Part shown: positions 1 through 64,000 of the stretch, one piece after another
How positions within the stretch are numbered: the stretch's first letter is position 1
Layout of the letters: every line of letters starts with the position of its first letter
NCBI GenBank assembly: GCA_017525245.1
Contig: JAFXTE010000008.1
Span: forward strand, 1 to 64,000
Source of the DNA: Bacteroidales bacterium
GTDB taxonomy: Bacteria; Bacteroidota; Bacteroidia; Bacteroidales; WCHB1-69
Direction: 5' to 3'
Length of the DNA stretch: 64,000 nt
Program-made: the position numbers and the translations under genes
The notes under the pieces: model-generated
Databases searched by the model: none
The model's input: the letters and a program-made list of their open reading frames with translations, nothing else
What the model was told of the DNA's origin: nothing

Positions 1-34
1 ATGAATGATGAATGATGAATTATGAATTATGAAT
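1..34. repeat. Degenerate short tandem repeat
   Basis: Iterations of ATGAATG/ATGAATT-like units fill the first bases of the window. The same style of A/T-rich 7-12 bp degenerate repeat recurs in many intergenic gaps here. No coding sense was seen. Confidence 0.6.
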
Positions 35-66
35 AGGGCTGTCCGGTTGTGGCGGCCCTGTTTTTT
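35..66 (+). terminator. Rho-independent terminator
   Basis: A nine-pair stem (AGGGCTGTC with GGCGGCCCT, including two G-T pairs) closes a seven-base loop and runs directly into TGTTTTTTG. It would end transcription of a plus-strand gene lying to the left of the window. Confidence 0.65.
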
Positions 67-81
67 GTCTAAGGGACACCT

Positions 82-109
82 GTAGAGACGTGCCATGGCG
101 CGTCTCTAC
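82..109. repeat. 28-bp palindrome, family 1 copy 1
   Basis: The arms GTAGAGACG and CGTCTCTAC flank a TGCCATGGCG core. The palindrome is perfect except for one T/G pair. It is identical to the copy at 51035. The arm overlaps the stop codon of the minus-strand DUF1846 gene, whose TAG lies at 106-108. Confidence 0.85.
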
Positions 110-1572
110 TTCCCCTTCCGAATCGGCTCGCACGTCAGCCCGATTCCCAACTTCTTGAAAATCTTGTGATCAATTTCGCTCAACATAACGGTGGTATGTG
201 CCTGACAACCATCCAATTGAGGTAAACAGGCCAATGCCTTTCGACAGTTCTCGTCGTTGAGACTGAGCATGGAGAGCGCAACGAGCACCTCATCGGTGTG
301 CAGGCGCGGGTTGTGACCATGCAAAAGGTTTACTTTGGTCTCTTGGATAGGTTCGATCATGGCCTGCGGAATCAACCGCACCTCGTGGTCGATGCCCGCA
401 AGATATTTCGTGGCGTTGAGCAGCAATGCGGCACTCGGTCCTAACAACGGACTTGTCTTGGCCGTGATGATGGTTCCGTCGGCCAATTCGATGGCGGAAG
501 CGGCCACCCCACTCTCCTCCTTGCGCTTGCGAGCCGCAATGATGGATTTGCGGTCTTCCACCGTGATCTGCGCGCGCTTCAGCAACAGCGAAATCTTGTT
601 GACCTCCTGCTCAGTAGCTTTTCCGTCCACCACATTGCACAACGCGGTGAAGTAACGACGGATAATCTCGTCTTTGGAGGCTTCACAGCAGGCAGCATCG
701 TCGGAGATGCAGTAGCCGGCCATATTCACGCCCATATCGGTGGGCGACTTGTAGGGATTTTCGCCGTAGATGCCCTCGAAAATGGCGTTCAATACCGGGA
801 AAATCTCCACGTCGCGGTTGTAGTTGACCGCCATCTTGCCGTACGACTCCAAATGGAACGGGTCGATCATGTTGACGTCGTCGAGGTCGGCGGTGGCGGC
901 TTCGTATGCGATGTTGACAGGATGCTTCAGCGAGAGGTTCCAGATGGGGAAAGTCTCGAATTTGGCATAACCAGCTTTGACCCCGCGCACGTTTTCCTGA
1001 TAGAGCTGGCTCAGGCATACCGCCATCTTGCCGCTGCCGGGACCGGGCGCCGTCACGACCACCAACGGACGGGTGGTTTCCACGTACTCGTTGCGGCCGA
1101 AGCCGTCAGGCGAGTCGATAAGATCGACATTGGTGGGATAACCCTCTATGAGATAATGGTAATAGACCTTGATGCCCATGCGCTCGAGACGCTCGCGGTA
1201 GGCCATCGCGCTGGACTGGCCGTTGTAGTGCGTGATCACCACGCCACTGACCAGAAAACCGCGGGCGATGAAGATGTCGCGCAAGCGCAGCACATCCTCG
1301 TCGTAGGTGATGCCCAGGTCGCCGCGCACCTTGTTCTTTTCGATATCCACGGCACTGATAACGATGATGATCTCCGCATCGTCCTGCAGTTGGGTGAGCA
1401 TCCGCAACTTGCTGTCCGGCTGGAATCCTGGCAACACGCGACTGGCGTGGAAATCGTCATACAGCTTCCCGCCAAATTCCAAGTAAAGTTTGTGTCCGAA
1501 CTGAGCGATGCGCTCTTTGATGTGTTCCGATTGGATTTTCAGATACTTCCCGTTATCAAAACCGTTTTTCAT
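106..1572 (-). CDS. DUF1846 family protein
   Basis: A 488-residue protein that aligns by eye over its whole length with the DUF1846 (UPF0371) family, which is about 490-500 residues in other bacteria. The family's biochemical role is not settled. Visible features are a glycine-rich P-loop-like stretch, APGPGSGKMAVCLSQLY, near residues 175-190, the conserved HYNGQSSAMAYRERLE region before it, and a C-terminal part rich in LLNATKYLAG and HGHNPRLHTDEVL motifs. No signal peptide is present, so it is expected in the cytoplasm. It is transcribed alone, divergently from the S41 peptidase gene, from a -7 box at 1600-1607. Its stop codon lies inside a 28-bp palindromic repeat, so the last codons may have been set by insertion of that element. 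Confidence 0.85.
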   Translation of the reverse strand: MKNGFDNGKYLKIQSEHIKERIAQFGHKLYLEFGGKLYDDFHASRVLPGFQPDSKLRMLTQLQDDAEIIIVISAVDIEKNKVRGDLGITYDEDVLRLRDIFIARGFLVSGVVITHYNGQSSAMAYRERLERMGIKVYYHYLIEGYPTNVDLIDSPDGFGRNEYVETTRPLVVVTAPGPGSGKMAVCLSQLYQENVRGVKAGYAKFETFPIWNLSLKHPVNIAYEAATADLDDVNMIDPFHLESYGKMAVNYNRDVEIFPVLNAIFEGIYGENPYKSPTDMGVNMAGYCISDDAACCEASKDEIIRRYFTALCNVVDGKATEQEVNKISLLLKRAQITVEDRKSIIAARKRKEESGVAASAIELADGTIITAKTSPLLGPSAALLLNATKYLAGIDHEVRLIPQAMIEPIQETKVNLLHGHNPRLHTDEVLVALSMLSLNDENCRKALACLPQLDGCQAHTTVMLSEIDHKIFKKLGIGLTCEPIRKGK

Positions 1573-1599
1573 ATCATTACCAGTTTAAAATACGGGATG

Positions 1600-1607
1600 C
1601 AAAAATA
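1600..1607 (-). promoter_or_regulatory. -7 box (TATTTTTG) for the DUF1846 gene
   Basis: On the minus strand this reads TATTTTTG, matching the Bacteroidota TAnnTTTG element, 27 bases before the ATG. No clear -33 TTTG was found at the usual spacing. Confidence 0.6.
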
Positions 1608-1649
1608 GGATTTTTTTGGACACTCCGTCAACAAGAATGAAAAAAAATC

Positions 1650-1657
1650 TACTTTTG
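1650..1657 (+). promoter_or_regulatory. -7 box (TACTTTTG) for the S41 peptidase gene
   Basis: TACTTTTG followed by C lies 32 bases before the ATG at 1690. It is divergent from the box at 1600-1607, so the two start sites share a region of about 120 bp. Confidence 0.6.
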
Positions 1658-1689
1658 CGCATAAAAACCAAAGCTGTAAATCTAAGATT

Positions 1690-3405
1690 ATGAAAAAACA
1701 AATCTTATACACCGTCATTCTTCTTTTCTGTGCGACCATCTCCTTCGCACAAACACCTTCCAACGTGTCTGTCGCAGTCCGAGACACGGTGTATGACCAC
1801 GGTTCCGACGTGGTTTTTCCTGAAATAACCCCACAATTGGTGGACAACCTTGAGCTATTAGGTCGTGTTTGGGGCTTTCTGAAATATCATCACCCACTTA
1901 TATCCAAAGGCACTTACAATTGGGATTACGAACTTTTCCGTATGCTGCCCGGCTACCTGCAAGTTACGGACAACAAGCAGCGCGACACATACCTGGTCAA
2001 ATGGATTTCTCATTTCGGGAAGATTCCTGTCAACAAAGACGTTAAACCCGTTGACACGAACGCTGTTCTGAAGCCCGATTTGTCATGGATTAATCCTGAC
2101 AAACTCTCCCCAAAGCTTTACAAAGTGCTGATGAATGTTTATCAGAACCGCAATAACGGCTACTATTACGTAACCTATGAGTCTCCGTGGCTGAAGGTGG
2201 CGAAATTCATCCACGAGAACCCATACGAGGATATGGAGTGTCCTGACGCCGGCTACCGCTTGCTGACCCTGTACCGTTACTGGAACATGGTAAATTACTT
2301 TTTTCCGTATAAGCAACTCGCTGACACAGACTGGAATACAATTCTGAAAAAGTACATTCCTTCTATCCTATCCGCCGATGACAAAAAATCCTATTGGCAA
2401 GCAGTCCGGCAACTGATTGCCCAATGCGACGACACGCACGGAGTGGTCTGGTCCTCCAAACCGGCTAAATCGTCGGAGAATTACCGTCCCCCGTTCAAGG
2501 TGAGGTTCTTGAAAAACGACACGCTGGTGGTCTCCGGCTATTGGGATGCGTCAAAAATCGACAGTTCGGGACCGCACATCGGGGATGTCATCACGCACAT
2601 CGACGGGAAACCGGTTTCGTATTGGGTTGACAGCTTGGCTCCGCACTATGCGGCCTCCAACCACCGCGCAAAACTGCGGCAGGTGGCGTGGTGGGTCTGC
2701 GCCGGCCTTACACCCACCGTCAGTCTCAAATTCCTGTCGGATAACGTCCAGAAGGAGGTCACCATCGCCCGATATAACAATGAGGAGATGGCTCCCAGTT
2801 TCGCAACCGACAGTGTTTGCTACAAAGTGTTTGGCGACAGCATCGGATATGTATCGATGGATGACATCACCGAAGCTTGGGTGCAACGCATCGCGGACAC
2901 CTTGCACACCACGAAAGGGCTGATTTTAGATTTGCGGGAATATCCGAATGAGACCATCAATTATGCGTTTTACCGCATTTTGTCTGACAAATCAAGGCCA
3001 TTTTTCAAATCTACGACCCCAAACTTAAGCAACCCAGGTGAATTTGTCCTCACAAAGTCGGTTTACACAGGACGAGGCAAAGAGGCCTACGGGGGTAAAA
3101 CCGTCATTCTCATCGATGAGAATTCGCAAAGTCATGCGGAGTTCTGCACCATGATGTATCGCACGATCCCGAACAGCACCGTTATCGGCAACACAACGGC
3201 GGGCGCGGACGGCAATGTGGTGGGAATCCAGCTTCCGGGCGGGGTCTGTTCCTATTTCTCCGGCATCGGTATCTACTATCCGGACGGCACGGAGACCCAG
3301 CGCGTCGGCATCATCCCCGACATATATGTCTGGCCCACGGTCAAAGGCATCAAGGACGGCCGGGACGAGTTGTTGGAAAAAGCGTTGGAACTGATTGGCG
3401 AATAA
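1690..3405 (+). CDS. Exported S41-family peptidase (tricorn/CtpA-like)
   Basis: A 571-residue protein with an N-terminal signal peptide (MKKQILYTVILLF, then SFAQ near residue 21). It therefore acts in the periplasm or is secreted. A PDZ-like segment lies around residues 275-340 (GDVITHIDGKPV). The C-terminal half is the S41 fold: GLILDLREYPNE near residue 415, then VILIDENSQSHAEF with the likely nucleophile Ser481 in the S-x-A-E context, and NTTAGADGN further on. It ends with the typical VGIIPDI segment. S41 enzymes cleave peptide bonds with a catalytic serine; the substrate here is unknown. The gene is monocistronic and has a -7 box 32 bases upstream. The family call is firm, the exact active-site assignment less so. 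Confidence 0.82.
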   Translation: MKKQILYTVILLFCATISFAQTPSNVSVAVRDTVYDHGSDVVFPEITPQLVDNLELLGRVWGFLKYHHPLISKGTYNWDYELFRMLPGYLQVTDNKQRDTYLVKWISHFGKIPVNKDVKPVDTNAVLKPDLSWINPDKLSPKLYKVLMNVYQNRNNGYYYVTYESPWLKVAKFIHENPYEDMECPDAGYRLLTLYRYWNMVNYFFPYKQLADTDWNTILKKYIPSILSADDKKSYWQAVRQLIAQCDDTHGVVWSSKPAKSSENYRPPFKVRFLKNDTLVVSGYWDASKIDSSGPHIGDVITHIDGKPVSYWVDSLAPHYAASNHRAKLRQVAWWVCAGLTPTVSLKFLSDNVQKEVTIARYNNEEMAPSFATDSVCYKVFGDSIGYVSMDDITEAWVQRIADTLHTTKGLILDLREYPNETINYAFYRILSDKSRPFFKSTTPNLSNPGEFVLTKSVYTGRGKEAYGGKTVILIDENSQSHAEFCTMMYRTIPNSTVIGNTTAGADGNVVGIQLPGGVCSYFSGIGIYYPDGTETQRVGIIPDIYVWPTVKGIKDGRDELLEKALELIGE

Positions 3406-3443
3406 GGACTCTTCTTTTTGGGGGTGGACTTTCAATCTATGTT

Positions 3444-3500
3444 ATGAAACAACGTGAAATCCTTATTATATCAGCATCATTAGCCTTGCTCATATTCACC
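3444..3500 (+). pseudogene. 5' fragment of a small membrane-protein gene
   Basis: The first 19 codons (MKQREILIISASLALLIFT) match the start of the intact gene at 5195 (MKRHKIFIISAFLALLIAV), with about 80 percent base identity over 50 nt. After LLIFT the similarity stops and the frame continues into sequence with no hydrophobic second half. The frame stays open to 3764 but looks like read-through of a truncated copy, not a gene. Confidence 0.6.
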
Positions 3501-3534
3501 CGAAAATATCGTAATTACACCAATATTTCATACT

Positions 3535-3666
3535 ATGATTTTTTATTTCTCAGGATGCGGCAACAGCACCAACTGCGACACCTGTTTCCACCACTGCCCG
3601 AAAAACGACATCCAGTACGGCAAGGCGAGCGTCGGGAAAGGGCAATACTATTTCGGGAAGTTTTAA
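3535..3666 (+). pseudogene. Internally deleted EFR1-type flavodoxin/ferredoxin gene
   Basis: A 43-codon frame begins MIFYFSGCGNS, the classic flavodoxin N-terminus of EFR1-family proteins (normally FSGTGNS). It jumps directly to CDTCFHHCPKNDIQYGK and KGQYYF, the second 4Fe-4S motif and C-terminal tail of the same family. Roughly 200 residues between the two parts are missing, so the FMN fold and the first iron-sulfur motif are gone. The frame is intact and ends in TAA. It is best read as a gene collapsed by an internal in-frame deletion. Whether the 43-residue product is made is unknown. Confidence 0.7.
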
Positions 3667-3741
3667 TCTCCGCGTATCGCGCGGATCCGCACGGATTTTT
3701 TCCGCGTGATTCGCGAGATCCTCGGCCAAAACCTAATCATC

Positions 3742-4089
3742 ATGAATATCGAAGAATTCCGTGAATATTGCCTCTCGTTGGGCGAGGTGGAGGAGAAACT
3801 GCCCTTCGCGAAGATGCCCGGCGGCGACTCCGTGCTGGTGTTCTACGTCAGCGGGCACACCTTCTGCTACTGCGACCTCAACGACCTCAGAGTGGTGGTG
3901 AAATGCCCGCCCGAGCGCATCCCCGAGCTGCTCGACACCGCCGAGGGCGTGACGCCCCCCGACAGCCACTTCAGCGCCAAGTACTGGATCGGCATCCACC
4001 TGCCGACCATCGCCGACGAACTGCTCAAAGTGCTGGTTACAGGATCTTATGAGATTGTGAAGGGGAAGTATGCGAAGAAGCGAAGATAA
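3742..4089 (+). CDS. MmcQ/YjbR family protein
   Basis: A 115-residue protein of the MmcQ/YjbR-like double-wing family: MNIEEFREYCLSLGEVEEKLPFA at the start, then the conserved KCPPERIPELL and the HFSAKYWIGIHLP segment near residues 78-90. It ends with a basic tail, KGKYAKKRR. Members resemble DNA-binding folds, but their function is largely unknown. I chose ATG 3742 because the family begins with this helix. An in-frame ATG twelve codons upstream adds only residues of no known homology. The gene sits among decayed gene fragments and is itself strongly G/C-rich, unlike the A/T-rich locus that follows. Confidence 0.75.
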   Translation: MNIEEFREYCLSLGEVEEKLPFAKMPGGDSVLVFYVSGHTFCYCDLNDLRVVVKCPPERIPELLDTAEGVTPPDSHFSAKYWIGIHLPTIADELLKVLVTGSYEIVKGKYAKKRR

Positions 4090-4091
4090 TA

Positions 4092-4289
4092 CACTTTGCC
4101 GTCATCGGCAAAAAAACGTATCTTCTCCGCAGTTTTATTAAGAATCTTGCCGATAGTGCGGGACACATCTCAGTTACCCGGTTTGCCGAAAAACACGGCA
4201 TTAGTCTCAACGACTACCTTCGCGACATCTGCCTTACGGCACAAGACCAACACAAGGCATTGCTGGAGTATTTCAAAATCAAGGACTAA
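4092..4289 (+). pseudogene. C-terminal fragment of an unidentified protein
   Basis: Directly after the YjbR stop, in another frame, about 65 codons read as plausible protein (IGKKTYLLRSFIKNLADSAG, then ISVTRFAEKHGISLNDYLRDICL, ending LLEYFKIKD and TAA). There is no in-frame start codon before the YjbR stop. The composition looks like a real helical protein end. I do not recognise the family. It is either a 5'-truncated gene or a 3' end displaced by a frameshift. Confidence 0.4.
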
Positions 4290-4380
4290 ACAATCAAGAT
4301 TCCATAAACATTGAAATTTCTGTTTATTCTCCAATCAAAAAATCTTTTCACATATATGTTAAACATTTGAATAAAAACAT

Positions 4381-4388
4381 TATCTTTG
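4381..4388 (+). promoter_or_regulatory. -7 box (TATCTTTG) for the toxin-antitoxin-like pair
   Basis: TATCTTTG followed by C lies 25 bases before the ATG at 4414, within a strongly A/T-rich stretch. Confidence 0.6.
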
Positions 4389-4413
4389 CCGCGTTTTCAA
4401 AAAGGACAAAAAG

Positions 4414-4893
4414 ATGAAGGAAGTAACTCTCAAAACACTGGAACAAACGGACAACGTCAGCCTATACTCTATTTGCTTCGATGGCAATGCTCTTAGTGAA
4501 TATGAAACTTTTGTGCAAAAATTCAAAGACGATGCCACCCTTAATATTGATTACAAAAAAATCATATTAGCATTAGAGAAAATTGTTGCTGTTGGTGCTT
4601 TCGAACGCTTTTTCCGCCCAGAAGGTAAGATGAACGACAGAGTGGCAGCATTATCTATAGACTCACGTAAACTAAGACTATATTGTCTTCGAATATCCGA
4701 CCAAATACTTATTGTTGGCAATGGAGGACTAAAAAACACTCGCACATACGAAGAGAACACTGAATTGAGCGGTTATGTGATGGATTTGCAAGAATTCGAC
4801 AAATTACTTGCAGAAGCACAAAAAGAAGGATCCATAACTATCGAAAAGAATGTAATCACAGGAATTGAAGGAAAAGTATTTCAGTTATCATGA
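4414..4893 (+). CDS. Putative toxin-like protein (RelE/HigB-type context)
   Basis: A 159-residue protein with no signal peptide. An N-terminal helical part (to about residue 65) is followed by a beta-rich core: residues 70-125 read FERFFRPEGKMNDRVAAL, SRKLRLYCLRISDQILIVG and GGLKNTRTYEEN. That pattern of a basic strand followed by a short 'gNGGLKN' turn is reminiscent of RelE/HigB toxins. The next gene, an HTH regulator, overlaps it by four bases (ATGA), the usual organisation of a toxin-first toxin-antitoxin pair. The locus is markedly A/T-rich compared with its neighbours, which suggests acquisition. I infer the toxin role from fold impression and context; no catalytic residues could be assigned. 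Confidence 0.5.
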   Translation: MKEVTLKTLEQTDNVSLYSICFDGNALSEYETFVQKFKDDATLNIDYKKIILALEKIVAVGAFERFFRPEGKMNDRVAALSIDSRKLRLYCLRISDQILIVGNGGLKNTRTYEENTELSGYVMDLQEFDKLLAEAQKEGSITIEKNVITGIEGKVFQLS

Positions 4894-5177
4894 CAAGCGA
4901 TATGAACACAAAGATTTTTTCACCCATTCTGGAAGAAGCACACAACTCAATAACACCACAAGAACGTGCCGCCTTTGACTTGAATTTCAGTATTTCCGAA
5001 AAGATATACCAAATTCTGCAAGATAAAGGTATGACCAAACGTGATTTGGCAAAATTGACTGGAAAAAAGGAATCCGAAGTGTCGAGATGGTTCTCTTTCG
5101 GCCACAATTTCACTTGCAAAACTGTCGCTTTGATTCAGCAAGCACTTGGTGCGCCCATTATTGAAATTGCCAAGTAA
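4890..5177 (+). CDS. XRE-type HTH protein, probable antitoxin
   Basis: A 95-residue protein whose residues 45-85 form a Cro/C1-type helix-turn-helix: YQILQDKGMTKRDLAKLTGK, then SEVSRWFSFGHNFTCKTVALIQQALG. The N-terminal 40 residues form a predicted helical arm that could bind a partner. Its ATG overlaps the stop of the preceding gene; a second in-frame ATG lies at 4902. By analogy with HigBA-type loci it would neutralise the upstream product and repress the shared promoter near 4381. No clear palindromic operator was seen there. Confidence 0.65.
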   Translation: MTSDMNTKIFSPILEEAHNSITPQERAAFDLNFSISEKIYQILQDKGMTKRDLAKLTGKKESEVSRWFSFGHNFTCKTVALIQQALGAPIIEIAK

Positions 5178-5194
5178 GAACCTATTCTAAATAT

Positions 5195-5422
5195 ATGAAG
5201 CGGCACAAAATCTTTATTATCTCAGCATTCTTAGCCTTGCTCATCGCTGTCATAGCAGAAGTTATGATATGGTTAACTGCCATGCTTGACGGAAAATATA
5301 CTCTAACTGAATCCTCTTATACTTCACATATTAACAGCTTTGCTATTGCACTAATCATAAGCGACCTTGTCATTTTGTGTCTCTTGATTTGGATTGTTCT
5401 GCTTTTGAACAAAAAAGAATAA
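5195..5422 (+). CDS. Small two-helix membrane protein
   Basis: A 75-residue protein with two hydrophobic segments, about residues 5-27 (IFIISAFLALLIAVIAEVMIW) and 50-71 (ALIISDLVILCLLIWIVLLL), joined by a short polar loop and ending in a lysine-rich tail. It starts 17 bases after the antitoxin stop and is probably in the same transcript. The family is not recognised. A truncated copy of its 5' end lies at 3444. It could be a third component or cargo of the A/T-rich locus. Confidence 0.55.
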   Translation: MKRHKIFIISAFLALLIAVIAEVMIWLTAMLDGKYTLTESSYTSHINSFAIALIISDLVILCLLIWIVLLLNKKE

Positions 5423-5457
5423 TTATCGCGCCTTCCAAGCCCCACCCGAAAAAATCG

Positions 5458-5465
5458 TATTTTTG
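5458..5465 (+). promoter_or_regulatory. -7 box (TATTTTTG) abutting the rlmI start
   Basis: TATTTTTG ends only four bases before the ATG at 5470. Transcription from it would start at or next to the start codon, giving a leaderless mRNA. Confidence 0.6.
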
Positions 5466-5469
5466 CGGC

Positions 5470-6672
5470 ATGAATGACCATACCTTTCCCCGCATCATCC
5501 TGCGCCCCGGCAAGGAGAAATCCCTGCAACGGCGGCACCCGTGGGTCTTCTCCGGCGCCATCGCCCGAAAAGACAAGGACTTGCGCGACGGCGACATCGT
5601 GGAGGTCTATGACGCACAACGCCAGTACCTCGCCACCGGACACTACCAGCCCACCACCATCGCCGTGCGCCTCTTCAGCTTCGTGCAGCGCGACATCGAC
5701 CGCGACTTCTGGCGCGGGAAACTGCTGAACGCCATCGCCTTCCGCAAAAGCATCCTGCTGCCGAACCCGCAGACCAACATGTACCGCCTCGTCAACGGCG
5801 AGGGCGACGGCATGCCCGGTCTCATCATCGACGCCTACAACCGCCACCTCGTCATGCAGGTGCACTCCATGGGCATGTACCGTCTGCGCGAAACCCTCGC
5901 CGAACTGCTCGCCGAACTGCTGCCCGACACGAAGGCCATCTGCCTCAAAACCGCCATCGAGACCGCTGAGGATGAGGGAGTTGCCATGGAAAGTGGCTGG
6001 ATTTACGGACAGCCCGACGAGGAGGTCATCGCCTCCGAGCACGGTATCCTCTTCAAAATCGACATCCTCAACGGACAGAAGACCGGCTTCTTCCTCGACC
6101 AGCGCGAGAGCCGCGCCATGGTGGGCGAGCTGGCAAAGGGACACACCGTCCTCAACATGTTCTCCTACTCCGGCGGCTTCTCCCTTTACGCCCTGCGCGG
6201 CGGGGCGCAACACGTGGACTCCGTAGATATTTCGCAGAAGGCCATCGACCTCGTGGAGGAGAACGTGCGCCTGATGGGCGGCAACTTCGCGCAGCGGCAC
6301 AACACCGTCTGCGAGGACGTGTTCGCCTACCTCGACCGGATGCCCGACCACCATTACGACCTCATCGTCCTCGACCCGCCCGCCTTCGCCAAGCACCACC
6401 GCGTGAAGGAGCAGGGCCTGAAGGGCTACCGAAACATCAACCGCAAGACGATGGAGAAAATCCGTTCCGGAGGGCTGCTCTTCACCTTCTCATGCTCGCA
6501 GGCCATCAGCCGCGACGACTTCCAGACGCTCGTCTTCTCCGCCGCCGCTCTCGCCGGCAAGAACGTCCGCGTGGTCAGCCGCCTGCAGCACGCCCCCTGT
6601 CACCCGGTGAGCATCTACCACCCGGAAGGGGAATATCTGAAAGGACTGCTGGTGGAAATTAGTAATGAGTAA
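5470..6672 (+). CDS. rlmI: Class I SAM-dependent rRNA methyltransferase, RlmI-type
   Basis: A 400-residue protein with the RlmI layout. An N-terminal PUA domain (to about residue 75, IILRPGKEKSLQRRHPWVFSG) is followed by a small linker domain and a C-terminal Rossmann methyltransferase. The SAM-binding loop is VLNMFSYSGGFSLYAL, the acidic loop is VDSVDISQKAID, motif IV is DLIVLDPPAFAK, and the cysteine-containing TFSCSQAISRDDF lies near the end. RlmI makes 5-methylcytosine at 23S rRNA position 1962 in E. coli; the same target is inferred. I chose ATG 5470 because the PUA domain begins immediately after it. An upstream in-frame ATG lies inside the preceding membrane gene. The coding region is strongly G/C-rich. 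Confidence 0.87.
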   Translation: MNDHTFPRIILRPGKEKSLQRRHPWVFSGAIARKDKDLRDGDIVEVYDAQRQYLATGHYQPTTIAVRLFSFVQRDIDRDFWRGKLLNAIAFRKSILLPNPQTNMYRLVNGEGDGMPGLIIDAYNRHLVMQVHSMGMYRLRETLAELLAELLPDTKAICLKTAIETAEDEGVAMESGWIYGQPDEEVIASEHGILFKIDILNGQKTGFFLDQRESRAMVGELAKGHTVLNMFSYSGGFSLYALRGGAQHVDSVDISQKAIDLVEENVRLMGGNFAQRHNTVCEDVFAYLDRMPDHHYDLIVLDPPAFAKHHRVKEQGLKGYRNINRKTMEKIRSGGLLFTFSCSQAISRDDFQTLVFSAAALAGKNVRVVSRLQHAPCHPVSIYHPEGEYLKGLLVEISNE

Positions 6673-6723
6673 TTTGTAATTAGCAGTTAGCAGTTAACCG
6701 TACCCTTACCTTTCTAACCGCGA

Positions 6724-7983
6724 CTACCAGCGTGCCTGCCGCTTCAGGACCTGCGTCATGCAGTGGGCGGCGCCGTAACCGTCGATGAGGCTCTCCAACG
6801 GGATCCATTCCACCTTCACGCCGGCATCGGCAAAGCGCTGCTGCAAGACCTTCGACTGACCGCCCACCGCCATGATGTGACGCGGCGCGATGGTCAGAAA
6901 ATTGTTGGCATAGTGCATCTCATCTTCGCTGTCAATGGGGATAATCCCAAAACGATCCTGCAGGAATTCCACGAAAGAGCGGTCCTTCTGCAAAAGAGTG
7001 TATTTTTTCGTGCCGGGCGCACGCACCCAAAGGTCGCAAGTAACGTATTCCGGATCGTCTTTCTGTGCATTCAACCGACTGGAAGTCAGCGTGCAAAGGT
7101 CTTTATCAATAATATTGAAATAGGTATCGAGGTGCATCTGCATCTGCCAGAACTTGTGGTCGCGGACCACCACCACGGTGTCGTGGCCGAAAGCGTCCGC
7201 ATCCATCATCTGCCGAATGCCCTCATCGTTCGTGCGCATACCGCATCCGATGAACGACAGGGTTCCGGCGGGCAAGTAGTCGCCTCCCTCCAAGCGCCCC
7301 TCGCCTTGGATACGCAAAATCGGTTTCAGGCCGAGGTGCGCGTAGCAAAGACTGATAATGTCGGCCTCAGGTTCCCGTTGCAAGGAGTTCATGTTGCATA
7401 TCACATGGCCGCGCGGAGTAGAGATACTCTGATCGCGGGTGAAGTAAAGGTTCATCAGAGGATTTTGCACATATTGGGCTTCGTAACCTGTATTCGTACC
7501 AGTTTTGTATAGCACCACCGTGGGTTGCAACAGGATGCAGCGGATCAGATCGGCACGGCTCATTTTGCCTAGCACCTCCTTCTTGTAACGGTCGGCATCA
7601 GCCGCCGCGTCATCATCCAGCGTGGTGACATCGTATTGGAGCAGCTCACCCGCCAGGACGCGCAAGCTGTCAATGCCCGTCTCTTCCAAAATCTGCCGCA
7701 CTGTATAGACCTTGATGCCGTTCTTCTGAAGCATTTTGATGTAGTTCCGATGTTCTGCTGCCGCCTTATCTACATCGAAATAGTCCTCGAAAAGCCCCGC
7801 AGAAGGATGAATCACCCCATTGAACAGTTCCTGTCCGGGGGTGTGCATCAAGATGACCGCCGCCTTCGACCACTCGGCCTGCGGGTAATCCACCTTGTTC
7901 TTCTGCGCAAAAACACAATTTATTGAATTACAAACAACTAAAATGACAGTTAATGTCCAAATCCTCGCTTTGTTCATCGTCAA
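6724..7983 (-). CDS. Exported arginine-deiminase-like protein
   Basis: A 419-residue protein of the arginine deiminase/amidinotransferase fold. The guanidino-modifying residues are all visible: RLEGGDYLPAG (Glu232, Asp235), MHLDTYFNIID (His284, Asp286) and the catalytic cysteine in GYGAAHCMTQV (Cys408). The FTRDQ motif near residue 181 also matches. The MHLDT context is closest to arginine deiminase rather than agmatine deiminase. Unlike cytoplasmic ArcA it starts with a clear signal peptide (about residues 5-26, ending NCVFAQ), so the enzyme should act in the periplasm or outside. No arcB or arcC lies nearby. Two start codons are close together (7983 and 7977). The product is likely citrulline and ammonia from arginine or a peptide arginine; substrate untested. 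Confidence 0.78.
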   Translation of the reverse strand: MTMNKARIWTLTVILVVCNSINCVFAQKNKVDYPQAEWSKAAVILMHTPGQELFNGVIHPSAGLFEDYFDVDKAAAEHRNYIKMLQKNGIKVYTVRQILEETGIDSLRVLAGELLQYDVTTLDDDAAADADRYKKEVLGKMSRADLIRCILLQPTVVLYKTGTNTGYEAQYVQNPLMNLYFTRDQSISTPRGHVICNMNSLQREPEADIISLCYAHLGLKPILRIQGEGRLEGGDYLPAGTLSFIGCGMRTNDEGIRQMMDADAFGHDTVVVVRDHKFWQMQMHLDTYFNIIDKDLCTLTSSRLNAQKDDPEYVTCDLWVRAPGTKKYTLLQKDRSFVEFLQDRFGIIPIDSEDEMHYANNFLTIAPRHIMAVGGQSKVLQQRFADAGVKVEWIPLESLIDGYGAAHCMTQVLKRQARW

Positions 7984-8006
7984 ATATCATTGATTTTTTC
8001 AATCGG

Positions 8007-8014
8007 CAAAAGTA
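8007..8014 (-). promoter_or_regulatory. -7 box (TACTTTTG) for the deiminase gene
   Basis: Read on the minus strand, TACTTTTG lies 23 bases before the first ATG at 7983. Confidence 0.55.
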
Positions 8015-8166
8015 CGCTTTTTTTTCGGATGTTAAGAAACGGTAACAAACTGAAAACGTGAAACTTAGCAAACAAAACAAAGGAAGCCAGCCGGATACAG
8101 GGAAAAAGTTCACCATCAAGCTGCAACCTTTCTGAATATTTGCATCGTAAGGAATAAATAAAGTTT

Positions 8167-8174
8167 TATTTTTG
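8167..8174 (+). promoter_or_regulatory. -7 box (TATTTTTG) for the M48 gene
   Basis: TATTTTTG followed by C lies 19 bases before the ATG at 8194, after an A/T-rich tract. Confidence 0.6.
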
Positions 8175-8193
8175 CAGTTTGAAAAAAAGCACT

Positions 8194-11028
8194 ATGAAGA
8201 AGATCTTATTGGCAATACTGGTTTTGTGTTCTGTTGCGAGTTTCGCGCAGCCGCAGCTCTCGGTCAACAACTACGCACCGATAGAGTCGCAGGGCGGTTT
8301 CCCCGCCGATCTGAAGAAGGCCGCAAACACCCCTAAGTCGGCCAAGGAATACAGTCCGTTCCTCGTCTCCATGCTCAATCAGGGCAGAATCCTCTACGGC
8401 ACCGAGATGAACCAATATCTCGACAACATCAAGGAGAAGCTGTTGGTGAACCACCCGCAGCTGCAGCAGGAAGTCCACGTCTATATCCTGCAGAGCACCA
8501 TCGTGAACGCCTACTCGCTGCCGAACGGCACTATCCTGGTGACCCTGGGGATGCTGGCGCAGGTGACCAACGAGGCGGAACTGGCCTTCGTGCTGGCGCA
8601 TGAGATCGCCCACTACAGCGAGCACCACAGCAAGGCCGACAACTCGAAAAGCAAAGACAAAGATGCAGTAAGCCGCTATATGCGCCACCACCAGTTCTCC
8701 CGCGAACAGGAATTCGCCGCTGACCGCGTCGGACTGCTCACCTACTACAAGGATTCCCCATACAGCTACGACATCCTCGACGGTCTCTTCGATGTGCTGC
8801 TCTACGCCGACCTGCCTTTCGATGAAATCCCGTTCCAGCCTTCCGAGGTGGAGGCCGGCTTCTATCAATTCCCGGACAATTACTTCCTGAAAACGGTCGC
8901 CAACATCCCCGACCGCTCCAATATGATCGACACGCTGCTCACCCACCCCAACGTGGAGAAACGACGCACGTTGGCCAATGGCTTGGTGGGCAAGTTCTCC
9001 AATGAAGGCCGCAAGCGCTTTGTGCAACCGGAAGAGCAGTTCACGCGCCTGCGCAACGTGGCCCGCTTCGCCTGCATCGACCGCTTCCTCATCAACCACG
9101 ACTACGACAAGGCCATCTACAACATCCATGTGATGGAACAGCACTTCCCGGACAACGCCTACCTGGGCCGCGCCAAAGCCACCGCCTATTACGGAGCCGC
9201 CAAGCACAAGGGCTCCGGGCAGACCAGCTCGTATATGGAGCCCTACCGCGACGTGGAAGGCGAGCAGCAACAGGTCAACTACTTCCTTTCCAAGATGAAC
9301 CGCAACGAATATGCCGTCTTGGCGCTGCGCAGAGCGTGGACCGCGCTGCAGGCCGCCCCCGAGAACGAATACCTGCAAAACGTGACCAAAGACCTCATCC
9401 ACGACATCTTCGTGAAGAACAAGATGAGGTACATCGATTTCTGTGACTACCCGCAAGGAACCACCCTGGAGGAAATCGCCAAAACGGGTGGCGACACCAC
9501 GCGCCCCGCAGCCACCAACTCCAAGTACGACCGCATTAAGCAGCAGAGCGTGAACGCAAAAGTGCTTCCTGACCCTAAGTTCAAGACTGTCAACTACATG
9601 CTGGTCGATATCCACAGCGACTCGCTCTTCAAGACCTGGGTCAACGATGCGGTGGTGAACGCCGAGATGCAGGCCGTTTTGGAGTCCGTTTCCGATGCCA
9701 AAATCGGAAACGAAAAGTTGGTTTTGGTTGCCACCCCAATCTACCACATTTACGACAACTACCACCACGTCAAGAGTTCTTCCGCCGACAAGCGCAACGC
9801 CGAGCAGCTGCAGAAGCTGATGTGCCGCGCCCTCAAACGTCAAAAGATCACTCCGGTCACGCTTACCATGGACTTTTCCAAGCCGGAAACGGAAAAATAC
9901 AACAACTACGTGAAAATGCGCCTCTGGAACGATGACTTCACCAACGCCGGCGGCCTTGACATGCGCTACCACACCTCTGAATACCTCGATGACATCGCCG
10001 CCGAGCTGGGCTGCCGCAAGCTTTGCTTCGTGCATGTAACGGACGCTCCCGGCCGCGGTTTCTTCGGCAACAAGCTCTCCTTGCCCTGGCTCGTCCCCGT
10101 ATTCCCCTACTCCCTACCCGTCGTGGCGACCGTGCTGAGTCTCCGCCAACACGATGTCGATGTGAATTTCCGCGTCATCGATGTGGTCGATGGCAAGACG
10201 GAAGTCTCCAGCCGTTATTCCAAATCCGAAGTGATACGCAAGGCTTACGTGAACGGACATGTCTATCAGAAGGTCGAGGATTACGTGAAACCGAGGATGT
10301 ACAACTTCTTAGGCAACCATGTGATTCTGAACATGGAGGGCTACATTTCACCCGCATGGCTGAGCCCAAATCCAGTGAGTTCGGGCTGGGACATCCCTAA
10401 AGGGGCGCAACGCTATCTGGGGCTCAACTACTTTCTTACACCCAACATCGAGCTGATGGTGTGGAAAAAGGGAACGGTGGGCGTCGGATACAACTACTAC
10501 AATTCGCCCTTCAAGGGCAGCGACTGCCGCCTCCGGATAGGACACCAATACTATGGCTATACAGATTGGGGCGAAGCTGAGCTTTACGGGAACATCATCG
10601 CACACGGCTTTAACGCTTACTACAAACAATATGTCGGAAACCGTTTCGCACCGCTCGGACATTACTTCAAGTTCATTTTTGACGGCTTCTTCTACCATTA
10701 TAAAATGGACACCGAAGGCATACAAATCGGCATCATCGAAGGTACGCAAGAGCCATACGAGGAAATCATAGAGAACAAAGGCAACATTTTCGGCCTGAAA
10801 ATCGAATATGGCTACGACTTCATCTTGCTGAACCGTCTCAAACTCACGCTGGGTGCAAGTCTCGGCACCACTTTTGGCGGCTACAAGGTTCCTTTTGCCA
10901 GAATCAAGGACAGCTCGGCTATTTACTATGAAGAATCCACCTTGCGATATGACAATTACGCCCGTACCCGTATTCTTGGAGCTTACTGTTTCGGACTGAA
11001 GCTGGGGATCGGATTTATTCCGTTTTAA
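8194..11028 (+). CDS. M48 metallopeptidase with C-terminal beta-barrel-like domain
   Basis: A 944-residue exported protein (signal peptide MKKILLAILVLCSVASFAQ). The M48 peptidase domain spans about residues 50-260. The zinc motif is HEIAH (His136, Glu137, His140) and the third ligand is Glu173 in EFAADRVG. A helical, TPR-like region follows (FLINHDYDKAIYNIHVMEQHF) to about residue 400. Then comes a long segment without known motifs. From about residue 710 the sequence alternates aromatic and polar residues in strand-length blocks (GYNYY, RIGHQYYGYTDWGEAELYG, LKIEYGYDFILL) and ends GLKLGIGFIPF, as an outer-membrane barrel does. Periplasmic M48 relatives such as BepA handle outer-membrane protein assembly. 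I chose the ATG that begins the signal peptide; a TTG 15 bases upstream falls close to the promoter box. Confidence 0.78.
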   Translation: MKKILLAILVLCSVASFAQPQLSVNNYAPIESQGGFPADLKKAANTPKSAKEYSPFLVSMLNQGRILYGTEMNQYLDNIKEKLLVNHPQLQQEVHVYILQSTIVNAYSLPNGTILVTLGMLAQVTNEAELAFVLAHEIAHYSEHHSKADNSKSKDKDAVSRYMRHHQFSREQEFAADRVGLLTYYKDSPYSYDILDGLFDVLLYADLPFDEIPFQPSEVEAGFYQFPDNYFLKTVANIPDRSNMIDTLLTHPNVEKRRTLANGLVGKFSNEGRKRFVQPEEQFTRLRNVARFACIDRFLINHDYDKAIYNIHVMEQHFPDNAYLGRAKATAYYGAAKHKGSGQTSSYMEPYRDVEGEQQQVNYFLSKMNRNEYAVLALRRAWTALQAAPENEYLQNVTKDLIHDIFVKNKMRYIDFCDYPQGTTLEEIAKTGGDTTRPAATNSKYDRIKQQSVNAKVLPDPKFKTVNYMLVDIHSDSLFKTWVNDAVVNAEMQAVLESVSDAKIGNEKLVLVATPIYHIYDNYHHVKSSSADKRNAEQLQKLMCRALKRQKITPVTLTMDFSKPETEKYNNYVKMRLWNDDFTNAGGLDMRYHTSEYLDDIAAELGCRKLCFVHVTDAPGRGFFGNKLSLPWLVPVFPYSLPVVATVLSLRQHDVDVNFRVIDVVDGKTEVSSRYSKSEVIRKAYVNGHVYQKVEDYVKPRMYNFLGNHVILNMEGYISPAWLSPNPVSSGWDIPKGAQRYLGLNYFLTPNIELMVWKKGTVGVGYNYYNSPFKGSDCRLRIGHQYYGYTDWGEAELYGNIIAHGFNAYYKQYVGNRFAPLGHYFKFIFDGFFYHYKMDTEGIQIGIIEGTQEPYEEIIENKGNIFGLKIEYGYDFILLNRLKLTLGASLGTTFGGYKVPFARIKDSSAIYYEESTLRYDNYARTRILGAYCFGLKLGIGFIPF

Positions 11029-11080
11029 TTAGAGAATAGGATGATTAGAGGATTAGATGATTAGAGAATTAGAGAATTAG
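11027..11080. repeat. GATTAGAGAATTAG tandem repeat abutting a start codon
   Basis: About five imperfect units of GATTAGA(G)AATTAG fill the gap between two genes and run into the ATG at 11081. They take the place of any ribosome-binding site. Confidence 0.7.
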
Positions 11081-12745
11081 ATGAAAAGACAAGGTATTGA
11101 TGTTATTGCGGCAATGATTATTTTGGCGGCGTTTTTCGCGGGCTGTGCGAAGATTTCCAGTCCGACGGGCGGGCCAAGGGACACCACACCGCCAAAGGTG
11201 GTGAAGATGACTCCCGAGAATCAGTCTGTGCGATTCCAAGACAAACAGATCCGGATTTTTTTTGACGAATATGTCACGCTGAACAACCCGACAACGAACG
11301 TCCTCATCTCGCCTCCGATGGCGGAATCGCCGCAATACACCTTGAAAGGCAAATCCCTCGTCATCAAGTTCAAAGACACCCTGAGGGCCAACACCACCTA
11401 CAACATGGTCTTCTCCGACTGCATACGGGATTACCACGAAAACACACCCTTGAGCTACTTCCATTACAGCTTCTCCACAGGTGACAGTCTGGATGACTAC
11501 ATGATTCGCGGCAACATATTGGATGCCAAAACGTTGGCGCCATCCAAGGATTTCCACGTGCTGTTGTACAAAAACACGGCCGATTCCATGCCGCTCACTA
11601 CGAGGCCTGACTACGTAACCAAAACCCATGATGATGGCAGTTTCCTTTTTCAAAACATCACGGAAGGGACTTATAAAATATTCGCGCTCAAAGATATAAA
11701 TTCCGATTTACTTTACAATCTCCCCAATGAGGAAATTGCTTTCCTGGAGGAGACCGTCACCGCATATAAGGCACTACCGGACAGCGCCGCCGACTCCCTC
11801 AAAGCCTCACTGCCGCTGCTGACTCTCTACTCTTTTATGGCTTCTGACACCTCCCAAATGCTGCAACGATACGAAAATCCCGCTTCTGGAGTTTACATAT
11901 TCCCTTATAAATCAGCAGTTAATGTTTTTTCCGCTACTCCTGCAGACAATCGTTTGGAATATTTTGAACGCTTCAACGAGACCAAAGACACCATCACCTG
12001 GTACCTGAAATCACCGATGTCGGATACTACCACCTACTTCTTCAACGCCGACAATCATCTCGACACCGTAGATCTTGCACCTTATCATGAAAAGGCAACA
12101 AGCGGACGAGGCCGTTCAAACCAGACAAAAAAAATCAACGTAACTTTCTTGAATGCAGGTGAATACAATAAGCCATTGATGCTGAAATTCCCCTACCCCA
12201 TTCGTCCGTCAGACTCCTTCAATGTTTATGTGTATTCTCAACAGCAATCCGTTAAAGATACGGTCGTCTATCGGTATTCTGTCCCTGATACATTTGTGAT
12301 TCAGCTGCCGATTCCTATGCAATACATGGAGAAGAAAAGTTATACGGTAATGATTCCCGATTCCGTATTTTACGGGTATAACGGACTCACAAACGACACA
12401 TTAAAGACACAATTCTCCGCCAAATCCGTCAAAGATTACGGCACGCTCATCATGAACTATGAACTTCCTGAAGACGGGAATTCCTATGTCGTCACCCTTT
12501 GGAAAGGGGATCATAAAATACAGGAGGACCGATTGACTGGTTCGACGACCATCACCTATTCATACCTAAACCCAGACACTTACCGCATCAACGCTTTCTG
12601 CGATGAAAACAACAATGGGGTCTGGGACACCGGCAAGTACTTGACCAAACAGCAACCGGAGAAGGTATTCGCCTTCCCTAAAAGTATTTCCATCCGCGCC
12701 TATTGGGATTCGGAAGAGACATTCAAAATTGGTAGCAATAACTAG
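11081..12745 (+). CDS. Ig-like domain lipoprotein
   Basis: A 554-residue lipoprotein. The hydrophobic leader ends in AAFFAGCAK, with the lipobox cysteine near residue 22, so it is anchored in a membrane, most likely the outer membrane. Residues 35-130 form a Big_5-type Ig-like domain: TPPKVVKMTPENQSVRF, then KQIRIFFDEYVTL and TLRANTTYNMVFSDCIRDYHEN. A carboxypeptidase-regulatory-like segment follows, with HDDGSFLFQNITEGTYKIFALKDIN. Near the C-terminus a second such segment reads YRINAFCDENNNGVWDTGKYL. The same layout is widespread among Bacteroidales cell-surface lipoproteins. Function is unknown. It lies 52 bases after the M48 gene and may be cotranscribed. Its last 23 bases overlap the convergent OMP gene. 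Confidence 0.72.
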   Translation: MKRQGIDVIAAMIILAAFFAGCAKISSPTGGPRDTTPPKVVKMTPENQSVRFQDKQIRIFFDEYVTLNNPTTNVLISPPMAESPQYTLKGKSLVIKFKDTLRANTTYNMVFSDCIRDYHENTPLSYFHYSFSTGDSLDDYMIRGNILDAKTLAPSKDFHVLLYKNTADSMPLTTRPDYVTKTHDDGSFLFQNITEGTYKIFALKDINSDLLYNLPNEEIAFLEETVTAYKALPDSAADSLKASLPLLTLYSFMASDTSQMLQRYENPASGVYIFPYKSAVNVFSATPADNRLEYFERFNETKDTITWYLKSPMSDTTTYFFNADNHLDTVDLAPYHEKATSGRGRSNQTKKINVTFLNAGEYNKPLMLKFPYPIRPSDSFNVYVYSQQQSVKDTVVYRYSVPDTFVIQLPIPMQYMEKKSYTVMIPDSVFYGYNGLTNDTLKTQFSAKSVKDYGTLIMNYELPEDGNSYVVTLWKGDHKIQEDRLTGSTTITYSYLNPDTYRINAFCDENNNGVWDTGKYLTKQQPEKVFAFPKSISIRAYWDSEETFKIGSNN

Positions 12746-13370
12746 TGATTATCAAGGAATTGAACTGTTTTTTGATCACGCGGCCATAGACCCATGTGGG
12801 GATGCGCACAGGAATCAGGGAGTTGCTATAGCGCAGATTGACACTGTGATGATCTGCTATCTTGATAGATAATCCCGCCATCCCAGAGAACTCGAATCGC
12901 CGGAAAGGAGGTCTTCCGACTATCAATCCGGTTCCTTCCCATTCTTTCTGCAGAACAACCACTCCGAACGCAGGCCCAACTTCCAACTCAAACTGGAAAG
13001 GCTTGCCCCACATTGTCCACTTCCCGACAGCCCATTCCAACAACAGAGGCATCTCCACATAGCCTAACCGCAGGGAGTAAAACTCCGTCTCATACTGCTG
13101 TTTGGGAGGAGTGTAGGAATGACTTCCTTTCATCGTGAAATCGAGTTCCAACTGCAACTTGAGTTTTCCTGACGAAACAATTGCATGATTGACGAAAAGC
13201 CCAGCAGAAGCGCCTAACTGATGAAACCCCGACAGGTCGTCGCCGGAAATCTGCGATGCCGTGAAACCGACACGAACACCACCATAAAACCGCGACACTT
13301 CCGGTTTCTCCTGTGCCACAGCCGACAAAACCACGGCAAATATTGCCAAACAAACAATCAGTTTTTTCAT
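12723..13370 (-). CDS. Outer-membrane beta-barrel protein (PorT-like)
   Basis: A 215-residue protein with a signal peptide (MKKLIVCLAIFAVVLSAVAQ) and amphipathic strands throughout: FYGGVRVGFTASQI, LQLELDFTMKGS, LRLGYVEMPLLLEWA, FEFSGMAGLSIKIADHHSVNLRYSNS. It ends with an aromatic residue (SYCYQF). This fits the small 'PorT/OMP_b-brl_2' barrels common in Bacteroidota. No specific role can be assigned. It is monocistronic. The -7 box lies five bases before the ATG, suggesting a leaderless transcript. Its 3' end overlaps the convergent lipoprotein gene by 23 bases. Confidence 0.72.
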   Translation of the reverse strand: MKKLIVCLAIFAVVLSAVAQEKPEVSRFYGGVRVGFTASQISGDDLSGFHQLGASAGLFVNHAIVSSGKLKLQLELDFTMKGSHSYTPPKQQYETEFYSLRLGYVEMPLLLEWAVGKWTMWGKPFQFELEVGPAFGVVVLQKEWEGTGLIVGRPPFRRFEFSGMAGLSIKIADHHSVNLRYSNSLIPVRIPTWVYGRVIKKQFNSLIITSYCYQF

Positions 13371-13375
13371 AGCGG

Positions 13376-13383
13376 CAAAAATA
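13376..13383 (-). promoter_or_regulatory. -7 box (TATTTTTG) abutting the OMP start
   Basis: On the minus strand TATTTTTG ends five bases before the ATG at 13370. This is a second candidate leaderless start. Confidence 0.6.
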
Positions 13384-13395
13384 CATAAAATATCG

Positions 13396-13403
13396 TATTT
13401 TTG
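13396..13403 (+). promoter_or_regulatory. -7 box (TATTTTTG) for the beta-helix gene
   Basis: A divergent plus-strand TATTTTTG lies 82 bases before the ATG at 13486, only 12 bases from the minus-strand box at 13376. Confidence 0.5.
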
Positions 13404-13485
13404 TCTTTTGAATCAAAGCTCCTCGTTAACAATATAAAAAATTGATTATCAGTTAGATTGAAGAAAAACTTTTGGACATATCTTT

Positions 13486-14961
13486 ATGAAACCGAAAAGA
13501 TCTTTCTGGTTGGTGGCTTTAATGTTGACACTAACCAGTACACAAATCCCTATGCTTATGGCACAAGTTTCCCCATTTGATTTCGGATTACGAGAAGCGG
13601 AGAATGATACCGCCCGTTATTGGGCTTTGTATCACGCACATGCCGAGGCACTTGCACGCGGCCTGGAAGTAAACTACGAAGGCATTGACACCCTTGAAAT
13701 CGAGCTCCCGGCCGACTTCAAGAGCATCCCGCTCGGCACACACACCGATTTCGGCGGACTTGTACTCTATGTCACCAATCACGCCCGCCACGGCTCACTG
13801 TTCACCATGCTCAACCGACAACAAGAACTGACGCTTCCAAAACACCGAATTGAGAATGGGGATTTCCGAATGATTCCGGAGTTGGCATCTGGGGACAAGC
13901 TTCTGTCTCTGAAAGACGACAATCCATGGACGGAGCGCATCGGCTACGGCTACCGCGTGTTCCGTCAGGACCTCATCTGGGTTCATAACGGGAAAGCTAT
14001 GAACACACCCATCGCACCGTGGAGCACCGATTCCACCCGACTCAATGCATCCTTTTTCGAGGTGGACACTTCGCAGAAAATTTTCCGAAACTTGACCCTG
14101 CACCGACGGGAAAGCTCCACTTTCAGAACCGAATGCCTCTACCTGAAAGGCCAGTTCAACGTGTTGGTGGAGAATGTGCATGTGACGACACCCAAGAGCA
14201 AGATGATTGCCGACGGTGTGTTCAACGTGAGCAGTTCGGCACGCATCGCTTTCCGCGATGTGACCGTGGACGGCACCTACTCCGGATACGGACGTTGGCG
14301 CGACTATGGCTATGCCTTTGCCCTCAACAACCTGTGGGAAACCACGTTCGAGCGAGTGACCGCGGACGGGAATTGGGGGGTCTTCGGCACCAACTACCTC
14401 TCCAACACCACCTTGATTGACTGCGACATAAACCGATTCGATATCCACTGCTACGGACGGGATGTTCTGCTCAAGCGATGCACTCTGCGGCAACGACAGA
14501 CCCAATTCTCATCCATGTACGGTACCGTCACCTTCGATTCCTGCCGTTTCGTGGACTGCATCCCCGTGCGCATCCGTTCCAGCTACAACGCCTACACCCC
14601 TTTTGACATTGTGATGCAAGACTGCACCTTCGAACTCACCATGCGCCATCATTCACTGGTCAATGTGATGCTGTTAGACACGGCCGCAAACAGTCGTCCA
14701 GAGCTCAGCCGTAAATGCTGGCCCAACCTGACCGTCAACAACATGACTGTCATTGTGCCGGGCACCGTTCGCTCCATGAACCTCTTTGAGCCCACCGGCA
14801 CCCTCAGCGAACTAAAAAAGCCTGTGGACTATATCAACGATGTGAAAGTCATCGGTATTAAAATGCTACGCCCCAATGGGAGAACCGCTAACATCCCCAT
14901 CCGACTCTCTTCACGAGAGTTCATCCCAATACAGAAAATGGAGGTCACACTACCTAAATGA
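13486..14961 (+). CDS. Exported right-handed beta-helix protein
   Basis: A 491-residue protein with an N-terminal signal sequence (about residues 8-27, ending PMLMAQ). The region from about residue 185 to 400 is made of short strand-turn repeats typical of a right-handed parallel beta-helix: FRNLTLHRRES, LVENVHVTT, IAFRDVTVDGT, TFERVTADGNWGVF, TLIDCDINRFDIH, LLKRCTLRQRQ, TFDSCRFVDC, VMQDCTFELT. No carbohydrate-active catalytic motif was identified. It ends 68 bases before the GH97 gene, which has its own promoter. It could bind or process a polysaccharide, but this is inference only. Confidence 0.65.
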   Translation: MKPKRSFWLVALMLTLTSTQIPMLMAQVSPFDFGLREAENDTARYWALYHAHAEALARGLEVNYEGIDTLEIELPADFKSIPLGTHTDFGGLVLYVTNHARHGSLFTMLNRQQELTLPKHRIENGDFRMIPELASGDKLLSLKDDNPWTERIGYGYRVFRQDLIWVHNGKAMNTPIAPWSTDSTRLNASFFEVDTSQKIFRNLTLHRRESSTFRTECLYLKGQFNVLVENVHVTTPKSKMIADGVFNVSSSARIAFRDVTVDGTYSGYGRWRDYGYAFALNNLWETTFERVTADGNWGVFGTNYLSNTTLIDCDINRFDIHCYGRDVLLKRCTLRQRQTQFSSMYGTVTFDSCRFVDCIPVRIRSSYNAYTPFDIVMQDCTFELTMRHHSLVNVMLLDTAANSRPELSRKCWPNLTVNNMTVIVPGTVRSMNLFEPTGTLSELKKPVDYINDVKVIGIKMLRPNGRTANIPIRLSSREFIPIQKMEVTLPK

Positions 14962-14999
14962 CAAGGCTTCTATAGCAAAAAAGCCAAAGAATTATTTTA

Positions 15000-15007
15000 T
15001 ATTTTTG
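15000..15007 (+). promoter_or_regulatory. -7 box (TATTTTTG) for the GH97 gene
   Basis: TATTTTTG followed by C lies 22 bases before the ATG at 15030. Confidence 0.6.
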
Positions 15008-15020
15008 CACTCAAAAATAA

Positions 15021-17465
<2,445 letters not shown>

Positions 17466-17490
17466 TAACAGTAATTTGTGATTTGTTAAT

Positions 17491-17560
17491 GGACTAAGTC
17501 CAAGTTTAAGTCTAAGTCTAAGTTTAAGTCTAAGTTTAATCTTTAGTCTAAATCCGAGTC
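17491..17560. repeat. AAGTCTAAGTTT tandem repeat
   Basis: Six-base units (AAGTCT, AAGTTT, AAGTCC) alternate over about 70 bases between the GH97 and DUF4230 genes. Confidence 0.7.
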
Positions 17561-17606
17561 TATATACGTTAATCGAAACACGAACTTTACAACATCAGTG
17601 AGCAAT

Positions 17607-18206
17607 ATGAACAAGAAACACTGGATTATACTGGCCGCGAGCATCGTTTTGCTGGCGGTTGTTCTGCTCTGGCCAGCGAAAAAACAGGAGAGAGTGCTGC
17701 CGGAGAAAAGCGAGATATTAGGTGTGTTGCAGGCCCAGTCGCAAATCGCCACCACGGAAGTCACCATCCGCAAGATGGGCATCTACGACTCCGAGACACA
17801 ACTCACCTCGCTGAACCCCGCCAAATGGAAACTCGGCAAACGGCTCTGCGTAATTCCCGTGGATGTGACCATCCGCTACGGCATCGACCTCAACGAGCTC
17901 AAAGAATCCGACCTGCAGTTTGTCGGGGACGATTCGCTGCTGATCCGACTGCCGAAGCCGAAAATCATTGACAAATCGTATAACCCCGTCACCAACCAGA
18001 ATGAAATTGTAACGCTCTCCACCGGTCTTCGTGACAAGGTGGGCGAAACCACCATCCAGCAAATCAAAGCCATGGCCTTCGAAGAGGTGGTGAACCAGGA
18101 CAAGGAACTCCAATCGCAACTCGCCGACGAACTCACCCACAACACCGAAGCCGTCTTCACTTCCCTGCTCAACGCCATTGGCCTCCACCCCGTTTTCATA
18201 CAATAG
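17607..18206 (+). CDS. DUF4230 membrane-anchored protein
   Basis: A 199-residue protein with one N-terminal transmembrane segment (IILAASIVLLAVVLLWP, about residues 6-22) and an extracytoplasmic domain. Strand pairs such as RLCVIPVDVTIRYGIDLNEL and DDSLLIRLPKPKIID, followed by a long C-terminal helix, match DUF4230. Function is unknown. A GTG three codons upstream is possible, but ATG gives the usual N-terminus. It is paired with a second DUF4230 gene 138 bases downstream, the two separated by a REP-like element. Confidence 0.7.
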   Translation: MNKKHWIILAASIVLLAVVLLWPAKKQERVLPEKSEILGVLQAQSQIATTEVTIRKMGIYDSETQLTSLNPAKWKLGKRLCVIPVDVTIRYGIDLNELKESDLQFVGDDSLLIRLPKPKIIDKSYNPVTNQNEIVTLSTGLRDKVGETTIQQIKAMAFEEVVNQDKELQSQLADELTHNTEAVFTSLLNAIGLHPVFIQ

Positions 18207-18254
18207 TCAAAGGCTATAAGCAACGAAAAAGTCTCCAATATTTTAAAACACTTT

Positions 18255-18326
18255 CCTTAAGCAGCCCCGAAGGGGCAAGACGCGCGAAGCGCTAATAACC
18301 CCACACAAGCGTAGCACAGTGTGGGG
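18255..18326 (+). repeat. Three-hairpin REP-like element, family 2 copy 1
   Basis: A 72-nt element starting CCTTAAGCAG. Hairpins: GCCCCGAAGGGGC; a GCGCGAAGCGC stem; and CCCCACAC paired with GTGTGGGG across a 12-base loop. It sits 18 bases before the ATG at 18345. Related copies lie at 54087, 56581 and 62910. Confidence 0.8.
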
Positions 18327-18344
18327 AACAAAAGACAAAGAACA

Positions 18345-18941
18345 ATGAAGAAAAAAATCTTAACATACGCCATCGTCATCATCCTGCTGACAGCAGGAGT
18401 GGTGCTGCTGAGCCGTCTCAGCCACCGTCAGGATTCAGACGAGCTCACCCTGAAAGACACACCAACGGTCATCGAAGCCACACGACCTATCGGGGTGCTG
18501 TACCTCTACACCACCGTCACGGAAGACTATGCCAAGGACGCCTTCTACGGCAGCGGCATTGGCAGCTCCTTACTTGGGAAAGACAACGGAATCCTCAAGA
18601 AAAAGCACGATTGCGTGCAGATTCTGCGGCAACAGGTGAGTCTTACCATGAATTTAGACAAGGTTCAGTACCATGTAGTAGAGAACTCCGACACCGTGCA
18701 AGTCACGCTTCCCGATGTGGAATTCACGCAATCAACCCTGAAAGCTTGGTTCAAATCAGACAGCGAAAGCGAGGAAAACGCAGTACAATACGAGGCAAAG
18801 CCCCTGATTCAGAAAGTAGAGAACAAAATCAGAAACCGCTACAACACCCCCGAAAACCGTGCGAAAGCCGAAGAGAAAGCGAAGGAAACCATCTCCGACT
18901 TCCTTAAGCAATGCGGAAAAGTGGCAGTGTTTGGCTGTTAG
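18345..18941 (+). CDS. DUF4230 membrane-anchored protein (second copy)
   Basis: A 198-residue protein with an N-terminal membrane segment (ILTYAIVIILLTAGVVLL) and a DUF4230 domain: IGVLYLYTTVTEDYA, CVQILRQQVSLTMNLDKVQY, DTVQVTLPDVEFTQS, then a long charged C-terminal helix. It is distantly similar in layout to the gene at 17607, so the pair may form a complex or be an old duplication. I chose ATG 18345; the GTG at 18321 lies inside the REP-like element. Role unknown. Confidence 0.68.
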   Translation: MKKKILTYAIVIILLTAGVVLLSRLSHRQDSDELTLKDTPTVIEATRPIGVLYLYTTVTEDYAKDAFYGSGIGSSLLGKDNGILKKKHDCVQILRQQVSLTMNLDKVQYHVVENSDTVQVTLPDVEFTQSTLKAWFKSDSESEENAVQYEAKPLIQKVENKIRNRYNTPENRAKAEEKAKETISDFLKQCGKVAVFGC

Positions 18942-18958
18942 CTATTGGCTTTTGGCTA

Positions 18959-20011
18959 TTAGCTATTAGCCGTTTCCTTTTTCTTCGGAGGGAAGAGCAC
19001 TGACAACAGAATGCTGAGGGTCAGGATAGAAATAATGACCACCAGGGAGGCGACAATGCCAACCTCAACACCAAGGAGCGGCAAGAACATCTTCACACCG
19101 ATGAAGGTCAGCAACACTGACAAGCCGATGCGCAGGTAAGCGAACTTGTCCATGATGCTCTCTAACATAAAGAACATGGAACGAAGGCCGAGAATCGCGA
19201 AAATATTGGAAAAGAACACGATATGCGGGTCGTGTGTGACGGAGAAAATGGCGGGAATGGAGTCGAAGGCGAAGATGATGTCCGAGAACTCAATAATCAT
19301 CAGCACCACAAACAACGGTGTGCAAAGCCAGCGGCCATCCACTTTCGTGAAGAAATTGTGCCCATCGAAAGAAGAAGTGCTCAACTTTCTCTTTGTCAAG
19401 AATTTCACTACGGGATGATGTTCCACGTCAATTGACTCGTCTTTATTCCGGTCAAGGAACATCTTGATACCAGAATAAATCAGGAACGCGCCGAATATGA
19501 GCAACAGCCAATGGAACCGCTGGATAAGGGCACCTGCCGCGAAGATGAAGATAAACCGCAACACTATCGCCCCGAGGATACCATAAAACAACACCCTGTG
19601 ATAATACTGTTTCGCCACCCCGAACGACAGGAAAATCATAATCATCACAAAGACATTGTCGATGGAAAGCGACAATTCAATCAGATAGCCGGTGATGTAT
19701 TCCAACGAAAGCTGTCTTTTGTAATGTTTGATATTCTCGTCCCAAGAAAGGGCGTCGTCATACGTCACTTGATGGTCATACAGCTGATTCTGCGCCACAA
19801 ACTGCTCCTTGTCATGCACATCCACCACCATGTCACCCTGCAAACGCAGGAACACGAAAAACAACAGCGACAGCGTCACCCAAATGGCAGTCCAAGTGGC
19901 AGACTCTTTGAATGTAACCACATGATCTTTCTTGTGCAGGATTCCCAGATCCAGAAACAGGAGGAAGGCGATTACTACGATAAAAATCAGGAGGAATAGA
20001 TTTTCAGTCAT
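18959..20011 (-). CDS. TerC/Alx family membrane protein
   Basis: A 350-residue integral membrane protein with about nine hydrophobic segments. The family's acidic motifs are present: SLSIDNVFVMIMIFL near residue 115 and EFSDIIFAFDSIPAIF near residue 245. TerC/Alx proteins are linked to manganese efflux and to metal loading of exported proteins in other bacteria; the substrate here is inferred. Unlike E. coli Alx, an insert of about 35 residues (QGDMVVDVHDKEQFV and DALSWDENIKHYKRQ) follows the second membrane segment. No yybP-ykoY-type manganese riboswitch was recognised upstream. The C-terminus is short and charged (PPKKKETANS). Confidence 0.83.
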   Translation of the reverse strand: MTENLFLLIFIVVIAFLLFLDLGILHKKDHVVTFKESATWTAIWVTLSLLFFVFLRLQGDMVVDVHDKEQFVAQNQLYDHQVTYDDALSWDENIKHYKRQLSLEYITGYLIELSLSIDNVFVMIMIFLSFGVAKQYYHRVLFYGILGAIVLRFIFIFAAGALIQRFHWLLLIFGAFLIYSGIKMFLDRNKDESIDVEHHPVVKFLTKRKLSTSSFDGHNFFTKVDGRWLCTPLFVVLMIIEFSDIIFAFDSIPAIFSVTHDPHIVFFSNIFAILGLRSMFFMLESIMDKFAYLRIGLSVLLTFIGVKMFLPLLGVEVGIVASLVVIISILTLSILLSVLFPPKKKETANS

Positions 20012-20021
20012 TTCTTTTTGT

Positions 20022-20170
20022 TTAAGACGTAAGACATAAGACGTAAGACTTTGGGAACTCTACGTTATTTCTTACTAGTTTGACATATTTAATTATTTTT
20101 CAATTTGTTTTTATTTTTCGTATCACTCGTTATCTTAAGCCTCAAGTCTTAAGTCTTAAGTCTCAAGTCT
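20022..20170. repeat. Two opposed AAGAC/AAGTCT tandem repeats
   Basis: AAGACGTAAGACATAAGACG units at 20022-20051 and AAGTCTTAAGTCTTAAGTCT units at 20133-20170 flank an A/T-rich spacer. The two arms are roughly reverse-complementary in sense. The second arm touches the stop codon of the thioredoxin-like gene. Confidence 0.6.
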
Positions 20171-21566
20171 AATAAATTTTCAAGTACTCAATATACGGTT
20201 CAATCTCATTCACTAACAAATCCTTCTTGATAACCACTTTGTCTTTGTCGAGGAGGAACATGTAGGGGATGGTGCGGGTGTCGAAGAGGTCGTTGTCATC
20301 GATGGATTGGTCATAGTTCCAACCCTGCACATATTTCGGATTGGCTTCCCGGGAGTTGACATAGTTGCTCCAAACCTGCGGGTCATCCTCAAAATAGACC
20401 ATCACGACTTTCAGTTTCCCTGAGGCGATAGCCTTGTTGAGCTTGTCGAAATCCTTCATGCGGTTGCGCACCTGATGACAAGTCGGGCAGGTGGGGTGCT
20501 GGAGATAGAGCAGCGTATATTCGCTTTGGATGTCGTACATGGATAAGGTGTCGCCGTTCGCTAATACCATGTTGAAGTTCGGGATAGTATCGCCGGCATG
20601 GTTTTTGTCGATAAAGCCTAATTCTCTTGTATATCTGCGGTTCCTGTTCTCATCCAACTTCGGATATTTCAGGGCATCTTTGAGCATGGCAATGTAGGTA
20701 TGCTCCACTTTGTAGGGAGAAATGTTACTGCCGAGAACATGTTCCAATGCATCGAACAAATACTCGTATGAGGTTTGGTTAACCTTGGCGCGGTTCAGCG
20801 CATCCACCACCAGTGTGTCGTATTTGGGATTGTCAATCTGGTAAATCATGTTGCAATATTCCTTGAGTTTGTTGGCGACAACCGGCGTGTTGAAAATGCG
20901 CGGATCGTTCCAAGCGAAATTGTCAAAGAAATGTTCCAGATAATACTTTTGGAACAATCGACGGTCATTGACAACTTCTTGCGGCGGGTCTTCAAGATAC
21001 GTGGAGGTTGCGATGACGGAGCCGAGCAACGAACCCGCATTGGCCGCAGCCGTGCGTTTCTGAAATTCCCGCATCTCCTTGTTAATGCGACGTGCCGAGG
21101 CCGAAAGGGAATCCACAAAGACTTTCAGCATGTATTGCGGCATACTCTTCTGTGCGTCCTGAAACAACGCGTTCAGTGAATCCATCCGCTGGGTAAACAC
21201 AGCCATGTCATTGGCATAGTTGATGTAACCCGTGTTCTCCTTGGAGTTGGAAAACGTGACATTCTCCCCGTCAATCTTCAGCGAGAATTTCTGGTTCTTT
21301 TCCGACGGGACCAATATCACACCCAACAACGTGCTGTCGCCTAAAATCTCGTACATGCCCGGCTTCAACGACTCTTTGTCCTGTAAGGTCACCGAGGGGG
21401 CGAACGCCGCCCTCAACATCTGCTTGGTCTGCAATTTGGCTTCGCTCTTCACGAAAATGGAATCGAATGAGTTCGTGTTTTTAATCTCCATTTGGATGCT
21501 CACCTGCGCCATCACTGCGGTTGCAAGCATCAGCATCATCACTGTGGTTATGGTTTGCTTTATCAT
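20169..21566 (-). CDS. Exported thioredoxin-like protein (DUF5106 type)
   Basis: A 465-residue protein. The start chosen (MIKQTITTVMMLMLATAVMAQ) gives a clean signal peptide; an upstream in-frame ATG at 21623 would read through a repeat element. The N-terminal ~300 residues resemble the DUF5106/DUF4369 region of Bacteroidales TlpA-like proteins: YEILGDSTLLGVILV, LKIDGENVTFSNSKENTGYINY. The C-terminal ~150 residues are a thioredoxin fold with active site CPTC in QHPTCPTCHQVRNRM. It should work as a periplasmic thiol-disulfide protein; reducing or oxidising direction is not deducible. A family-3 REP-like element lies in its predicted 5' leader. Confidence 0.75.
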   Translation of the reverse strand: MIKQTITTVMMLMLATAVMAQVSIQMEIKNTNSFDSIFVKSEAKLQTKQMLRAAFAPSVTLQDKESLKPGMYEILGDSTLLGVILVPSEKNQKFSLKIDGENVTFSNSKENTGYINYANDMAVFTQRMDSLNALFQDAQKSMPQYMLKVFVDSLSASARRINKEMREFQKRTAAANAGSLLGSVIATSTYLEDPPQEVVNDRRLFQKYYLEHFFDNFAWNDPRIFNTPVVANKLKEYCNMIYQIDNPKYDTLVVDALNRAKVNQTSYEYLFDALEHVLGSNISPYKVEHTYIAMLKDALKYPKLDENRNRRYTRELGFIDKNHAGDTIPNFNMVLANGDTLSMYDIQSEYTLLYLQHPTCPTCHQVRNRMKDFDKLNKAIASGKLKVVMVYFEDDPQVWSNYVNSREANPKYVQGWNYDQSIDDNDLFDTRTIPYMFLLDKDKVVIKKDLLVNEIEPYIEYLKIY

Positions 21567-21600
21567 ATTGTTCTTCGTTTGTTCATTTGTTTGTTCATCC

Positions 21601-21659
21601 CTATGGCTCACTGCGTTCACCATAGGTTAACATGGGGAGGGCTTTCAGCCCTTTTTGGA
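21601..21659 (-). repeat. REP-like element, family 3 copy 1
   Basis: On the minus strand: CCAAAAAGGGCTGAAAGCCC, then TCCCCATGTTAACCTATGG and a GCAGTGAGCCATAG stem. It matches 57421-57480 in order and spacing. It lies 35 bases before the thioredoxin-like start. Confidence 0.7.
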
Positions 21660-21736
21660 CTTGGGCTTTTTCGATTTGAGAGTCAATAGTAGTCACATCG
21701 TTCTTTGTTAGTTTCATGCCGGTTTTATATATGGTT

Positions 21737-21836
21737 CTTCGTATGACTCTTCGTTTATTCATCGTTTATTCATCGTTTATTCATCGCCCTTTCATCGCCT
21801 TTTCATCGCCTTTTCATCATTCATCATTCATCATTC
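21737..21836. repeat. TTCATCG tandem repeat reaching into nnr
   Basis: TTTATTCATCG, TTTTCATCGCC and TTCATCA units repeat for about 100 bases. The last units lie inside nnr and encode its C-terminal MMNDE and stop codon. Confidence 0.7.
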
Positions 21837-23373
21837 GTGATATGGCATCGGAGAAATACCGTGGCAAGTCAGAGGCGATGAGAGTGCTGGCGGCATAGTC
21901 TTCGGTGTAGGCATCGCCGGCGGCACCGTGGAGATAGACACCCAGGACAGCCGCATGTTTAGGATCGTATCCTTGGGCAAGCAGGGCGAGCAGGAGTCCG
22001 GTGAGCACATCACCGCTGCCGGCCGTGGCCATGCCCGAATTGCCCGTGGTGTTGAAAAACTGCCGGCCGTCGGGGAATGTCACCACCGTGTGATGTCCCT
22101 TGAGGACAAGGATTACCGAATAGCGTTGTGCAAACCTCCTGGCGCGTTCCAGTCGGTCGAAATCATCGGAAGGTTTGCCTGCAAGACGTTCAAATTCAGC
22201 AAAATGCGGGGTCAAGATGCTATATGGCGGAAGGAAAGCCAACCAAGTCTTGTTCTCCGCCAGCATGTTCAGCCCATCGGCATCAATGACAAGCGGCAGC
22301 TTCACCGTGTCGAGGATGTCCTTCATGGCCGAGACCGTCTGCTTTGCCGTTCCCAATCCGGGGCCAAATGCCACTGCCGAGATATTCTCGGGCAGTTTGT
22401 TCCAATCTATATGGCTGACATACTGTTCGTTTTCGTCAATGTCATGAATCGCTTCTGGCAAAGTTACGGCGAGGATATCACGCACCGAGCGCACCGTATG
22501 CACGGTGAGTTTGCCGATGCCGCCACGCATGGCCGCCGTGGCCGACAGCACCGCCGCACCCGGCATCCGGTCGCAGCCAGCCACCAACAATCCGTGCCCA
22601 AACGTGCCCTTGTGTGCGTATGGGTTTCGCAGGCACTTCAAGGTCCTCATATCATGCCCTGTGAGAAGATAACGGTTCGACTCACTCTTGTCTTCCGGTG
22701 CCTCCATGCCAATATCCACCACCTCGACTTCCCCGACGAATGGATGATTTTCGGGCAGGAGAAAAGCGGTTTTCATAAACTGGATACTCAAGGTTTGGTC
22801 TGCAATGACCACCGCAGTGTCTTTGGGGGTAGGCTTGTCCACGAAGAGTCCCGAAGGAGTGTCAATGGAAATGGTATAGGCGTCGGAAGCATTGATGTGG
22901 CGGATGACATCGGCATAGAAGCCCGTCACAGGCTTGTTGAGGCCGATACCGAACAGAGCGTCCACAATCAAATCGTCCTTTGTCGGTTCTGGCTGATTTT
23001 CAACAGAATAGTATATCAATTTAGCATTATCACAATGCTTTGCAATATCATTCCATCGTTTCAACTGATGTTGCATCTCCTCGCTGTAACGGGCGGTTTC
23101 CGATGCGCATACCACCACATATATATTGCCGTGTACGAACGATGCTTCAACCAAGTGTGCCGCAATGACAACACCATCTCCGCCATTGTTACCAGCCCCG
23201 ACATAAACATATACATTTTCATACCCTCCAAGCCATGTGTTTGAAGCGATGGCATCAGCGCAAGCCACGCCAGCCCATTCCATTAGTTCCAGGGACGAGA
23301 TATGCTCTTTTTCCATCGTAAACCGTTCACAATCACGGATTTCCTGCACATCAAACAGTTTGTTATCGTTCAC
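21817..23373 (-). CDS. nnr: Bifunctional NAD(P)H-hydrate epimerase/dehydratase
   Basis: A 518-residue fusion of the two NAD(P)H-hydrate repair activities. The N-terminal YjeF_N epimerase domain (about residues 1-215) shows VYVYVGAGNNGGDGVV and DLIVDALFGIGLNKPVTG. The C-terminal ADP/ATP-dependent dehydratase domain (about 235-510) shows AHKGTFGHGLLVAG, GPGLGTAKQT, DADGLNMLA and the active-site region GNSGMATAGSGDVLTG. It repairs hydrated NADH and NADPH in the cytoplasm. Length is normal for the fusion. The last residues (MMNDE) are encoded by a tandem repeat. It is monocistronic with a -7 box at 23398. Confidence 0.93.
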   Translation of the reverse strand: MNDNKLFDVQEIRDCERFTMEKEHISSLELMEWAGVACADAIASNTWLGGYENVYVYVGAGNNGGDGVVIAAHLVEASFVHGNIYVVVCASETARYSEEMQHQLKRWNDIAKHCDNAKLIYYSVENQPEPTKDDLIVDALFGIGLNKPVTGFYADVIRHINASDAYTISIDTPSGLFVDKPTPKDTAVVIADQTLSIQFMKTAFLLPENHPFVGEVEVVDIGMEAPEDKSESNRYLLTGHDMRTLKCLRNPYAHKGTFGHGLLVAGCDRMPGAAVLSATAAMRGGIGKLTVHTVRSVRDILAVTLPEAIHDIDENEQYVSHIDWNKLPENISAVAFGPGLGTAKQTVSAMKDILDTVKLPLVIDADGLNMLAENKTWLAFLPPYSILTPHFAEFERLAGKPSDDFDRLERARRFAQRYSVILVLKGHHTVVTFPDGRQFFNTTGNSGMATAGSGDVLTGLLLALLAQGYDPKHAAVLGVYLHGAAGDAYTEDYAASTLIASDLPRYFSDAISRMMNDE

Positions 23374-23397
23374 GATTCCAGTTTTAATTTAAGGGCG

Positions 23398-23405
23398 CAA
23401 ATGTA
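23398..23405 (-). promoter_or_regulatory. -7 box (TACATTTG) for nnr
   Basis: On the minus strand TACATTTG followed by C lies 24 bases before the ATG at 23373. Confidence 0.55.
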
Positions 23406-23497
23406 CACATTTTTTGTATTTTACGTACCTATATTATATACTATGGAACGATGTTGAAAAAAACTTTCCGAAATAAATCACATAACTAAAAAAATAG

Positions 23498-23505
23498 TAT
23501 CTTTG
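23498..23505 (+). promoter_or_regulatory. -7 box (TATCTTTG) for the T9SS protein gene
   Basis: TATCTTTG followed by C lies 87 bases before the ATG at 23593, giving a fairly long A/T-rich leader. Confidence 0.6.
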
Positions 23506-23592
23506 CAGCGTGAATTTTTGTGCAATAAAAGAATTGAAATTTTCAAATAAACAAGTTTAATTAACCTTATTATTCATCAAAACCAAAAAAAA

Positions 23593-26500
23593 ATGAAAAA
23601 GATTTTTACTTTGACATTGGTCTTCCTGGCTATGATGTTCAGCGTTAATGCTCAATATCTGTTGCAAGAAGGCTTCGAAACAGGTGCACTGCCTACAGGT
23701 TGGATAACTGTTGACGCAGACGCAGACGGTTATTGCTGGGAAGGAAGTGCGAATCCCGCTTCTTATTTCCAAGAAGGCACTGATCTCTCTGGTTCTGGAC
23801 ACAACAACTCCAATGGCTTTGTCCTCTCTGGATCGTACAGTAACGTCTATGGCGTTCTCACTCCGGACAACTGGTTGATCACACCCGCCATCAACCTGAC
23901 CGGCAATGCCGACCTTACTTTCTGGATTTGCGCACAGGATGCCAGCTATGCCGCTGAACACTATGGCGTGTACATTTCCACGACTGCCGGAACAACCCCG
24001 GCCGATTTCACCCTCATCTATGAGGAAACTATCGACGCCAACGGTGGTTCCCGCGTTCAAGGCACTTGGAAACAGAAGACCGTTGACTTGTCCAGCTACA
24101 CTGGCCAAACGGTTCGTATCGCCTTCCGCCACTTCAATTGTACTGACATGTTCGTCTTTAATTTGGATGATGTGGAAATCTTCGCTCAACCCACCGACCC
24201 GACAATTGCCACTAATGCTCAAAATGTTGACTTCGGCACCGCATTGTTAGGCAGCTCCAAAAATGCCACGGTGAATGTCACTTCATACAACCTCACCGCA
24301 GCTATCACCGCCACCACCACGGCTCCTTTCAGCGTCTCTGCTGATGGTTCCACCTACGGTACGACTGCTTCTGTCGCTGCCACCGGCGGCACCCTCTATC
24401 TGCGCTACACTCCGACGGCTGTCGGCACAGACAACGGCACGGTGACCCTTTCATCAACGGGTGCCACCGATGTCACCATTTCCCTGAACGGTTCAGCAAT
24501 AGAGTGCAATGGTACTATTCCCTACAGCTACAGTTTCACTGACGAGGTCGCTAACCAATGCTGGGAAGTCATCAATGCGAATAATGATGATTATACTTTC
24601 GAATTCAGCCCTGAGGATGGCTATGTTTCCATCCGCTATAACAGCTCTTTAGAAATGGATGACTGGTTGATTTCCCCTTACTTCACCCTCACTGGCGACC
24701 AAACCGGATCCATTGACTACAGAGCAGGTAGCTCAAGCTGGTTTGAGAAATTCCAAATCTTTGCCATTGGCGTAGACACGGTGGCATTAAGTCCTGTAAT
24801 TGAGGCTCATAACACGGAATACGAAACACAGTTCTTTGATCTTTCTTCCTTCACCGGCAACTACAGAATCGCCATCCATGGTGTTTCTGATGCAGATCAG
24901 CTGAGATTGTATCTCTCCAACTTCAATATTTTCAACGGCGCACCTCAATCAAGCATGGTTCTCAACGCAGACACTTTGGATTTCGGCCCCATGCCCATGG
25001 GTGACGTTTCGAACCCGTTATTTGTTGTCATGCACACCGTGAATGTTAACGAAGATTTCACCGTGACCGTCACAGCACCTTATGAGGTCTCCCTTAACGG
25101 CACCACATTCGCTACCACTCAGACCATCCCTGCCAATCCTACAATGTCAATATCTGACACCATATACGTAAGATTCGCCCCCACGGCTGCCGGCACCTTC
25201 AACGGAAATCTGACCGTTACCTCCACCAGCTACAACGACACAGTCGCCCTCACTGGCGAATCCGTGGACTGCACCCCTGGCATTACGGTTCCTTACACGA
25301 ATGATTTCAATGCTGGCATTGCTCCTCCCACCTGCTGGTCTGTCGGCAATGACCCCGAAGTCATCTTCCCTGCCGGCACCGGCACTGAAGGCGATTACGC
25401 TATTGGCATGGAAGGTGTAGATTACATCGTCACCCCCGAGATTCACGGCAACGCCGCCTTGTTGGTATCTTTCGATTACATCAACTACTTCGGTACAACA
25501 GCCACAGCTCCCACCTACTTCCATGTTGGTTACTCCAGCACTGATGCCAACGCCGCCAGCTTCACATGGCAAGGCGATGTCCTCTGCGCAACAGATGGAT
25601 TTGCTTCTTACTCCACCGTTGTTCCTGCTGGCACAAAATATGTGGCTGTGGGTGTCTCTCAACTCGGTTCCGGATTATATTATGGCATGTTTGAGATGGC
25701 AGACGCTTTCTACATTGACAATTTCTCTTTGGCTGCGCAAACCGATCCCCTTTTGACTGTTTCTCCTGAAAGCATCTCATTCGGCAGCATCATGATCGGC
25801 GCAACCGCTCCTGTACGGACCGCCTCTGTTGTTGGTGCTTTGCTTACCAGCGACATCAATGTAACCGCTCCCGCTAACTTCGAGGTTTCCGCTAACGGCA
25901 CCTCCTACGCAGCTACCGCTACTCTGCCTCAGGCCGGCGGCACACTCTATGTCCGCTACAATCCGAGCGCAGCTGGCTATCACAACGGTACCATCACCGT
26001 GACCAGCGGCAATACCAGCAAGACCATCGCCGTCTCCGGTAGCGCTGTTGACTGCTCTAATCCTAAGACACTGCCCTTCACCGAAGATTTCGAAGAGGGT
26101 ATGCCTGCTTGCTGGACCATCCTTGATCAAGACGGCGACGGCATTTCTTGGGAAGACAGCTACAACCCGGTTTCCTACTACTCTGGCGTTGACCTTTCTG
26201 GCAGTGGTTACGGTGAGTCCGACGGTTTCGTCCTCTCTGGCTCTTACAGTAACGTCACCGGAGAACTTACTCCTGACAACTGGTTGATCACTCCTGCTTT
26301 GGTTATTCCGAGCAACGGCGCTAAACTGACTTGGTATGTATCAGCTATCGATGCCGACTATGCGGCCGAATACTATGATGTTATGCTGTCCACCTCCCTC
26401 AACCCCAGCACTTTCACAAGCGTATTCAACGAGACGCTCCAGTCTGACCAATGGGAGCAAAGAAGCGTCAACATCGGTGGCAACTATGCCGGCCAAAATG

Positions 26501-26829
26501 TCTATGTCGCTTTCAGAAACCACAATACGAATAACATTTTCTTGATGAAGATTGACAATGTCAGCGTGACTCCTGGTACCGGTGTTGAGAACCACGAGCT
26601 GAACACCACCATCTTCCCGAACCCCGCCAACAACGTGCTCAACATCAATGCCAACAGCAACATTAACCGCGTTGAGGTTTACAACATGATGGGTCAAATG
26701 GTCGGTTCCTACAATATCAATGATGTGAACACCCAAATCAGCACCACAAGCTTCGCCAATGGTGTTTATACGGTGAAAATCTCCACCGAAAACGGCATGT
26801 CAACCCAGAAATTCACGGTTGCCCGCTAA
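23593..26829 (+). CDS. T9SS-secreted multidomain protein (choice-of-anchor J / Ig-like)
   Basis: A 1078-residue protein with a signal peptide (to about residue 21, FSVNAQ) and a type IX secretion C-terminal sorting domain over the last ~75 residues (TTIFPNPANNVLNI, VEVYNMMGQMV, GVYTVKISTENG). Between them, four choice-of-anchor/MAM-like modules alternate with three Ig-like modules. The Ig modules start near VDFGTALLG, LDFGPMPMG and ISFGSIMIG and carry LYLRYTP, IYVRFAP and LYVRYNP strands. The first and last anchor modules are nearly the same (SNGFVLSGSYSNV or SDGFVLSGSYSNV, TPDNWLITPA). Such proteins are exported across the outer membrane and attached or released; adhesion or substrate binding is possible. 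No peptidase or glycosidase motif was seen. It is followed by a strong terminator. Confidence 0.83.
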   Translation: MKKIFTLTLVFLAMMFSVNAQYLLQEGFETGALPTGWITVDADADGYCWEGSANPASYFQEGTDLSGSGHNNSNGFVLSGSYSNVYGVLTPDNWLITPAINLTGNADLTFWICAQDASYAAEHYGVYISTTAGTTPADFTLIYEETIDANGGSRVQGTWKQKTVDLSSYTGQTVRIAFRHFNCTDMFVFNLDDVEIFAQPTDPTIATNAQNVDFGTALLGSSKNATVNVTSYNLTAAITATTTAPFSVSADGSTYGTTASVAATGGTLYLRYTPTAVGTDNGTVTLSSTGATDVTISLNGSAIECNGTIPYSYSFTDEVANQCWEVINANNDDYTFEFSPEDGYVSIRYNSSLEMDDWLISPYFTLTGDQTGSIDYRAGSSSWFEKFQIFAIGVDTVALSPVIEAHNTEYETQFFDLSSFTGNYRIAIHGVSDADQLRLYLSNFNIFNGAPQSSMVLNADTLDFGPMPMGDVSNPLFVVMHTVNVNEDFTVTVTAPYEVSLNGTTFATTQTIPANPTMSISDTIYVRFAPTAAGTFNGNLTVTSTSYNDTVALTGESVDCTPGITVPYTNDFNAGIAPPTCWSVGNDPEVIFPAGTGTEGDYAIGMEGVDYIVTPEIHGNAALLVSFDYINYFGTTATAPTYFHVGYSSTDANAASFTWQGDVLCATDGFASYSTVVPAGTKYVAVGVSQLGSGLYYGMFEMADAFYIDNFSLAAQTDPLLTVSPESISFGSIMIGATAPVRTASVVGALLTSDINVTAPANFEVSANGTSYAATATLPQAGGTLYVRYNPSAAGYHNGTITVTSGNTSKTIAVSGSAVDCSNPKTLPFTEDFEEGMPACWTILDQDGDGISWEDSYNPVSYYSGVDLSGSGYGESDGFVLSGSYSNVTGELTPDNWLITPALVIPSNGAKLTWYVSAIDADYAAEYYDVMLSTSLNPSTFTSVFNETLQSDQWEQRSVNIGGNYAGQNVYVAFRNHNTNNIFLMKIDNVSVTPGTGVENHELNTTIFPNPANNVLNINANSNINRVEVYNMMGQMVGSYNINDVNTQISTTSFANGVYTVKISTENGMSTQKFTVAR

Positions 26830-26856
26830 TTTTTCGGAATAATATCATCCTTAAAG

Positions 26857-26888
26857 ATCCCGGACCTGACGGCCCGGGATTTTTTTTT
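26857..26888 (+). terminator. Rho-independent terminator after the T9SS gene
   Basis: ATCCCGG and CCGGGAT pair across a ten-base loop, followed by nine T residues. It lies 28 bases after the stop codon. Confidence 0.9.
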
Positions 26889-26997
26889 CGCCCATTCATC
26901 GCCCATTCATAGTCAATCTACCCAAGGAAAAGAGCACTATATCAACCGGGTTAAAAAAAAATGAAAAAAACATAAGCAACTTATGAGCAAAAAAATA

Positions 26998-27005
26998 TAT
27001 CTTTG
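26998..27005 (+). promoter_or_regulatory. -7 box (TATCTTTG) for the alpha-glucan operon
   Basis: TATCTTTG followed by C lies 43 bases before the ATG at 27049, downstream of the terminator. Confidence 0.6.
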
Positions 27006-27048
27006 CAGGTTCATATATAATGTATAAACGAATATATAGACATATAAG

Positions 27049-28992
27049 ATGAGTTATATTGCATTTGACAAGGAGAAATTGGTGAACATCAATTTCGCGA
27101 AGGAGAGAGAAATTTTGCGCTGCAGCAGAACAGGTGCTTTTGCCACTACGACTTTGTGTGGACTTAACACCCGCAAATACCACGGCTTGTTCATTGTGCC
27201 GCAGGACAACCTCGGCGGCGAACGCCACCTTCTGGTCTCCGGCATCAACGAGAACATCGTGGTCAACAGCATGGATTTCCATTTAGGCATCCACCAGTAT
27301 AAGAATAAAGTCATTGACCCGAAAGGAAACAAATATCTGCAGAAATTCTCCGCTGACAGCGTGCCGGTGTATGACTACCGCGTCGGGAAATTCAATTTCC
27401 AAAAGTCGCTGCTTTTCCAACACGATGCCGACCGGCTGATCATCAAATACACTTTCCTCGACAACGTTGAGGACGTTTGTATGCAGATAGAACCCCTGCT
27501 GGCCTTCCGCAGCATTCACCAACTCACACACGCCAACAATAATGTACATTCCGGTTATCAAACCGTTGAAAATGGTGTCGGCTTCTGCATGTACGACAAC
27601 TACACGCCAGTCTATTTCCAATTCTCGGAACCGATCCAATACCAGCATCATCCGGACTGGTACTATAATATTGAATATGAAGAAGAGCTGAAGCGCGGCT
27701 ACGAAGGTCATGAAGACCTGTGGCGTCCCGGCACTATCACGGCAAAGGTGGCTGACAAGGAATTGTACCTTTGCATCAGCACCGAACCGGTGGAGGCTGC
27801 CGAGATTGCCAACATTTACGCCAAAGAGGCGAAGAAGCATCCCACACGCTCCACGTTCTCCAATTGTCTGGAAAATGCGGCGGAGCAGTTCATCGTGAAG
27901 CGCAACGGCCGCACCGACATTATCGCGGGCTACCCGTGGTTCGGACGCTGGGGCCGCGACACCTTCATCGCCCTGCCCGGCCTCACCCTGCCGCTGAAAA
28001 AGAACGCCCTCTTCGAGGAAATCGCCGACACGATGATTGCCGACCTCAAGGACGGACTGTTCCCCAACATAGGATCCGGCAACGGTGCTTCCTACAACTC
28101 CGTGGATGCACCGCTCTGGTTCATCCGCGCTCTGCAGATTTACTATGATCACATCAATAAACCAAGGGTCCTTTGGACAAAATATGGCGACACTATCAAA
28201 AGCATCCTCTGCGCCTACCGCGACGGCACCCTGAACCATATCCACAGACTGGACAACGGTCTCATCTATGCCGGGGGCGAAGGTCTTGCCCTCACGTGGA
28301 TGGACGCCATTGTCGATGGTCGTCCCGTGACCCCGCGCACCGGCTGCCAAGTGGAAATCAACGCGCTGTGGTACAACGACATCAAATTTGCCATCGACCT
28401 TGCGAGCAGAAGCCGCGACAAGGAGTTCGTCGCCGAATGGGAACCGATTGTATCCAATTTCCCCACTATCTTCAAAGAGACGTTTTGGTCAAAGGAGATT
28501 GGCTATTTAGCCGACTATGTGGATGGCGGCTACAAGAACTTCCAAGTTCGTCCTAACATGCTCATTGCGGCATCCCTGCCTTTCTCTCCTATCAGCGAGA
28601 AAATCCGTCAGTTGGTGCTCAAGCGCGTCACCGAGGAGTTGCTGGTCGACAAAGGCATCCGCAGCCTGTCACCCAAAGACCCCGAATACAAGGGTCACTA
28701 CAGCGGAACGCAAGCGGAACGCGACGCAGCCTATCACCAAGGTACTGTATGGCCGTGGCTGCTGTTCCCTTTCACAGACTGCATTCTCAAGGTCTATCCC
28801 GAAAGCGCCCCAGATGTGCTTAACCGCATCCTCTACCGCTTCGACGGCTGCATGAGTTCCTACGGACTTTCCACGATTGCCGAAATCACGGACGGGGATC
28901 CGCCGTACAAGCCCAACGGCTGCATCTCACAGGCATGGAGCGTCGCCGCACTGCTCTATATGAAATGGAAAATTGAACAAGTACAAAAATAA
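27049..28992 (+). CDS. Glycogen debranching enzyme (amylo-alpha-1,6-glucosidase type)
   Basis: A 647-residue cytoplasmic protein of the bacterial glycogen-debranching family. The N-terminal domain (about 1-230) has TTLCGLNTRKYHGLF and the C-terminal (alpha/alpha)6 domain has the hallmark AGYPWFGRWGRDTFIALPGL, NIGSGNGASYNSVDAPLWFI, PRTGCQVEINALWYN and YHQGTVWPWLLFPF. It hydrolyses alpha-1,6 branch points. It is first in an operon with a glycosyltransferase (18 bases downstream) and a GH57 enzyme (overlapping by 8 bases). This gene order is typical of Bacteroidetes for storage alpha-glucan turnover. Confidence 0.88.
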   Translation: MSYIAFDKEKLVNINFAKEREILRCSRTGAFATTTLCGLNTRKYHGLFIVPQDNLGGERHLLVSGINENIVVNSMDFHLGIHQYKNKVIDPKGNKYLQKFSADSVPVYDYRVGKFNFQKSLLFQHDADRLIIKYTFLDNVEDVCMQIEPLLAFRSIHQLTHANNNVHSGYQTVENGVGFCMYDNYTPVYFQFSEPIQYQHHPDWYYNIEYEEELKRGYEGHEDLWRPGTITAKVADKELYLCISTEPVEAAEIANIYAKEAKKHPTRSTFSNCLENAAEQFIVKRNGRTDIIAGYPWFGRWGRDTFIALPGLTLPLKKNALFEEIADTMIADLKDGLFPNIGSGNGASYNSVDAPLWFIRALQIYYDHINKPRVLWTKYGDTIKSILCAYRDGTLNHIHRLDNGLIYAGGEGLALTWMDAIVDGRPVTPRTGCQVEINALWYNDIKFAIDLASRSRDKEFVAEWEPIVSNFPTIFKETFWSKEIGYLADYVDGGYKNFQVRPNMLIAASLPFSPISEKIRQLVLKRVTEELLVDKGIRSLSPKDPEYKGHYSGTQAERDAAYHQGTVWPWLLFPFTDCILKVYPESAPDVLNRILYRFDGCMSSYGLSTIAEITDGDPPYKPNGCISQAWSVAALLYMKWKIEQVQK

Positions 28993-29010
28993 GATGACAT
29001 CCTATAAACT

Positions 29011-30294
29011 ATGGCTATAAAAGTATTAATGTTCGGATGGGAGTTTCCGCCACATATCTCCGGCGGTTTGGGCACGGCCTGCTACGGGCTCACCAAAGGG
29101 CTTGCGCTCAATGGTGTACACGTGACTTTCGTGATGCCCAAGGCCTCCGGCGACGAGGACACCTCATACGTCAAAATCGTGAACGGCAGTGATGTGGAAG
29201 TCGATCCGCGCACTTCCGAATATTTCCTTCACTCCAAAGAGACCTCCTACATCCAAGTCAACAGCAGACTTGTCCCGTATGTGGGTATGGATGACTACTA
29301 CAACGTCATCAGCCAGATTGAAAGCGGCGTCTTTCAATCAACCGGGGAGAAGCGGAAATACGTTTTCTCCGGAAAATACGGTCCCAACCTAATGCAGGAG
29401 GTGAACCAGTATGCCAGCATCGCGGCGGAGATTGCCAAGAACGAAGACTTTGACCTGATCCACGCGCACGACTGGCTGACTTACCGTGCCGGCATCGCTG
29501 CCAAACGCGCTTCCGGAAAACCGTTGGTGGTACACATCCACGCCACAGAGTTTGACCGTAGCGGCGAGAACTACAACGACATCGTCTATGGCATGGAAAA
29601 GGAGGGCATGAGCGCCGCCGATGCGGTGTGCGCGGTGAGCGATCTTACCCGTAACATTGTCATCAACAAATACGGCATTCCCGCTGAAAAGGTTTTCACA
29701 CTGCACAACGCCGTGGAGCCCAACGACAAAGTGGTGGAGCGCAAAAAGTTCGTCAAAGAGAAAATCGTGACGTTCTTAGGGCGTGTCACTTTCCAGAAAG
29801 GTCCCGACTATTTCGTGGAGACCGCCAAGCGTGTTTTGGAGAAAGACCCTGACGTGCGTTTCGTGCTGGCTGGTGACGGCGATATGATGCCGCACATCAT
29901 CGAGCGCGTGGCCGAGTTGGGCATCTCAGACCGTTTTCACTTCACCGGGTTTCTGCGTGGCGATGACATAAACAAGATGTTCGGCATGAGCGACGTGTAT
30001 GTGATGCCTTCCATTTCGGAACCTTTTGGCATCTCGCCGTTGGAGGCCATGCGCGCGAAAGTGCCCGTGGTTATCTCGAAACAATCCGGAGTCTCCGAGG
30101 TGCTCACCCACGCCATCAAAGTAGATTTCTGGGACATCGACGCCACCGCCGATGCCATATACGGTCTGCTCCACTACCCTGCCCTCTCGAAGCTTTTCGC
30201 CGAAGAGGGTGCCGCCGAGGTCGATCGCCTCAAATGGGAGCATGTGGCCAAGAAATTAGTCAAAATTTACGAAAAAACGTTGCATTATGAATAA
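29011..30294 (+). CDS. Glycosyltransferase, glycogen-synthase-like (GT4/GT5 fold)
   Basis: A 427-residue GT-B glycosyltransferase. The N-terminal loop is FGWEFPPHISGGLGTACYGL; the acceptor side has HAHDWLTYRAGIAAKR. The C-terminal half has KIVTFLGRVTFQKGPDYFVE, FVLAGDGDM, GFLRGDDINKMFGMSDVYV and the E-x7-E motif EPFGISPLEAM. It probably elongates or remodels an alpha-1,4-glucan from a nucleotide sugar. It lies between the debranching enzyme and GH57 genes, and shares eight bases with the latter. The donor (ADP- or UDP-glucose) cannot be told from the sequence. Confidence 0.83.
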   Translation: MAIKVLMFGWEFPPHISGGLGTACYGLTKGLALNGVHVTFVMPKASGDEDTSYVKIVNGSDVEVDPRTSEYFLHSKETSYIQVNSRLVPYVGMDDYYNVISQIESGVFQSTGEKRKYVFSGKYGPNLMQEVNQYASIAAEIAKNEDFDLIHAHDWLTYRAGIAAKRASGKPLVVHIHATEFDRSGENYNDIVYGMEKEGMSAADAVCAVSDLTRNIVINKYGIPAEKVFTLHNAVEPNDKVVERKKFVKEKIVTFLGRVTFQKGPDYFVETAKRVLEKDPDVRFVLAGDGDMMPHIIERVAELGISDRFHFTGFLRGDDINKMFGMSDVYVMPSISEPFGISPLEAMRAKVPVVISKQSGVSEVLTHAIKVDFWDIDATADAIYGLLHYPALSKLFAEEGAAEVDRLKWEHVAKKLVKIYEKTLHYE

Positions 30295-31474
30295 AATATG
30301 TTTCCACTTTCAGATTAGTCAGCCGTATCGTCTGCGTACATACCGCTTTTTTGACATCAACCAGGACCATCACTACTTCGATGACTACCAGAACCAGTAT
30401 CTGACCAAACGTCTGGCGGAACGTTGCTATCTGCCGGCAAACAAGATGCTACTGGAAATCATCAAACAGAACCCTGACCAGTTCCGTTGCAGCTTCAGCA
30501 TCTCGGGCAGTTCCATCATGTTGTTCAAGAACTATTGTCCGGAAGTCATCGACAGTTTCAAGGAGCTAATTGCCACCGGTTGTGTGGAAATCACCGGCAG
30601 CACCTACACCCACAGCATCGCCTCGCTGCACAGCGAAAGTGCCTTCATGGAACAGGTTCACCTGCAGGAGCAGCTGCTGATGGATACGTTCGGGGTGAAG
30701 CCGGTCTCTTTCTGCAACACTGAAATCATCTACTCCGATGAAATCGGCGAATGGTTGGGTAATGCCGGCTACCGCGTCATCCTCACCGAAGGCGCACGGC
30801 ACATCCTCGGCTGGAAGAGTCCTACCTACCTCTATTGCAACCCCTACCAGACGGATGTCCGGCTGCTGCTGCGCTCCTACCAGCTCTGTGACGACATCAC
30901 GCTGCGTTTCTGCGACCAAGGCTGGGACCAGTACCCGCTGACCGCCGAGAAATACCTGCGTTTCCTTGACAACGTCAATACCGAAAGCGACACGCCGCTC
31001 ATCAACCTGTTCTGGGACTATGAGACTATCGGAGAACACTACACCGGCGATACCGGCATTTTCGAGTTCTTCAAATCGTTAGTCAACACCTTGATAAAGC
31101 ACGAGAACTACTCGTTTATCTCACCCAAAGATGTGATAGACATGGATTTGAGTCCCGCCACGATGTATGCCCCATGGCCTATCTCCTGTTCGGGAGAAGA
31201 GAAGGACACCAATGAGTGGCTCGGCAACGAACTGCAGCAGGAGGCTTTCAACCAACTTTTCAAGTTAGAACCCCTGTACCAGAAATCCGACAATATGGAA
31301 GCGAAACTGAGCTGGCTTCGACTCCAAGCCGCCGACCACTTCAACTTCATGAGTTCCAAATGGTTCGGACACAGATTTGTGAAACGTAACTTTGAGGTTT
31401 ATTCGTCGCCATATCAGGCGTTCATCAACTATATGAACGTGCTGAATGATGTAAAAATACAGTTGGAAGGTTAA
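30287..31474 (+). CDS. GH57 family alpha-glucan hydrolase/transferase
   Basis: A 395-residue protein of glycoside hydrolase family 57. The first strand carries ICFHFQISQPYRLR, the predicted nucleophile lies in SFCNTEIIYSDEIG, and the acid/base aspartate lies in LFWDYETIGEHY. No signal peptide is present, so it is cytoplasmic. Members are alpha-amylases, 4-alpha-glucanotransferases or branching enzymes; this short type accompanies the debranching enzyme and glycosyltransferase in Bacteroidetes and is usually labelled alpha-amylase. Last gene of the operon; the 28-bp palindrome at 31502 follows it. Confidence 0.83.
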   Translation: MNKICFHFQISQPYRLRTYRFFDINQDHHYFDDYQNQYLTKRLAERCYLPANKMLLEIIKQNPDQFRCSFSISGSSIMLFKNYCPEVIDSFKELIATGCVEITGSTYTHSIASLHSESAFMEQVHLQEQLLMDTFGVKPVSFCNTEIIYSDEIGEWLGNAGYRVILTEGARHILGWKSPTYLYCNPYQTDVRLLLRSYQLCDDITLRFCDQGWDQYPLTAEKYLRFLDNVNTESDTPLINLFWDYETIGEHYTGDTGIFEFFKSLVNTLIKHENYSFISPKDVIDMDLSPATMYAPWPISCSGEEKDTNEWLGNELQQEAFNQLFKLEPLYQKSDNMEAKLSWLRLQAADHFNFMSSKWFGHRFVKRNFEVYSSPYQAFINYMNVLNDVKIQLEG

Positions 31475-31501
31475 AGACACAATCAGACAATGAATCTTAT
31501 G

Positions 31502-31529
31502 GTAGAGACGCAAAATTTTGCGTCTCTAC
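31502..31529. repeat. 28-bp palindrome, family 1 copy 3
   Basis: A perfect palindrome GTAGAGACGCAAAA plus its reverse complement. The outer arms match the other copies; only the core differs. It lies between the GH57 and maf genes. Confidence 0.9.
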
Positions 31530-31548
31530 TACGTTTTAATAAGGAACA

Positions 31549-32142
31549 ATGCTATTAACCGAATTACAACAATACAAAATATACCTCGCATCGAAATCCC
31601 CGCGTCGCAGGGAACTCCTTGCAGGCATGGGTGTGGAGTTTGACGTGATGAAGACGGATGTGGAGGAGACCTACGACCCGTCATGGTCGCCCGAGCAGAT
31701 CGTGATGCACCTGTCCAAACTGAAACTCTCCCCCATAGACATGGCGCAGTACGCCCCAAAGACTCTCTTCATCGCGTGTGACACGATTGTGGTAGTGAAT
31801 AGAGAGATTATCGGGAAGCCTCAGGACAAGGCGGACGCAATGCGGATGCTGAACATGCTGTCGGGCCGCACGCACACGGTCTATAGCGGTCTGACCGTGG
31901 CCACGCCGCAAAAACAGTTGACGGATTTCCGCGCCACCGAAGTGGTGTTTGACGAACTGACCGACGACATGATACAATATTATATAGACACGTACAAACC
32001 TTTCGACAAGGCCGGCTCCTACGGTGTGCAGGAATGGATCGGCTACGTAGGCATCCGCGAGGTGCGTGGCTCGTATTACAATGTGATGGGGCTGCCCACA
32101 AGGCTGTTGTGGCAAATGCTAACAGAAATTTGTGGTAAATGA
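31549..32142 (+). CDS. maf: Maf-type nucleoside triphosphate pyrophosphatase
   Basis: A 197-residue protein with the Maf signature LASKSPRRRELLAGMG at residues 9-24, the acidic VEETYDPSWSP loop, LFIACDTIVVVNREIIGKPQ near residue 65, SGRTHTVYSGLTV and AGSYGVQEWIG. Maf enzymes hydrolyse non-canonical or m7G/dTTP/UTP-type nucleotides to monophosphates and are linked to septum control. Length is normal. It starts 20 bases after the palindrome at 31502 and may be read from the upstream alpha-glucan operon. It ends 5 bases from the convergent TamL-like gene. Confidence 0.9.
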   Translation: MLLTELQQYKIYLASKSPRRRELLAGMGVEFDVMKTDVEETYDPSWSPEQIVMHLSKLKLSPIDMAQYAPKTLFIACDTIVVVNREIIGKPQDKADAMRMLNMLSGRTHTVYSGLTVATPQKQLTDFRATEVVFDELTDDMIQYYIDTYKPFDKAGSYGVQEWIGYVGIREVRGSYYNVMGLPTRLLWQMLTEICGK

Positions 32143-32146
32143 GCCG

Positions 32147-34543
32147 CTAAAACGCATACCCTATCGCCAATTTCAAACCGTTAGCGAACCGCAGGCGATG
32201 AGGTTCAGCCAACCAATTCAAATTGATAACACGTCCCTGTTCTTCGCTGCGGGTTGGATCATAAATTGGAAGAGCCCAATCCACACGTATAACAAAGAAA
32301 TTGAAATCCAGCCTTAAACCAAGACCGACATCCACAGCAAGCTCCTTGTAAAAACGTTTAAAGGAAAATTCTGCCCCTGGCATGTCTTCGTTTTTGCGCG
32401 CCAACCAAATATTGCCCACATCGGCAAATATTCCGTACTTGAACGAACGATAAAGCGTTCCGCGATATTCGATGTTAAACTCCAATTTGATGTCTCCCGT
32501 GTACAATGTGTCACGAGAATGAACATAGCTGCCCGGGCCCAATCCGCGGTAGCTCCAACCACGCATACTACTGCTGGTTCCCATATAGAAACCCTTTTCG
32601 TAGGGAACATAGGAGCCCTTATCCAAAGGAATTATAACCCCAATGTCGGAACGCATCGCTATGGAATTGTTGCCGTTAATGGTGTAGGTGTAATTCCATA
32701 ACACATCCAACTTCTCAAAAGTGGTGTATTCGTAACCCAACGTATCCAATTTGTTCTGCCCAAGCGTCCAACGTTCCCTCGGAGTAATCAATGCATTCAA
32801 CCCCCTCATGAAAAGCCCGGTCGATTCAAAATTAATTCGCAAGTGCATGTTGTGTTTCTTATCATCCATCAACTTGGGAATCAAATAATTGAAAGAATAC
32901 TTGAACGAAAGGAGAAAAAATTTGCCGAATCTTTGCTGATAGGATTCAGGGTAATCTTCATAATTCAGTAATCTTGTATAACGCTTATCACTATTATTGA
33001 TGGTGGCAACATCTATCGGGCTGATACTATGCGACATATAATAAGACGGATTCCAACGGTAGGTAAGACTTGTCGCATACATCAGCCTGCGGTAAAGACC
33101 AGAATAGTTGACCCCGACATTGAGCGATGTACTTTTTGAAATGGAATTCTCTCCGACATGCCGATTGAACAGGAAGAGCCGGTTCGGGAAATCCAAAGTG
33201 GCTGAAAACCCGAATTCAGGATAGGAAAAGGTGTTTTTCTTGTGAAACAAATTGTTCAACGAATAGTAAAAATAGCCACCGGACAGATTGACCGTCAAAT
33301 GCTCCGCACCTTTGAAAAGGTTCCTGTTGGTATAACTGAGCGAAATATTGGACTTGTCATTGCGCAACTCCAACTGCCCACCCACACTGTGCGGTTTCTT
33401 GCGCGTAAGACGGTACAACACATCCAAGTATCCTTTTTTATTGATCGTATCCAGCATAGATTCGTCTTCCTTAAAGAGTATGCTGACGTAGTCGAAATTA
33501 TCGAGACTTGTCAGGGCTCGGCTGCTACGGGTGCGCGCCATCTGCGAATAAGGCTGACCGCTCTGACTATAAATGGTGTTAGACAGGAGTCGATACGAAA
33601 AATCCCGATATGGAGGACATCCATCGTATGAGGTTTCCACAAAATAGATATCACAGCTGTCATTTTTACCGCTCCGATGGTAATAAACAGTATCAAAAGA
33701 CAGTCCGTCAGTTCCTGCTGGCTGAACGTCTGGATTTACAAAGTTGTCTTTGAAATAGTATTTGTAAAGGTAACGGGAGGCTTTCTCGTTCTGCGGTATA
33801 TTCATCACAATATTGAGTGAAACCGACCTCGGGTCATTCCCAAGGCTGTCAGGCGGATCATACGACACCTCTCCCCGAATAATGGATTTCTCCACATAAT
33901 AAAAGCCTTCATCGCGGATAAGATTGATAATACGGGTAAACTCCTGGTTGATAAGCGATTCGTTATACTGCATCCCGTCAGAAAGCAACGTGCCACTCTT
34001 GTTCAGCACCACAATGCGCTTATAATCATAGATAGGGATATCGTAGTCGATATGGCTGATGGTGTATGGAATACCAGCCGTAACATAATAATCCACTTTG
34101 GACTTTTTCTTTTTCTTGCCCTTGAACTTAACCCGAAAATCTGTCTGCGCATCGAAATACCCGAGCTGTTTCATCACTATTTTCAGCTGATCCACAGAAT
34201 TGCCAATCTCCACACTGTCCAGTAGGACGGGTGCCTCCCCGACTTTATTTCTCAAAAAACGCTTGAACTTGCTGTCTTTCGTTTCCCCTTTTTTATTGTA
34301 TGTGGGCTGTCCCCAGTCATATAACACGGTTTTGACTCGGAATATGTCCATGAATTTCTTGTTGGTGACGGGGCGCACGTATGTCTTCAGGTTGTCGAAA
34401 TCCGGGCTTTTGGCATCTATCACGGTCACATTATTCTTTACCAGCATACTCTCACCTTCAGGAAGATGCCTGACAGAGCTACACGAGCAAAGGAACAGCG
34501 CGCTTACCATTGCCAAAATCAGAGAACGGACTTTATGATTCAT
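32147..34543 (-). CDS. BamA/TamA-family outer-membrane lipoprotein (TamL-like)
   Basis: A 798-residue protein. The leader ends LFLCSCSSVRHLPEGESM, a lipobox with the modified cysteine near residue 20, so it is a lipoprotein. POTRA-like repeats fill residues 30-330 (YDAQTDFRVKF type, YVEKSIIRGEVSYD). The C-terminal ~400 residues form an Omp85/surface-antigen barrel with GTSSSMRGWSYRGLGPGSY, LEFNIEYRGTL and YGIFADVGNIW, ending LKLAIGYAF. In Bacteroidota the lipidated TamA-like protein is called TamL and works with TamB in outer-membrane assembly; no tamB is adjacent. I chose the ATG that begins the lipoprotein signal; it overlaps mreD by 11 bases. Confidence 0.82.
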   Translation of the reverse strand: MNHKVRSLILAMVSALFLCSCSSVRHLPEGESMLVKNNVTVIDAKSPDFDNLKTYVRPVTNKKFMDIFRVKTVLYDWGQPTYNKKGETKDSKFKRFLRNKVGEAPVLLDSVEIGNSVDQLKIVMKQLGYFDAQTDFRVKFKGKKKKKSKVDYYVTAGIPYTISHIDYDIPIYDYKRIVVLNKSGTLLSDGMQYNESLINQEFTRIINLIRDEGFYYVEKSIIRGEVSYDPPDSLGNDPRSVSLNIVMNIPQNEKASRYLYKYYFKDNFVNPDVQPAGTDGLSFDTVYYHRSGKNDSCDIYFVETSYDGCPPYRDFSYRLLSNTIYSQSGQPYSQMARTRSSRALTSLDNFDYVSILFKEDESMLDTINKKGYLDVLYRLTRKKPHSVGGQLELRNDKSNISLSYTNRNLFKGAEHLTVNLSGGYFYYSLNNLFHKKNTFSYPEFGFSATLDFPNRLFLFNRHVGENSISKSTSLNVGVNYSGLYRRLMYATSLTYRWNPSYYMSHSISPIDVATINNSDKRYTRLLNYEDYPESYQQRFGKFFLLSFKYSFNYLIPKLMDDKKHNMHLRINFESTGLFMRGLNALITPRERWTLGQNKLDTLGYEYTTFEKLDVLWNYTYTINGNNSIAMRSDIGVIIPLDKGSYVPYEKGFYMGTSSSMRGWSYRGLGPGSYVHSRDTLYTGDIKLEFNIEYRGTLYRSFKYGIFADVGNIWLARKNEDMPGAEFSFKRFYKELAVDVGLGLRLDFNFFVIRVDWALPIYDPTRSEEQGRVINLNWLAEPHRLRFANGLKLAIGYAF

Positions 34544-35057
34544 TCCTGACTTTGTTATAGAAAATGTATTCAACGCAGAGCACCACGAATACGGTGAACA
34601 CGGTGTTGCCGATCATGACGAGGAAAGTATGCCCGAAATTCTTGAAAGTCATGGTTTCCAGAAGTACGGAAACGACTTGGTAAATAGCGGTCAGTATCAA
34701 TGTGTACAGGAGAATCCAGCGGAAGTCCTTCACGCCCGGCTCAGGCCGGTCAATTGATTCGAACCTGTTGATATTCGCGCCGTTGAGGAATCGGACAATG
34801 AAAGGGCGAACAAACATCATCAGGGTGCAGGCAAACGTGGAAACGCCTAACGTGTGCGCGAATGCGTCCACCACGAAACCCGAAGCAAAACCGATGAGGT
34901 ATTGCAACGACAGCGGCAGCTCCAACGGGAGCAAGAACAACGCCAGTAAATAGAGTGCCGGTGTCATATAGCCGAACAGGCAAACATGCTGGCATATCAC
35001 AATCTGGACAATCAGCATTATCAAAAACCGCAAAATATTGGAAATGACGTTATTCAT
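34533..35057 (-). CDS. mreD: Rod shape-determining protein MreD
   Basis: A 174-residue membrane protein with five or six hydrophobic segments and the MreD pattern: LFGYMTPALYLLALFLLPLEL near residue 30 and GFASGFVVDAFAHTLGVSTFACTLMMFVRPFIV near residues 56-90. It works with MreB, MreC, PBP2 and RodA in lateral wall synthesis. It overlaps mreC by 8 bases and the following TamL-like gene by 11 bases. The usual downstream mrdA/rodA genes are missing here. Confidence 0.82.
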   Translation of the reverse strand: MNNVISNILRFLIMLIVQIVICQHVCLFGYMTPALYLLALFLLPLELPLSLQYLIGFASGFVVDAFAHTLGVSTFACTLMMFVRPFIVRFLNGANINRFESIDRPEPGVKDFRWILLYTLILTAIYQVVSVLLETMTFKNFGHTFLVMIGNTVFTVFVVLCVEYIFYNKVRNES

Positions 35058-35898
35058 CTTTGAAGTTGGCTTTTAAGGAGTCTATTTCGGACTTAAACAG
35101 ATTTTCCACTAAATATACGGTATAGACATCGGCGTATTTAGTAGCCAGATTCACCTTGATGGTCAGGAAACTGGCATTGTTGCCAACCTGCACACTCTTC
35201 ACCGTGCCTATGAACAAACCTTTCGGGAAGATGTTGGAGAATCCGTTGGTAAACACAGAGTCGCCGATATTGATTTCGGAGTGTTGTGGGATGGCTTCGA
35301 GGGATGCCACGCGGGGGTCATCACCCTCCCAGACCACAGTGCCGTTCTGGTTCGCAGGGGTCACCACCGCGCTGATTCGGGATTCCGGATGCAAAATCGG
35401 CCTGATGGTGGCGAAATTGGAGGAAACATCCGTCACGACACCCGCCACGCCTTCGGGCGACAGCACCGCCATATCGCGTTCGATACCGTCTTTAGAGCCC
35501 TTGTCCACAATCATGTAGTTGAATGCGCGATCCACCGTCTTGAAGATGACGTGGGCGAAAGTGTAGTCGTAAAGGCGCACCTGCCGACGGTTGGTGGAGT
35601 CCGGCTTGCTCATCTCTGTCAGCACCGTATCCACTTTCTCAAGAAACATGTTTTCCTGTTCACGCATCAGTCGGATATTTTGTTCCACGAGCGCTTCGTT
35701 TTCAGGTCCCAAACGGAAACGATGCACCATACCCGCACCGCTCTTCTGAATCGGTCCCACGACGCTCTGCACTGCCCTTGAAAGACGGTGCTCGTTGAAA
35801 GCCAACGATTTGCCGAGCATCACGATACTCAGAATCAGAAGAACGGCGAGTACGATGATATGAAATGCCTTCTTGAAAAATTCTATGAGATTATTCAT
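35050..35898 (-). CDS. mreC: Rod shape-determining protein MreC
   Basis: A 282-residue protein with one N-terminal membrane segment (IIVLAVLLILSIVMLG), a helical coiled-coil region about residues 60-100, and the periplasmic MreC beta domain: YMIVDKGSKDGIERDMAVLS, GVAGVVTDVSSNFATIRPIL, DSVFTNGFSNIFPKGLFIG. It scaffolds the elongasome. It starts 15 bases after the iorB stop, so it is probably cotranscribed with the indolepyruvate oxidoreductase genes. MreB is not in this window. Confidence 0.87.
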   Translation of the reverse strand: MNNLIEFFKKAFHIIVLAVLLILSIVMLGKSLAFNEHRLSRAVQSVVGPIQKSGAGMVHRFRLGPENEALVEQNIRLMREQENMFLEKVDTVLTEMSKPDSTNRRQVRLYDYTFAHVIFKTVDRAFNYMIVDKGSKDGIERDMAVLSPEGVAGVVTDVSSNFATIRPILHPESRISAVVTPANQNGTVVWEGDDPRVASLEAIPQHSEINIGDSVFTNGFSNIFPKGLFIGTVKSVQVGNNASFLTIKVNLATKYADVYTVYLVENLFKSEIDSLKANFKDE

Positions 35899-35913
35899 CA
35901 GGCAGGAAGCAGA

Positions 35914-36492
35914 CTATTTCTTTTCGGCGAGTTCACGGCCAGCCTTCATACAGGCGAGGTTCACGTTCACGATGTCCTCACCCTTGCGGGCGAAATTCTC
36001 GCGGACGGCATTCTCAATCTCCTCGTAAGGCAGTTGCAGATACGGGGAGGCCGCACCGAGAATCACCATGTTGGATGAACGGGCGGAACCAAGATCCTTG
36101 GCGATTTGGTCGGCGTTGATGGCCACGCAGTTCTGCACCTTGGCCAACTCGGCCTTCAAAGCGTCGAAATCGGGATAGTTCGGGATGTTAACGAAAGGTT
36201 GGTCGTTGGTGATCAACCAGCCGTCCTTCTTCAGCCACGGCAGATAACGCAACGACTCCATCGGCTCCACGGAGATGATCATGTCGGCCTTGCCCAATGG
36301 GATAAGGTCGGAAGCGATGGGTTGGTCGGAAAGACGGAAATGGGACTGCACATCACCGCCGCGCTGGCTCATGCCGTGAACCTCGGCCTGTTTCATGTAC
36401 ATTCCTCTTTTGATGGCGGCTGCGCCCACAATCGTGGCGATGGACAGGATACCCTGGCCGCCTACACCTGCTAATATAATGTCGATTTTCAT
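35914..36492 (-). CDS. iorB: Indolepyruvate:ferredoxin oxidoreductase beta subunit
   Basis: A 192-residue gamma-domain protein of the 2-oxoacid:ferredoxin oxidoreductase superfamily: ILAGVGGQGILSIATIVG, MKQAEVHGMSQRGGDVQSHFRLSD, SVEPMESLRYLPWLKKDG. It partners IorA in oxidative decarboxylation of aryl pyruvates to aryl-CoA (or the reverse). The alpha-subunit gene lies 133 bases upstream, with a 28-bp palindrome in the gap. The length is typical. Confidence 0.87.
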   Translation of the reverse strand: MKIDIILAGVGGQGILSIATIVGAAAIKRGMYMKQAEVHGMSQRGGDVQSHFRLSDQPIASDLIPLGKADMIISVEPMESLRYLPWLKKDGWLITNDQPFVNIPNYPDFDALKAELAKVQNCVAINADQIAKDLGSARSSNMVILGAASPYLQLPYEEIENAVRENFARKGEDIVNVNLACMKAGRELAEKK

Positions 36493-36524
36493 ATTTTTAT
36501 TCGTTTTTGTTTGTTTTTACCCCT

Positions 36525-36552
36525 GTAGAGACGTTTCATGAAACGTCTCTAC
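36525..36552. repeat. 28-bp palindrome, family 1 copy 4
   Basis: A perfect palindrome GTAGAGACGTTTCA plus its reverse complement between iorA and iorB, identical to the copy inside GH97. An outer T/A pair extends it by one base each side. Confidence 0.9.
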
Positions 36553-36625
36553 AACAGACGTTATTATTACTTCTTTGGTATTTTATTATCGGCTATTGGC
36601 TTCAATAACCAATAACCCATAACCA

Positions 36626-38233
36626 TTACTTCTTCGCGGCCTGTTGTTTTTTCATACGACGGCTCAAGGTCTGGATACATTCGCGGGTCGGAATGATCAC
36701 GGAAACACCTTGGTATTCAATTTCCTTCTCAATGATGGCCACATTCTCTTCGAGATGAGCCTTGAGCGGGTTGATGCGATGGATGTGTTCCTCTTTCACG
36801 CCGAGGCCCTTGCAGATTTCGCCGAGCACGCCAAGCGCGTGGGAATCCTGACCGCCAGTCATGCCGGTGGTGCTGTTGTCGAGAATGAGCACCGTAACAG
36901 GAGTGTTCTCGTAGATGCAGTCCAACAGGGAGGTCATGCCGCTATGGGTGAAGGTGGAGTCACCGATAACAGCCACGCACGGGCTGAGACCTGCGTCGGC
37001 GGCACCCTTGGCCATCGTGATAGAAGCGCCCATATCGACAGTGGTGTAGATGGCGTTGTACGGCGGAAGCGCACCGAGGGTGTAACAGCCGATGTCGGAG
37101 AAGACTTTGCCCTTGCCATATTTCTCCATCGCCTTGTTGAGGGCTGTATAGGAGTCAATGTGCGGGCAACCCACGCACAATGCGGGCGGGCGCGGAACAA
37201 CCAGTTCCGGGACGGGTGCGCCGTAAGTGTCGGGCAGACCGAGGGCCTTGGCCACAAGGTTCGGGTTGAGTTCGCCGTCACGAGGCAGCTCGCCGCTCAA
37301 ACGGCCCATGATGTTGCCGGTGCGGTTCAGCACGCCACGCACCTGCTCCTCGATGAAAGGATAACCCTCCTCGGCGATGAGCACCTTGCCGCATTCGTCG
37401 ATCATCTTGGCGATGAGCTTGGACGGCAGCGGGTATTGGGAAATCTTCAGCACGGGATACGGGCATTTGCCACCCTCGAAGTTCTCCATCAGGTAATTGA
37501 AGGCGATACCGGAAGCGATGATACCCATGCTCTTGTCGGTGCCGTCAATGTATTTGTTGAACGGGGAGTTGAGGGAGTCATTCTCAAAATCAACCTGTTT
37601 GTCCAACAGTTTGCGGTAATGTTTGCGTGCGTTGGCAGGCAGCAGGATGAACTGTTTCGGATCCTTCTCAATGTTGAGCGGGTTTTGTGGACGCTCGGCC
37701 TTGCGCTCCACGCCGGAACGGGAGTGCGACAGGCGCGTGGTGAGACGGATGACCACCGGGGTGCGGAACTTCTCGGACATCTCGAACGCATAGTAGGTGA
37801 TGTCGTAAGCTTCCTGCTGGTTGGAAGGCTCGAAGCACGGGATGAGCGCGAATTTCGCATAGTAGCGGGAATCCTGCTCGTCCTGGGATGAGTGCATGGA
37901 GGGGTCGTCGGCGACCACCACCACCAGACCGCCGTTGGCACCGGTGATGGAGGAGTTCATGAACGGGTCGGCGGCCACATTCAGACCCACGTGCTTCATG
38001 CACACCATCGCGCGCTTGCCCGCGTAGGACATGCCGATGGCGGACTCCATGGCGGTCTTCTCGTTGCCGGCCCAGATGCTGTGCACCTCGCCAGCCTTGC
38101 CCTGCTTGGAGTTCTGGATAAATTCGGTGATTTCAGTTGAAGGAGTGCCCGGATAGGCATACACTCCGGATAATCCGGCGTCCAAAGCGGCCTGAGCCAC
38201 CGCCTCGTCACCTAAAAACAATGCTTTTGACAT
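36626..38233 (-). CDS. iorA: Indolepyruvate:ferredoxin oxidoreductase alpha subunit, no ferredoxin tail
   Basis: A 535-residue thiamine-diphosphate enzyme. The N-terminal pyrimidine-binding domain starts FLGDEAVAQAALDAGLSGVYAYPGTPSTEI. The C-terminal TPP domain has PALCVGCPHIDSY, TLGALPPYNAIYTTVDMGASITMAKGAA and the cofactor motif IGDSTFTHSG followed by LILDNSTTGMTGGQ. IorA of archaea and many bacteria carries a C-terminal 4Fe-4S ferredoxin domain. Here the chain stops at RMKKQQAAKK with no CxxCxxC motif, so electrons must leave through another protein or a remaining cluster. This short form seems normal in Bacteroidetes. It heads an operon with iorB and probably mreCD. Confidence 0.87.
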   Translation of the reverse strand: MSKALFLGDEAVAQAALDAGLSGVYAYPGTPSTEITEFIQNSKQGKAGEVHSIWAGNEKTAMESAIGMSYAGKRAMVCMKHVGLNVAADPFMNSSITGANGGLVVVVADDPSMHSSQDEQDSRYYAKFALIPCFEPSNQQEAYDITYYAFEMSEKFRTPVVIRLTTRLSHSRSGVERKAERPQNPLNIEKDPKQFILLPANARKHYRKLLDKQVDFENDSLNSPFNKYIDGTDKSMGIIASGIAFNYLMENFEGGKCPYPVLKISQYPLPSKLIAKMIDECGKVLIAEEGYPFIEEQVRGVLNRTGNIMGRLSGELPRDGELNPNLVAKALGLPDTYGAPVPELVVPRPPALCVGCPHIDSYTALNKAMEKYGKGKVFSDIGCYTLGALPPYNAIYTTVDMGASITMAKGAADAGLSPCVAVIGDSTFTHSGMTSLLDCIYENTPVTVLILDNSTTGMTGGQDSHALGVLGEICKGLGVKEEHIHRINPLKAHLEENVAIIEKEIEYQGVSVIIPTRECIQTLSRRMKKQQAAKK

Positions 38234-38294
38234 AATCTGAAGTACTTTATTGATTGTATATTATTGATTTAAGTTCAACTTTTTATGAAATTTG

Positions 38295-38302
38295 CAAAAA
38301 TA
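38295..38302 (-). promoter_or_regulatory. -7 box (TATTTTTG) for the iorA operon
   Basis: On the minus strand TATTTTTG followed by C lies 61 bases before the ATG at 38233. Confidence 0.55.
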
Positions 38303-38438
38303 CAAAATTTTAAGCAAACCACCAAGTGTTTTTCTACATTATTTGCAAATTGAGATTAACGAACGTTGTGAGGGTTTCTTTTGTCGCCACATCAGTCTGA
38401 ATCTGTGTTATAGAGCAAACATCAAAGAGAAAAAATAG

Positions 38439-38446
38439 TACTTTTG
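38439..38446 (+). promoter_or_regulatory. -7 box (TACTTTTG) near the FecCD-type start
   Basis: TACTTTTG ends nine bases before the ATG at 38456, leaving at most a few leader bases. Confidence 0.6.
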
Positions 38447-38455
38447 CCGCGTTTT

Positions 38456-39463
38456 ATGGAAAAAGAGAGAAAAAATTGGATTTTGCCTGTTGTAATGGGT
38501 GTTGTGTTGCTCGGCAGCATGTTCGTGGCCACGAGCATCGGGGTGATTTCTATCCCCATGGAAGTCATTCTGCAAAGCACAGGACAAAAATTCGGTCTTT
38601 TCCGAAACCTGCAGATCGCCGACTACTATCAGGTCACACTTTGGCAGCTGCGGATTCCGCGCATCGTGATGAGTGTGCTGGCGGGCGCCTCGCTGGCCAT
38701 CTGCGGCGGTGTCTTCCAGAGCATCTTCCGGAATCCTGTCTGCGACCCTTACATCCTCGGCATCTCTTCAGGTGCCTCATTAGGCGCGGCCATCGCCTTC
38801 ATCCTCGGCTGGGACGCGGCTCTTTTCGGCATCACCCTGCCCGCCTTGGCCACGGCTTTGCTCACTCTCCTGCTGATTCTCGGCATAGCCCGCATCAAAG
38901 GGAAACACAACACCAACACCCTGCTGCTCATCGGCATAGCCCTCAATTTCTTCATCTCCGCTGTCATCACCCTGTTAGTGGTTGTCAACCAAAAGGAGAT
39001 GCATAAGATCTACTTTTGGACTATGGGCAGCCTCACGCATGTTTCCTGGTTTGAGATTGCTTGGCTGCTGCCCATAATGGTTGCCTGCATCTGCATCCTT
39101 TTCTACTATTCCAAATCCTTGAACATCATGCAGGTGGGGACGGAAACGGCACAGACGTTGGGCATTGACACGCAAAAGACAACCAACATCGTGCTCATCA
39201 CCTCATCCGTTTTAATTTCCGTGGTGGTGTCGTTCTGCGGTTCCATCGGCTTCATTGGGCTCATCATGCCGCATGTGGCGCGGCTTCTATTCGGCAGCAA
39301 CAACCGGAGGCTGTTCACCTATTCCTTGTTCTTCGGAGCCTTTTTCCTGTTGATTGCTGACACTTTGGCGCGCACAATCGCCGCACCCGCCGAACTTCCC
39401 GTGGGAAGTATCACCGCTTTGGCAGGAGCTCCTTATTTCATCTATCTGATTCTAAAGAAGTAA
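38456..39463 (+). CDS. FecCD-family ABC transporter permease
   Basis: A 335-residue permease of the FecCD/BtuC type with about ten membrane segments: LRIPRIVMSVLAGASLAICGGVFQSIFRNPVCDPYILGISSGASLGA near residues 55-105 and GFIGLIMPHVARLLFGSNNRRL near residue 270. It would import an iron-siderophore, heme or cobalamin. No ATPase or substrate-binding protein gene adjoins it on either side in this window, so partners must be encoded elsewhere. ATG 38456 is preferred to an upstream TTG that overlaps the promoter box. Confidence 0.87.
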   Translation: MEKERKNWILPVVMGVVLLGSMFVATSIGVISIPMEVILQSTGQKFGLFRNLQIADYYQVTLWQLRIPRIVMSVLAGASLAICGGVFQSIFRNPVCDPYILGISSGASLGAAIAFILGWDAALFGITLPALATALLTLLLILGIARIKGKHNTNTLLLIGIALNFFISAVITLLVVVNQKEMHKIYFWTMGSLTHVSWFEIAWLLPIMVACICILFYYSKSLNIMQVGTETAQTLGIDTQKTTNIVLITSSVLISVVVSFCGSIGFIGLIMPHVARLLFGSNNRRLFTYSLFFGAFFLLIADTLARTIAAPAELPVGSITALAGAPYFIYLILKK

Positions 39464-39513
39464 GAACAAAAAACGGCAAGTTCATTCCTTTTCTTTTGTT
39501 TGCGTATTTTTTG

Positions 39514-39521
39514 TACTTTTG
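39514..39521 (+). promoter_or_regulatory. -7 box (TACTTTTG) for the OMP gene
   Basis: TACTTTTG followed by C lies 28 bases before the ATG at 39550, after the T-rich TTTTCTTTTGTTTGCG stretch. Confidence 0.6.
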
Positions 39522-39549
39522 CCGCCGTTTTTTCAAAAAATCATTAGCA

Positions 39550-40308
39550 ATGAATAAAAAATCTACTCTTATCCTCTTGGCTGTTTGCCTGTTTGGAGTT
39601 TTTAACTTGAGCGCACAAAAGCCGGTCCGGCATTTCCTTTCCTTGAATGCAAGCACTGCAAGCACTGGCCAAATACGGTCCACTTCCCATTATAATTTCA
39701 GCCCATTTTTTGGCGGAAGCGAAAACCTCGGCATCGGCTACCAGCTGTATGCCAACCATTTCACGTTCAGCATAGGGACGGAAATAGGTGCTTCAGTGAT
39801 AACTAATTACTCCAAAGAACCGATTACGATTGGTAAAAAAACCATCCCCGAAGGGACTTTGGAACTGCTCGGGAACGGTCACATGAATTTTCCTGTCATG
39901 ATTGGCGGTGAGTTCAACAAATTCTATTTCAAAGTGGGTGTGGTTCCCGCTTACAACATCCTCAATGCCGCCACCATTATCGGTCCTGTGTTAAATCCGG
40001 AGGATCCCCATCCCTACAAGACCACGAAAAAACTCCTTTACCAAAACCCCTTCCAACTCTATGGACGTGTTGAGATAGGCGGTTCTTTCGGCCATTTCAC
40101 CCCGTTTGAAGACACTGACCAACCGAGGGCTCGTTTCTATCTGGGAGGTTTCGTTGACTTCGGCATCACCAAAGATATGCCGAAAGTGTCACGCGGATCC
40201 TACAAGAACAGAATCCCCTACGCCATCAGCGACGAAGGATATCAGGACGTGCTTCACCAAATTCAAATAGGGCTTCGTTTTACCTGCCTGCTGAATTTCG
40301 CAAAATAA
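39550..40308 (+). CDS. Putative outer-membrane beta-barrel protein
   Basis: A 252-residue protein with a signal peptide (LILLAVCLFGVFNLSAQ, about residues 6-22) and barrel-like strands: FGGSENLGIGYQLYANHFTFSIGTEIGASV, NFPVMIGGEFNKFYFKVGVVPAYNIL, LYGRVEIGGSFGHF, ARFYLGGFVDFGI, IQIGLRFTCLLNFAK. Family not identified more closely. It has its own promoter. An operator-like palindrome lies 25 bases after its stop and belongs to the next gene. Confidence 0.62.
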   Translation: MNKKSTLILLAVCLFGVFNLSAQKPVRHFLSLNASTASTGQIRSTSHYNFSPFFGGSENLGIGYQLYANHFTFSIGTEIGASVITNYSKEPITIGKKTIPEGTLELLGNGHMNFPVMIGGEFNKFYFKVGVVPAYNILNAATIIGPVLNPEDPHPYKTTKKLLYQNPFQLYGRVEIGGSFGHFTPFEDTDQPRARFYLGGFVDFGITKDMPKVSRGSYKNRIPYAISDEGYQDVLHQIQIGLRFTCLLNFAK

Positions 40309-40333
40309 AACATTTTTCACCCTACCCTTTTTC

Positions 40334-40385
40334 CGCAACCCAGTTGCAAATATAGCCAAAAACACGTGTTTGCAACTGGGTTGCG
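40334..40385. promoter_or_regulatory. Double-palindrome operator upstream of the metal ATPase
   Basis: Two 17-bp arms, CGCAACCCAGTTGCAAA (40334-40350) and its exact reverse complement (40369-40385), lie 18 bases apart. Each arm is itself an inverted repeat, GCAAC-NNN-GTTGC. The right arm ends 12 bases before the -7 box at 40398, so it covers the -33 region. This is where a repressor should bind. The Fur-family gene at 42535 is the obvious candidate regulator. Confidence 0.75.
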
Positions 40386-40397
40386 TATTGTTTTCCG

Positions 40398-40405
40398 TAC
40401 TTTTG
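40398..40405 (+). promoter_or_regulatory. -7 box (TACTTTTG) for the metal ATPase
   Basis: TACTTTTG followed by C lies 63 bases before the ATG at 40469, directly after the double palindrome. Confidence 0.65.
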
Positions 40406-40468
40406 CCACCGAAAATCAAAGCAGGTGAAAAGCCTGTGTGTAATGAATAATACGGAAAAACAAGACTT

Positions 40469-42457
40469 ATGAAGCATATTCATCATCATCTGGAAGAATC
40501 ACAACATCACCATGGGGAGTGTTGCAACCACTGCAATGGACATGGGGAGGGACACCATCATCATCACGAAAATAATTTGAAAGGACAAATCATCCGGATT
40601 GCCATCACCGTAATCTTGCTGATTGCGGCCGTTTTGGTTGAAAAATATTGCAGTCTTTCAACATGGCAGCTCCTTCTGGTCTATCTCGTCCCCTATCTGT
40701 TCATCGGTTTTGAAACACTTAAAGAGGCGGTGGAAGGGTTGGTTCACGGCAATGCGCTCAACGAGCACTTCCTGATGTCGGTGGCCACTATCGGCGCGTT
40801 GTGCATCGGTTTCCTGCCCGGTGCCGAAACACAGTTCCCGGAAGCGGTATTCGTGATGCTCTTTTTCCAAATCGGGGAACTTTTTGAAGGCTACGCAGAA
40901 GGCAAGAGCCGCGACAGCATCGCCCATCTGATGGACATCCGCCCCGACACCGCCAATGTGGAACGCAACGGCGAAATCGTCACCATGAAGCCGGAACAGG
41001 TGTCCGTTGGCGAAACCATCATCGTCCGTCCGGGTGAACGAATCCCGCTTGACGGTGTTGTCACGGAAGGACAATCAGCGATAAACACCGTGGCTCTGAC
41101 TGGCGAGAGCATGCCCCGTGAAGCAGGCATTGGCGAGGAAGTGTTCTCAGGGTGTGTCAACCTGTCGGGGGTCATCCGGATCCGCACCACCAAAAATTTC
41201 GGGGAGAGCACCGCTTCCAAAATCATCGAGTTGGTGGAGAATGCCAAAGAACGGAAATCCAAGAGCGAGACGTTCATCTCACGGTTTGCCCGCATATACA
41301 CTCCTGTAGTGGTGTTCGCGGCCATCGCGCTGGCCTTGTTGCCTCCGCTCTTCTCTGGCCATTTCGCCACAGCCTTTCCTGTATGGCTTTACCGCGCCCT
41401 ACTCTTCTTAGTGGTCTCCTGCCCGTGCGCCCTGGTCATCAGCGTGCCGCTCACCTTCTTCGGGGGGATCGGCGGCGCGTCGCGCAACGGCATCCTCGTC
41501 AAAGGGGCCAACCTGATGGACAAACTCTCCAAAGTCAGCACTGTGGTTTTCGACAAGACCGGTACGCTGACGCACGGACAATTCGCCGTGGACGCTGTTC
41601 ATCCCGAACAACTTGACGAGCAGCAACTGCTGCATCTTGCCGCGCATGTGGAACACTTCTCCACGCACCCCATAGGCGCGGCCCTTAGAGACGCCTTCCC
41701 GAACGAAGCCACCGACGGATGCTCGGTCACAGACGTGGAAGAGATTGCCGGACAAGGCGTTCGCGCTAATGTAAGCGGCAAAATCGTCTGCGTGGGCAAC
41801 GCCAAAATGATGGAAACCGCCGGTATCAAATGGCACGATTGCCATCTGGTCGGCACCATTGTCCATGTGGCTGTAGATGGCGAATACGCGGGCCACATCG
41901 TGATCAACGACCGCATCAAGGACGACAGTGCGGAAAGTATTGCCATGTTGAAGAATCTCGGAGTAAGCCGCATCGTGATGCTCACCGGCGACCGCGAAGA
42001 GGTAGGCAAGGATGTTGCGGGAAAGCTTCAAATCAGCGAGTACCATGCGAATCTGATGCCAGCTGACAAAGTCAGCCATATTGAACAGCTTTTGGCTGAA
42101 AAGCACGACAAAGGCGCGGTGGCTTTTGTGGGCGACGGCATCAACGACGCCCCCGTGCTGGCTCGTGCCGACATTGGAATCGCAATGGGCGGTTTAGGCA
42201 GCGACGCGGCCATCGAAGCAGCCGATGTAGTGCTGATGAACGACAAGCCCTCCAAAATCGCCACTGCCATCCAGATTGCCCGCCGCACATTGCGCATCGC
42301 CCGGCAGAACGTCTGGTTCGCCATCGGAGTCAAAGTGGCCGTACTGATACTCGCCACAGTCGGCTTGGCAACCTTATGGATGGCCGTTTTCGCCGATGTC
42401 GGGGTGACTGTGTTAGCGGTGTTGAATGCGATGAGGACACTAAAATGTAGAATGTAA
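40469..42457 (+). CDS. P1B-type metal-translocating ATPase (zinc/cadmium type)
   Basis: A 662-residue heavy-metal ATPase. The N-terminus has no HMA domain but a His/Cys-rich tail: HIHHHLEESQHHHGECC, then CNHCNGHGEGHHHHHE. The core motifs are all present: LTGESMPRE, the membrane CPC motif at residues 318-320, the phosphorylated Asp362 in DKTGTLTHG, HPIGAAL, LTGDREEVG and GDGINDAPVLARADIGIAMG. It uses ATP to move a soft or borderline divalent metal, most likely Zn(II) export as in ZntA; Cd or Pb are possible. It is preceded by a double palindromic operator and followed 77 bases later by a Fur-family regulator, which suggests metal-responsive control. Confidence 0.88.
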   Translation: MKHIHHHLEESQHHHGECCNHCNGHGEGHHHHHENNLKGQIIRIAITVILLIAAVLVEKYCSLSTWQLLLVYLVPYLFIGFETLKEAVEGLVHGNALNEHFLMSVATIGALCIGFLPGAETQFPEAVFVMLFFQIGELFEGYAEGKSRDSIAHLMDIRPDTANVERNGEIVTMKPEQVSVGETIIVRPGERIPLDGVVTEGQSAINTVALTGESMPREAGIGEEVFSGCVNLSGVIRIRTTKNFGESTASKIIELVENAKERKSKSETFISRFARIYTPVVVFAAIALALLPPLFSGHFATAFPVWLYRALLFLVVSCPCALVISVPLTFFGGIGGASRNGILVKGANLMDKLSKVSTVVFDKTGTLTHGQFAVDAVHPEQLDEQQLLHLAAHVEHFSTHPIGAALRDAFPNEATDGCSVTDVEEIAGQGVRANVSGKIVCVGNAKMMETAGIKWHDCHLVGTIVHVAVDGEYAGHIVINDRIKDDSAESIAMLKNLGVSRIVMLTGDREEVGKDVAGKLQISEYHANLMPADKVSHIEQLLAEKHDKGAVAFVGDGINDAPVLARADIGIAMGGLGSDAAIEAADVVLMNDKPSKIATAIQIARRTLRIARQNVWFAIGVKVAVLILATVGLATLWMAVFADVGVTVLAVLNAMRTLKCRM

Positions 42458-42474
42458 AATGTAGAATGATGAAT

Positions 42475-42502
42475 GTAGAGACGTTTCATGAAACGTCTCT
42501 AC
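42475..42502. repeat. 28-bp palindrome, family 1 copy 5
   Basis: A perfect palindrome GTAGAGACGTTTCA plus its reverse complement between the metal ATPase and fur-like genes, identical to the copies at 17145 and 36525. ATGTAGA tandem repeats precede it (42446-42474). Confidence 0.9.
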
Positions 42503-42534
42503 AAATCACCAATCACTATTCACTAATCACAATT

Positions 42535-42969
42535 ATGGACATAAACAAAAAGAAATTGGTTTCAGATGAACAAATCTTGCGGGAAGCGGGCATCCGCGTG
42601 ACGGCGGTGAGGCTTTTGGTTTGGAGAACGATTCACCGGGAGTTTTCCGGCATATTCAATCTGGCGGAACTGGAGCAAAAACTCCCCACTGTGGATAAAT
42701 CCACCCTCTTCAGAACATTGGGTTTGTTGAGTGAAAACCATCTGTTAGACACCATCGACGATGGCTCCGGTTCCCAAAAATACTGCATCCGCCATTTTGG
42801 CGATGCCCAGTCTGAGATGAGACACGTCCATTTCAACTGCCGGATATGCCATCAGACCGTATGCTTGACGGATGTCATCCTTCCGGAAGTGACGCTGCCT
42901 GAGGGATATACTGTGGAAGACACCGAATATGTAGTGAAAGGTGTTTGCCCCAAGTGTGCCGGAAAATAA
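42535..42969 (+). CDS. Fur-family metalloregulator (probable Zur-like)
   Basis: A 144-residue Fur-family repressor. The winged helix covers about residues 10-85 (ILREAGIRVTAVRLLVWRTI, VDKSTLFRTLGLLSENHLL). The metal part has RHVHFNCRICHQTV (His97, His99, Cys102, Cys105) and a second CxxC near the end, Cys138 and Cys141, which together form the structural zinc site. Adjacency to a zinc-type ATPase suggests it senses zinc and may bind the palindromes at 40334. Fur, Zur and PerR cannot be separated from the sequence alone. An upstream in-frame ATG would read through the palindrome; ATG 42535 begins the known fold. Confidence 0.83.
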   Translation: MDINKKKLVSDEQILREAGIRVTAVRLLVWRTIHREFSGIFNLAELEQKLPTVDKSTLFRTLGLLSENHLLDTIDDGSGSQKYCIRHFGDAQSEMRHVHFNCRICHQTVCLTDVILPEVTLPEGYTVEDTEYVVKGVCPKCAGK

Positions 42970-43017
42970 CCTGACGGCTACTGACAAGACCTTTTATTCA
43001 ATCGCATTCGCAGAAAA

Positions 43018-43914
43018 TCAGAACGAAGAACTTGCGACCAGCTGTTCAATCTCCTTCTGCAATTTCTCGGAAACGGGGACTAACGGCAGCCTCAACTCAT
43101 TCTCTATCATATTCTTGGCTGCCATAATCGCTTTCACGCCAGCGGGACTACCCTCTTTGAAACAATCAATCGTCAACGGCACCAATTGCTGGTGGATAAG
43201 TCGGGCGTCTTCCAGCTGCTGGTCCATGACATGATGCACCATCTGGGCCACTTTTCCCGGATAGGCGTTGGCCATCACCGAGATAAGCCCGTCAGCACCG
43301 GCGGCCATGAGCGGCAACGTCAGCAGGTCATCACCGGAAATCACCAGAAAATTGTCGGGACGTTTGCATATCAGTTGCAGGATTTGCTTCATAAAACCGG
43401 AAGCCTCCTTGATGCCAACCACATTCGGGCATTCCGCCGCAATCTGCAGCGTTGTGGTCACCTCCAAGTTGCAGGAAGTTCGACCCGGCACGTTATACAA
43501 GAACACAGGCTTGTCTGTTGCACTTGTAAAAGCCTTGTAATGAGCCACCAATCCGGCTTGCGACGGTTTATTGTAATAGGGTGTTACGGTCAAGATGGCA
43601 TCCACTTCGAATTGGGCGAGATGTTCCAGTTTCCGAATCATGAACTGCGTGTTCGGACCGCCCAAGCCCACCATCACAGGGAGACGATGCGCGTTAGCCT
43701 CTAAAATACAGCTTAGGACATCATCTTTTTCTGCAGGTGAAAGCGTCGGGTACTCACTGGTGGTGCCTAACGCTAAAAGATAATCAACACCTTCTTCCAC
43801 CACCCTGTTGACCAATGCGGAAAGACTTGCAAAATCTATCTGACCATCATTCTTGAAGGGCGTTATCAAAGCGACACCCAATCCTCTGAACATCTGTTGA
43901 ATACTGTTTCTCAT
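43018..43914 (-). CDS. dapA: 4-hydroxy-tetrahydrodipicolinate synthase
   Basis: A 298-residue class I aldolase of the lysine/diaminopimelate pathway. It condenses pyruvate with aspartate semialdehyde in the cytoplasm. The Schiff-base Lys169 lies in NVVGIKEASG, the catalytic tyrosine in LYNVPGRTSCNLE (Tyr140), and the GTTSEYPTLS loop near residue 50 binds pyruvate. Length is normal. Its start overlaps the stop of the DUF6913 gene by four bases, so both share one transcript. Confidence 0.93.
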   Translation of the reverse strand: MRNSIQQMFRGLGVALITPFKNDGQIDFASLSALVNRVVEEGVDYLLALGTTSEYPTLSPAEKDDVLSCILEANAHRLPVMVGLGGPNTQFMIRKLEHLAQFEVDAILTVTPYYNKPSQAGLVAHYKAFTSATDKPVFLYNVPGRTSCNLEVTTTLQIAAECPNVVGIKEASGFMKQILQLICKRPDNFLVISGDDLLTLPLMAAGADGLISVMANAYPGKVAQMVHHVMDQQLEDARLIHQQLVPLTIDCFKEGSPAGVKAIMAAKNMIENELRLPLVPVSEKLQKEIEQLVASSSF

Positions 43915-44441
43915 TTTCCGGCAAGTTTTTGGGTGTATTTGAAAGCGGAATTCAAAAACTGTATATAATTCCCGTTTTCTGTTTGAATAAAAAGGTCATA
44001 AATATCCTGATAATCAGCACAACTGCCAATCACAAATCTGGCAGCGGCAATAGAGAGAATATCTTCAACAGGAGCGTGGTAACGATAGTTGAAATCAAGG
44101 AGAATGTCAAAGTCACGATTAATGAAATCCTGAACTTGAACCACGTTGGGTTCACCGCACCAAGTGAGCTGCTTTTGGCAGAAATAATCCGCAGAAAGTT
44201 GTTGCAGACAATAAAAAGGCACATATTTCTCATCAATATAGCCTATAAGATGCACCATCTTTCCACTCTGTTGAAGTTGTGTGAAAATCCGGAAGATGGA
44301 TTTGTAGGAATCCTCATCTGTGATTTCGCAAATAATGCCGACCGAATTGGCTTTTTCCAAAGCGCACACTTCTCTATGCTTATCCGGTTTTTTTGCCGCG
44401 ATATGCTTTTTCAGGAAGTATTTTTTTATTTTGTCAAACAT
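43911..44441 (-). CDS. DUF6913 family protein
   Basis: A 176-residue protein seen next to dapA in many Bacteroidetes (DUF6913). A basic N-terminus (MFDKIKKYFLKKHIAAKK) leads into an alpha/beta region, ANSVGIICEITDEDSYKSIFRIF, MVHLIGYIDEKY and RDFDILLDFNYRYHAPVEDILSIAAARFVIG. Function unknown. I chose ATG 44441: an in-frame ATG farther upstream would lie before the -7 box at 44467-44474. Confidence 0.72.
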   Translation of the reverse strand: MFDKIKKYFLKKHIAAKKPDKHREVCALEKANSVGIICEITDEDSYKSIFRIFTQLQQSGKMVHLIGYIDEKYVPFYCLQQLSADYFCQKQLTWCGEPNVVQVQDFINRDFDILLDFNYRYHAPVEDILSIAAARFVIGSCADYQDIYDLFIQTENGNYIQFLNSAFKYTQKLAGK

Positions 44442-44466
44442 AAAAATGGCTTTACTGATGAAATGG

Positions 44467-44474
44467 CAAAAATA
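44467..44474 (-). promoter_or_regulatory. -7 box (TATTTTTG) for DUF6913-dapA
   Basis: On the minus strand TATTTTTG followed by C lies 25 bases before the ATG at 44441. Confidence 0.6.
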
Positions 44475-44506
44475 CAAAAAATCCACTTATGTTGGCATAA
44501 TTTTTG

Positions 44507-44514
44507 TACATTTG
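44507..44514 (+). promoter_or_regulatory. -7 box (TACATTTG) for clpC
   Basis: TACATTTG followed by C lies 25 bases before the ATG at 44540, divergent from the box at 44467. Confidence 0.6.
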
Positions 44515-44539
44515 CCCCCAATTTTTAAAGACCTTATTT

Positions 44540-47053
<2,514 letters not shown>

Positions 47054-47097
47054 TTCATAATGCATAATGCATAATTTCACAGCCAAAGAGGAAAACA

Positions 47098-47619
47098 ATG
47101 AAGAACTATAAAGAGAAACTGAACAAAATACGCGCCTTCATCCTGGACTTTGACGGGGTGCTGTCGAACGGGATGGTTTATGTGACGGCCGATGGCGAGC
47201 AGGTGCGCGCCACGAATGTCAAAGACGGCTATGCGCTGCATTATGCCCTCAAGAAAGGGTACAAAGTGGTTGTTATTTCCGGCGGCTATGCCGAATCCAT
47301 GAAGCTGCGATTCAGAGATTTCCACGGCATGGAGTTTTTCCTGCATGTCAGCGACAAGATCAAAGTCTTCAACGAGTATCTGGCCAACAACGACCTCAAG
47401 CCCGAGGAGGTGCTGGTGATGGGCGATGACATCCCCGACTATCCGATGATGAAGCTGGCCGGCGTGAAATGCTGTCCGGCAAACGCCGCCATCGAAATAC
47501 AGGAGCTGGCCGACTACATCTCCATACGCAACGGCGGCGACGGTGCGGTCCGCGACGTCATCGAACAAACGATGCGCCTGCAAGGCACCTGGTTCAACGA
47601 AGACGCACACATCTGGTAA
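47098..47619 (+). CDS. KdsC-like HAD phosphatase
   Basis: A 173-residue HAD-family protein with the KdsC layout: AFILDFDGVLSNG (catalytic aspartates), VISGGYAESMKLR and GDDIPDYPMMKLAGVKCCPANA. KdsC removes phosphate from 3-deoxy-D-manno-octulosonate 8-phosphate in lipid A core synthesis. It starts 44 bases after clpC and may be in the same transcript. The assignment is by motif and length; a related sugar-phosphate phosphatase is possible. Confidence 0.8.
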   Translation: MKNYKEKLNKIRAFILDFDGVLSNGMVYVTADGEQVRATNVKDGYALHYALKKGYKVVVISGGYAESMKLRFRDFHGMEFFLHVSDKIKVFNEYLANNDLKPEEVLVMGDDIPDYPMMKLAGVKCCPANAAIEIQELADYISIRNGGDGAVRDVIEQTMRLQGTWFNEDAHIW

Positions 47620-47804
47620 TTTTTGGCTATTGGCTTTTAGCTGTTGGCTATTAGCTATTGGCTATTCACTGGCGAGAGACCAATGACAATGACTATGACT
47701 ATAACTATGACTTTTCACCACTGAACTCTAACCTTATAACCTTTGAACCTTGAACTATAACCCACAGCTTCAATAACCAATAACCCATAACCTATAACCA
47801 TTCA
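47620..47804. repeat. Cluster of degenerate tandem repeats
   Basis: Three runs follow one another: TTGGCTATTAGC units (47623-47668), ATGACTATGACTATAAC units (47680-47714) and CCAATAACCCATAACC units (47770-47800). No coding or hairpin structure was evident. Confidence 0.65.
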
Positions 47805-48689
47805 ATGTTATACACCATCATCTTCAGCATCATCGGTCTCGCAATGGGCGGGCTGGGCGGAGCTTTCGGAGGATTCCTGATCGGCTCCCTGTTCGACAGC
47901 ATCCGCAACCGACGCAGAGCGCAAAGAGCGCAGGAGGAGTTCAACGAGAGCCGTCAGCAGTATTACAACAATCCAGAACAATTTGAAGAGCAGCTACTTA
48001 CACTTATCGGATATGTAGCCAAGGCCGACAATAACCGCCTGCTCCAATCCGAACTAAACTATTGCAAACAATATTTCCAGAGAACGTTCCCGCACAGCGA
48101 CATCTCGCAACTGATGCTCAAGTTCCGCGACATCCTGAATGCCGACGACACAGACAGTGCGTGCCAGAATGCCTGCGAAAAAATCCGCCAGTATGCCACC
48201 ATCCATGAGAAAATGGCTATCCTGCAGTGTCTCTTCGGTTTCGCCACTGCCGACGGGAACGCCCACCAACAGGAACTGGAAGCCATCCGCAGGATTTCCG
48301 GCTGGTGCGGTGTGGACAATGTCACCTACGAAGCCCTCAAGATGATGTATGTCAGCTTCTCCGCAGGGAGCAGCTATGGTGGAGGATACTCCGGAGGCTA
48401 TGGTGGCGGGTATTCGGGCGGCTACGGAGGAGGTTACTACGACCAGTCCGGAGGCAGCACCTACACCCCGCGTTCCGGCCCGAGCTTAGACGACTGCTAC
48501 AAGATTTTGGAAGTCTCCCCTGACGCCACCGACGAAGAGGTGAAGAAGGCCTACCGTGTGGCGGCCATGAAGCACCACCCCGACAAGGTAAGCCACCTCG
48601 GCGAGGATGTCCGCAAGAAAGCCGAAGAAAAATTCGCCAAGGTCAACGAAGCGTATGACAAAATCAAGGCCGCACGAGGGATGAAGTAA
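47805..48689 (+). CDS. TerB/DjlA-like protein with C-terminal J domain
   Basis: A 294-residue protein. One N-terminal membrane segment is glycine-rich (FSIIGLAMGGLGGAFGGFLIG). A TerB/DjlA-type helical domain covers about residues 60-185 (LTLIGYVAKADNNRLLQSEL, LFGFATADGNAHQQELEAIRRIS). A Gly/Tyr/Ser linker (GGGYSGGYGGGYSGGYGGGY) follows. The J domain (about 225-292) carries the HPD motif in MKHHPDKVSHLGED. It should recruit an Hsp70/DnaK to the membrane. It lies 32 bases before the response-regulator gene; relation to that system is unclear. Confidence 0.8.
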   Translation: MLYTIIFSIIGLAMGGLGGAFGGFLIGSLFDSIRNRRRAQRAQEEFNESRQQYYNNPEQFEEQLLTLIGYVAKADNNRLLQSELNYCKQYFQRTFPHSDISQLMLKFRDILNADDTDSACQNACEKIRQYATIHEKMAILQCLFGFATADGNAHQQELEAIRRISGWCGVDNVTYEALKMMYVSFSAGSSYGGGYSGGYGGGYSGGYGGGYYDQSGGSTYTPRSGPSLDDCYKILEVSPDATDEEVKKAYRVAAMKHHPDKVSHLGEDVRKKAEEKFAKVNEAYDKIKAARGMK

Positions 48690-48721
48690 TTCAGAATTCA
48701 GAATGCATAATGCATAATTAT

Positions 48722-50056
48722 ATGAAAAGGGACAATATCCTTATCGTTGATGACAACGCGGGCATCCGAACCACGTTGCAGATTCTGCTGGACGGGAAAT
48801 GCGCGGCCGTGGAGACTATTGCTTCCCCGAAAGTGCTCGTCAGCACGGTGCAGCGTTTCCGCCCCGATGTGATCCTGCTCGACATGAACTTCGAGTCCGA
48901 CATCAACACCGGCAACGAAGGATTGTACTGGCTCGCCGAGCTGAAGCGGCAATTCCCTGACATTGTGGTGATTCTGATGACTGCCTACGCTGACATCGCC
49001 CTTGCAGTGGAAGGCATGAAGCGCGGGGCCTTCGATTTCATCGTGAAACCCTGGGACAACGACAAGCTGATGGAAACTCTTGAGGCCGCCAGCCAACAAC
49101 GCAAAGGCAAGGTTCCTTCCCAGCAGTCCGACACCGCGATGCCCATGCTGTGGGGAGATTCCCCGAAAATGACCGATCTTCGCCGCATGACGGAAAAAAT
49201 CGCCCCGACAGAGGCCACCGTTCTCATCACCGGCGAGAACGGCACTGGAAAAGACATGTTAGCGAACGAAATACACCGACTATCCGCACGCGCTGGAAAA
49301 CCCATGGTGAGTGTCGATATCGGTTCCTTATCGGAGACCCTTTTCGAAAGCGAGCTATTCGGACATGTCAAAGGGGCTTTCACCGACGCCCGCACTGACC
49401 ATACGGGCAAATTTGAGCTGGCCAACGGCACCACCCTCTTCTTGGATGAAATCGGCAACATCCCGTTGAACCTGCAAGCCAAGCTGTTACGTGTCTTGCA
49501 GAACCGTTGTGTCACCAAAGTCGGCGACACCAAGTCCGTGCCCATCGACATCCGGCTCATCTGCGCCACGAACCGCGACCTGCCCGCCATGGTGCGCGAA
49601 GGCCGTTTCCGCGAAGATCTCTACTACCGCATCAACACCGTGACCCTGCAACTGCCGCCGCTACGTGAGCGCACTGACGAAATTGCCGCATTAGCCAACT
49701 CATTCACAATTCGTTACGCCAAGAAATACCGCCGCAATGTAACCGGCGTCTCCGATGAGGCGATTGCGCTGTTGAGTCACTGCCGCTGGCCCGGCAACGT
49801 ACGCGAATTGCAAAACTGCATTGAAAAGGCCGTCATCTTGGCGGACAACTCCATTCTTCAACCCGAAGACCTGCAAATTGATAAATCCGCACTAAACACC
49901 GGCATCTCGTCTGTTGCGGAAACATTAGAAGATGCCGAAGAACAGGTCATCCGCAACGCCGTGAAAAAGTACAACGGCAATCTCTCTTTGGTAGCCAAAG
50001 CATTGAACATCAGCCGTCCCACATTATACAATCGGTTGAAAAAATACGGAATATGA
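48722..50056 (+). CDS. Sigma-54-dependent response regulator (NtrC/AtoC-like)
   Basis: A 444-residue enhancer-binding protein. The receiver domain (about 1-120) has Asp10, Asp11 and the phosphorylated Asp54 in DVILLDMNFES, then FIVKPWDND. The AAA+ domain has GENGTGKDML (Walker A), ESELFGHVKGAFTDA, where the sigma-54-contacting motif reads GAFTDA rather than GAFTGA, and TTLFLDEIGN. The C-terminal Fis-type helix-turn-helix is LSLVAKALNISRPTLYNRLKKYGI. The kinase gene overlaps its end by four bases. I chose ATG 48722; an earlier ATG at 48710 lies in a GCATAAT repeat. It probably binds the TGTAA/TTACA arrays at 50913 and 53930 and activates the transporter genes. Confidence 0.9.
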   Translation: MKRDNILIVDDNAGIRTTLQILLDGKCAAVETIASPKVLVSTVQRFRPDVILLDMNFESDINTGNEGLYWLAELKRQFPDIVVILMTAYADIALAVEGMKRGAFDFIVKPWDNDKLMETLEAASQQRKGKVPSQQSDTAMPMLWGDSPKMTDLRRMTEKIAPTEATVLITGENGTGKDMLANEIHRLSARAGKPMVSVDIGSLSETLFESELFGHVKGAFTDARTDHTGKFELANGTTLFLDEIGNIPLNLQAKLLRVLQNRCVTKVGDTKSVPIDIRLICATNRDLPAMVREGRFREDLYYRINTVTLQLPPLRERTDEIAALANSFTIRYAKKYRRNVTGVSDEAIALLSHCRWPGNVRELQNCIEKAVILADNSILQPEDLQIDKSALNTGISSVAETLEDAEEQVIRNAVKKYNGNLSLVAKALNISRPTLYNRLKKYGI

Positions 50057-50910
50057 GTACATGGCTATGGATAGTCCTCTTGTTGGTAACCTCACTGGTC
50101 GCCATTATCGCGACCGCATGGTGGGTCAACAAGCGCAACCGTGAAAAGGTGGCCTACATGATGGACGCCCTGGAAGACGGCGAGTCCAACTTCCGTTTCC
50201 GGAACGACTCCGCCATGAACCGCGAACTCAACCGGATTCGTGACATCATGGAACGCCAAAGCCGTAAGAACGAGGAAGTTTCATGGAAAAAGCTGTTCCG
50301 GGTCATCACGCACGAAATCATGAACACCGTCACCCCGATTGCCGCCCTCAGCGATGCCCTCTCCAAAGACGATCAGCTGGACGTGAAAGCCGGCCTCACA
50401 ACGATTTCCTCCTCATCCAAAGAGTTGATCCGATTCGTGGAATCGTACCGCAACTTCACCAAAGCGGTACCGCCGGTCTTCAAAGCCGTGATGGTCGATA
50501 ATCTGGTGGAGAATGCCATCCGACTGAACAAATCCCGGACACAGGAAAAAGGGGTAACGCTGACTTATCAGGCCAAAACACCAGACCTATTGCTATACGT
50601 CGATGAAGGGCAAATTATGCATATCTTCAACAACTTGATAAAGAATGCGATAGAAGCAGGGGCCACGGCCATTACCATTTCCGCTTACATGGACAAAGAG
50701 GATCGGACCGTCATCAGTGTCAGCAACAACGGACAAGCAATTCCGTTGCACAAGACGGAGGAGATTTTCGTGCCGTTTTTCACCACAAAGCCGCAGGGAA
50801 CGGGAGTTGGACTGAGCTTGTCACGCCGCATCATGTCCGCCCATCACGGTACCCTCACACTCGTCCAAAGCGACGCCACCCAGACGATTTTCGCAATGGT
50901 GTTCGCTTGA
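50053..50910 (+). CDS. Short membrane histidine kinase, cognate of the sigma-54 regulator
   Basis: A 285-residue kinase. One N-terminal membrane helix (WIVLLLVTSLVAIIATAWW) is followed directly by a helical linker, the phospho-acceptor His87 in FRVITHEIMNTVTP, and a HATPase domain with NLIKNAIEAG, SNNGQAIPL, FVPFFTTKP and GTGVGLSLSRR. There is no periplasmic sensor domain and no PAS or HAMP. Signal sensing must therefore occur in the membrane, in the cytoplasm, or through a partner such as the transporter. It overlaps the regulator gene and stops 172 bases before the TolC gene. Confidence 0.87.
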   Translation: MSTWLWIVLLLVTSLVAIIATAWWVNKRNREKVAYMMDALEDGESNFRFRNDSAMNRELNRIRDIMERQSRKNEEVSWKKLFRVITHEIMNTVTPIAALSDALSKDDQLDVKAGLTTISSSSKELIRFVESYRNFTKAVPPVFKAVMVDNLVENAIRLNKSRTQEKGVTLTYQAKTPDLLLYVDEGQIMHIFNNLIKNAIEAGATAITISAYMDKEDRTVISVSNNGQAIPLHKTEEIFVPFFTTKPQGTGVGLSLSRRIMSAHHGTLTLVQSDATQTIFAMVFA

Positions 50911-50912
50911 TT

Positions 50913-50949
50913 TGTAAAATCCCCTTACACCCTGTAAGATTTTCTTACA
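50913..50949. promoter_or_regulatory. Enhancer array of TGTAA/TTACA half-sites (tolC promoter)
   Basis: Four half-sites lie at 50913 (TGTAA), 50925 (TTACA), 50933 (TGTAA) and 50945 (TTACA). They form the nested palindromes CTTACA-CCC-TGTAAG and TGTAAGATTTTCTTACA. The array centre is 73 bp before the -24 GG of the sigma-54 promoter at 51003, the same as at 53930. Confidence 0.75.
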
Positions 50950-51002
50950 CTTTCCTTTCGCCTTCTTTCGCTGAGTATCTAACAACCAGCACATTACGGT
51001 TT

Positions 51003-51018
51003 TGGCATTCTTTTGGCA
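51003..51018 (+). promoter_or_regulatory. Sigma-54 promoter for the tolC-hlyD operon
   Basis: TGGCATTCTTTTGGCA has GG at 51004-51005 and GC at 51016-51017, the spacing of the -24/-12 consensus TGGCAC-N5-TTGC. One mismatch occurs in the -12 TT. Transcription should start near 51029, just before the palindrome at 51035. Confidence 0.75.
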
Positions 51019-51034
51019 TGTTCTTTTCGGAATT

Positions 51035-51062
51035 GTAGAGACGTGCCATGGCGCGTCTCTAC
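51035..51062. repeat. 28-bp palindrome, family 1 copy 6
   Basis: Identical to the copy at 82, with a TGCCATGGCG core. It would form a hairpin at the very 5' end of the predicted sigma-54 transcript. Confidence 0.9.
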
Positions 51063-51082
51063 AACGGCAAAAACGAGAAAGT

Positions 51083-52411
51083 ATGTCAAGAAGTACGACC
51101 ATATCCCTATTGATGATGCTGTTGTTCGGAACGGCGTACGCGCAGGACACGGCGGTGATGACCCTGCGCGACTGTATCCGCTATGCCTTGTCGCATTCTG
51201 CGGAGATGCGCGTGCTGCAGGCCGACCTCGGCGACGCGCAGTTAGCCCGCCGCAACGCCATCCTCAACGCCTTCACCCCGGTGGTCAGCGGCGATGTTTA
51301 CGCTTACTCCAACTTCGGCCGTTCCATCGACCCAGAGACCAATACTTATAGTACCACCGCCTCCTTCCACAATGGTTACGGTGTCTCTGCCGGCATCACC
51401 CTTTTCAATGGATTCAGAGCCGTCAATAACATGAAAATCACGAAACTGGCGGAGGCGACGGGCGTGACGAGAATCCAGCAGAGCGAAGACCGGATCCGCC
51501 TCGCCACGATGGAGGCATACTGCAACGTACTCTATTACACGGAGTTACTGAAAACGCTACAAGCGCAGACGGAGACGGCTGAGACGGCCTTGCGGCTCGC
51601 GCAACGGCAGAAGGAGTTGGGACAGAAATCGCCGGCGGATGTGCTGCAAATGGAGGCAGACCTCTCCGACCGCAGGTACAGATTCATCGTCTGTGAAAAC
51701 CAACTTCAGAACGCCTATATCACGTTGAAAGACATTATGTTATATCCGACAGAACAGCCGTTCTCAGTCGCGGATGTGGAAACGGATACGGTGCTGTCGG
51801 ATGCGGTACGTGCAATGGAGGTGGATCGGGCGGCGGAGCGTCTGCCGGCCGTAATCATAGCCGAAAATGAGCGGCAGACCGCCCGCCTCGCCCTCAAAAC
51901 CGCGAAGTGGCAGCTGCTACCGTCACTGTCGCTGTATGGCGGATGGTCCTCGACCTACTTCACCTACCCGGGGCGCACGGACTACGTGCCCGTTCCCTAT
52001 TGGAAGCAACTCTCCGACAACGGCGGCGAGTACGTGCAGTTGTCGCTGAGCATCCCGATTTACGACCGATTGTCGCGGCAGACGGAAATCGCACGGCGAC
52101 GCAACGACTGCGATCGTGCGGAAGCCCGATACGCACAGGCCCGGCAGACCGTGGAGGCCGAAATCCACCGCGCTCTCGCCGACCGCGACGGGGCCGCCGC
52201 AGCCCTCCGTCAGGCCGAACAGCACGCCGCCCTGCAGCAGCAACTCTACACGCTGAGTGCCAGACAGTTCGAGCAAGGGCTCATCTCCGCCCTCGACTAC
52301 CGGACCGTCGCCGACAACCACCTGAACGCCACCGCCGAACTGCTCAACGCGAAGCTGCAGCTGTTTCTGAAGACGTGGGTGGTGAGATATTATTTTGGAG
52401 TTAGTAGTTAG
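51083..52411 (+). CDS. TolC-family outer-membrane efflux protein
   Basis: A 442-residue protein with a signal peptide (ISLLMMLLFGTAYAQ) and two OEP repeats: long helices such as TLRDCIRYALSHSAEMRVLQADL, then barrel strands SGDVYAYSNFGRSIDPETN and GVSAGITLFNGFRAVN in the first half, and WQLLPSLSLYGGWSSTY and YVQLSLSIPIYDRLSR in the second. It forms the outer-membrane exit duct of a tripartite pump. The next gene, a membrane-fusion protein, starts 12 bases later. ATG 51083 gives the signal peptide; upstream ATGs fall before or inside the palindrome. Confidence 0.87.
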   Translation: MSRSTTISLLMMLLFGTAYAQDTAVMTLRDCIRYALSHSAEMRVLQADLGDAQLARRNAILNAFTPVVSGDVYAYSNFGRSIDPETNTYSTTASFHNGYGVSAGITLFNGFRAVNNMKITKLAEATGVTRIQQSEDRIRLATMEAYCNVLYYTELLKTLQAQTETAETALRLAQRQKELGQKSPADVLQMEADLSDRRYRFIVCENQLQNAYITLKDIMLYPTEQPFSVADVETDTVLSDAVRAMEVDRAAERLPAVIIAENERQTARLALKTAKWQLLPSLSLYGGWSSTYFTYPGRTDYVPVPYWKQLSDNGGEYVQLSLSIPIYDRLSRQTEIARRRNDCDRAEARYAQARQTVEAEIHRALADRDGAAAALRQAEQHAALQQQLYTLSARQFEQGLISALDYRTVADNHLNATAELLNAKLQLFLKTWVVRYYFGVSS

Positions 52412-52423
52412 CAGTTAGTAGTT

Positions 52424-53686
52424 ATGGACAGACAGATAGAACCAGCAAAAGGAATCCGCAAACTCTTTACCCGCAAGGCACTGCCATATTGGGGCGGGGC
52501 GCTGCTACTCGTCTTCATCGGGTGGCTGGCACTGCGCGACGACGCCAGGAAATTGCGTGTGGGCGGAGAAGCAATCACCGTCAGCGAGGTGCGATGCGGC
52601 GAGTTCAACGACTACATCCGCATCAGCGGGCGCGTGGTACCGATGACCACTGTGCAGCTCAGCCCGTTGGAGGGCGGCGTGGTGCAGGCAATCGTCGCGG
52701 AGGAGGGCGCGCACGTCCGCGAGGGCGACGTCATCCTGGTCCTCAGCAACGAGAGTCTCGACATGCAGATTCTCAACGCTGAGGCCGACCTCGCCGAGAA
52801 GGAGAACATCCTCCGCAACACGATGATCCAGATGGAACAGCAGAAGCTGAGCCTCCAGCAGGAGAAACTGCAGCTGCAGATGGAGGTGCGCCGCAAGAAA
52901 CGCACTTACGAGTCGCAAAAGTCTCTCTATCAGGACAATCTCATCGCCAAGGAGCTGTTTTTGCAGGCCGAGGAGGATTACCAACTGGCCCAAGACCGCC
53001 TCAGGCTGGTGGAGAACCGCGCCAAGCAAGACAGCCTCTACCGGTCGGTGGAGATCCGGCAGATGCGCGAAAGCCTGGAGAACATGCGGCTTAACATGCA
53101 GATGATACGGCACAGGAAAGAGAATCTCACCATCAAAGCCCCGATTGACGGCGAGCTGGGCCTCGTCGATGTGGTGCTCGGACAGTCTGTCGCGATGGGC
53201 AGCAAGGTCGGACAGATCAACAATCAGGACAACTACAAGATCGAAGCCCTGATTGACGAGCACTACATCGACCGGGTGACAGCGGGGTTGGAGGCCGACT
53301 TCGAGCGACAGGGCGGCAAGTGCAACGTGCTGATACGCAAGGTCTATCCCGAAGTCCGAGACGGCAAGTTCAAGGCCGACTTTAAATTTGCGGACGGTCA
53401 GCCGGAAAATATCCGCAACGGTCAGACGTTCTATCTGAACCTGCAGCTCGGTCAGCCGGTGGAGGCCGTCCTCATCCCGCGCGGCGCCTTCTACCAGAAG
53501 ACCGGCGGCAAGTGGATATACGTGGTCTCCCCCGACGGCAAACGTGCCGTGAAGCGGGACATCCGCATCGGTCGCCAGAACCCGCAGTACTACGAGGTGT
53601 TGGAAGGTCTTGAACCGGGCGAGAAGGTGATTACGTCGTCGTATGATGGATACGGGGAGGCGGAAGTGTTGGAAATTAAGAATTAA
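52424..53686 (+). CDS. HlyD/MacA-type periplasmic adaptor
   Basis: A 420-residue membrane-fusion protein. An N-terminal membrane helix (YWGGALLLVFIGWLAL) precedes a biotinyl-lipoyl half motif (LSPLEGGVVQAIVAEEGAHVREGDVILVLS), a long coiled coil at about residues 105-215, the second lipoyl half (NLTIKAPIDGELGLVDVVLGQSVAMGSKVG) and a beta-barrel with ILIPRGAFYQKTGG and a C-terminal LEGLEPGEKVITSSYDGYGEAEVL. It links the TolC duct to the inner-membrane permeases. Its nearest partners here are the FtsX-type permeases starting at 54175. Confidence 0.85.
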   Translation: MDRQIEPAKGIRKLFTRKALPYWGGALLLVFIGWLALRDDARKLRVGGEAITVSEVRCGEFNDYIRISGRVVPMTTVQLSPLEGGVVQAIVAEEGAHVREGDVILVLSNESLDMQILNAEADLAEKENILRNTMIQMEQQKLSLQQEKLQLQMEVRRKKRTYESQKSLYQDNLIAKELFLQAEEDYQLAQDRLRLVENRAKQDSLYRSVEIRQMRESLENMRLNMQMIRHRKENLTIKAPIDGELGLVDVVLGQSVAMGSKVGQINNQDNYKIEALIDEHYIDRVTAGLEADFERQGGKCNVLIRKVYPEVRDGKFKADFKFADGQPENIRNGQTFYLNLQLGQPVEAVLIPRGAFYQKTGGKWIYVVSPDGKRAVKRDIRIGRQNPQYYEVLEGLEPGEKVITSSYDGYGEAEVLEIKN

Positions 53687-53765
53687 GAATTATGAATTAT
53701 GAATGATGGGGATAGTATATGCTTATAAACTGTTGGTTATGGACAACGCTTTGGTTTTCGTAAAT

Positions 53766-53832
53766 ATGAGATTGCGCCAACCTTGTGGTAGAATTCTGGC
53801 GTAATCTCTGTTTTTTTATGAGATTGCGCCAA
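53766..53832. repeat. Hairpin bounded by a 15-bp direct repeat
   Basis: ATGAGATTGCGCCAA occurs at 53766-53780 and again at 53818-53832. The first copy pairs with TGGCGTAATCTC at 53797-53808 (one mismatch in twelve), and TCTGTTTTTTT follows. The hairpin plus T-run could end the tolC-hlyD transcript. Confidence 0.55.
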
Positions 53833-53875
53833 GGAAGTTGTTTTGCAAAGGGGCGATGGCAAGTCCCAAAAATAG

Positions 53876-53883
53876 TATTTTTG
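53876..53883 (+). promoter_or_regulatory. -7 box (TATTTTTG), target unclear
   Basis: TATTTTTG followed by C, upstream of the enhancer array. It ends five bases before a 35-codon frame. It may be a second, housekeeping start for the permease operon. Confidence 0.4.
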
Positions 53884-53929
53884 CCATTATGAAAGTTTCA
53901 ATGATGACCTTTGAAAAAATGATGATACC

Positions 53930-53968
53930 TGTAAAGAAACCTTACACCTGCTGTAAGAAATCTTTACA
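53930..53968. promoter_or_regulatory. Enhancer array of TGTAA/TTACA half-sites (permease promoter)
   Basis: Half-sites lie at 53930 (TGTAA), 53942 (TTACA), 53952 (TGTAA) and 53964 (TTACA), giving CTTACA-CCTGC-TGTAAG in the middle. The array centre is 73 bp before the -24 GG at 54022, matching the array at 50913. Confidence 0.75.
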
Positions 53969-54020
53969 GCGGCCCTTTTGTTTGATGTTTAGATGATTGA
54001 CAACCAAAGGTTTATGTTTT

Positions 54021-54036
54021 TGGCACGGAAAATGAT
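54021..54036 (+). promoter_or_regulatory. Sigma-54 promoter for the permease operon
   Basis: TGGCACGGAAAATGAT carries a perfect -24 TGGCACG. The -12 part (ATGA) keeps the G of GC but not the C. Transcription should begin near 54047, about 128 bases before the first permease ATG. Confidence 0.65.
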
Positions 54037-54086
54037 GTATGAGAATGATGAAGAACGATGTATGGATGTTTATAAAAAAAATAAAT

Positions 54087-54158
54087 CCTTAAGCAGCCTC
54101 GGAGATGCAAGACGCGCGAAGCGCTAATAACCCCATACAAGCGAAGCGCAGTGTGGGG
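54087..54158 (+). repeat. Three-hairpin REP-like element, family 2 copy 2
   Basis: Begins CCTTAAGCAG, has the GACGCGCGAAGCGCTAATAA middle and closes with CCCCATAC / GTGTGGGG. Same 72-nt length as the copy at 18255. It lies 16 bases before the permease ATG. Confidence 0.8.
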
Positions 54159-54174
54159 CTTAAAACAAAAAAAT

Positions 54175-56523
54175 ATGAAAAGTTACCTTAAATTCCTCAG
54201 TCGCAACAAACTCTACACCGCCGTTGAGGCGGTGGGGCTGGTCGTGAGCCTCGCCTTCGTCATCCTAATCGGCAGTTACGTGACGCAACATCTGGCCGTC
54301 GTGTATCAGCAACCTGGCCATGACCGCATTTACGGCCTCGGAACCACCTCTAACTTGGGACTTTCAGTGTGGGATAAGTCCTCTATCGAAGCGCAGGTGC
54401 CTGGAATCGAGGCTATAGCTCGCTTTGGCTATGCCACCGACGAGATTTCTTACCATAAAAAAAACTATGAAGCGGAAGTTCGTCAGGTGGATGCGGAGTT
54501 CTTCAAGATCTTTCCCCAGTTTAGCCTTGTGGAGGGCACAGCCATCCCGTTCGACGGCACCCATAACGCCATTGTCAGCCGGAGTTTCGCGAACAGTCTG
54601 GAGAAAAAGGGCGACCTTATAGGACAACGTTTCGTCATAGAAGGAGAGGAGGAGGAATACATCATTTGCGGCATCATGGATGGTCCAGAAAACACCTTGG
54701 TTGCCCACATTGATGTACTGATTCCGGTGAATGAGAAATGGTGGGCTGGGCGCGAACCTTTCCACAGCGTGGACGGCACGAAGACCTTTATTCGCAGGAT
54801 GGAAAACACCAACGAAGAAGATTTCAAGGCACAAATACTTGAAGTATGCCGTCAAAACTATGGATCGTGGATAAATAAAGAACTTAAAATATTCAGTTTC
54901 AAGGAGATGTTCTTCCGCACTGAGAACGATTATGTATTACGCAGCGGCAACCTCAGCAGCATACGGATATTGTCAGCGGTGGTGTTCCTTCTCCTTCTGT
55001 CGGCGCTCGTCAACTACGTCAACCTCAACATGGCGTTGGTGGGTAAACGCGCCAAGGAGATGGCCACCCGCAGGCTTTTGGGTGCGCAGAAACTTTCCGT
55101 CATGGGCAAGTTTATCGTCGAATCCGTCTTGTTCACGGCGGTGTGTTTTGTTTTCGCCCTTTTGATGGCTCACGCCCTTGTTCCCATGATGAACTGGCTG
55201 TTGGCCAGCTCAACACCGGAAAGCGACATTCAATTGCAGTTGATGATGAAACCGACTTATATAGTCGCGTATCTGAGCGGAATCTTGCTGATGGGAACGC
55301 TCTCGGGATGGTTACCCGCACTGTATGCATCGTATTACGAACCCATTGATGTGGTGCGGGGTACATTTCGCCATCACAGCAAGATGTGGCTCAGCAAAAT
55401 CTTCATTATCTTCCAAAACGTCTTGTCTGTTATACTGATAGCCATCGCCATCGTAATGGAGGTTCAGATGTGGCACATGATCAGGCGACCTACCCATGCG
55501 AACACGAAAGACTTGTTTTACATCAGCGGCATCTGGTATTCTGTGCCTCATTTGGCGACTTTGGCCGACGAAATAGCGCAACTGCCTTGTGTCAAGGAGG
55601 TCGGCATTGGGAGAGGATTTCCCGGAAGCGCGGCTTATTCTGTCGGCATACGTTTGGAAGAGGAAGATTTCATCTTGAAGTTGCTCATCGGTGACAGTGC
55701 CTATTTTCGCATGTTAGGTTTCGAGGTGGTGAAGGATTTCGGCCATCCACTCGCCAACTCGCTTTGGTTAGGGGAACATGCATATACCAAAAGCGGGGCT
55801 TCTGACACTTCCGTTACCATGCCGAAAAAACTTGCAATCATGATGAATCAGGATGCCGACTACATCGGCGGAATGCTTAAAGATTTCCCGGGGGAGAGCG
55901 CGGCCTCTCCGGATGGCTTAAGCAACCAGAACGTGGGTGTACTGGTACAGGAAACCCGGAAGTTGGCATGGGCAAGCGACCTGTTTGTCAGAACCATCGG
56001 CGACCATTCGGAGGCCCGGAAGATCATCCTGAAACAGTGCCAGCTGTGGGCGGAAAAGGATGGGGAACCCTTTGCTGGGCAGGATGACTGCGGCTATGTG
56101 GATGACTTGAATCTTAAGTCGTTGGAGCCGGCCAAGCGCACCGTACGGTTGTTGGAGATTTTCATGGGGTTATCGGTGCTGCTGTCCCTGCTCGGTCTCG
56201 TCGCCATGAGCACCTACTATTGCGATGAAGGAAGCCACAGCATCGCCATCCGCAAGGTTTTCGGCAGCGACGTCAACCGCGAGTTGCGGCGCACGGTGAA
56301 GGGCTACATGATGCTCGTCGGAATCGCCGCCATCATCGGAGCTCCCCTTGCGGTTTGGCTTAGCGGCAAATACTTGGAACGTTTTGCCTACCGTATCGAG
56401 CATTACGGTTGGATCATTGTCGTGGCGCTTGTGGTCACCATGCTGCTGGCATTTCTTTCCGTCCTCTGGCAGACCCTCCGCGCCGCGAAGACGAATCCTG
56501 CGGAAGCTCTGAAGAAAGAGTAA
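54175..56523 (+). CDS. MacB/FtsX-type ABC permease 1
   Basis: A 782-residue permease made of two tandem halves. An N-terminal helix (LYTAVEAVGLVVSLAFVILIGSYV) precedes a MacB-type periplasmic domain (to about residue 250) and an FtsX domain with GKRAKEMATRRLLGAQK between membrane segments. The second half repeats helix (IFIIFQNVLSVILIAIAIVM), periplasmic domain and FtsX domain (SIAIRKVFGSDVNRELRRTV), ending AKTNPAEALKKE. It has no ATPase domain of its own. With HlyD, TolC and the ATPase at 56680 it would form a tripartite exporter. The substrate is unknown. Confidence 0.83.
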   Translation: MKSYLKFLSRNKLYTAVEAVGLVVSLAFVILIGSYVTQHLAVVYQQPGHDRIYGLGTTSNLGLSVWDKSSIEAQVPGIEAIARFGYATDEISYHKKNYEAEVRQVDAEFFKIFPQFSLVEGTAIPFDGTHNAIVSRSFANSLEKKGDLIGQRFVIEGEEEEYIICGIMDGPENTLVAHIDVLIPVNEKWWAGREPFHSVDGTKTFIRRMENTNEEDFKAQILEVCRQNYGSWINKELKIFSFKEMFFRTENDYVLRSGNLSSIRILSAVVFLLLLSALVNYVNLNMALVGKRAKEMATRRLLGAQKLSVMGKFIVESVLFTAVCFVFALLMAHALVPMMNWLLASSTPESDIQLQLMMKPTYIVAYLSGILLMGTLSGWLPALYASYYEPIDVVRGTFRHHSKMWLSKIFIIFQNVLSVILIAIAIVMEVQMWHMIRRPTHANTKDLFYISGIWYSVPHLATLADEIAQLPCVKEVGIGRGFPGSAAYSVGIRLEEEDFILKLLIGDSAYFRMLGFEVVKDFGHPLANSLWLGEHAYTKSGASDTSVTMPKKLAIMMNQDADYIGGMLKDFPGESAASPDGLSNQNVGVLVQETRKLAWASDLFVRTIGDHSEARKIILKQCQLWAEKDGEPFAGQDDCGYVDDLNLKSLEPAKRTVRLLEIFMGLSVLLSLLGLVAMSTYYCDEGSHSIAIRKVFGSDVNRELRRTVKGYMMLVGIAAIIGAPLAVWLSGKYLERFAYRIEHYGWIIVVALVVTMLLAFLSVLWQTLRAAKTNPAEALKKE

Positions 56524-56580
56524 ACGGCTAACAATCGTCGGCGAATTGAGCGAATTATGCGAATTATATAAAGACATATT

Positions 56581-56646
56581 CCTTGAGCAGCCCCGGCAGG
56601 GGCAAGAGCTTGGTAGCCCCATACAAGGCGAAGCCGCAGTGTGGGG
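56581..56646 (+). repeat. REP-like element, family 2 copy 3 (shortened)
   Basis: CCTTGAGCAG then a GCCCCGGCAGGGGC hairpin, a changed middle (AAGAGCTTGGTAG) and CCCCATAC / GTGTGGGG. It is preceded at 56536-56570 by CGAATTGAGCGAATTATGCG repeats shared with 57376-57402. Confidence 0.75.
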
Positions 56647-56679
56647 GACATCAGAACGAACAATTTAATACCCATTATT

Positions 56680-57360
56680 ATGATACAAGTACAAAACCTC
56701 ACCAAAATCTTCCGCACGGAAGACATCGAAACCCTCGCATTAGACGGGGTGTCATTCACCATCAACGATGGCGAGTTCGTCGCCGTCATGGGGCCGTCGG
56801 GCTGCGGCAAATCCACGCTGCTCAACATCCTCGGCCTCCTGGATAATCCCACCGAGGGCACCTATGAGCTGCTCGGACAGCAGGTCGGCAGCCTGAAGGA
56901 GAAGGAGCGCACCAAGTTCCGCAAGGGCAACATCGGCTTCGTGTTCCAGAGCTTCAACCTCATCGACGAGCTGAACGTCTATGAAAACATAGAGCTGCCG
57001 CTGCGCTACCTGAACATCAGCGCCACGGAGCGCAAGGAGCGGGTCACGGCCATGATGAAGCGAATGGCCATCACCCACCGCGCCAAGCACTTCCCGCAGC
57101 AGCTCTCGGGCGGACAGCAGCAACGCGTCGCCATCGCCCGCGCCGTGGTCGCCAACCCCAAGCTCATCCTCGCCGACGAGCCTACTGGCAACCTCGATTC
57201 CAAGAACGGCAAGGAGGTGATGGACCTGCTCACCGAGCTGCACAAGGAGGGCACCACCATCGTGATGGTCACCCACTCGCAGCGCGACGCGGGCTATGCC
57301 GACCGCATCATCAACCTTTTCGACGGCAGGATCGTCGAGGATGTGCTGCCGGAACTGTGA
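56680..57360 (+). CDS. ABC transporter ATP-binding protein (MacB/LolD type)
   Basis: A 226-residue ATPase with Walker [10 protein letters not shown] near residue 40, Q-loop [21 protein letters not shown], signature LSGGQQQR, Walker [14 protein letters not shown] and H-loop [11 protein letters not shown]. The long Q-loop sequence and the EPTGNLDS motif place it with the MacB/LolD/FtsE group that serves FtsX-type permeases. It is the only ATPase of the cluster inside the window, sitting between permeases 1 and 2. An in-frame GTG at 56641 lies in the REP-like element; ATG 56680 gives the family's usual start ([11 protein letters not shown]). Confidence 0.92.
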
Positions 57361-57420
57361 GCGGCGAACAAACGTCGGCGAATTGAGCGAATTACACGAA
57401 TTTTATCATAGAACATATTC

Positions 57421-57480
57421 CAAAAAGGGCTGAAAACCCGACCTATGTCAACCCAGTGTGAGCGAAGCGAGCTCTGGGAT
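57421..57480 (+). repeat. REP-like element, family 3 copy 2
   Basis: CAAAAAGGGCTGAAAACCCG then ACCTATGTCAACCCAG, GTGTGAGCGAAGCGAG and CTCTGGGAT. Same plan as the minus-strand copy at 21601. It lies 14 bases before permease 2. Confidence 0.7.
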
Positions 57481-57494
57481 AAAACCAACATGAT

Positions 57495-59813
57495 ATGAAA
57501 TCGTACCTCAAATTCCTCAGCAGAAACAAACTCTACACCGCCGTGGAGGCGGTGGGACTGGTGGTGAGCCTCGCGTTCGTGATCATCATCGGCAGCTACG
57601 TATGGCAGCAGTACAGCATCACGCGCGAGAGTTCCGACCGGAAGGACATCTACACCTTCGGAACGCCAAACTGCACGGGGCTCACCTACGCCTTCCCCGA
57701 TGAGCTGCTCGCGCGGGTTCCCGAGGTGGAGGCAGCGGTGCGCTATTGCGGGTGCCAGACGACAGTCGCCCAGATGGGGGACGAGTATGTGCCGGTGAAT
57801 GCGGTCGCCGTGGAGAAGGACTTCTTCACGATGTTCCCGCACCTCGGCCGCTTCGTCGAAGGCGGTCCAGAATGCCTTGATGCGCCTTCGAATGTGATTG
57901 TTTGCGAGACCTTTGCACGACAGCACGACCTGAAATTTGGTCAGACAATCCGTATGGAAGGAGAAGAGTATCTCGTCGCGGGCATCATCAAGGATTTTGA
58001 AAACACCATTTTCGAAAACAGCGATCTGATTGTCAATGTACGCCATCCCGCCAACCGGTTTGCCATCGAATCGCCCTACGATGGTTTCGGTACGACTATC
58101 ACCTTTGCGAAAATCGCTAAAGGCACTGACCCACAGGTGGTTTACGACAAAGTGAAAAAAGTCTGCAAGGAGATTTATCCTCTCCATTACGGTCATGGAT
58201 CCTTCTTCGAAGAGTTGGAAATGACCCGATTCGACCAGCTGTTCTTCAAAGAGGATATTAACAGCTTTTTCAATCAAGGAGACCTTAAAACGCTGAAACT
58301 GTTGGCACTCGTCGGGCTGTTGTTGTTGCTTTCTGCGGTGTTAAACTACATCAACCTCTCGTTCGCGCTCACGGGGAAACGCGCCAAGGAGATGGCCACT
58401 CGTCGCCTGCTCGGAGCACAGAAAGGGGAGATTGTCTGGAAATATGTCTCTGAATCATTGGTGTTTACGACGGTTTGCTTCAGTTTCGGACTGTTGTTGG
58501 CCTACCTGTTGGCACCGTCGGTCAATGCCTTGCTTAACAATCCCGATGTGCCCATTCGGGTACGGATGTCGTTTACGTATATTTTGGCCTATCTTGCTGG
58601 TATCTTGGTGGTTGGTGTACTCAATGGCATCATTCCGGCCTTGTTTGCCAGCCGCGTGCAGCCCATCGATGTGGTGAAGGGCACTTTCCGCCGCAACACG
58701 AAAATGGTGTTCAACAAGGTGTTCATCGTTGTTCAAGGCATCTTTGCGGTTTTCCTCATCGCGATGGCCATCGTGATGGAGGCGCAGTACCGCACCTCGC
58801 TCCACCGTCCGAGGCACTGCAACACACAAGACAAATACTATCTGTTCGTGCCCACTCAAAAACCTCAACCACAGTTGTTTGAGAAACTTGAGAAACTGCC
58901 CTGCGTGAAGCGGATTGGCCGAAGTGCAGGTGCCCCTGGTTATCTTTTTGGGATACAGTATAATTGGACAGAGGACCGGAACATCACGTATTGGCATTTG
59001 CAAATGGATACGGTTGCCTTTCAGATGCTTGATTTTGAGGTGCTTAAAGATTACAAAGCCCCAATTTACAATTCAATCTGGTTTGGTGAGCGGGCTTTTG
59101 CCGCTACAGGTTTCAGCGAAGAGGACCACGTCATCAGTAATCCTATTACTCCGGGAAAGAAGGAATGCGAGCAGGTGGCGGGTGTGATTCGTGATATTCC
59201 CGTTAACAACAACAATATGGGCGAAGAGGCCAATGTCATCATCAGCGTTTTGAGGGAGGAAGATGTTCCGGTGGCTGGTTTCCTGATGGAGATTGCAGGC
59301 GACCATTCGGAAGCCGCGAAAGCCATCACCAAGGTGGTTGATGACTGGTGTGGCGAACAGCAGATGTTTTATTATGCCAACGGTTTTATTGACGATTTCT
59401 ACCGTGATGCGTTGAAACCCGCCAAGAACAACATGCGCTTGTTGGAGATTTTCATGCTGTTGGCCGTGCTGATTTCGCTACTCGGGCTTCTGGCCATGAG
59501 CACCTACTATGCGGGCGAGAATGCCAAAGGCATCGCCGTGCGTAAGGTGTTCGGCGGCACCGTCAAGAGCGAGACCCGGCGCACCGTGCGGGAGTACATG
59601 CTGCTGGTCGCGGTGGCCTGCGTCATCGGTGTGCCGATAGCGGTCTGGGCGGCGCAGCGTTACTTGGAGGACTTCATCGTCAGGCTGGAGCACTACGGCT
59701 GGATCTTCTTCGTCGCCGTGGTCATCTCCCTTGCGATGGCCTTCCTCTCGGTGCTTTGGCAGACCCTCCGCGCCGCGAAGACGAACCCTGCGGTGGTGCT
59801 AAAAAAGGAATAA
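57495..59813 (+). CDS. MacB/FtsX-type ABC permease 2
   Basis: A 772-residue two-half permease of the same plan as the gene at 54175: N-terminal helix, MacB-type periplasmic domain, FtsX domain with GKRAKEMATRRLLGAQKGEIVW, then a second helix (VFIVVQGIFAVFLIAMAIVM), domain and FtsX unit with KGIAVRKVFGGTVKSETRRTV, ending AKTNPAVVLKKE. Its first ~120 bases are almost identical to the start of the permease at 63028, while the periplasmic domains differ strongly. The variable periplasmic parts suggest different substrates or partners. Probably cotranscribed with the ATPase. Confidence 0.83.
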   Translation: MKSYLKFLSRNKLYTAVEAVGLVVSLAFVIIIGSYVWQQYSITRESSDRKDIYTFGTPNCTGLTYAFPDELLARVPEVEAAVRYCGCQTTVAQMGDEYVPVNAVAVEKDFFTMFPHLGRFVEGGPECLDAPSNVIVCETFARQHDLKFGQTIRMEGEEYLVAGIIKDFENTIFENSDLIVNVRHPANRFAIESPYDGFGTTITFAKIAKGTDPQVVYDKVKKVCKEIYPLHYGHGSFFEELEMTRFDQLFFKEDINSFFNQGDLKTLKLLALVGLLLLLSAVLNYINLSFALTGKRAKEMATRRLLGAQKGEIVWKYVSESLVFTTVCFSFGLLLAYLLAPSVNALLNNPDVPIRVRMSFTYILAYLAGILVVGVLNGIIPALFASRVQPIDVVKGTFRRNTKMVFNKVFIVVQGIFAVFLIAMAIVMEAQYRTSLHRPRHCNTQDKYYLFVPTQKPQPQLFEKLEKLPCVKRIGRSAGAPGYLFGIQYNWTEDRNITYWHLQMDTVAFQMLDFEVLKDYKAPIYNSIWFGERAFAATGFSEEDHVISNPITPGKKECEQVAGVIRDIPVNNNNMGEEANVIISVLREEDVPVAGFLMEIAGDHSEAAKAITKVVDDWCGEQQMFYYANGFIDDFYRDALKPAKNNMRLLEIFMLLAVLISLLGLLAMSTYYAGENAKGIAVRKVFGGTVKSETRRTVREYMLLVAVACVIGVPIAVWAAQRYLEDFIVRLEHYGWIFFVAVVISLAMAFLSVLWQTLRAAKTNPAVVLKKE

Positions 59814-59853
59814 ATGTGGGTCAGATAAAAACGTAAAACCAAACATCAATTAT

Positions 59854-62196
59854 ATGTATCGAAAAAGTAATCTCCTAATCCAGATACTCTCCCTCGGGGT
59901 GGGTCTTGCAATCGGCATCGTGCTGATTGCCAAAGTGTGCTTCGAGTTGTCGTACGACAGTTTCTATAAAGACGTGGACCGTATATATTGTATCCGTTCT
60001 GGTTACGAAGTACAGGGCGAATCCAGAGATTTCCCTCAGGTGAGTGGTGCGGTAGCATTTGGCTTCAAGGCAGAGGTGCCGGGAGTGGAAGAAGCCACTC
60101 GAATGACTTTCTATTTCAATAGTGACCGTTATTTGGACGAGGATGGCAATGTCATCACCGGAAATCTCCGTTTAGCCGATTCATGCTTCTTCCGCGTTTT
60201 TGACCGTCCCATTCTGGCTGGCAATCCGGAGAAAGTGCTGTCAGAGCCGCTATGTTTGATGGTGTCGGAGTCGTTTGCCAAAAAAATGGGTGGCGTGGAG
60301 GAATGTATTGGCAAAATCATCTACAACGAGGATGTCCCTTTGTTGAAAATGACTATTGAGGGCGTATTCAAGGATTTCCCTAAAAATGGTTCTATAGACG
60401 CCGACATTTTGCTGTCGATGGAGAGTTATTCAAAAAGCAGCACGGAGAACTGGGTCGGTAACGACCGCTATGTGGGATTTGTGAAATTGCAACAAGGTGT
60501 TGATCCGCAATCGCTTAACGATGCCATCCGTAGGATGCAGGAGGCTCATCAGCCTTTGCAGGAGTTTGAGAAGAACGGCATGAAGCTGTGGTATTATCTT
60601 GCACCATTTGGTAAAACCCACCTCAAGGAGTCTTCGGTGCATTCAATGGTAATACTGCTTTCCGTTATTGCAACAATGCTGATTGTCATCAGCTTACTCA
60701 ACTATATCCTGATCACAATTTCGTCTATGGTACATCGAGCCAAAGAAATTGGGGTACGAAAGTGCTATGGTGCGAACGCTTTCAGTATTTATGGATTATT
60801 GGCTCGGGAGTCGATAATACATCTATTATTGGCACTCGTTTTGGCAGCTGCCATTATTTTTGCCACAAAAGGATTGATACAGAACTTGTTGGGTGTGCCA
60901 TTTGGGACATTACTTGTTCCCCAAAGCATTTGGACTATTGTGGCTGTGCTGTTGCTTGTGCTGTTCGTTTCCGTTTTCGTTCCTGCGCGGCTTTACATGC
61001 GCATTCCCGTTTCGGTGGCCTTCCGCAATTATACGGAAAACTCGCGGCGATGGAAAATAGGACTGCTTGGCGTTCAGGTGTTTATCAATGTATTTGTCGT
61101 TTCGATGCTGATGGTCATCGCTTCGCAATATCATAAAATGATGAACGACGACCCGGGCTACAATTATGAGAATGTGTTGTTTGTGGACATGTACGACGGA
61201 AATCAAGAGGCTCAACAACGTGTGGTGAACGTTCTTGGCCAACTTTCTGAAGTGACACACATTGCAGCAAGCTATGGTCTTCCTTACATTTGGTCGAATG
61301 GCGACAACATATATCTTCCCGGCGACGATCGTGAATTGTTCAACGTGGCCGACCAGTACGAGGCCACAGCGCAATTCTATGCTCTTTTCGGAATGGAGTT
61401 TGTTGACGGTCGCGCACCGGCCGATTCCAATGAAGTGGTGGTGAGCGAGAGTTTCGTGAAACGGATGAATGACTTCACGGACTGGAGCGACGGTGCTGTG
61501 GGAAAACAGATTATGATTACTGGACACGAAAACTCTTTGACAAATCTTAAATCGTTCACTATTACGGGTGTTTACCGCGACTATCGCTTGGGTAGCCTCT
61601 TGGATATGGATACCCGACCGAGCGTGCGTTTCTACGGCAGTTTGGAGGACGGAGAGTCTTATATGCCGCATCTGGTTTTCAAAGTGAATAAAATGGATGA
61701 AACCACGATTGGGAAGCTGAAGGAAGCCATTTCTAAGGCCCTTGATGGAAAAGATGTACAGTTGAAAGTATATGCGGACGAAATGCATTCAGCATACGAA
61801 GATAGTCGCAAGATGCGCAACACCGTTTTCATCGGTTCCATTTTTGCATTGATGATTGCCATGTTGGGTCTCATCGGTTTCATACGCGATGAGTCGAGTC
61901 GTCGGAGCAAAGAAATGGCCATCCGCAAAATTAACGGTGCTACAGAGAGAGATGTGCTAAGCATTTTTGCTTGGGGTGTGTTGAAGTTATCTCTTATTAT
62001 GTCGATTTTTGCGTGTGTTTTCGCCTATTTCGTTGCCGACAAATGGCTTGAACAGTTCGCCGAGCGCATCGGCCTCTCGCCGTTGTATTTCATTTTTGGC
62101 GCAACGGTGGTTCTTCTCATCGTAGCAATCGTAGTCGTTATGAGTAGTATCAGAATTGCGAGGACTAACCCTGCTGAGGCGTTGAAGAAGGAGTAG
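59854..62196 (+). CDS. MacB/FtsX-type ABC permease 3, divergent
   Basis: A 780-residue permease with two FtsX domains (HRAKEIGVRKCYGANAFSIYG near residue 295 and RSKEMAIRKINGATERDVLSIF near residue 690), ending ARTNPAEALKKE. Unlike its neighbours it lacks the conserved LKFLSRNKLYTAVEAVGL start; its first helix is LLIQILSLGVGLAIGIVLIA and is followed by the FYKDVDRIYCIRS periplasmic domain. It belongs to another subgroup of the same family and is probably read from the same operon (40-base gap). It lies just before a two-gene cassette on the opposite strand. Confidence 0.83.
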   Translation: MYRKSNLLIQILSLGVGLAIGIVLIAKVCFELSYDSFYKDVDRIYCIRSGYEVQGESRDFPQVSGAVAFGFKAEVPGVEEATRMTFYFNSDRYLDEDGNVITGNLRLADSCFFRVFDRPILAGNPEKVLSEPLCLMVSESFAKKMGGVEECIGKIIYNEDVPLLKMTIEGVFKDFPKNGSIDADILLSMESYSKSSTENWVGNDRYVGFVKLQQGVDPQSLNDAIRRMQEAHQPLQEFEKNGMKLWYYLAPFGKTHLKESSVHSMVILLSVIATMLIVISLLNYILITISSMVHRAKEIGVRKCYGANAFSIYGLLARESIIHLLLALVLAAAIIFATKGLIQNLLGVPFGTLLVPQSIWTIVAVLLLVLFVSVFVPARLYMRIPVSVAFRNYTENSRRWKIGLLGVQVFINVFVVSMLMVIASQYHKMMNDDPGYNYENVLFVDMYDGNQEAQQRVVNVLGQLSEVTHIAASYGLPYIWSNGDNIYLPGDDRELFNVADQYEATAQFYALFGMEFVDGRAPADSNEVVVSESFVKRMNDFTDWSDGAVGKQIMITGHENSLTNLKSFTITGVYRDYRLGSLLDMDTRPSVRFYGSLEDGESYMPHLVFKVNKMDETTIGKLKEAISKALDGKDVQLKVYADEMHSAYEDSRKMRNTVFIGSIFALMIAMLGLIGFIRDESSRRSKEMAIRKINGATERDVLSIFAWGVLKLSLIMSIFACVFAYFVADKWLEQFAERIGLSPLYFIFGATVVLLIVAIVVVMSSIRIARTNPAEALKKE

Positions 62197-62209
62197 TTAC
62201 TTGAAAAGG

Positions 62210-62533
62210 TCAATTGATATGTGCAAAATGGTCCAAATAACGGTTGAGCGCGGCAAGGGTGTCCAAATCCCCATCAAGGAAAGCCCCGCAGTAAAGTTCC
62301 CGGAATCGGCAGAGCTCTTTCAGGAGGGCTTTGCGGTTGGGTTGCCCATGCCTACCGTATGCGATGGTCAAGTCGATGAGCTCCTGCATCCGCTCAAAAG
62401 CCTTTTCGGCGTTGTCGCGACGGCCCTTGGCGAGCCATTTCGTGGCACGATAAGTTTCGCTCCCAATATTGGCCATCTGTTTTGCAAAGGGCATCTCGGC
62501 CCATGCTCCGTTACTGAGTGTCACGTGCTGCAT
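62210..62533 (-). CDS. Uncharacterised small helical protein
   Basis: A 107-residue, mostly helical protein (FAKQMANIGSETYRATKWLA, AEKAFERMQELIDLTIAYG, LLKELCRFRELYCGAF, DTLAALNRYLDHFAHIN). Family not recognised with certainty. Its ATG shares one base with the stop of the upstream gene (TAATG), so the two are one operon. It ends 13 bases from the stop of permease 3, convergent with it. An Arg-x6-His pair occurs at the C-terminus; HEPN relatedness is only a guess. Possible two-component cassette (see the neighbour). Confidence 0.5.
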   Translation of the reverse strand: MQHVTLSNGAWAEMPFAKQMANIGSETYRATKWLAKGRRDNAEKAFERMQELIDLTIAYGRHGQPNRKALLKELCRFRELYCGAFLDGDLDTLAALNRYLDHFAHIN

Positions 62534-62871
62534 TATTCAACGAATTTTGAAACGATGGATTTTATTTGTTCCCTGACTTCTGGATTCTCAACATCACGGC
62601 TGCGGTTGCCTTGCCAAGAACGGATATTGATTAAGGAGTCGAATTCGATGAAGTCTTCCCCTGTTTCTTCTGGATACAGGTTGAAACCCCAAAGATTTTC
62701 CTGCTCCGAACCGTTTTCGAGTAACATCGACTCCAAGTCGGCATGGAGCTCTGCGTCCACAGCAAGAAGACCTTTTCTCACATCGGCCACACACTTAATC
62801 ATATCAATGAAAGTATTGGATGCCAATTCTTTAAGTTGTTCTCTTGATATTTTTTCAGTAAGTACCTGCAT
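62533..62871 (-). CDS. Small acidic protein, DUF5674-like
   Basis: A 112-residue acidic protein. The segment HADLESMLLENGSEQENLWGFNLYPEETGEDFIEFDSLINIRSWQGNRSRDV, near residues 43-95, resembles DUF5674 as I recall it, with the 'L-LENGS-QE-LWG-N-YP' and 'INIR-QGNRS' blocks. Function unknown. It heads a two-gene operon on the minus strand with its own -7 box at 62887. The cassette interrupts the plus-strand permease array. Confidence 0.5.
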   Translation of the reverse strand: MQVLTEKISREQLKELASNTFIDMIKCVADVRKGLLAVDAELHADLESMLLENGSEQENLWGFNLYPEETGEDFIEFDSLINIRSWQGNRSRDVENPEVREQIKSIVSKFVE

Positions 62872-62886
62872 AAATCATTTTTTCGG

Positions 62887-62894
62887 CAAAAATA
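62887..62894 (-). promoter_or_regulatory. -7 box (TATTTTTG) for the two-gene cassette
   Basis: On the minus strand TATTTTTG followed by C lies 15 bases before the ATG at 62871. Confidence 0.6.
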
Positions 62895-62909
62895 ATAAAA
62901 TATCAACTT

Positions 62910-63008
62910 CCTTGAGCAGCCCCGGAGAGGCAACACGCGCAAAGTGCTAATAACCCCACACAAGCGCAGAGCAGTGTGGAGACTGTGACACAAGCGCAGA
63001 GCAGTGTG
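62910..63008 (+). repeat. REP-like element, family 2 copy 4, with duplicated last hairpin
   Basis: Begins CCTTGAGCAG and has the GCTAATAACCCCACAC part. The closing hairpin is present twice: CACAAGCGCAGAGCAGTGTG occurs at 62959-62978 and again at 62989-63008. It ends 19 bases before the next permease start. Confidence 0.75.
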
Positions 63009-63027
63009 AAACCTAAAACCAAATGAT

Positions 63028-64000
63028 ATGAAAAGCTACCTCAAATTCCTCAGCAGAAACAAACTCTACACCGCCGTGGAGGCGGTGGGACTGGTGGTGA
63101 GCCTCGCGTTCGTGATTCTGATCGGCAACTACGTGTGGCAGCAGTACGCCATCTCTCATTCCACCCCTGACGGTGAACGTGTCTATGCCGTGAGCGCTGA
63201 CAACTACTTCTTCGGACTCTCGTGGTGGGACAAAGCCTGCTTCGAGGAGGAAATTCCCGAGGTGGAGACGGCCTGCCGGATAGGCTCTACCGACGAAGAT
63301 GCCATTGTCACGTATAAAGGCGAACCATTTAATGCCATTGTGACGTATGGAGACCCAGAGCTGTTCGAAATTTTCTCAGACCACCCCGTGGTGGATGGCA
63401 GTCTTGAACCTTACCGGTTGAAGGGACAGTGCCTTGTCTCTGAGTCTTTTGCGAAGCGCGTGCTGGGTGAAAACCCTGTGGGCAAGCAGGTCTCGATGCG
63501 TTTTTTTTTCGAGAACGTAGGCGAATACACAGTATGTGGTGTCTATCGTGACTTCACGAACTCGATGATGCCAACCACGGAAGTCCTCCTCAACCCCGAA
63601 TTTGAGCCGACACATGTCGGGAACGTGCCGTTCAGTTCTGTCGGGAATTTCACGACCTTGCTCAAGGTGCACGAAGGCACAGACAGAGAACTGTTTGCCC
63701 AAAAGATAAAAGCTGTCTGCCACAAAAACTACGACCGCATTGGTTTAGTCAAAGATTTTCTCATCTATACGCTACCCGAGGTCTATTTCAACGATAACCA
63801 GTTCCATTTCAAGAGCGGCAGTCGGCAAGTGCTGAGGGTTTTGTCGGTTGTGGTGCTTCTGCTCTTCGTCTCCGCGTTGTTCAACTATATCAACCTGAAC
63901 ATGGCCTTGTCGGGGAAACGGGCCAAGGAGATGGCCACGAGACGTCTTCTCGGCACGCAAAAGTCCAGAATCATATTCAACTATATGGTCGAATCCGTTT
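63028..64000 (+). CDS. MacB/FtsX-type ABC permease 4 (runs off window)
   Basis: A partial gene, open for 324 codons to the window edge. It starts MKSYLKFLSRNKLYTAVEAVG with the same N-terminal helix as the permeases at 54175 and 57495. A MacB-type periplasmic domain follows (GLSWWDKACFEEEIPEVETA, LVSESFAKRVLGENPVGKQV, YTVCGVYRDFTNSM), then the first FtsX helices with LFNYINLNMALSGKRAKEMATRRLLGTQK. The second half is expected beyond 64000. Separated from permease 3 by the opposite-strand cassette and a REP-like element, so it may be in a different transcript. Confidence 0.85.
   Translation, partial: MKSYLKFLSRNKLYTAVEAVGLVVSLAFVILIGNYVWQQYAISHSTPDGERVYAVSADNYFFGLSWWDKACFEEEIPEVETACRIGSTDEDAIVTYKGEPFNAIVTYGDPELFEIFSDHPVVDGSLEPYRLKGQCLVSESFAKRVLGENPVGKQVSMRFFFENVGEYTVCGVYRDFTNSMMPTTEVLLNPEFEPTHVGNVPFSSVGNFTTLLKVHEGTDRELFAQKIKAVCHKNYDRIGLVKDFLIYTLPEVYFNDNQFHFKSGSRQVLRVLSVVVLLLFVSALFNYINLNMALSGKRAKEMATRRLLGTQKSRIIFNYMVESV

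Follow-up and report, generated by a model that had tools for sequence, protein, structure and literature searches.

Paired TGTAA dyads and sigma-54-like promoters point to a local regulon at a MacB-type exporter locus in Bacteroidales

In enteric bacteria, NtrB/NtrC enhancers have the sequence TGCACC(A/T)4TGGTGCA, and NtrC-type enhancers usually lie 80-150 bp upstream, according to the relevant passages of PMC4987338. The same passages give TGTC-N10-GACA for the sites of GlrR/QseF, with the sRNA genes glmY and glmZ as targets, and name zraP and zraSR as targets of ZraR. For Bacteroidia, a 2025 study predicted that sigma-54 controls COG0577 (FtsX-type) permeases (PMC12316311); sigma factor, class of targets and bacterial class all agree with the present case. 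The study reports promoter-matrix enrichment, and its passages on the subject name neither an operator nor an activator and describe no channel genes or geometry.

The locus described here resembles NtrB/NtrC, as presented in those passages, in having 17-bp dyads before a -24/-12 promoter and an AAA+ regulator, presumably phosphorylated, with a C-terminal HTH, and differs from it in operator sequence and exporter targets (PMC4987338), in keeping enhancer and promoter at a near-fixed distance (72.5-77 bp across the modules detected) and in the clustering of its targets at one locus. A related operator in Bacteroidaceae, TGTC-N9-GACA, has nearly the GlrR/QseF sequence, one base shorter, whereas the operator of the window clade is TGTAA and the targets are exporters rather than sRNA genes (PMC4987338). 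Two-component sigma-54 control of envelope functions, predicted here, is shared with the ZraS/ZraR envelope-stress system, which has different targets (PMC4987338). The site had been put forward as undescribed, and among the matches listed from the open-licence literature we found no earlier description of the operator or activator, but the link between sigma-54 and FtsX-type permeases had already been predicted (PMC12316311). Among the papers listed that mention TTAGACA together with Bacteroides and sigma, no title concerns a regulator site. The passages on HaeRS of Porphyromonas (PMC3764172) lack the term NtrC, and those on RteB of CTnDOT (PMC1976400) mention sigma only as sigma-70 and contain no inverted repeat.

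The window, the whole 64,000-nucleotide stretch analysed, is positions 1 to 64,000 of the forward strand of contig JAFXTE010000008.1 from a Bacteroidales bacterium (GCA_017525245.1; genome size 3.68 Mb). Its exporter gene set is complete at the level of Pfam domains (PF02321, PF13437, PF12704 with PF02687, and PF00005), and the cluster is a MacB-type tripartite exporter composed of outer membrane protein (OEP), adaptor, MacB_PCD/FtsX permease and ATPase, with export itself predicted. The best NCBIfam equivalogs of the adaptor and the ATPase are DarC and DarD, respectively, both below cut-off.

Table 1. Genes and candidate regulatory elements of the exporter locus, in window coordinates
Feature	Coordinates	Strand	Basis or remark
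NtrC-class response regulator, presumed activator (REC, AAA+, Fis-type HTH)	48710..50056	+	Pfam
Histidine kinase, 285 aa, presumed partner kinase	50053..50910	+	Pfam; hydropathy script
Enhancer dyad 1a TGTAAAATCCCCTTACA	50913..50929	.	predicted
Enhancer dyad 1b TGTAAGATTTTCTTACA	50933..50949	.	predicted
IHF-like element AACCAGCACATTA	50984..50996	+	tentative; 20 nt upstream of GG; 7/9 consensus
Sigma-54-like -24/-12 element TTTGGCATTCTTTTGGCAT	51001..51019	+	GG 51004-51005; -12 G at 51016
TolC-family outer membrane efflux protein (OEP), target gene 1	51083..52411	+	
HlyD/MacA-type periplasmic adaptor, presumably with target 1	52424..53686	+	
Enhancer dyad 2a TGTAAAGAAACCTTACA	53930..53946	.	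predicted
Enhancer dyad 2b TGTAAGAAATCTTTACA	53952..53968	.	predicted
IHF-like element AACCAAAGGTTTA	54002..54014	+	tentative; 20 nt upstream of GG; 8/9 consensus
Sigma-54-like -24/-12 element TTTGGCACGGAAAATGATG	54019..54037	+	GG 54022-54023; -12 G at 54034
MacB/FtsX-type permease 1, target gene 2	54175..56523	+	Pfam
ABC ATPase	56686..57360	+	
MacB/FtsX-type permease 2	57495..59813	+	Pfam
MacB/FtsX-type permease 3	59854..62196	+	Pfam

TGTAA/TTACA half-sites start at 50913, 50925, 50933 and 50945 upstream of TolC-HlyD and at 53930, 53942, 53952 and 53964 upstream of the first MacB-type permease, and all eight positions in the preliminary description are correct. Four half-sites fall within 41 bp at these two places only in the 64 kb; 60 sequences simulated from the window with an order-1 Markov model contain no such place. 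The predicted operator unit consists of a 17-bp dyad, TGTAA-N7-TTACA, repeated in tandem. The two dyads start 20 and 22 bp apart in the two arrays, respectively, in agreement with NtrC-type enhancers, where dyads in tandem accommodate at least two dimers. When both inner spacings were allowed to range over 3-12 in 83 sources, 25 of the 26 arrays had the N7/N7 form with an inter-dyad gap of 3-5, and the remaining one was N5/N6. The palindrome CTTACA-N3-5-TGTAAG proposed earlier exists in the sequence and corresponds to the inter-dyad gap plus flanks. We rejected it as the unit because its N5 form has an exact match within a coding sequence as well (secD by visual reading), and because of the N7/N7 predominance; it is the junction between two dyads.

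Each array is followed by a -24/-12-like sequence, and its centre lies 73.0 bp before the first G of GG in both cases, as first described; with the usual -24/-12 numbering this places it ~98 bp before the expected start. The genome has a sigma-54 gene (PF04552). Both window promoters keep the sigma-54 arrangement of a -24 GG and a -12 G 12 nt apart, with imperfect -12 elements (TGGC instead of TTGC in promoter 1, ATGA in promoter 2). The fit is imperfect more widely, because the C after the -12 G is often replaced by A or T (C in 13 of 30 distinct elements). When arrays were defined irrespective of promoters, 113 overlapping sources yielded 80 distinct directed arrays, and these gave 59 -24-like matches, 38 of them at 72-78 bp. 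G at +12 occurs in 38/38 elements inside this band versus 2/21 outside it, and is kept in all 31 modules that remain after clustering at 75% spacer identity.

The combination of array and promoter is not due to chance. The exact dyad pair occurs twice in the genome, both times at this locus (control 0), and a third copy with one mismatch lies 4.3 kb outside the window. Single TGTAA-N7-TTACA dyads number 9 genome-wide versus 9 in the reversed control; only the pair is informative. Among 99 family genomes, 19 have the full module, defined as dyad pair plus TTGGCA, with 35 matches in total, and the control has none in all 99. A close regulator orthologue, taken as 68% identity or more (a threshold chosen after inspecting the list), is present in 20 of the 99. 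The module occurs in 19/20 genomes with this orthologue and 0/79 without it (Fisher 1.9e-19, uncorrected for phylogeny), a co-occurrence that in part reflects the presence or absence of one linked gene cluster; the exception, G090, has the regulator and no exact module. In the family modules fetched, array centre and GG are 72.5-76 bp apart under a search pattern that permitted about 61-83. The preliminary description had made its proposal depend on conservation in orthologous clusters, and there the arrays, the -24/-12 elements and a 72.5-77 bp spacing recur, so this check did not refute it. The geometry is kept even where the regulator of a relative shares only about 51% identity. Modules were found at 40 of 80 regulator loci, among them loci of the cultivable relatives Bacteroides mediterraneensis (L084, L085) and Phocaeicola plebeius (L076), many of the other loci not spanning the target promoters; four loci of a Prevotella-like group (L034, L036, L039, L042) have half-sites that form no 17-bp dyads.

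The genes downstream of the module are consistently exporter genes. All 30 modules fetched (of 35) have them within 900 bp, the best match among the window proteins being OEP, MacB or ABC in every case; in an order-wide search, two of five modules had no downstream match to the window exporter proteins, and non-exporter genes may be targets, as in G202. OEP genes beside regulator relatives were surveyed at 46 of the 80 loci (33 without an OEP match and one truncated locus were left out). A sigma-54-like element lies upstream in 45 of these 46, and an element plus 3 or more half-sites in 39, under half-site definitions fixed after the sequences were inspected; the corresponding counts in random windows, mostly coding, are 256/2000 and 15/2000. 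Five loci (L046, L047, L049, L065, L068) have the element 230-426 nt short of where the searched stretch ends, and at L068 this stretch has zero half-sites. Conservation, regulator tracking and exporter targets thus support, at the sequence level, the proposed sharing of one regulon by TolC-HlyD and the multi-permease operon.

The region between array and promoter may hold a bending site. Scored against a nine-position consensus, the mean IHF-like score peaks with 5.84 at -20, compared with 3.36 overall (sd 0.77), and has nearly equal values at -9 on the minus strand (5.58) and -12 on the plus strand (5.55). Matches at 8 of 9 positions occur in 15/31 modules against a shuffle mean of 3.8 and maximum of 10, and matches at 7 of 9 in 27/31, a count equalled by the best shuffle. 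The genome has two HU/IHF-family genes.

The regulator gene encodes an NtrC-class response regulator, with sigma-54 activation predicted: the activator with a Fis-type end described earlier is borne out by REC, sigma-54 AAA+ and HTH_8 domains above Pfam cut-offs (PF00072, PF00158, PF02954). Among the 25 of 82 NCBIfam families listed, it misses the equivalog cut-offs of NtrC, ZraR, AtoC and GlrR. The sigma-54-contacting loop is GAFTDA versus the canonical GAFTGA. G[AS]FT[DN]A is found in 70 of 80 relatives, with F and T kept and the second G replaced by D or N; the other 10 were missed by the anchor used. The recognition helix of the Fis-type HTH is ISRPTLYNRLKK. For the kinase, a hydropathy script predicts a single TM helix, which leaves no space for a periplasmic sensor domain; many of its longer relatives, of about 434 aa with one or two closely spaced TM helices near the N-terminus, likewise lack such space.

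Regulator, paired dyads, -24/-12 promoters and exporter genes very probably form a local sigma-54 regulon, with the dyads probably bound by the neighboring two-component activator. We infer textbook NtrC-type activation, including binding, phosphorylation, sigma-54 dependence, bending and the inducing signal. The kinase would phosphorylate the adjacent regulator, which in its active form would occupy the two dyads upstream of each target. Two dimers, two helical turns apart, would promote assembly of the AAA+ ring, the intervening DNA would bend, perhaps at the IHF/HU-like site, and the ring would remodel the sigma-54 polymerase that waits 73 bp away on the -24/-12 element. Both the TolC-HlyD pair and the permease operon would be activated, as might the third site outside the window, so that channel, adaptor and inner-membrane pumps would be made together. 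Since the kinase lacks a periplasmic sensor domain, the signal may be an envelope-active compound or the state of a permease.

The dyads might instead serve a different regulator, either a repressor or another sigma-54 activator. This reading draws on the indirect assignment of binding to the adjacent regulator and on a 53%-identical paralogue in the genome, but a TGTC-type array stands at the promoter of the paralogue itself, five genomes of the same genus (G042, G059, G080, G083, G087) with only a ~52% paralogue lack the TGTAA module, and the module follows the adjacent regulator across the family. A sigma-54 promoter also requires an activator. Three strong sigma-54 activator domains stand out among six matches in the genome, those of this regulator, of the 53% paralogue and of a third protein, which, read by eye, lacks a receiver domain and lies beside other genes; we consider a different regulator highly unlikely. 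Housekeeping Bacteroidales promoters carry a -7 TAnnTTTG element, and it is conceivable that such promoters are used, that the -24/-12 match is fortuitous and that the array serves a conventional activator or repressor. TTTG is common in this A+T-rich DNA, the -12 elements of the window are imperfect, and positions -10 and -9 before the -24 element often hold T. Nevertheless, column counts over the 31 clustered modules give TTTGGCACG and then TTTG 12 nt on, unlike the housekeeping -7 spacing, and the +12 G inside the distance band led us to reject a housekeeping promoter overlapping the -24 element. The housekeeping reading is extremely improbable.

Within the sigma-54 regulon, the kinase could sense the state of the MacB-type permeases in a flux-feedback loop, in place of a classical ligand, much as the BceS kinase senses the BceAB transporter. 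Such direct sensing refines the regulon explanation, and the two are compatible. The single TM helix and missing periplasmic domain in the window clade, and in many longer relatives, are consistent with it, but contact between kinase and permease is hypothetical, and numerous kinases detect their signal via the membrane or the cytoplasm and need no transporter for it; we regard direct sensing as unlikely. A broader scheme is decidedly speculative: that the sensor-less kinase reads the permeases, that the rigid enhancer-bend-promoter unit, held at 72.5-77 bp in many Bacteroidales, resets the output of channel, adaptor and pump jointly, and that parallel divergence of operator (TGTAA/TGTCTAA) and recognition helix (SRPTLY/[ST]RQTLY) insulates paralogous systems within a genome.

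The operator drifts to TGTC-N9-GACA in Bacteroidaceae, as in TGTCTAATATTTAGACA. With helix P, position 4 is A in 87/87 half-sites beginning TGT; with helix Q it is C in 51, A in 19 and T in 5 of 75. The counts are non-independent and the Q side is mixed, so a recognition-helix code for operator base 4 is suggestive only. The operator and helix variants nonetheless offer a natural series on how the specificity of a Fis-type DNA-binding domain changes, and the set of modules bears on why the enhancer-promoter distance is so tightly kept. Bacteroidales are major gut bacteria with few worked sigma-54 examples in the literature found, and this locus supplies, for one two-component system, a concrete operator and its geometry along with target promoters and a likely activator. 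In many gut Bacteroidales, this exporter family appears to be switched on via a paired site at a near-fixed distance from a sigma-54-type promoter.

The preliminary description placed an array of four TGTAA/TTACA half-sites before the TolC-HlyD genes and another before the multi-permease operon, and took the palindrome CTTACA-N3-5-TGTAAG as the binding site in one sigma-54 regulon. Every half-site coordinate is confirmed on the sequence, and so is the spacing: at each promoter 73.0 bp separate the centre of the array from the leading G of the -24 GG. No other place in the window has four half-sites within 41 bp, nor does any of 60 Markov simulations. The half-sites are real, but the proposed palindrome is not the unit: it corresponds to the gap between dyads plus its flanks. 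Instead, the half-sites resolve as two tandem 17-bp dyads, TGTAA-N7-TTACA, whose starts are 20 and 22 bp apart. The patterns used to collect arrays had N7 built in; a separate scan of 83 sources left both inner spacings free between 3 and 12. In 25 of 26 arrays, or 17 of 18 when identical sequences are counted once, this gave N7/N7 with the dyads 3, 4 or 5 bp apart; the sole exception is N5/N6. This result strengthens the dyad reading.

Arrays and genes of the exporter cluster in the window
Feature	Position	Place in the cluster
NtrC-class response regulator	48710-50056	first
Histidine kinase	50053-50910	second, after the response regulator
Array before TolC-HlyD genes	50913-50949	
TolC-type channel	51083-52411	third, after the histidine kinase
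HlyD-type adaptor	52424-53686	fourth, after the TolC-type channel
Array before first MacB-type permease	53930-53968	
MacB/FtsX permeases and ABC ATPase	54175 onward	after the HlyD-type adaptor

The preliminary description had proposed checking relatives of the cluster for conservation, and there the module (paired dyads with a sigma-54-like -24/-12 element downstream) does recur: a relaxed scan of 80 loci in named genomes that carry the regulator (the best 80 of 167) finds it in 40. In a first scan, 38 of 82 sources showed an array with a -24-like match downstream, and every one of the 38 has such a match at 72.5-77 bp. A further set was defined without using the promoter: 80 distinct directed arrays drawn from 113 sources, of which some overlap. 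Palindromic arrays were scored in both directions, so not every one of the 80 can have a promoter, and near-identical sequences are still included. These arrays have 59 -24-like matches, 38 of them at 72-78 bp. All 38 of those have a G exactly 12 nt downstream of the first G of the GG, compared to 2/21 elsewhere. Clustering at 75% spacer identity leaves 31 modules, and the +12 G is present in all 31. Read from sequence, the constant spacing is the telling part of the conservation evidence.

Outer membrane efflux protein (OEP) genes beside regulator relatives provide a further comparison. Among the 80 loci, 33 have no OEP match and one is truncated; 45 of the 46 testable upstream regions contain a sigma-54-like element, far upstream in five (L046, L047, L049, L065, L068). 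At least three half-sites also lie 48-100 nt before the element in 39 of the 46, whereas 2000 random windows, mostly coding, gave 256 with an element and 15 with half-sites as well, under half-site definitions set after inspection. Upstream of the OEP in a Prevotella-like group (L034, L036, L039, L042), TGTAAAG half-sites and a sigma-54-like element are kept, with the half-sites in a rearranged layout that gives no paired 17-bp dyads.

Of 99 family genomes, including that of the window, 19 contain the full module (35 matches; control 0) and 20 the regulator, at a threshold of at least 68% identity chosen after the list was seen (in G095 as fragments). The module is present in 19 of the 20 genomes with the regulator and in 0 of the 79 others (Fisher 1.9e-19, ignoring phylogeny and the fact that sites and regulator are linked in a single cluster). 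In G090 the regulator is present and the module absent; G093, with a regulator fragment at 60%, under the threshold, also lacks a module. All 30 modules fetched, of the 35, have an exporter gene within 900 bp downstream, the best window-protein match being OEP in 13, MacB in 15 and ABC in two. One genome of the same genus, G055, carries four modules; at one of them (L102) the array is exact and the downstream match weak (24% identity).

The draft genome containing the window comprises 3,675,580 bases in 111 contigs. The exact dyad pair occurs in it only at the two window sites (control 0), while the lone dyad is uninformative genome-wide, with 9 sites versus 9 in the control. A third array with one mismatch lies 4.3 kb past the window end (G000:C79:68294-68450; contig position 68294; locus L097, 7295 on), with its -24/-12 element TTTGGCACGGTTGCTGTAT at 72.5 bp; the L102 module has the same promoter element. 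Downstream of the third array is a short reading frame that, by eye, begins and ends like a permease; it looks like a putative permease gene with the middle missing. In the window, a dispersed palindromic repeat, GTAGAGACGTGCCATGGCGCGTCTCTAC, is found at 82-109 and 51035-51062, and as arms only at 17145, 31502, 36525 and 42475; one copy falls where the leader of the TolC-type gene is expected. Genome-wide, at most three mismatches give 28 forward and 33 reverse matches (control 0), many being one place seen on both strands.

The same genome has six sigma-54 activator domain matches, three of them strong: the window regulator, a 53% paralogue on contig 55 and one protein without a receiver domain. 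The paralogue has a TGTC-type array upstream of its own gene (L135, 8544-8654), 75.5 bp before the sigma-54-like element TTTGGCACGGAATTCGATA, and is probably autoregulated through this different operator. In Bacteroidaceae and relatives the dyads are TGTCTAA-N3-TTAGACA, with architecture and spacing unchanged, close to the GlrR site TGTC-N10-GACA (PMC4987338). Regulators with the recognition helix SRPTLY have A at position 4 in 87/87 half-sites beginning TGT; for [ST]RQTLY the count is C 51, A 19 and T 5 (n = 75). Perfect TGTC pairs, which undercount degenerate sites, were searched for across the order: 4 of 198 genomes contain five such pairs in total (control 0). Three precede OEP genes; the other two, both in G202 (L143, L145), have no downstream match to the window's proteins, and their downstream genes appear by eye lipoprotein-like and small secreted-protein-like. 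The regulon may be wider outside the family or in some genomes.

The IHF consensus is WATCAA-N4-TTR. A possible third element between array and promoter is an IHF-like sequence that tends to start 20 nt before the GG; there the mean score over the 31 clustered modules is 5.84, compared to 3.36 overall (sd 0.77). Rival positions come close (5.58 at -9, minus strand; 5.55 at -12). At least 8 of 9 positions match in 15 modules, against a mean of 3.8 and a maximum of 10 in 300 shuffles; at 7 of 9 the count is 27, equalled by the best shuffle. The genome encodes two HU/IHF-family genes, and a DNA bend between array and promoter is plausible.

Bacteroidales assemblies, among them one from goat omasum, encode regulators 99% identical to that of the window. 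For the adaptor and the ATPase, the best NCBIfam equivalogs are DarC and DarD, components of the darobactin exporter, and both score below the cut-off. Within the permease cluster, on the opposite, minus strand, lie two neighbouring short reading frames of 107 and 112 aa (62210-62871). The kinase is shortened (285 aa), with a single predicted TM helix near the N-terminus; many relatives, at about 434 aa, have one TM helix or two closely spaced ones at the N-terminus. Neither form has space for a periplasmic domain, so the signal would come from the membrane, the cytoplasm or a partner such as a permease; the permease as partner is a guess. In the standard reading, which we infer, the kinase would signal to the regulator, which would act at the paired dyads and, via bent DNA, on sigma-54 polymerase.

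A 2025 study predicted sigma-54 promoters in Bacteroidia and reports their enrichment at FtsX-type permeases (COG0577), which its authors call the first such evidence (PMC12316311), and -24/-12 promoters have been mapped in Flavobacterium psychrophilum (PMC9723704). The matches listed in our search of open-licence papers include no earlier description of the operator or its activator. The enhancer-promoter observation is real, conserved and mechanistically ordinary: the predicted system is a well-defined case within the NtrC-type enhancer class, with an unusually constant geometry and exporters as its apparent targets.
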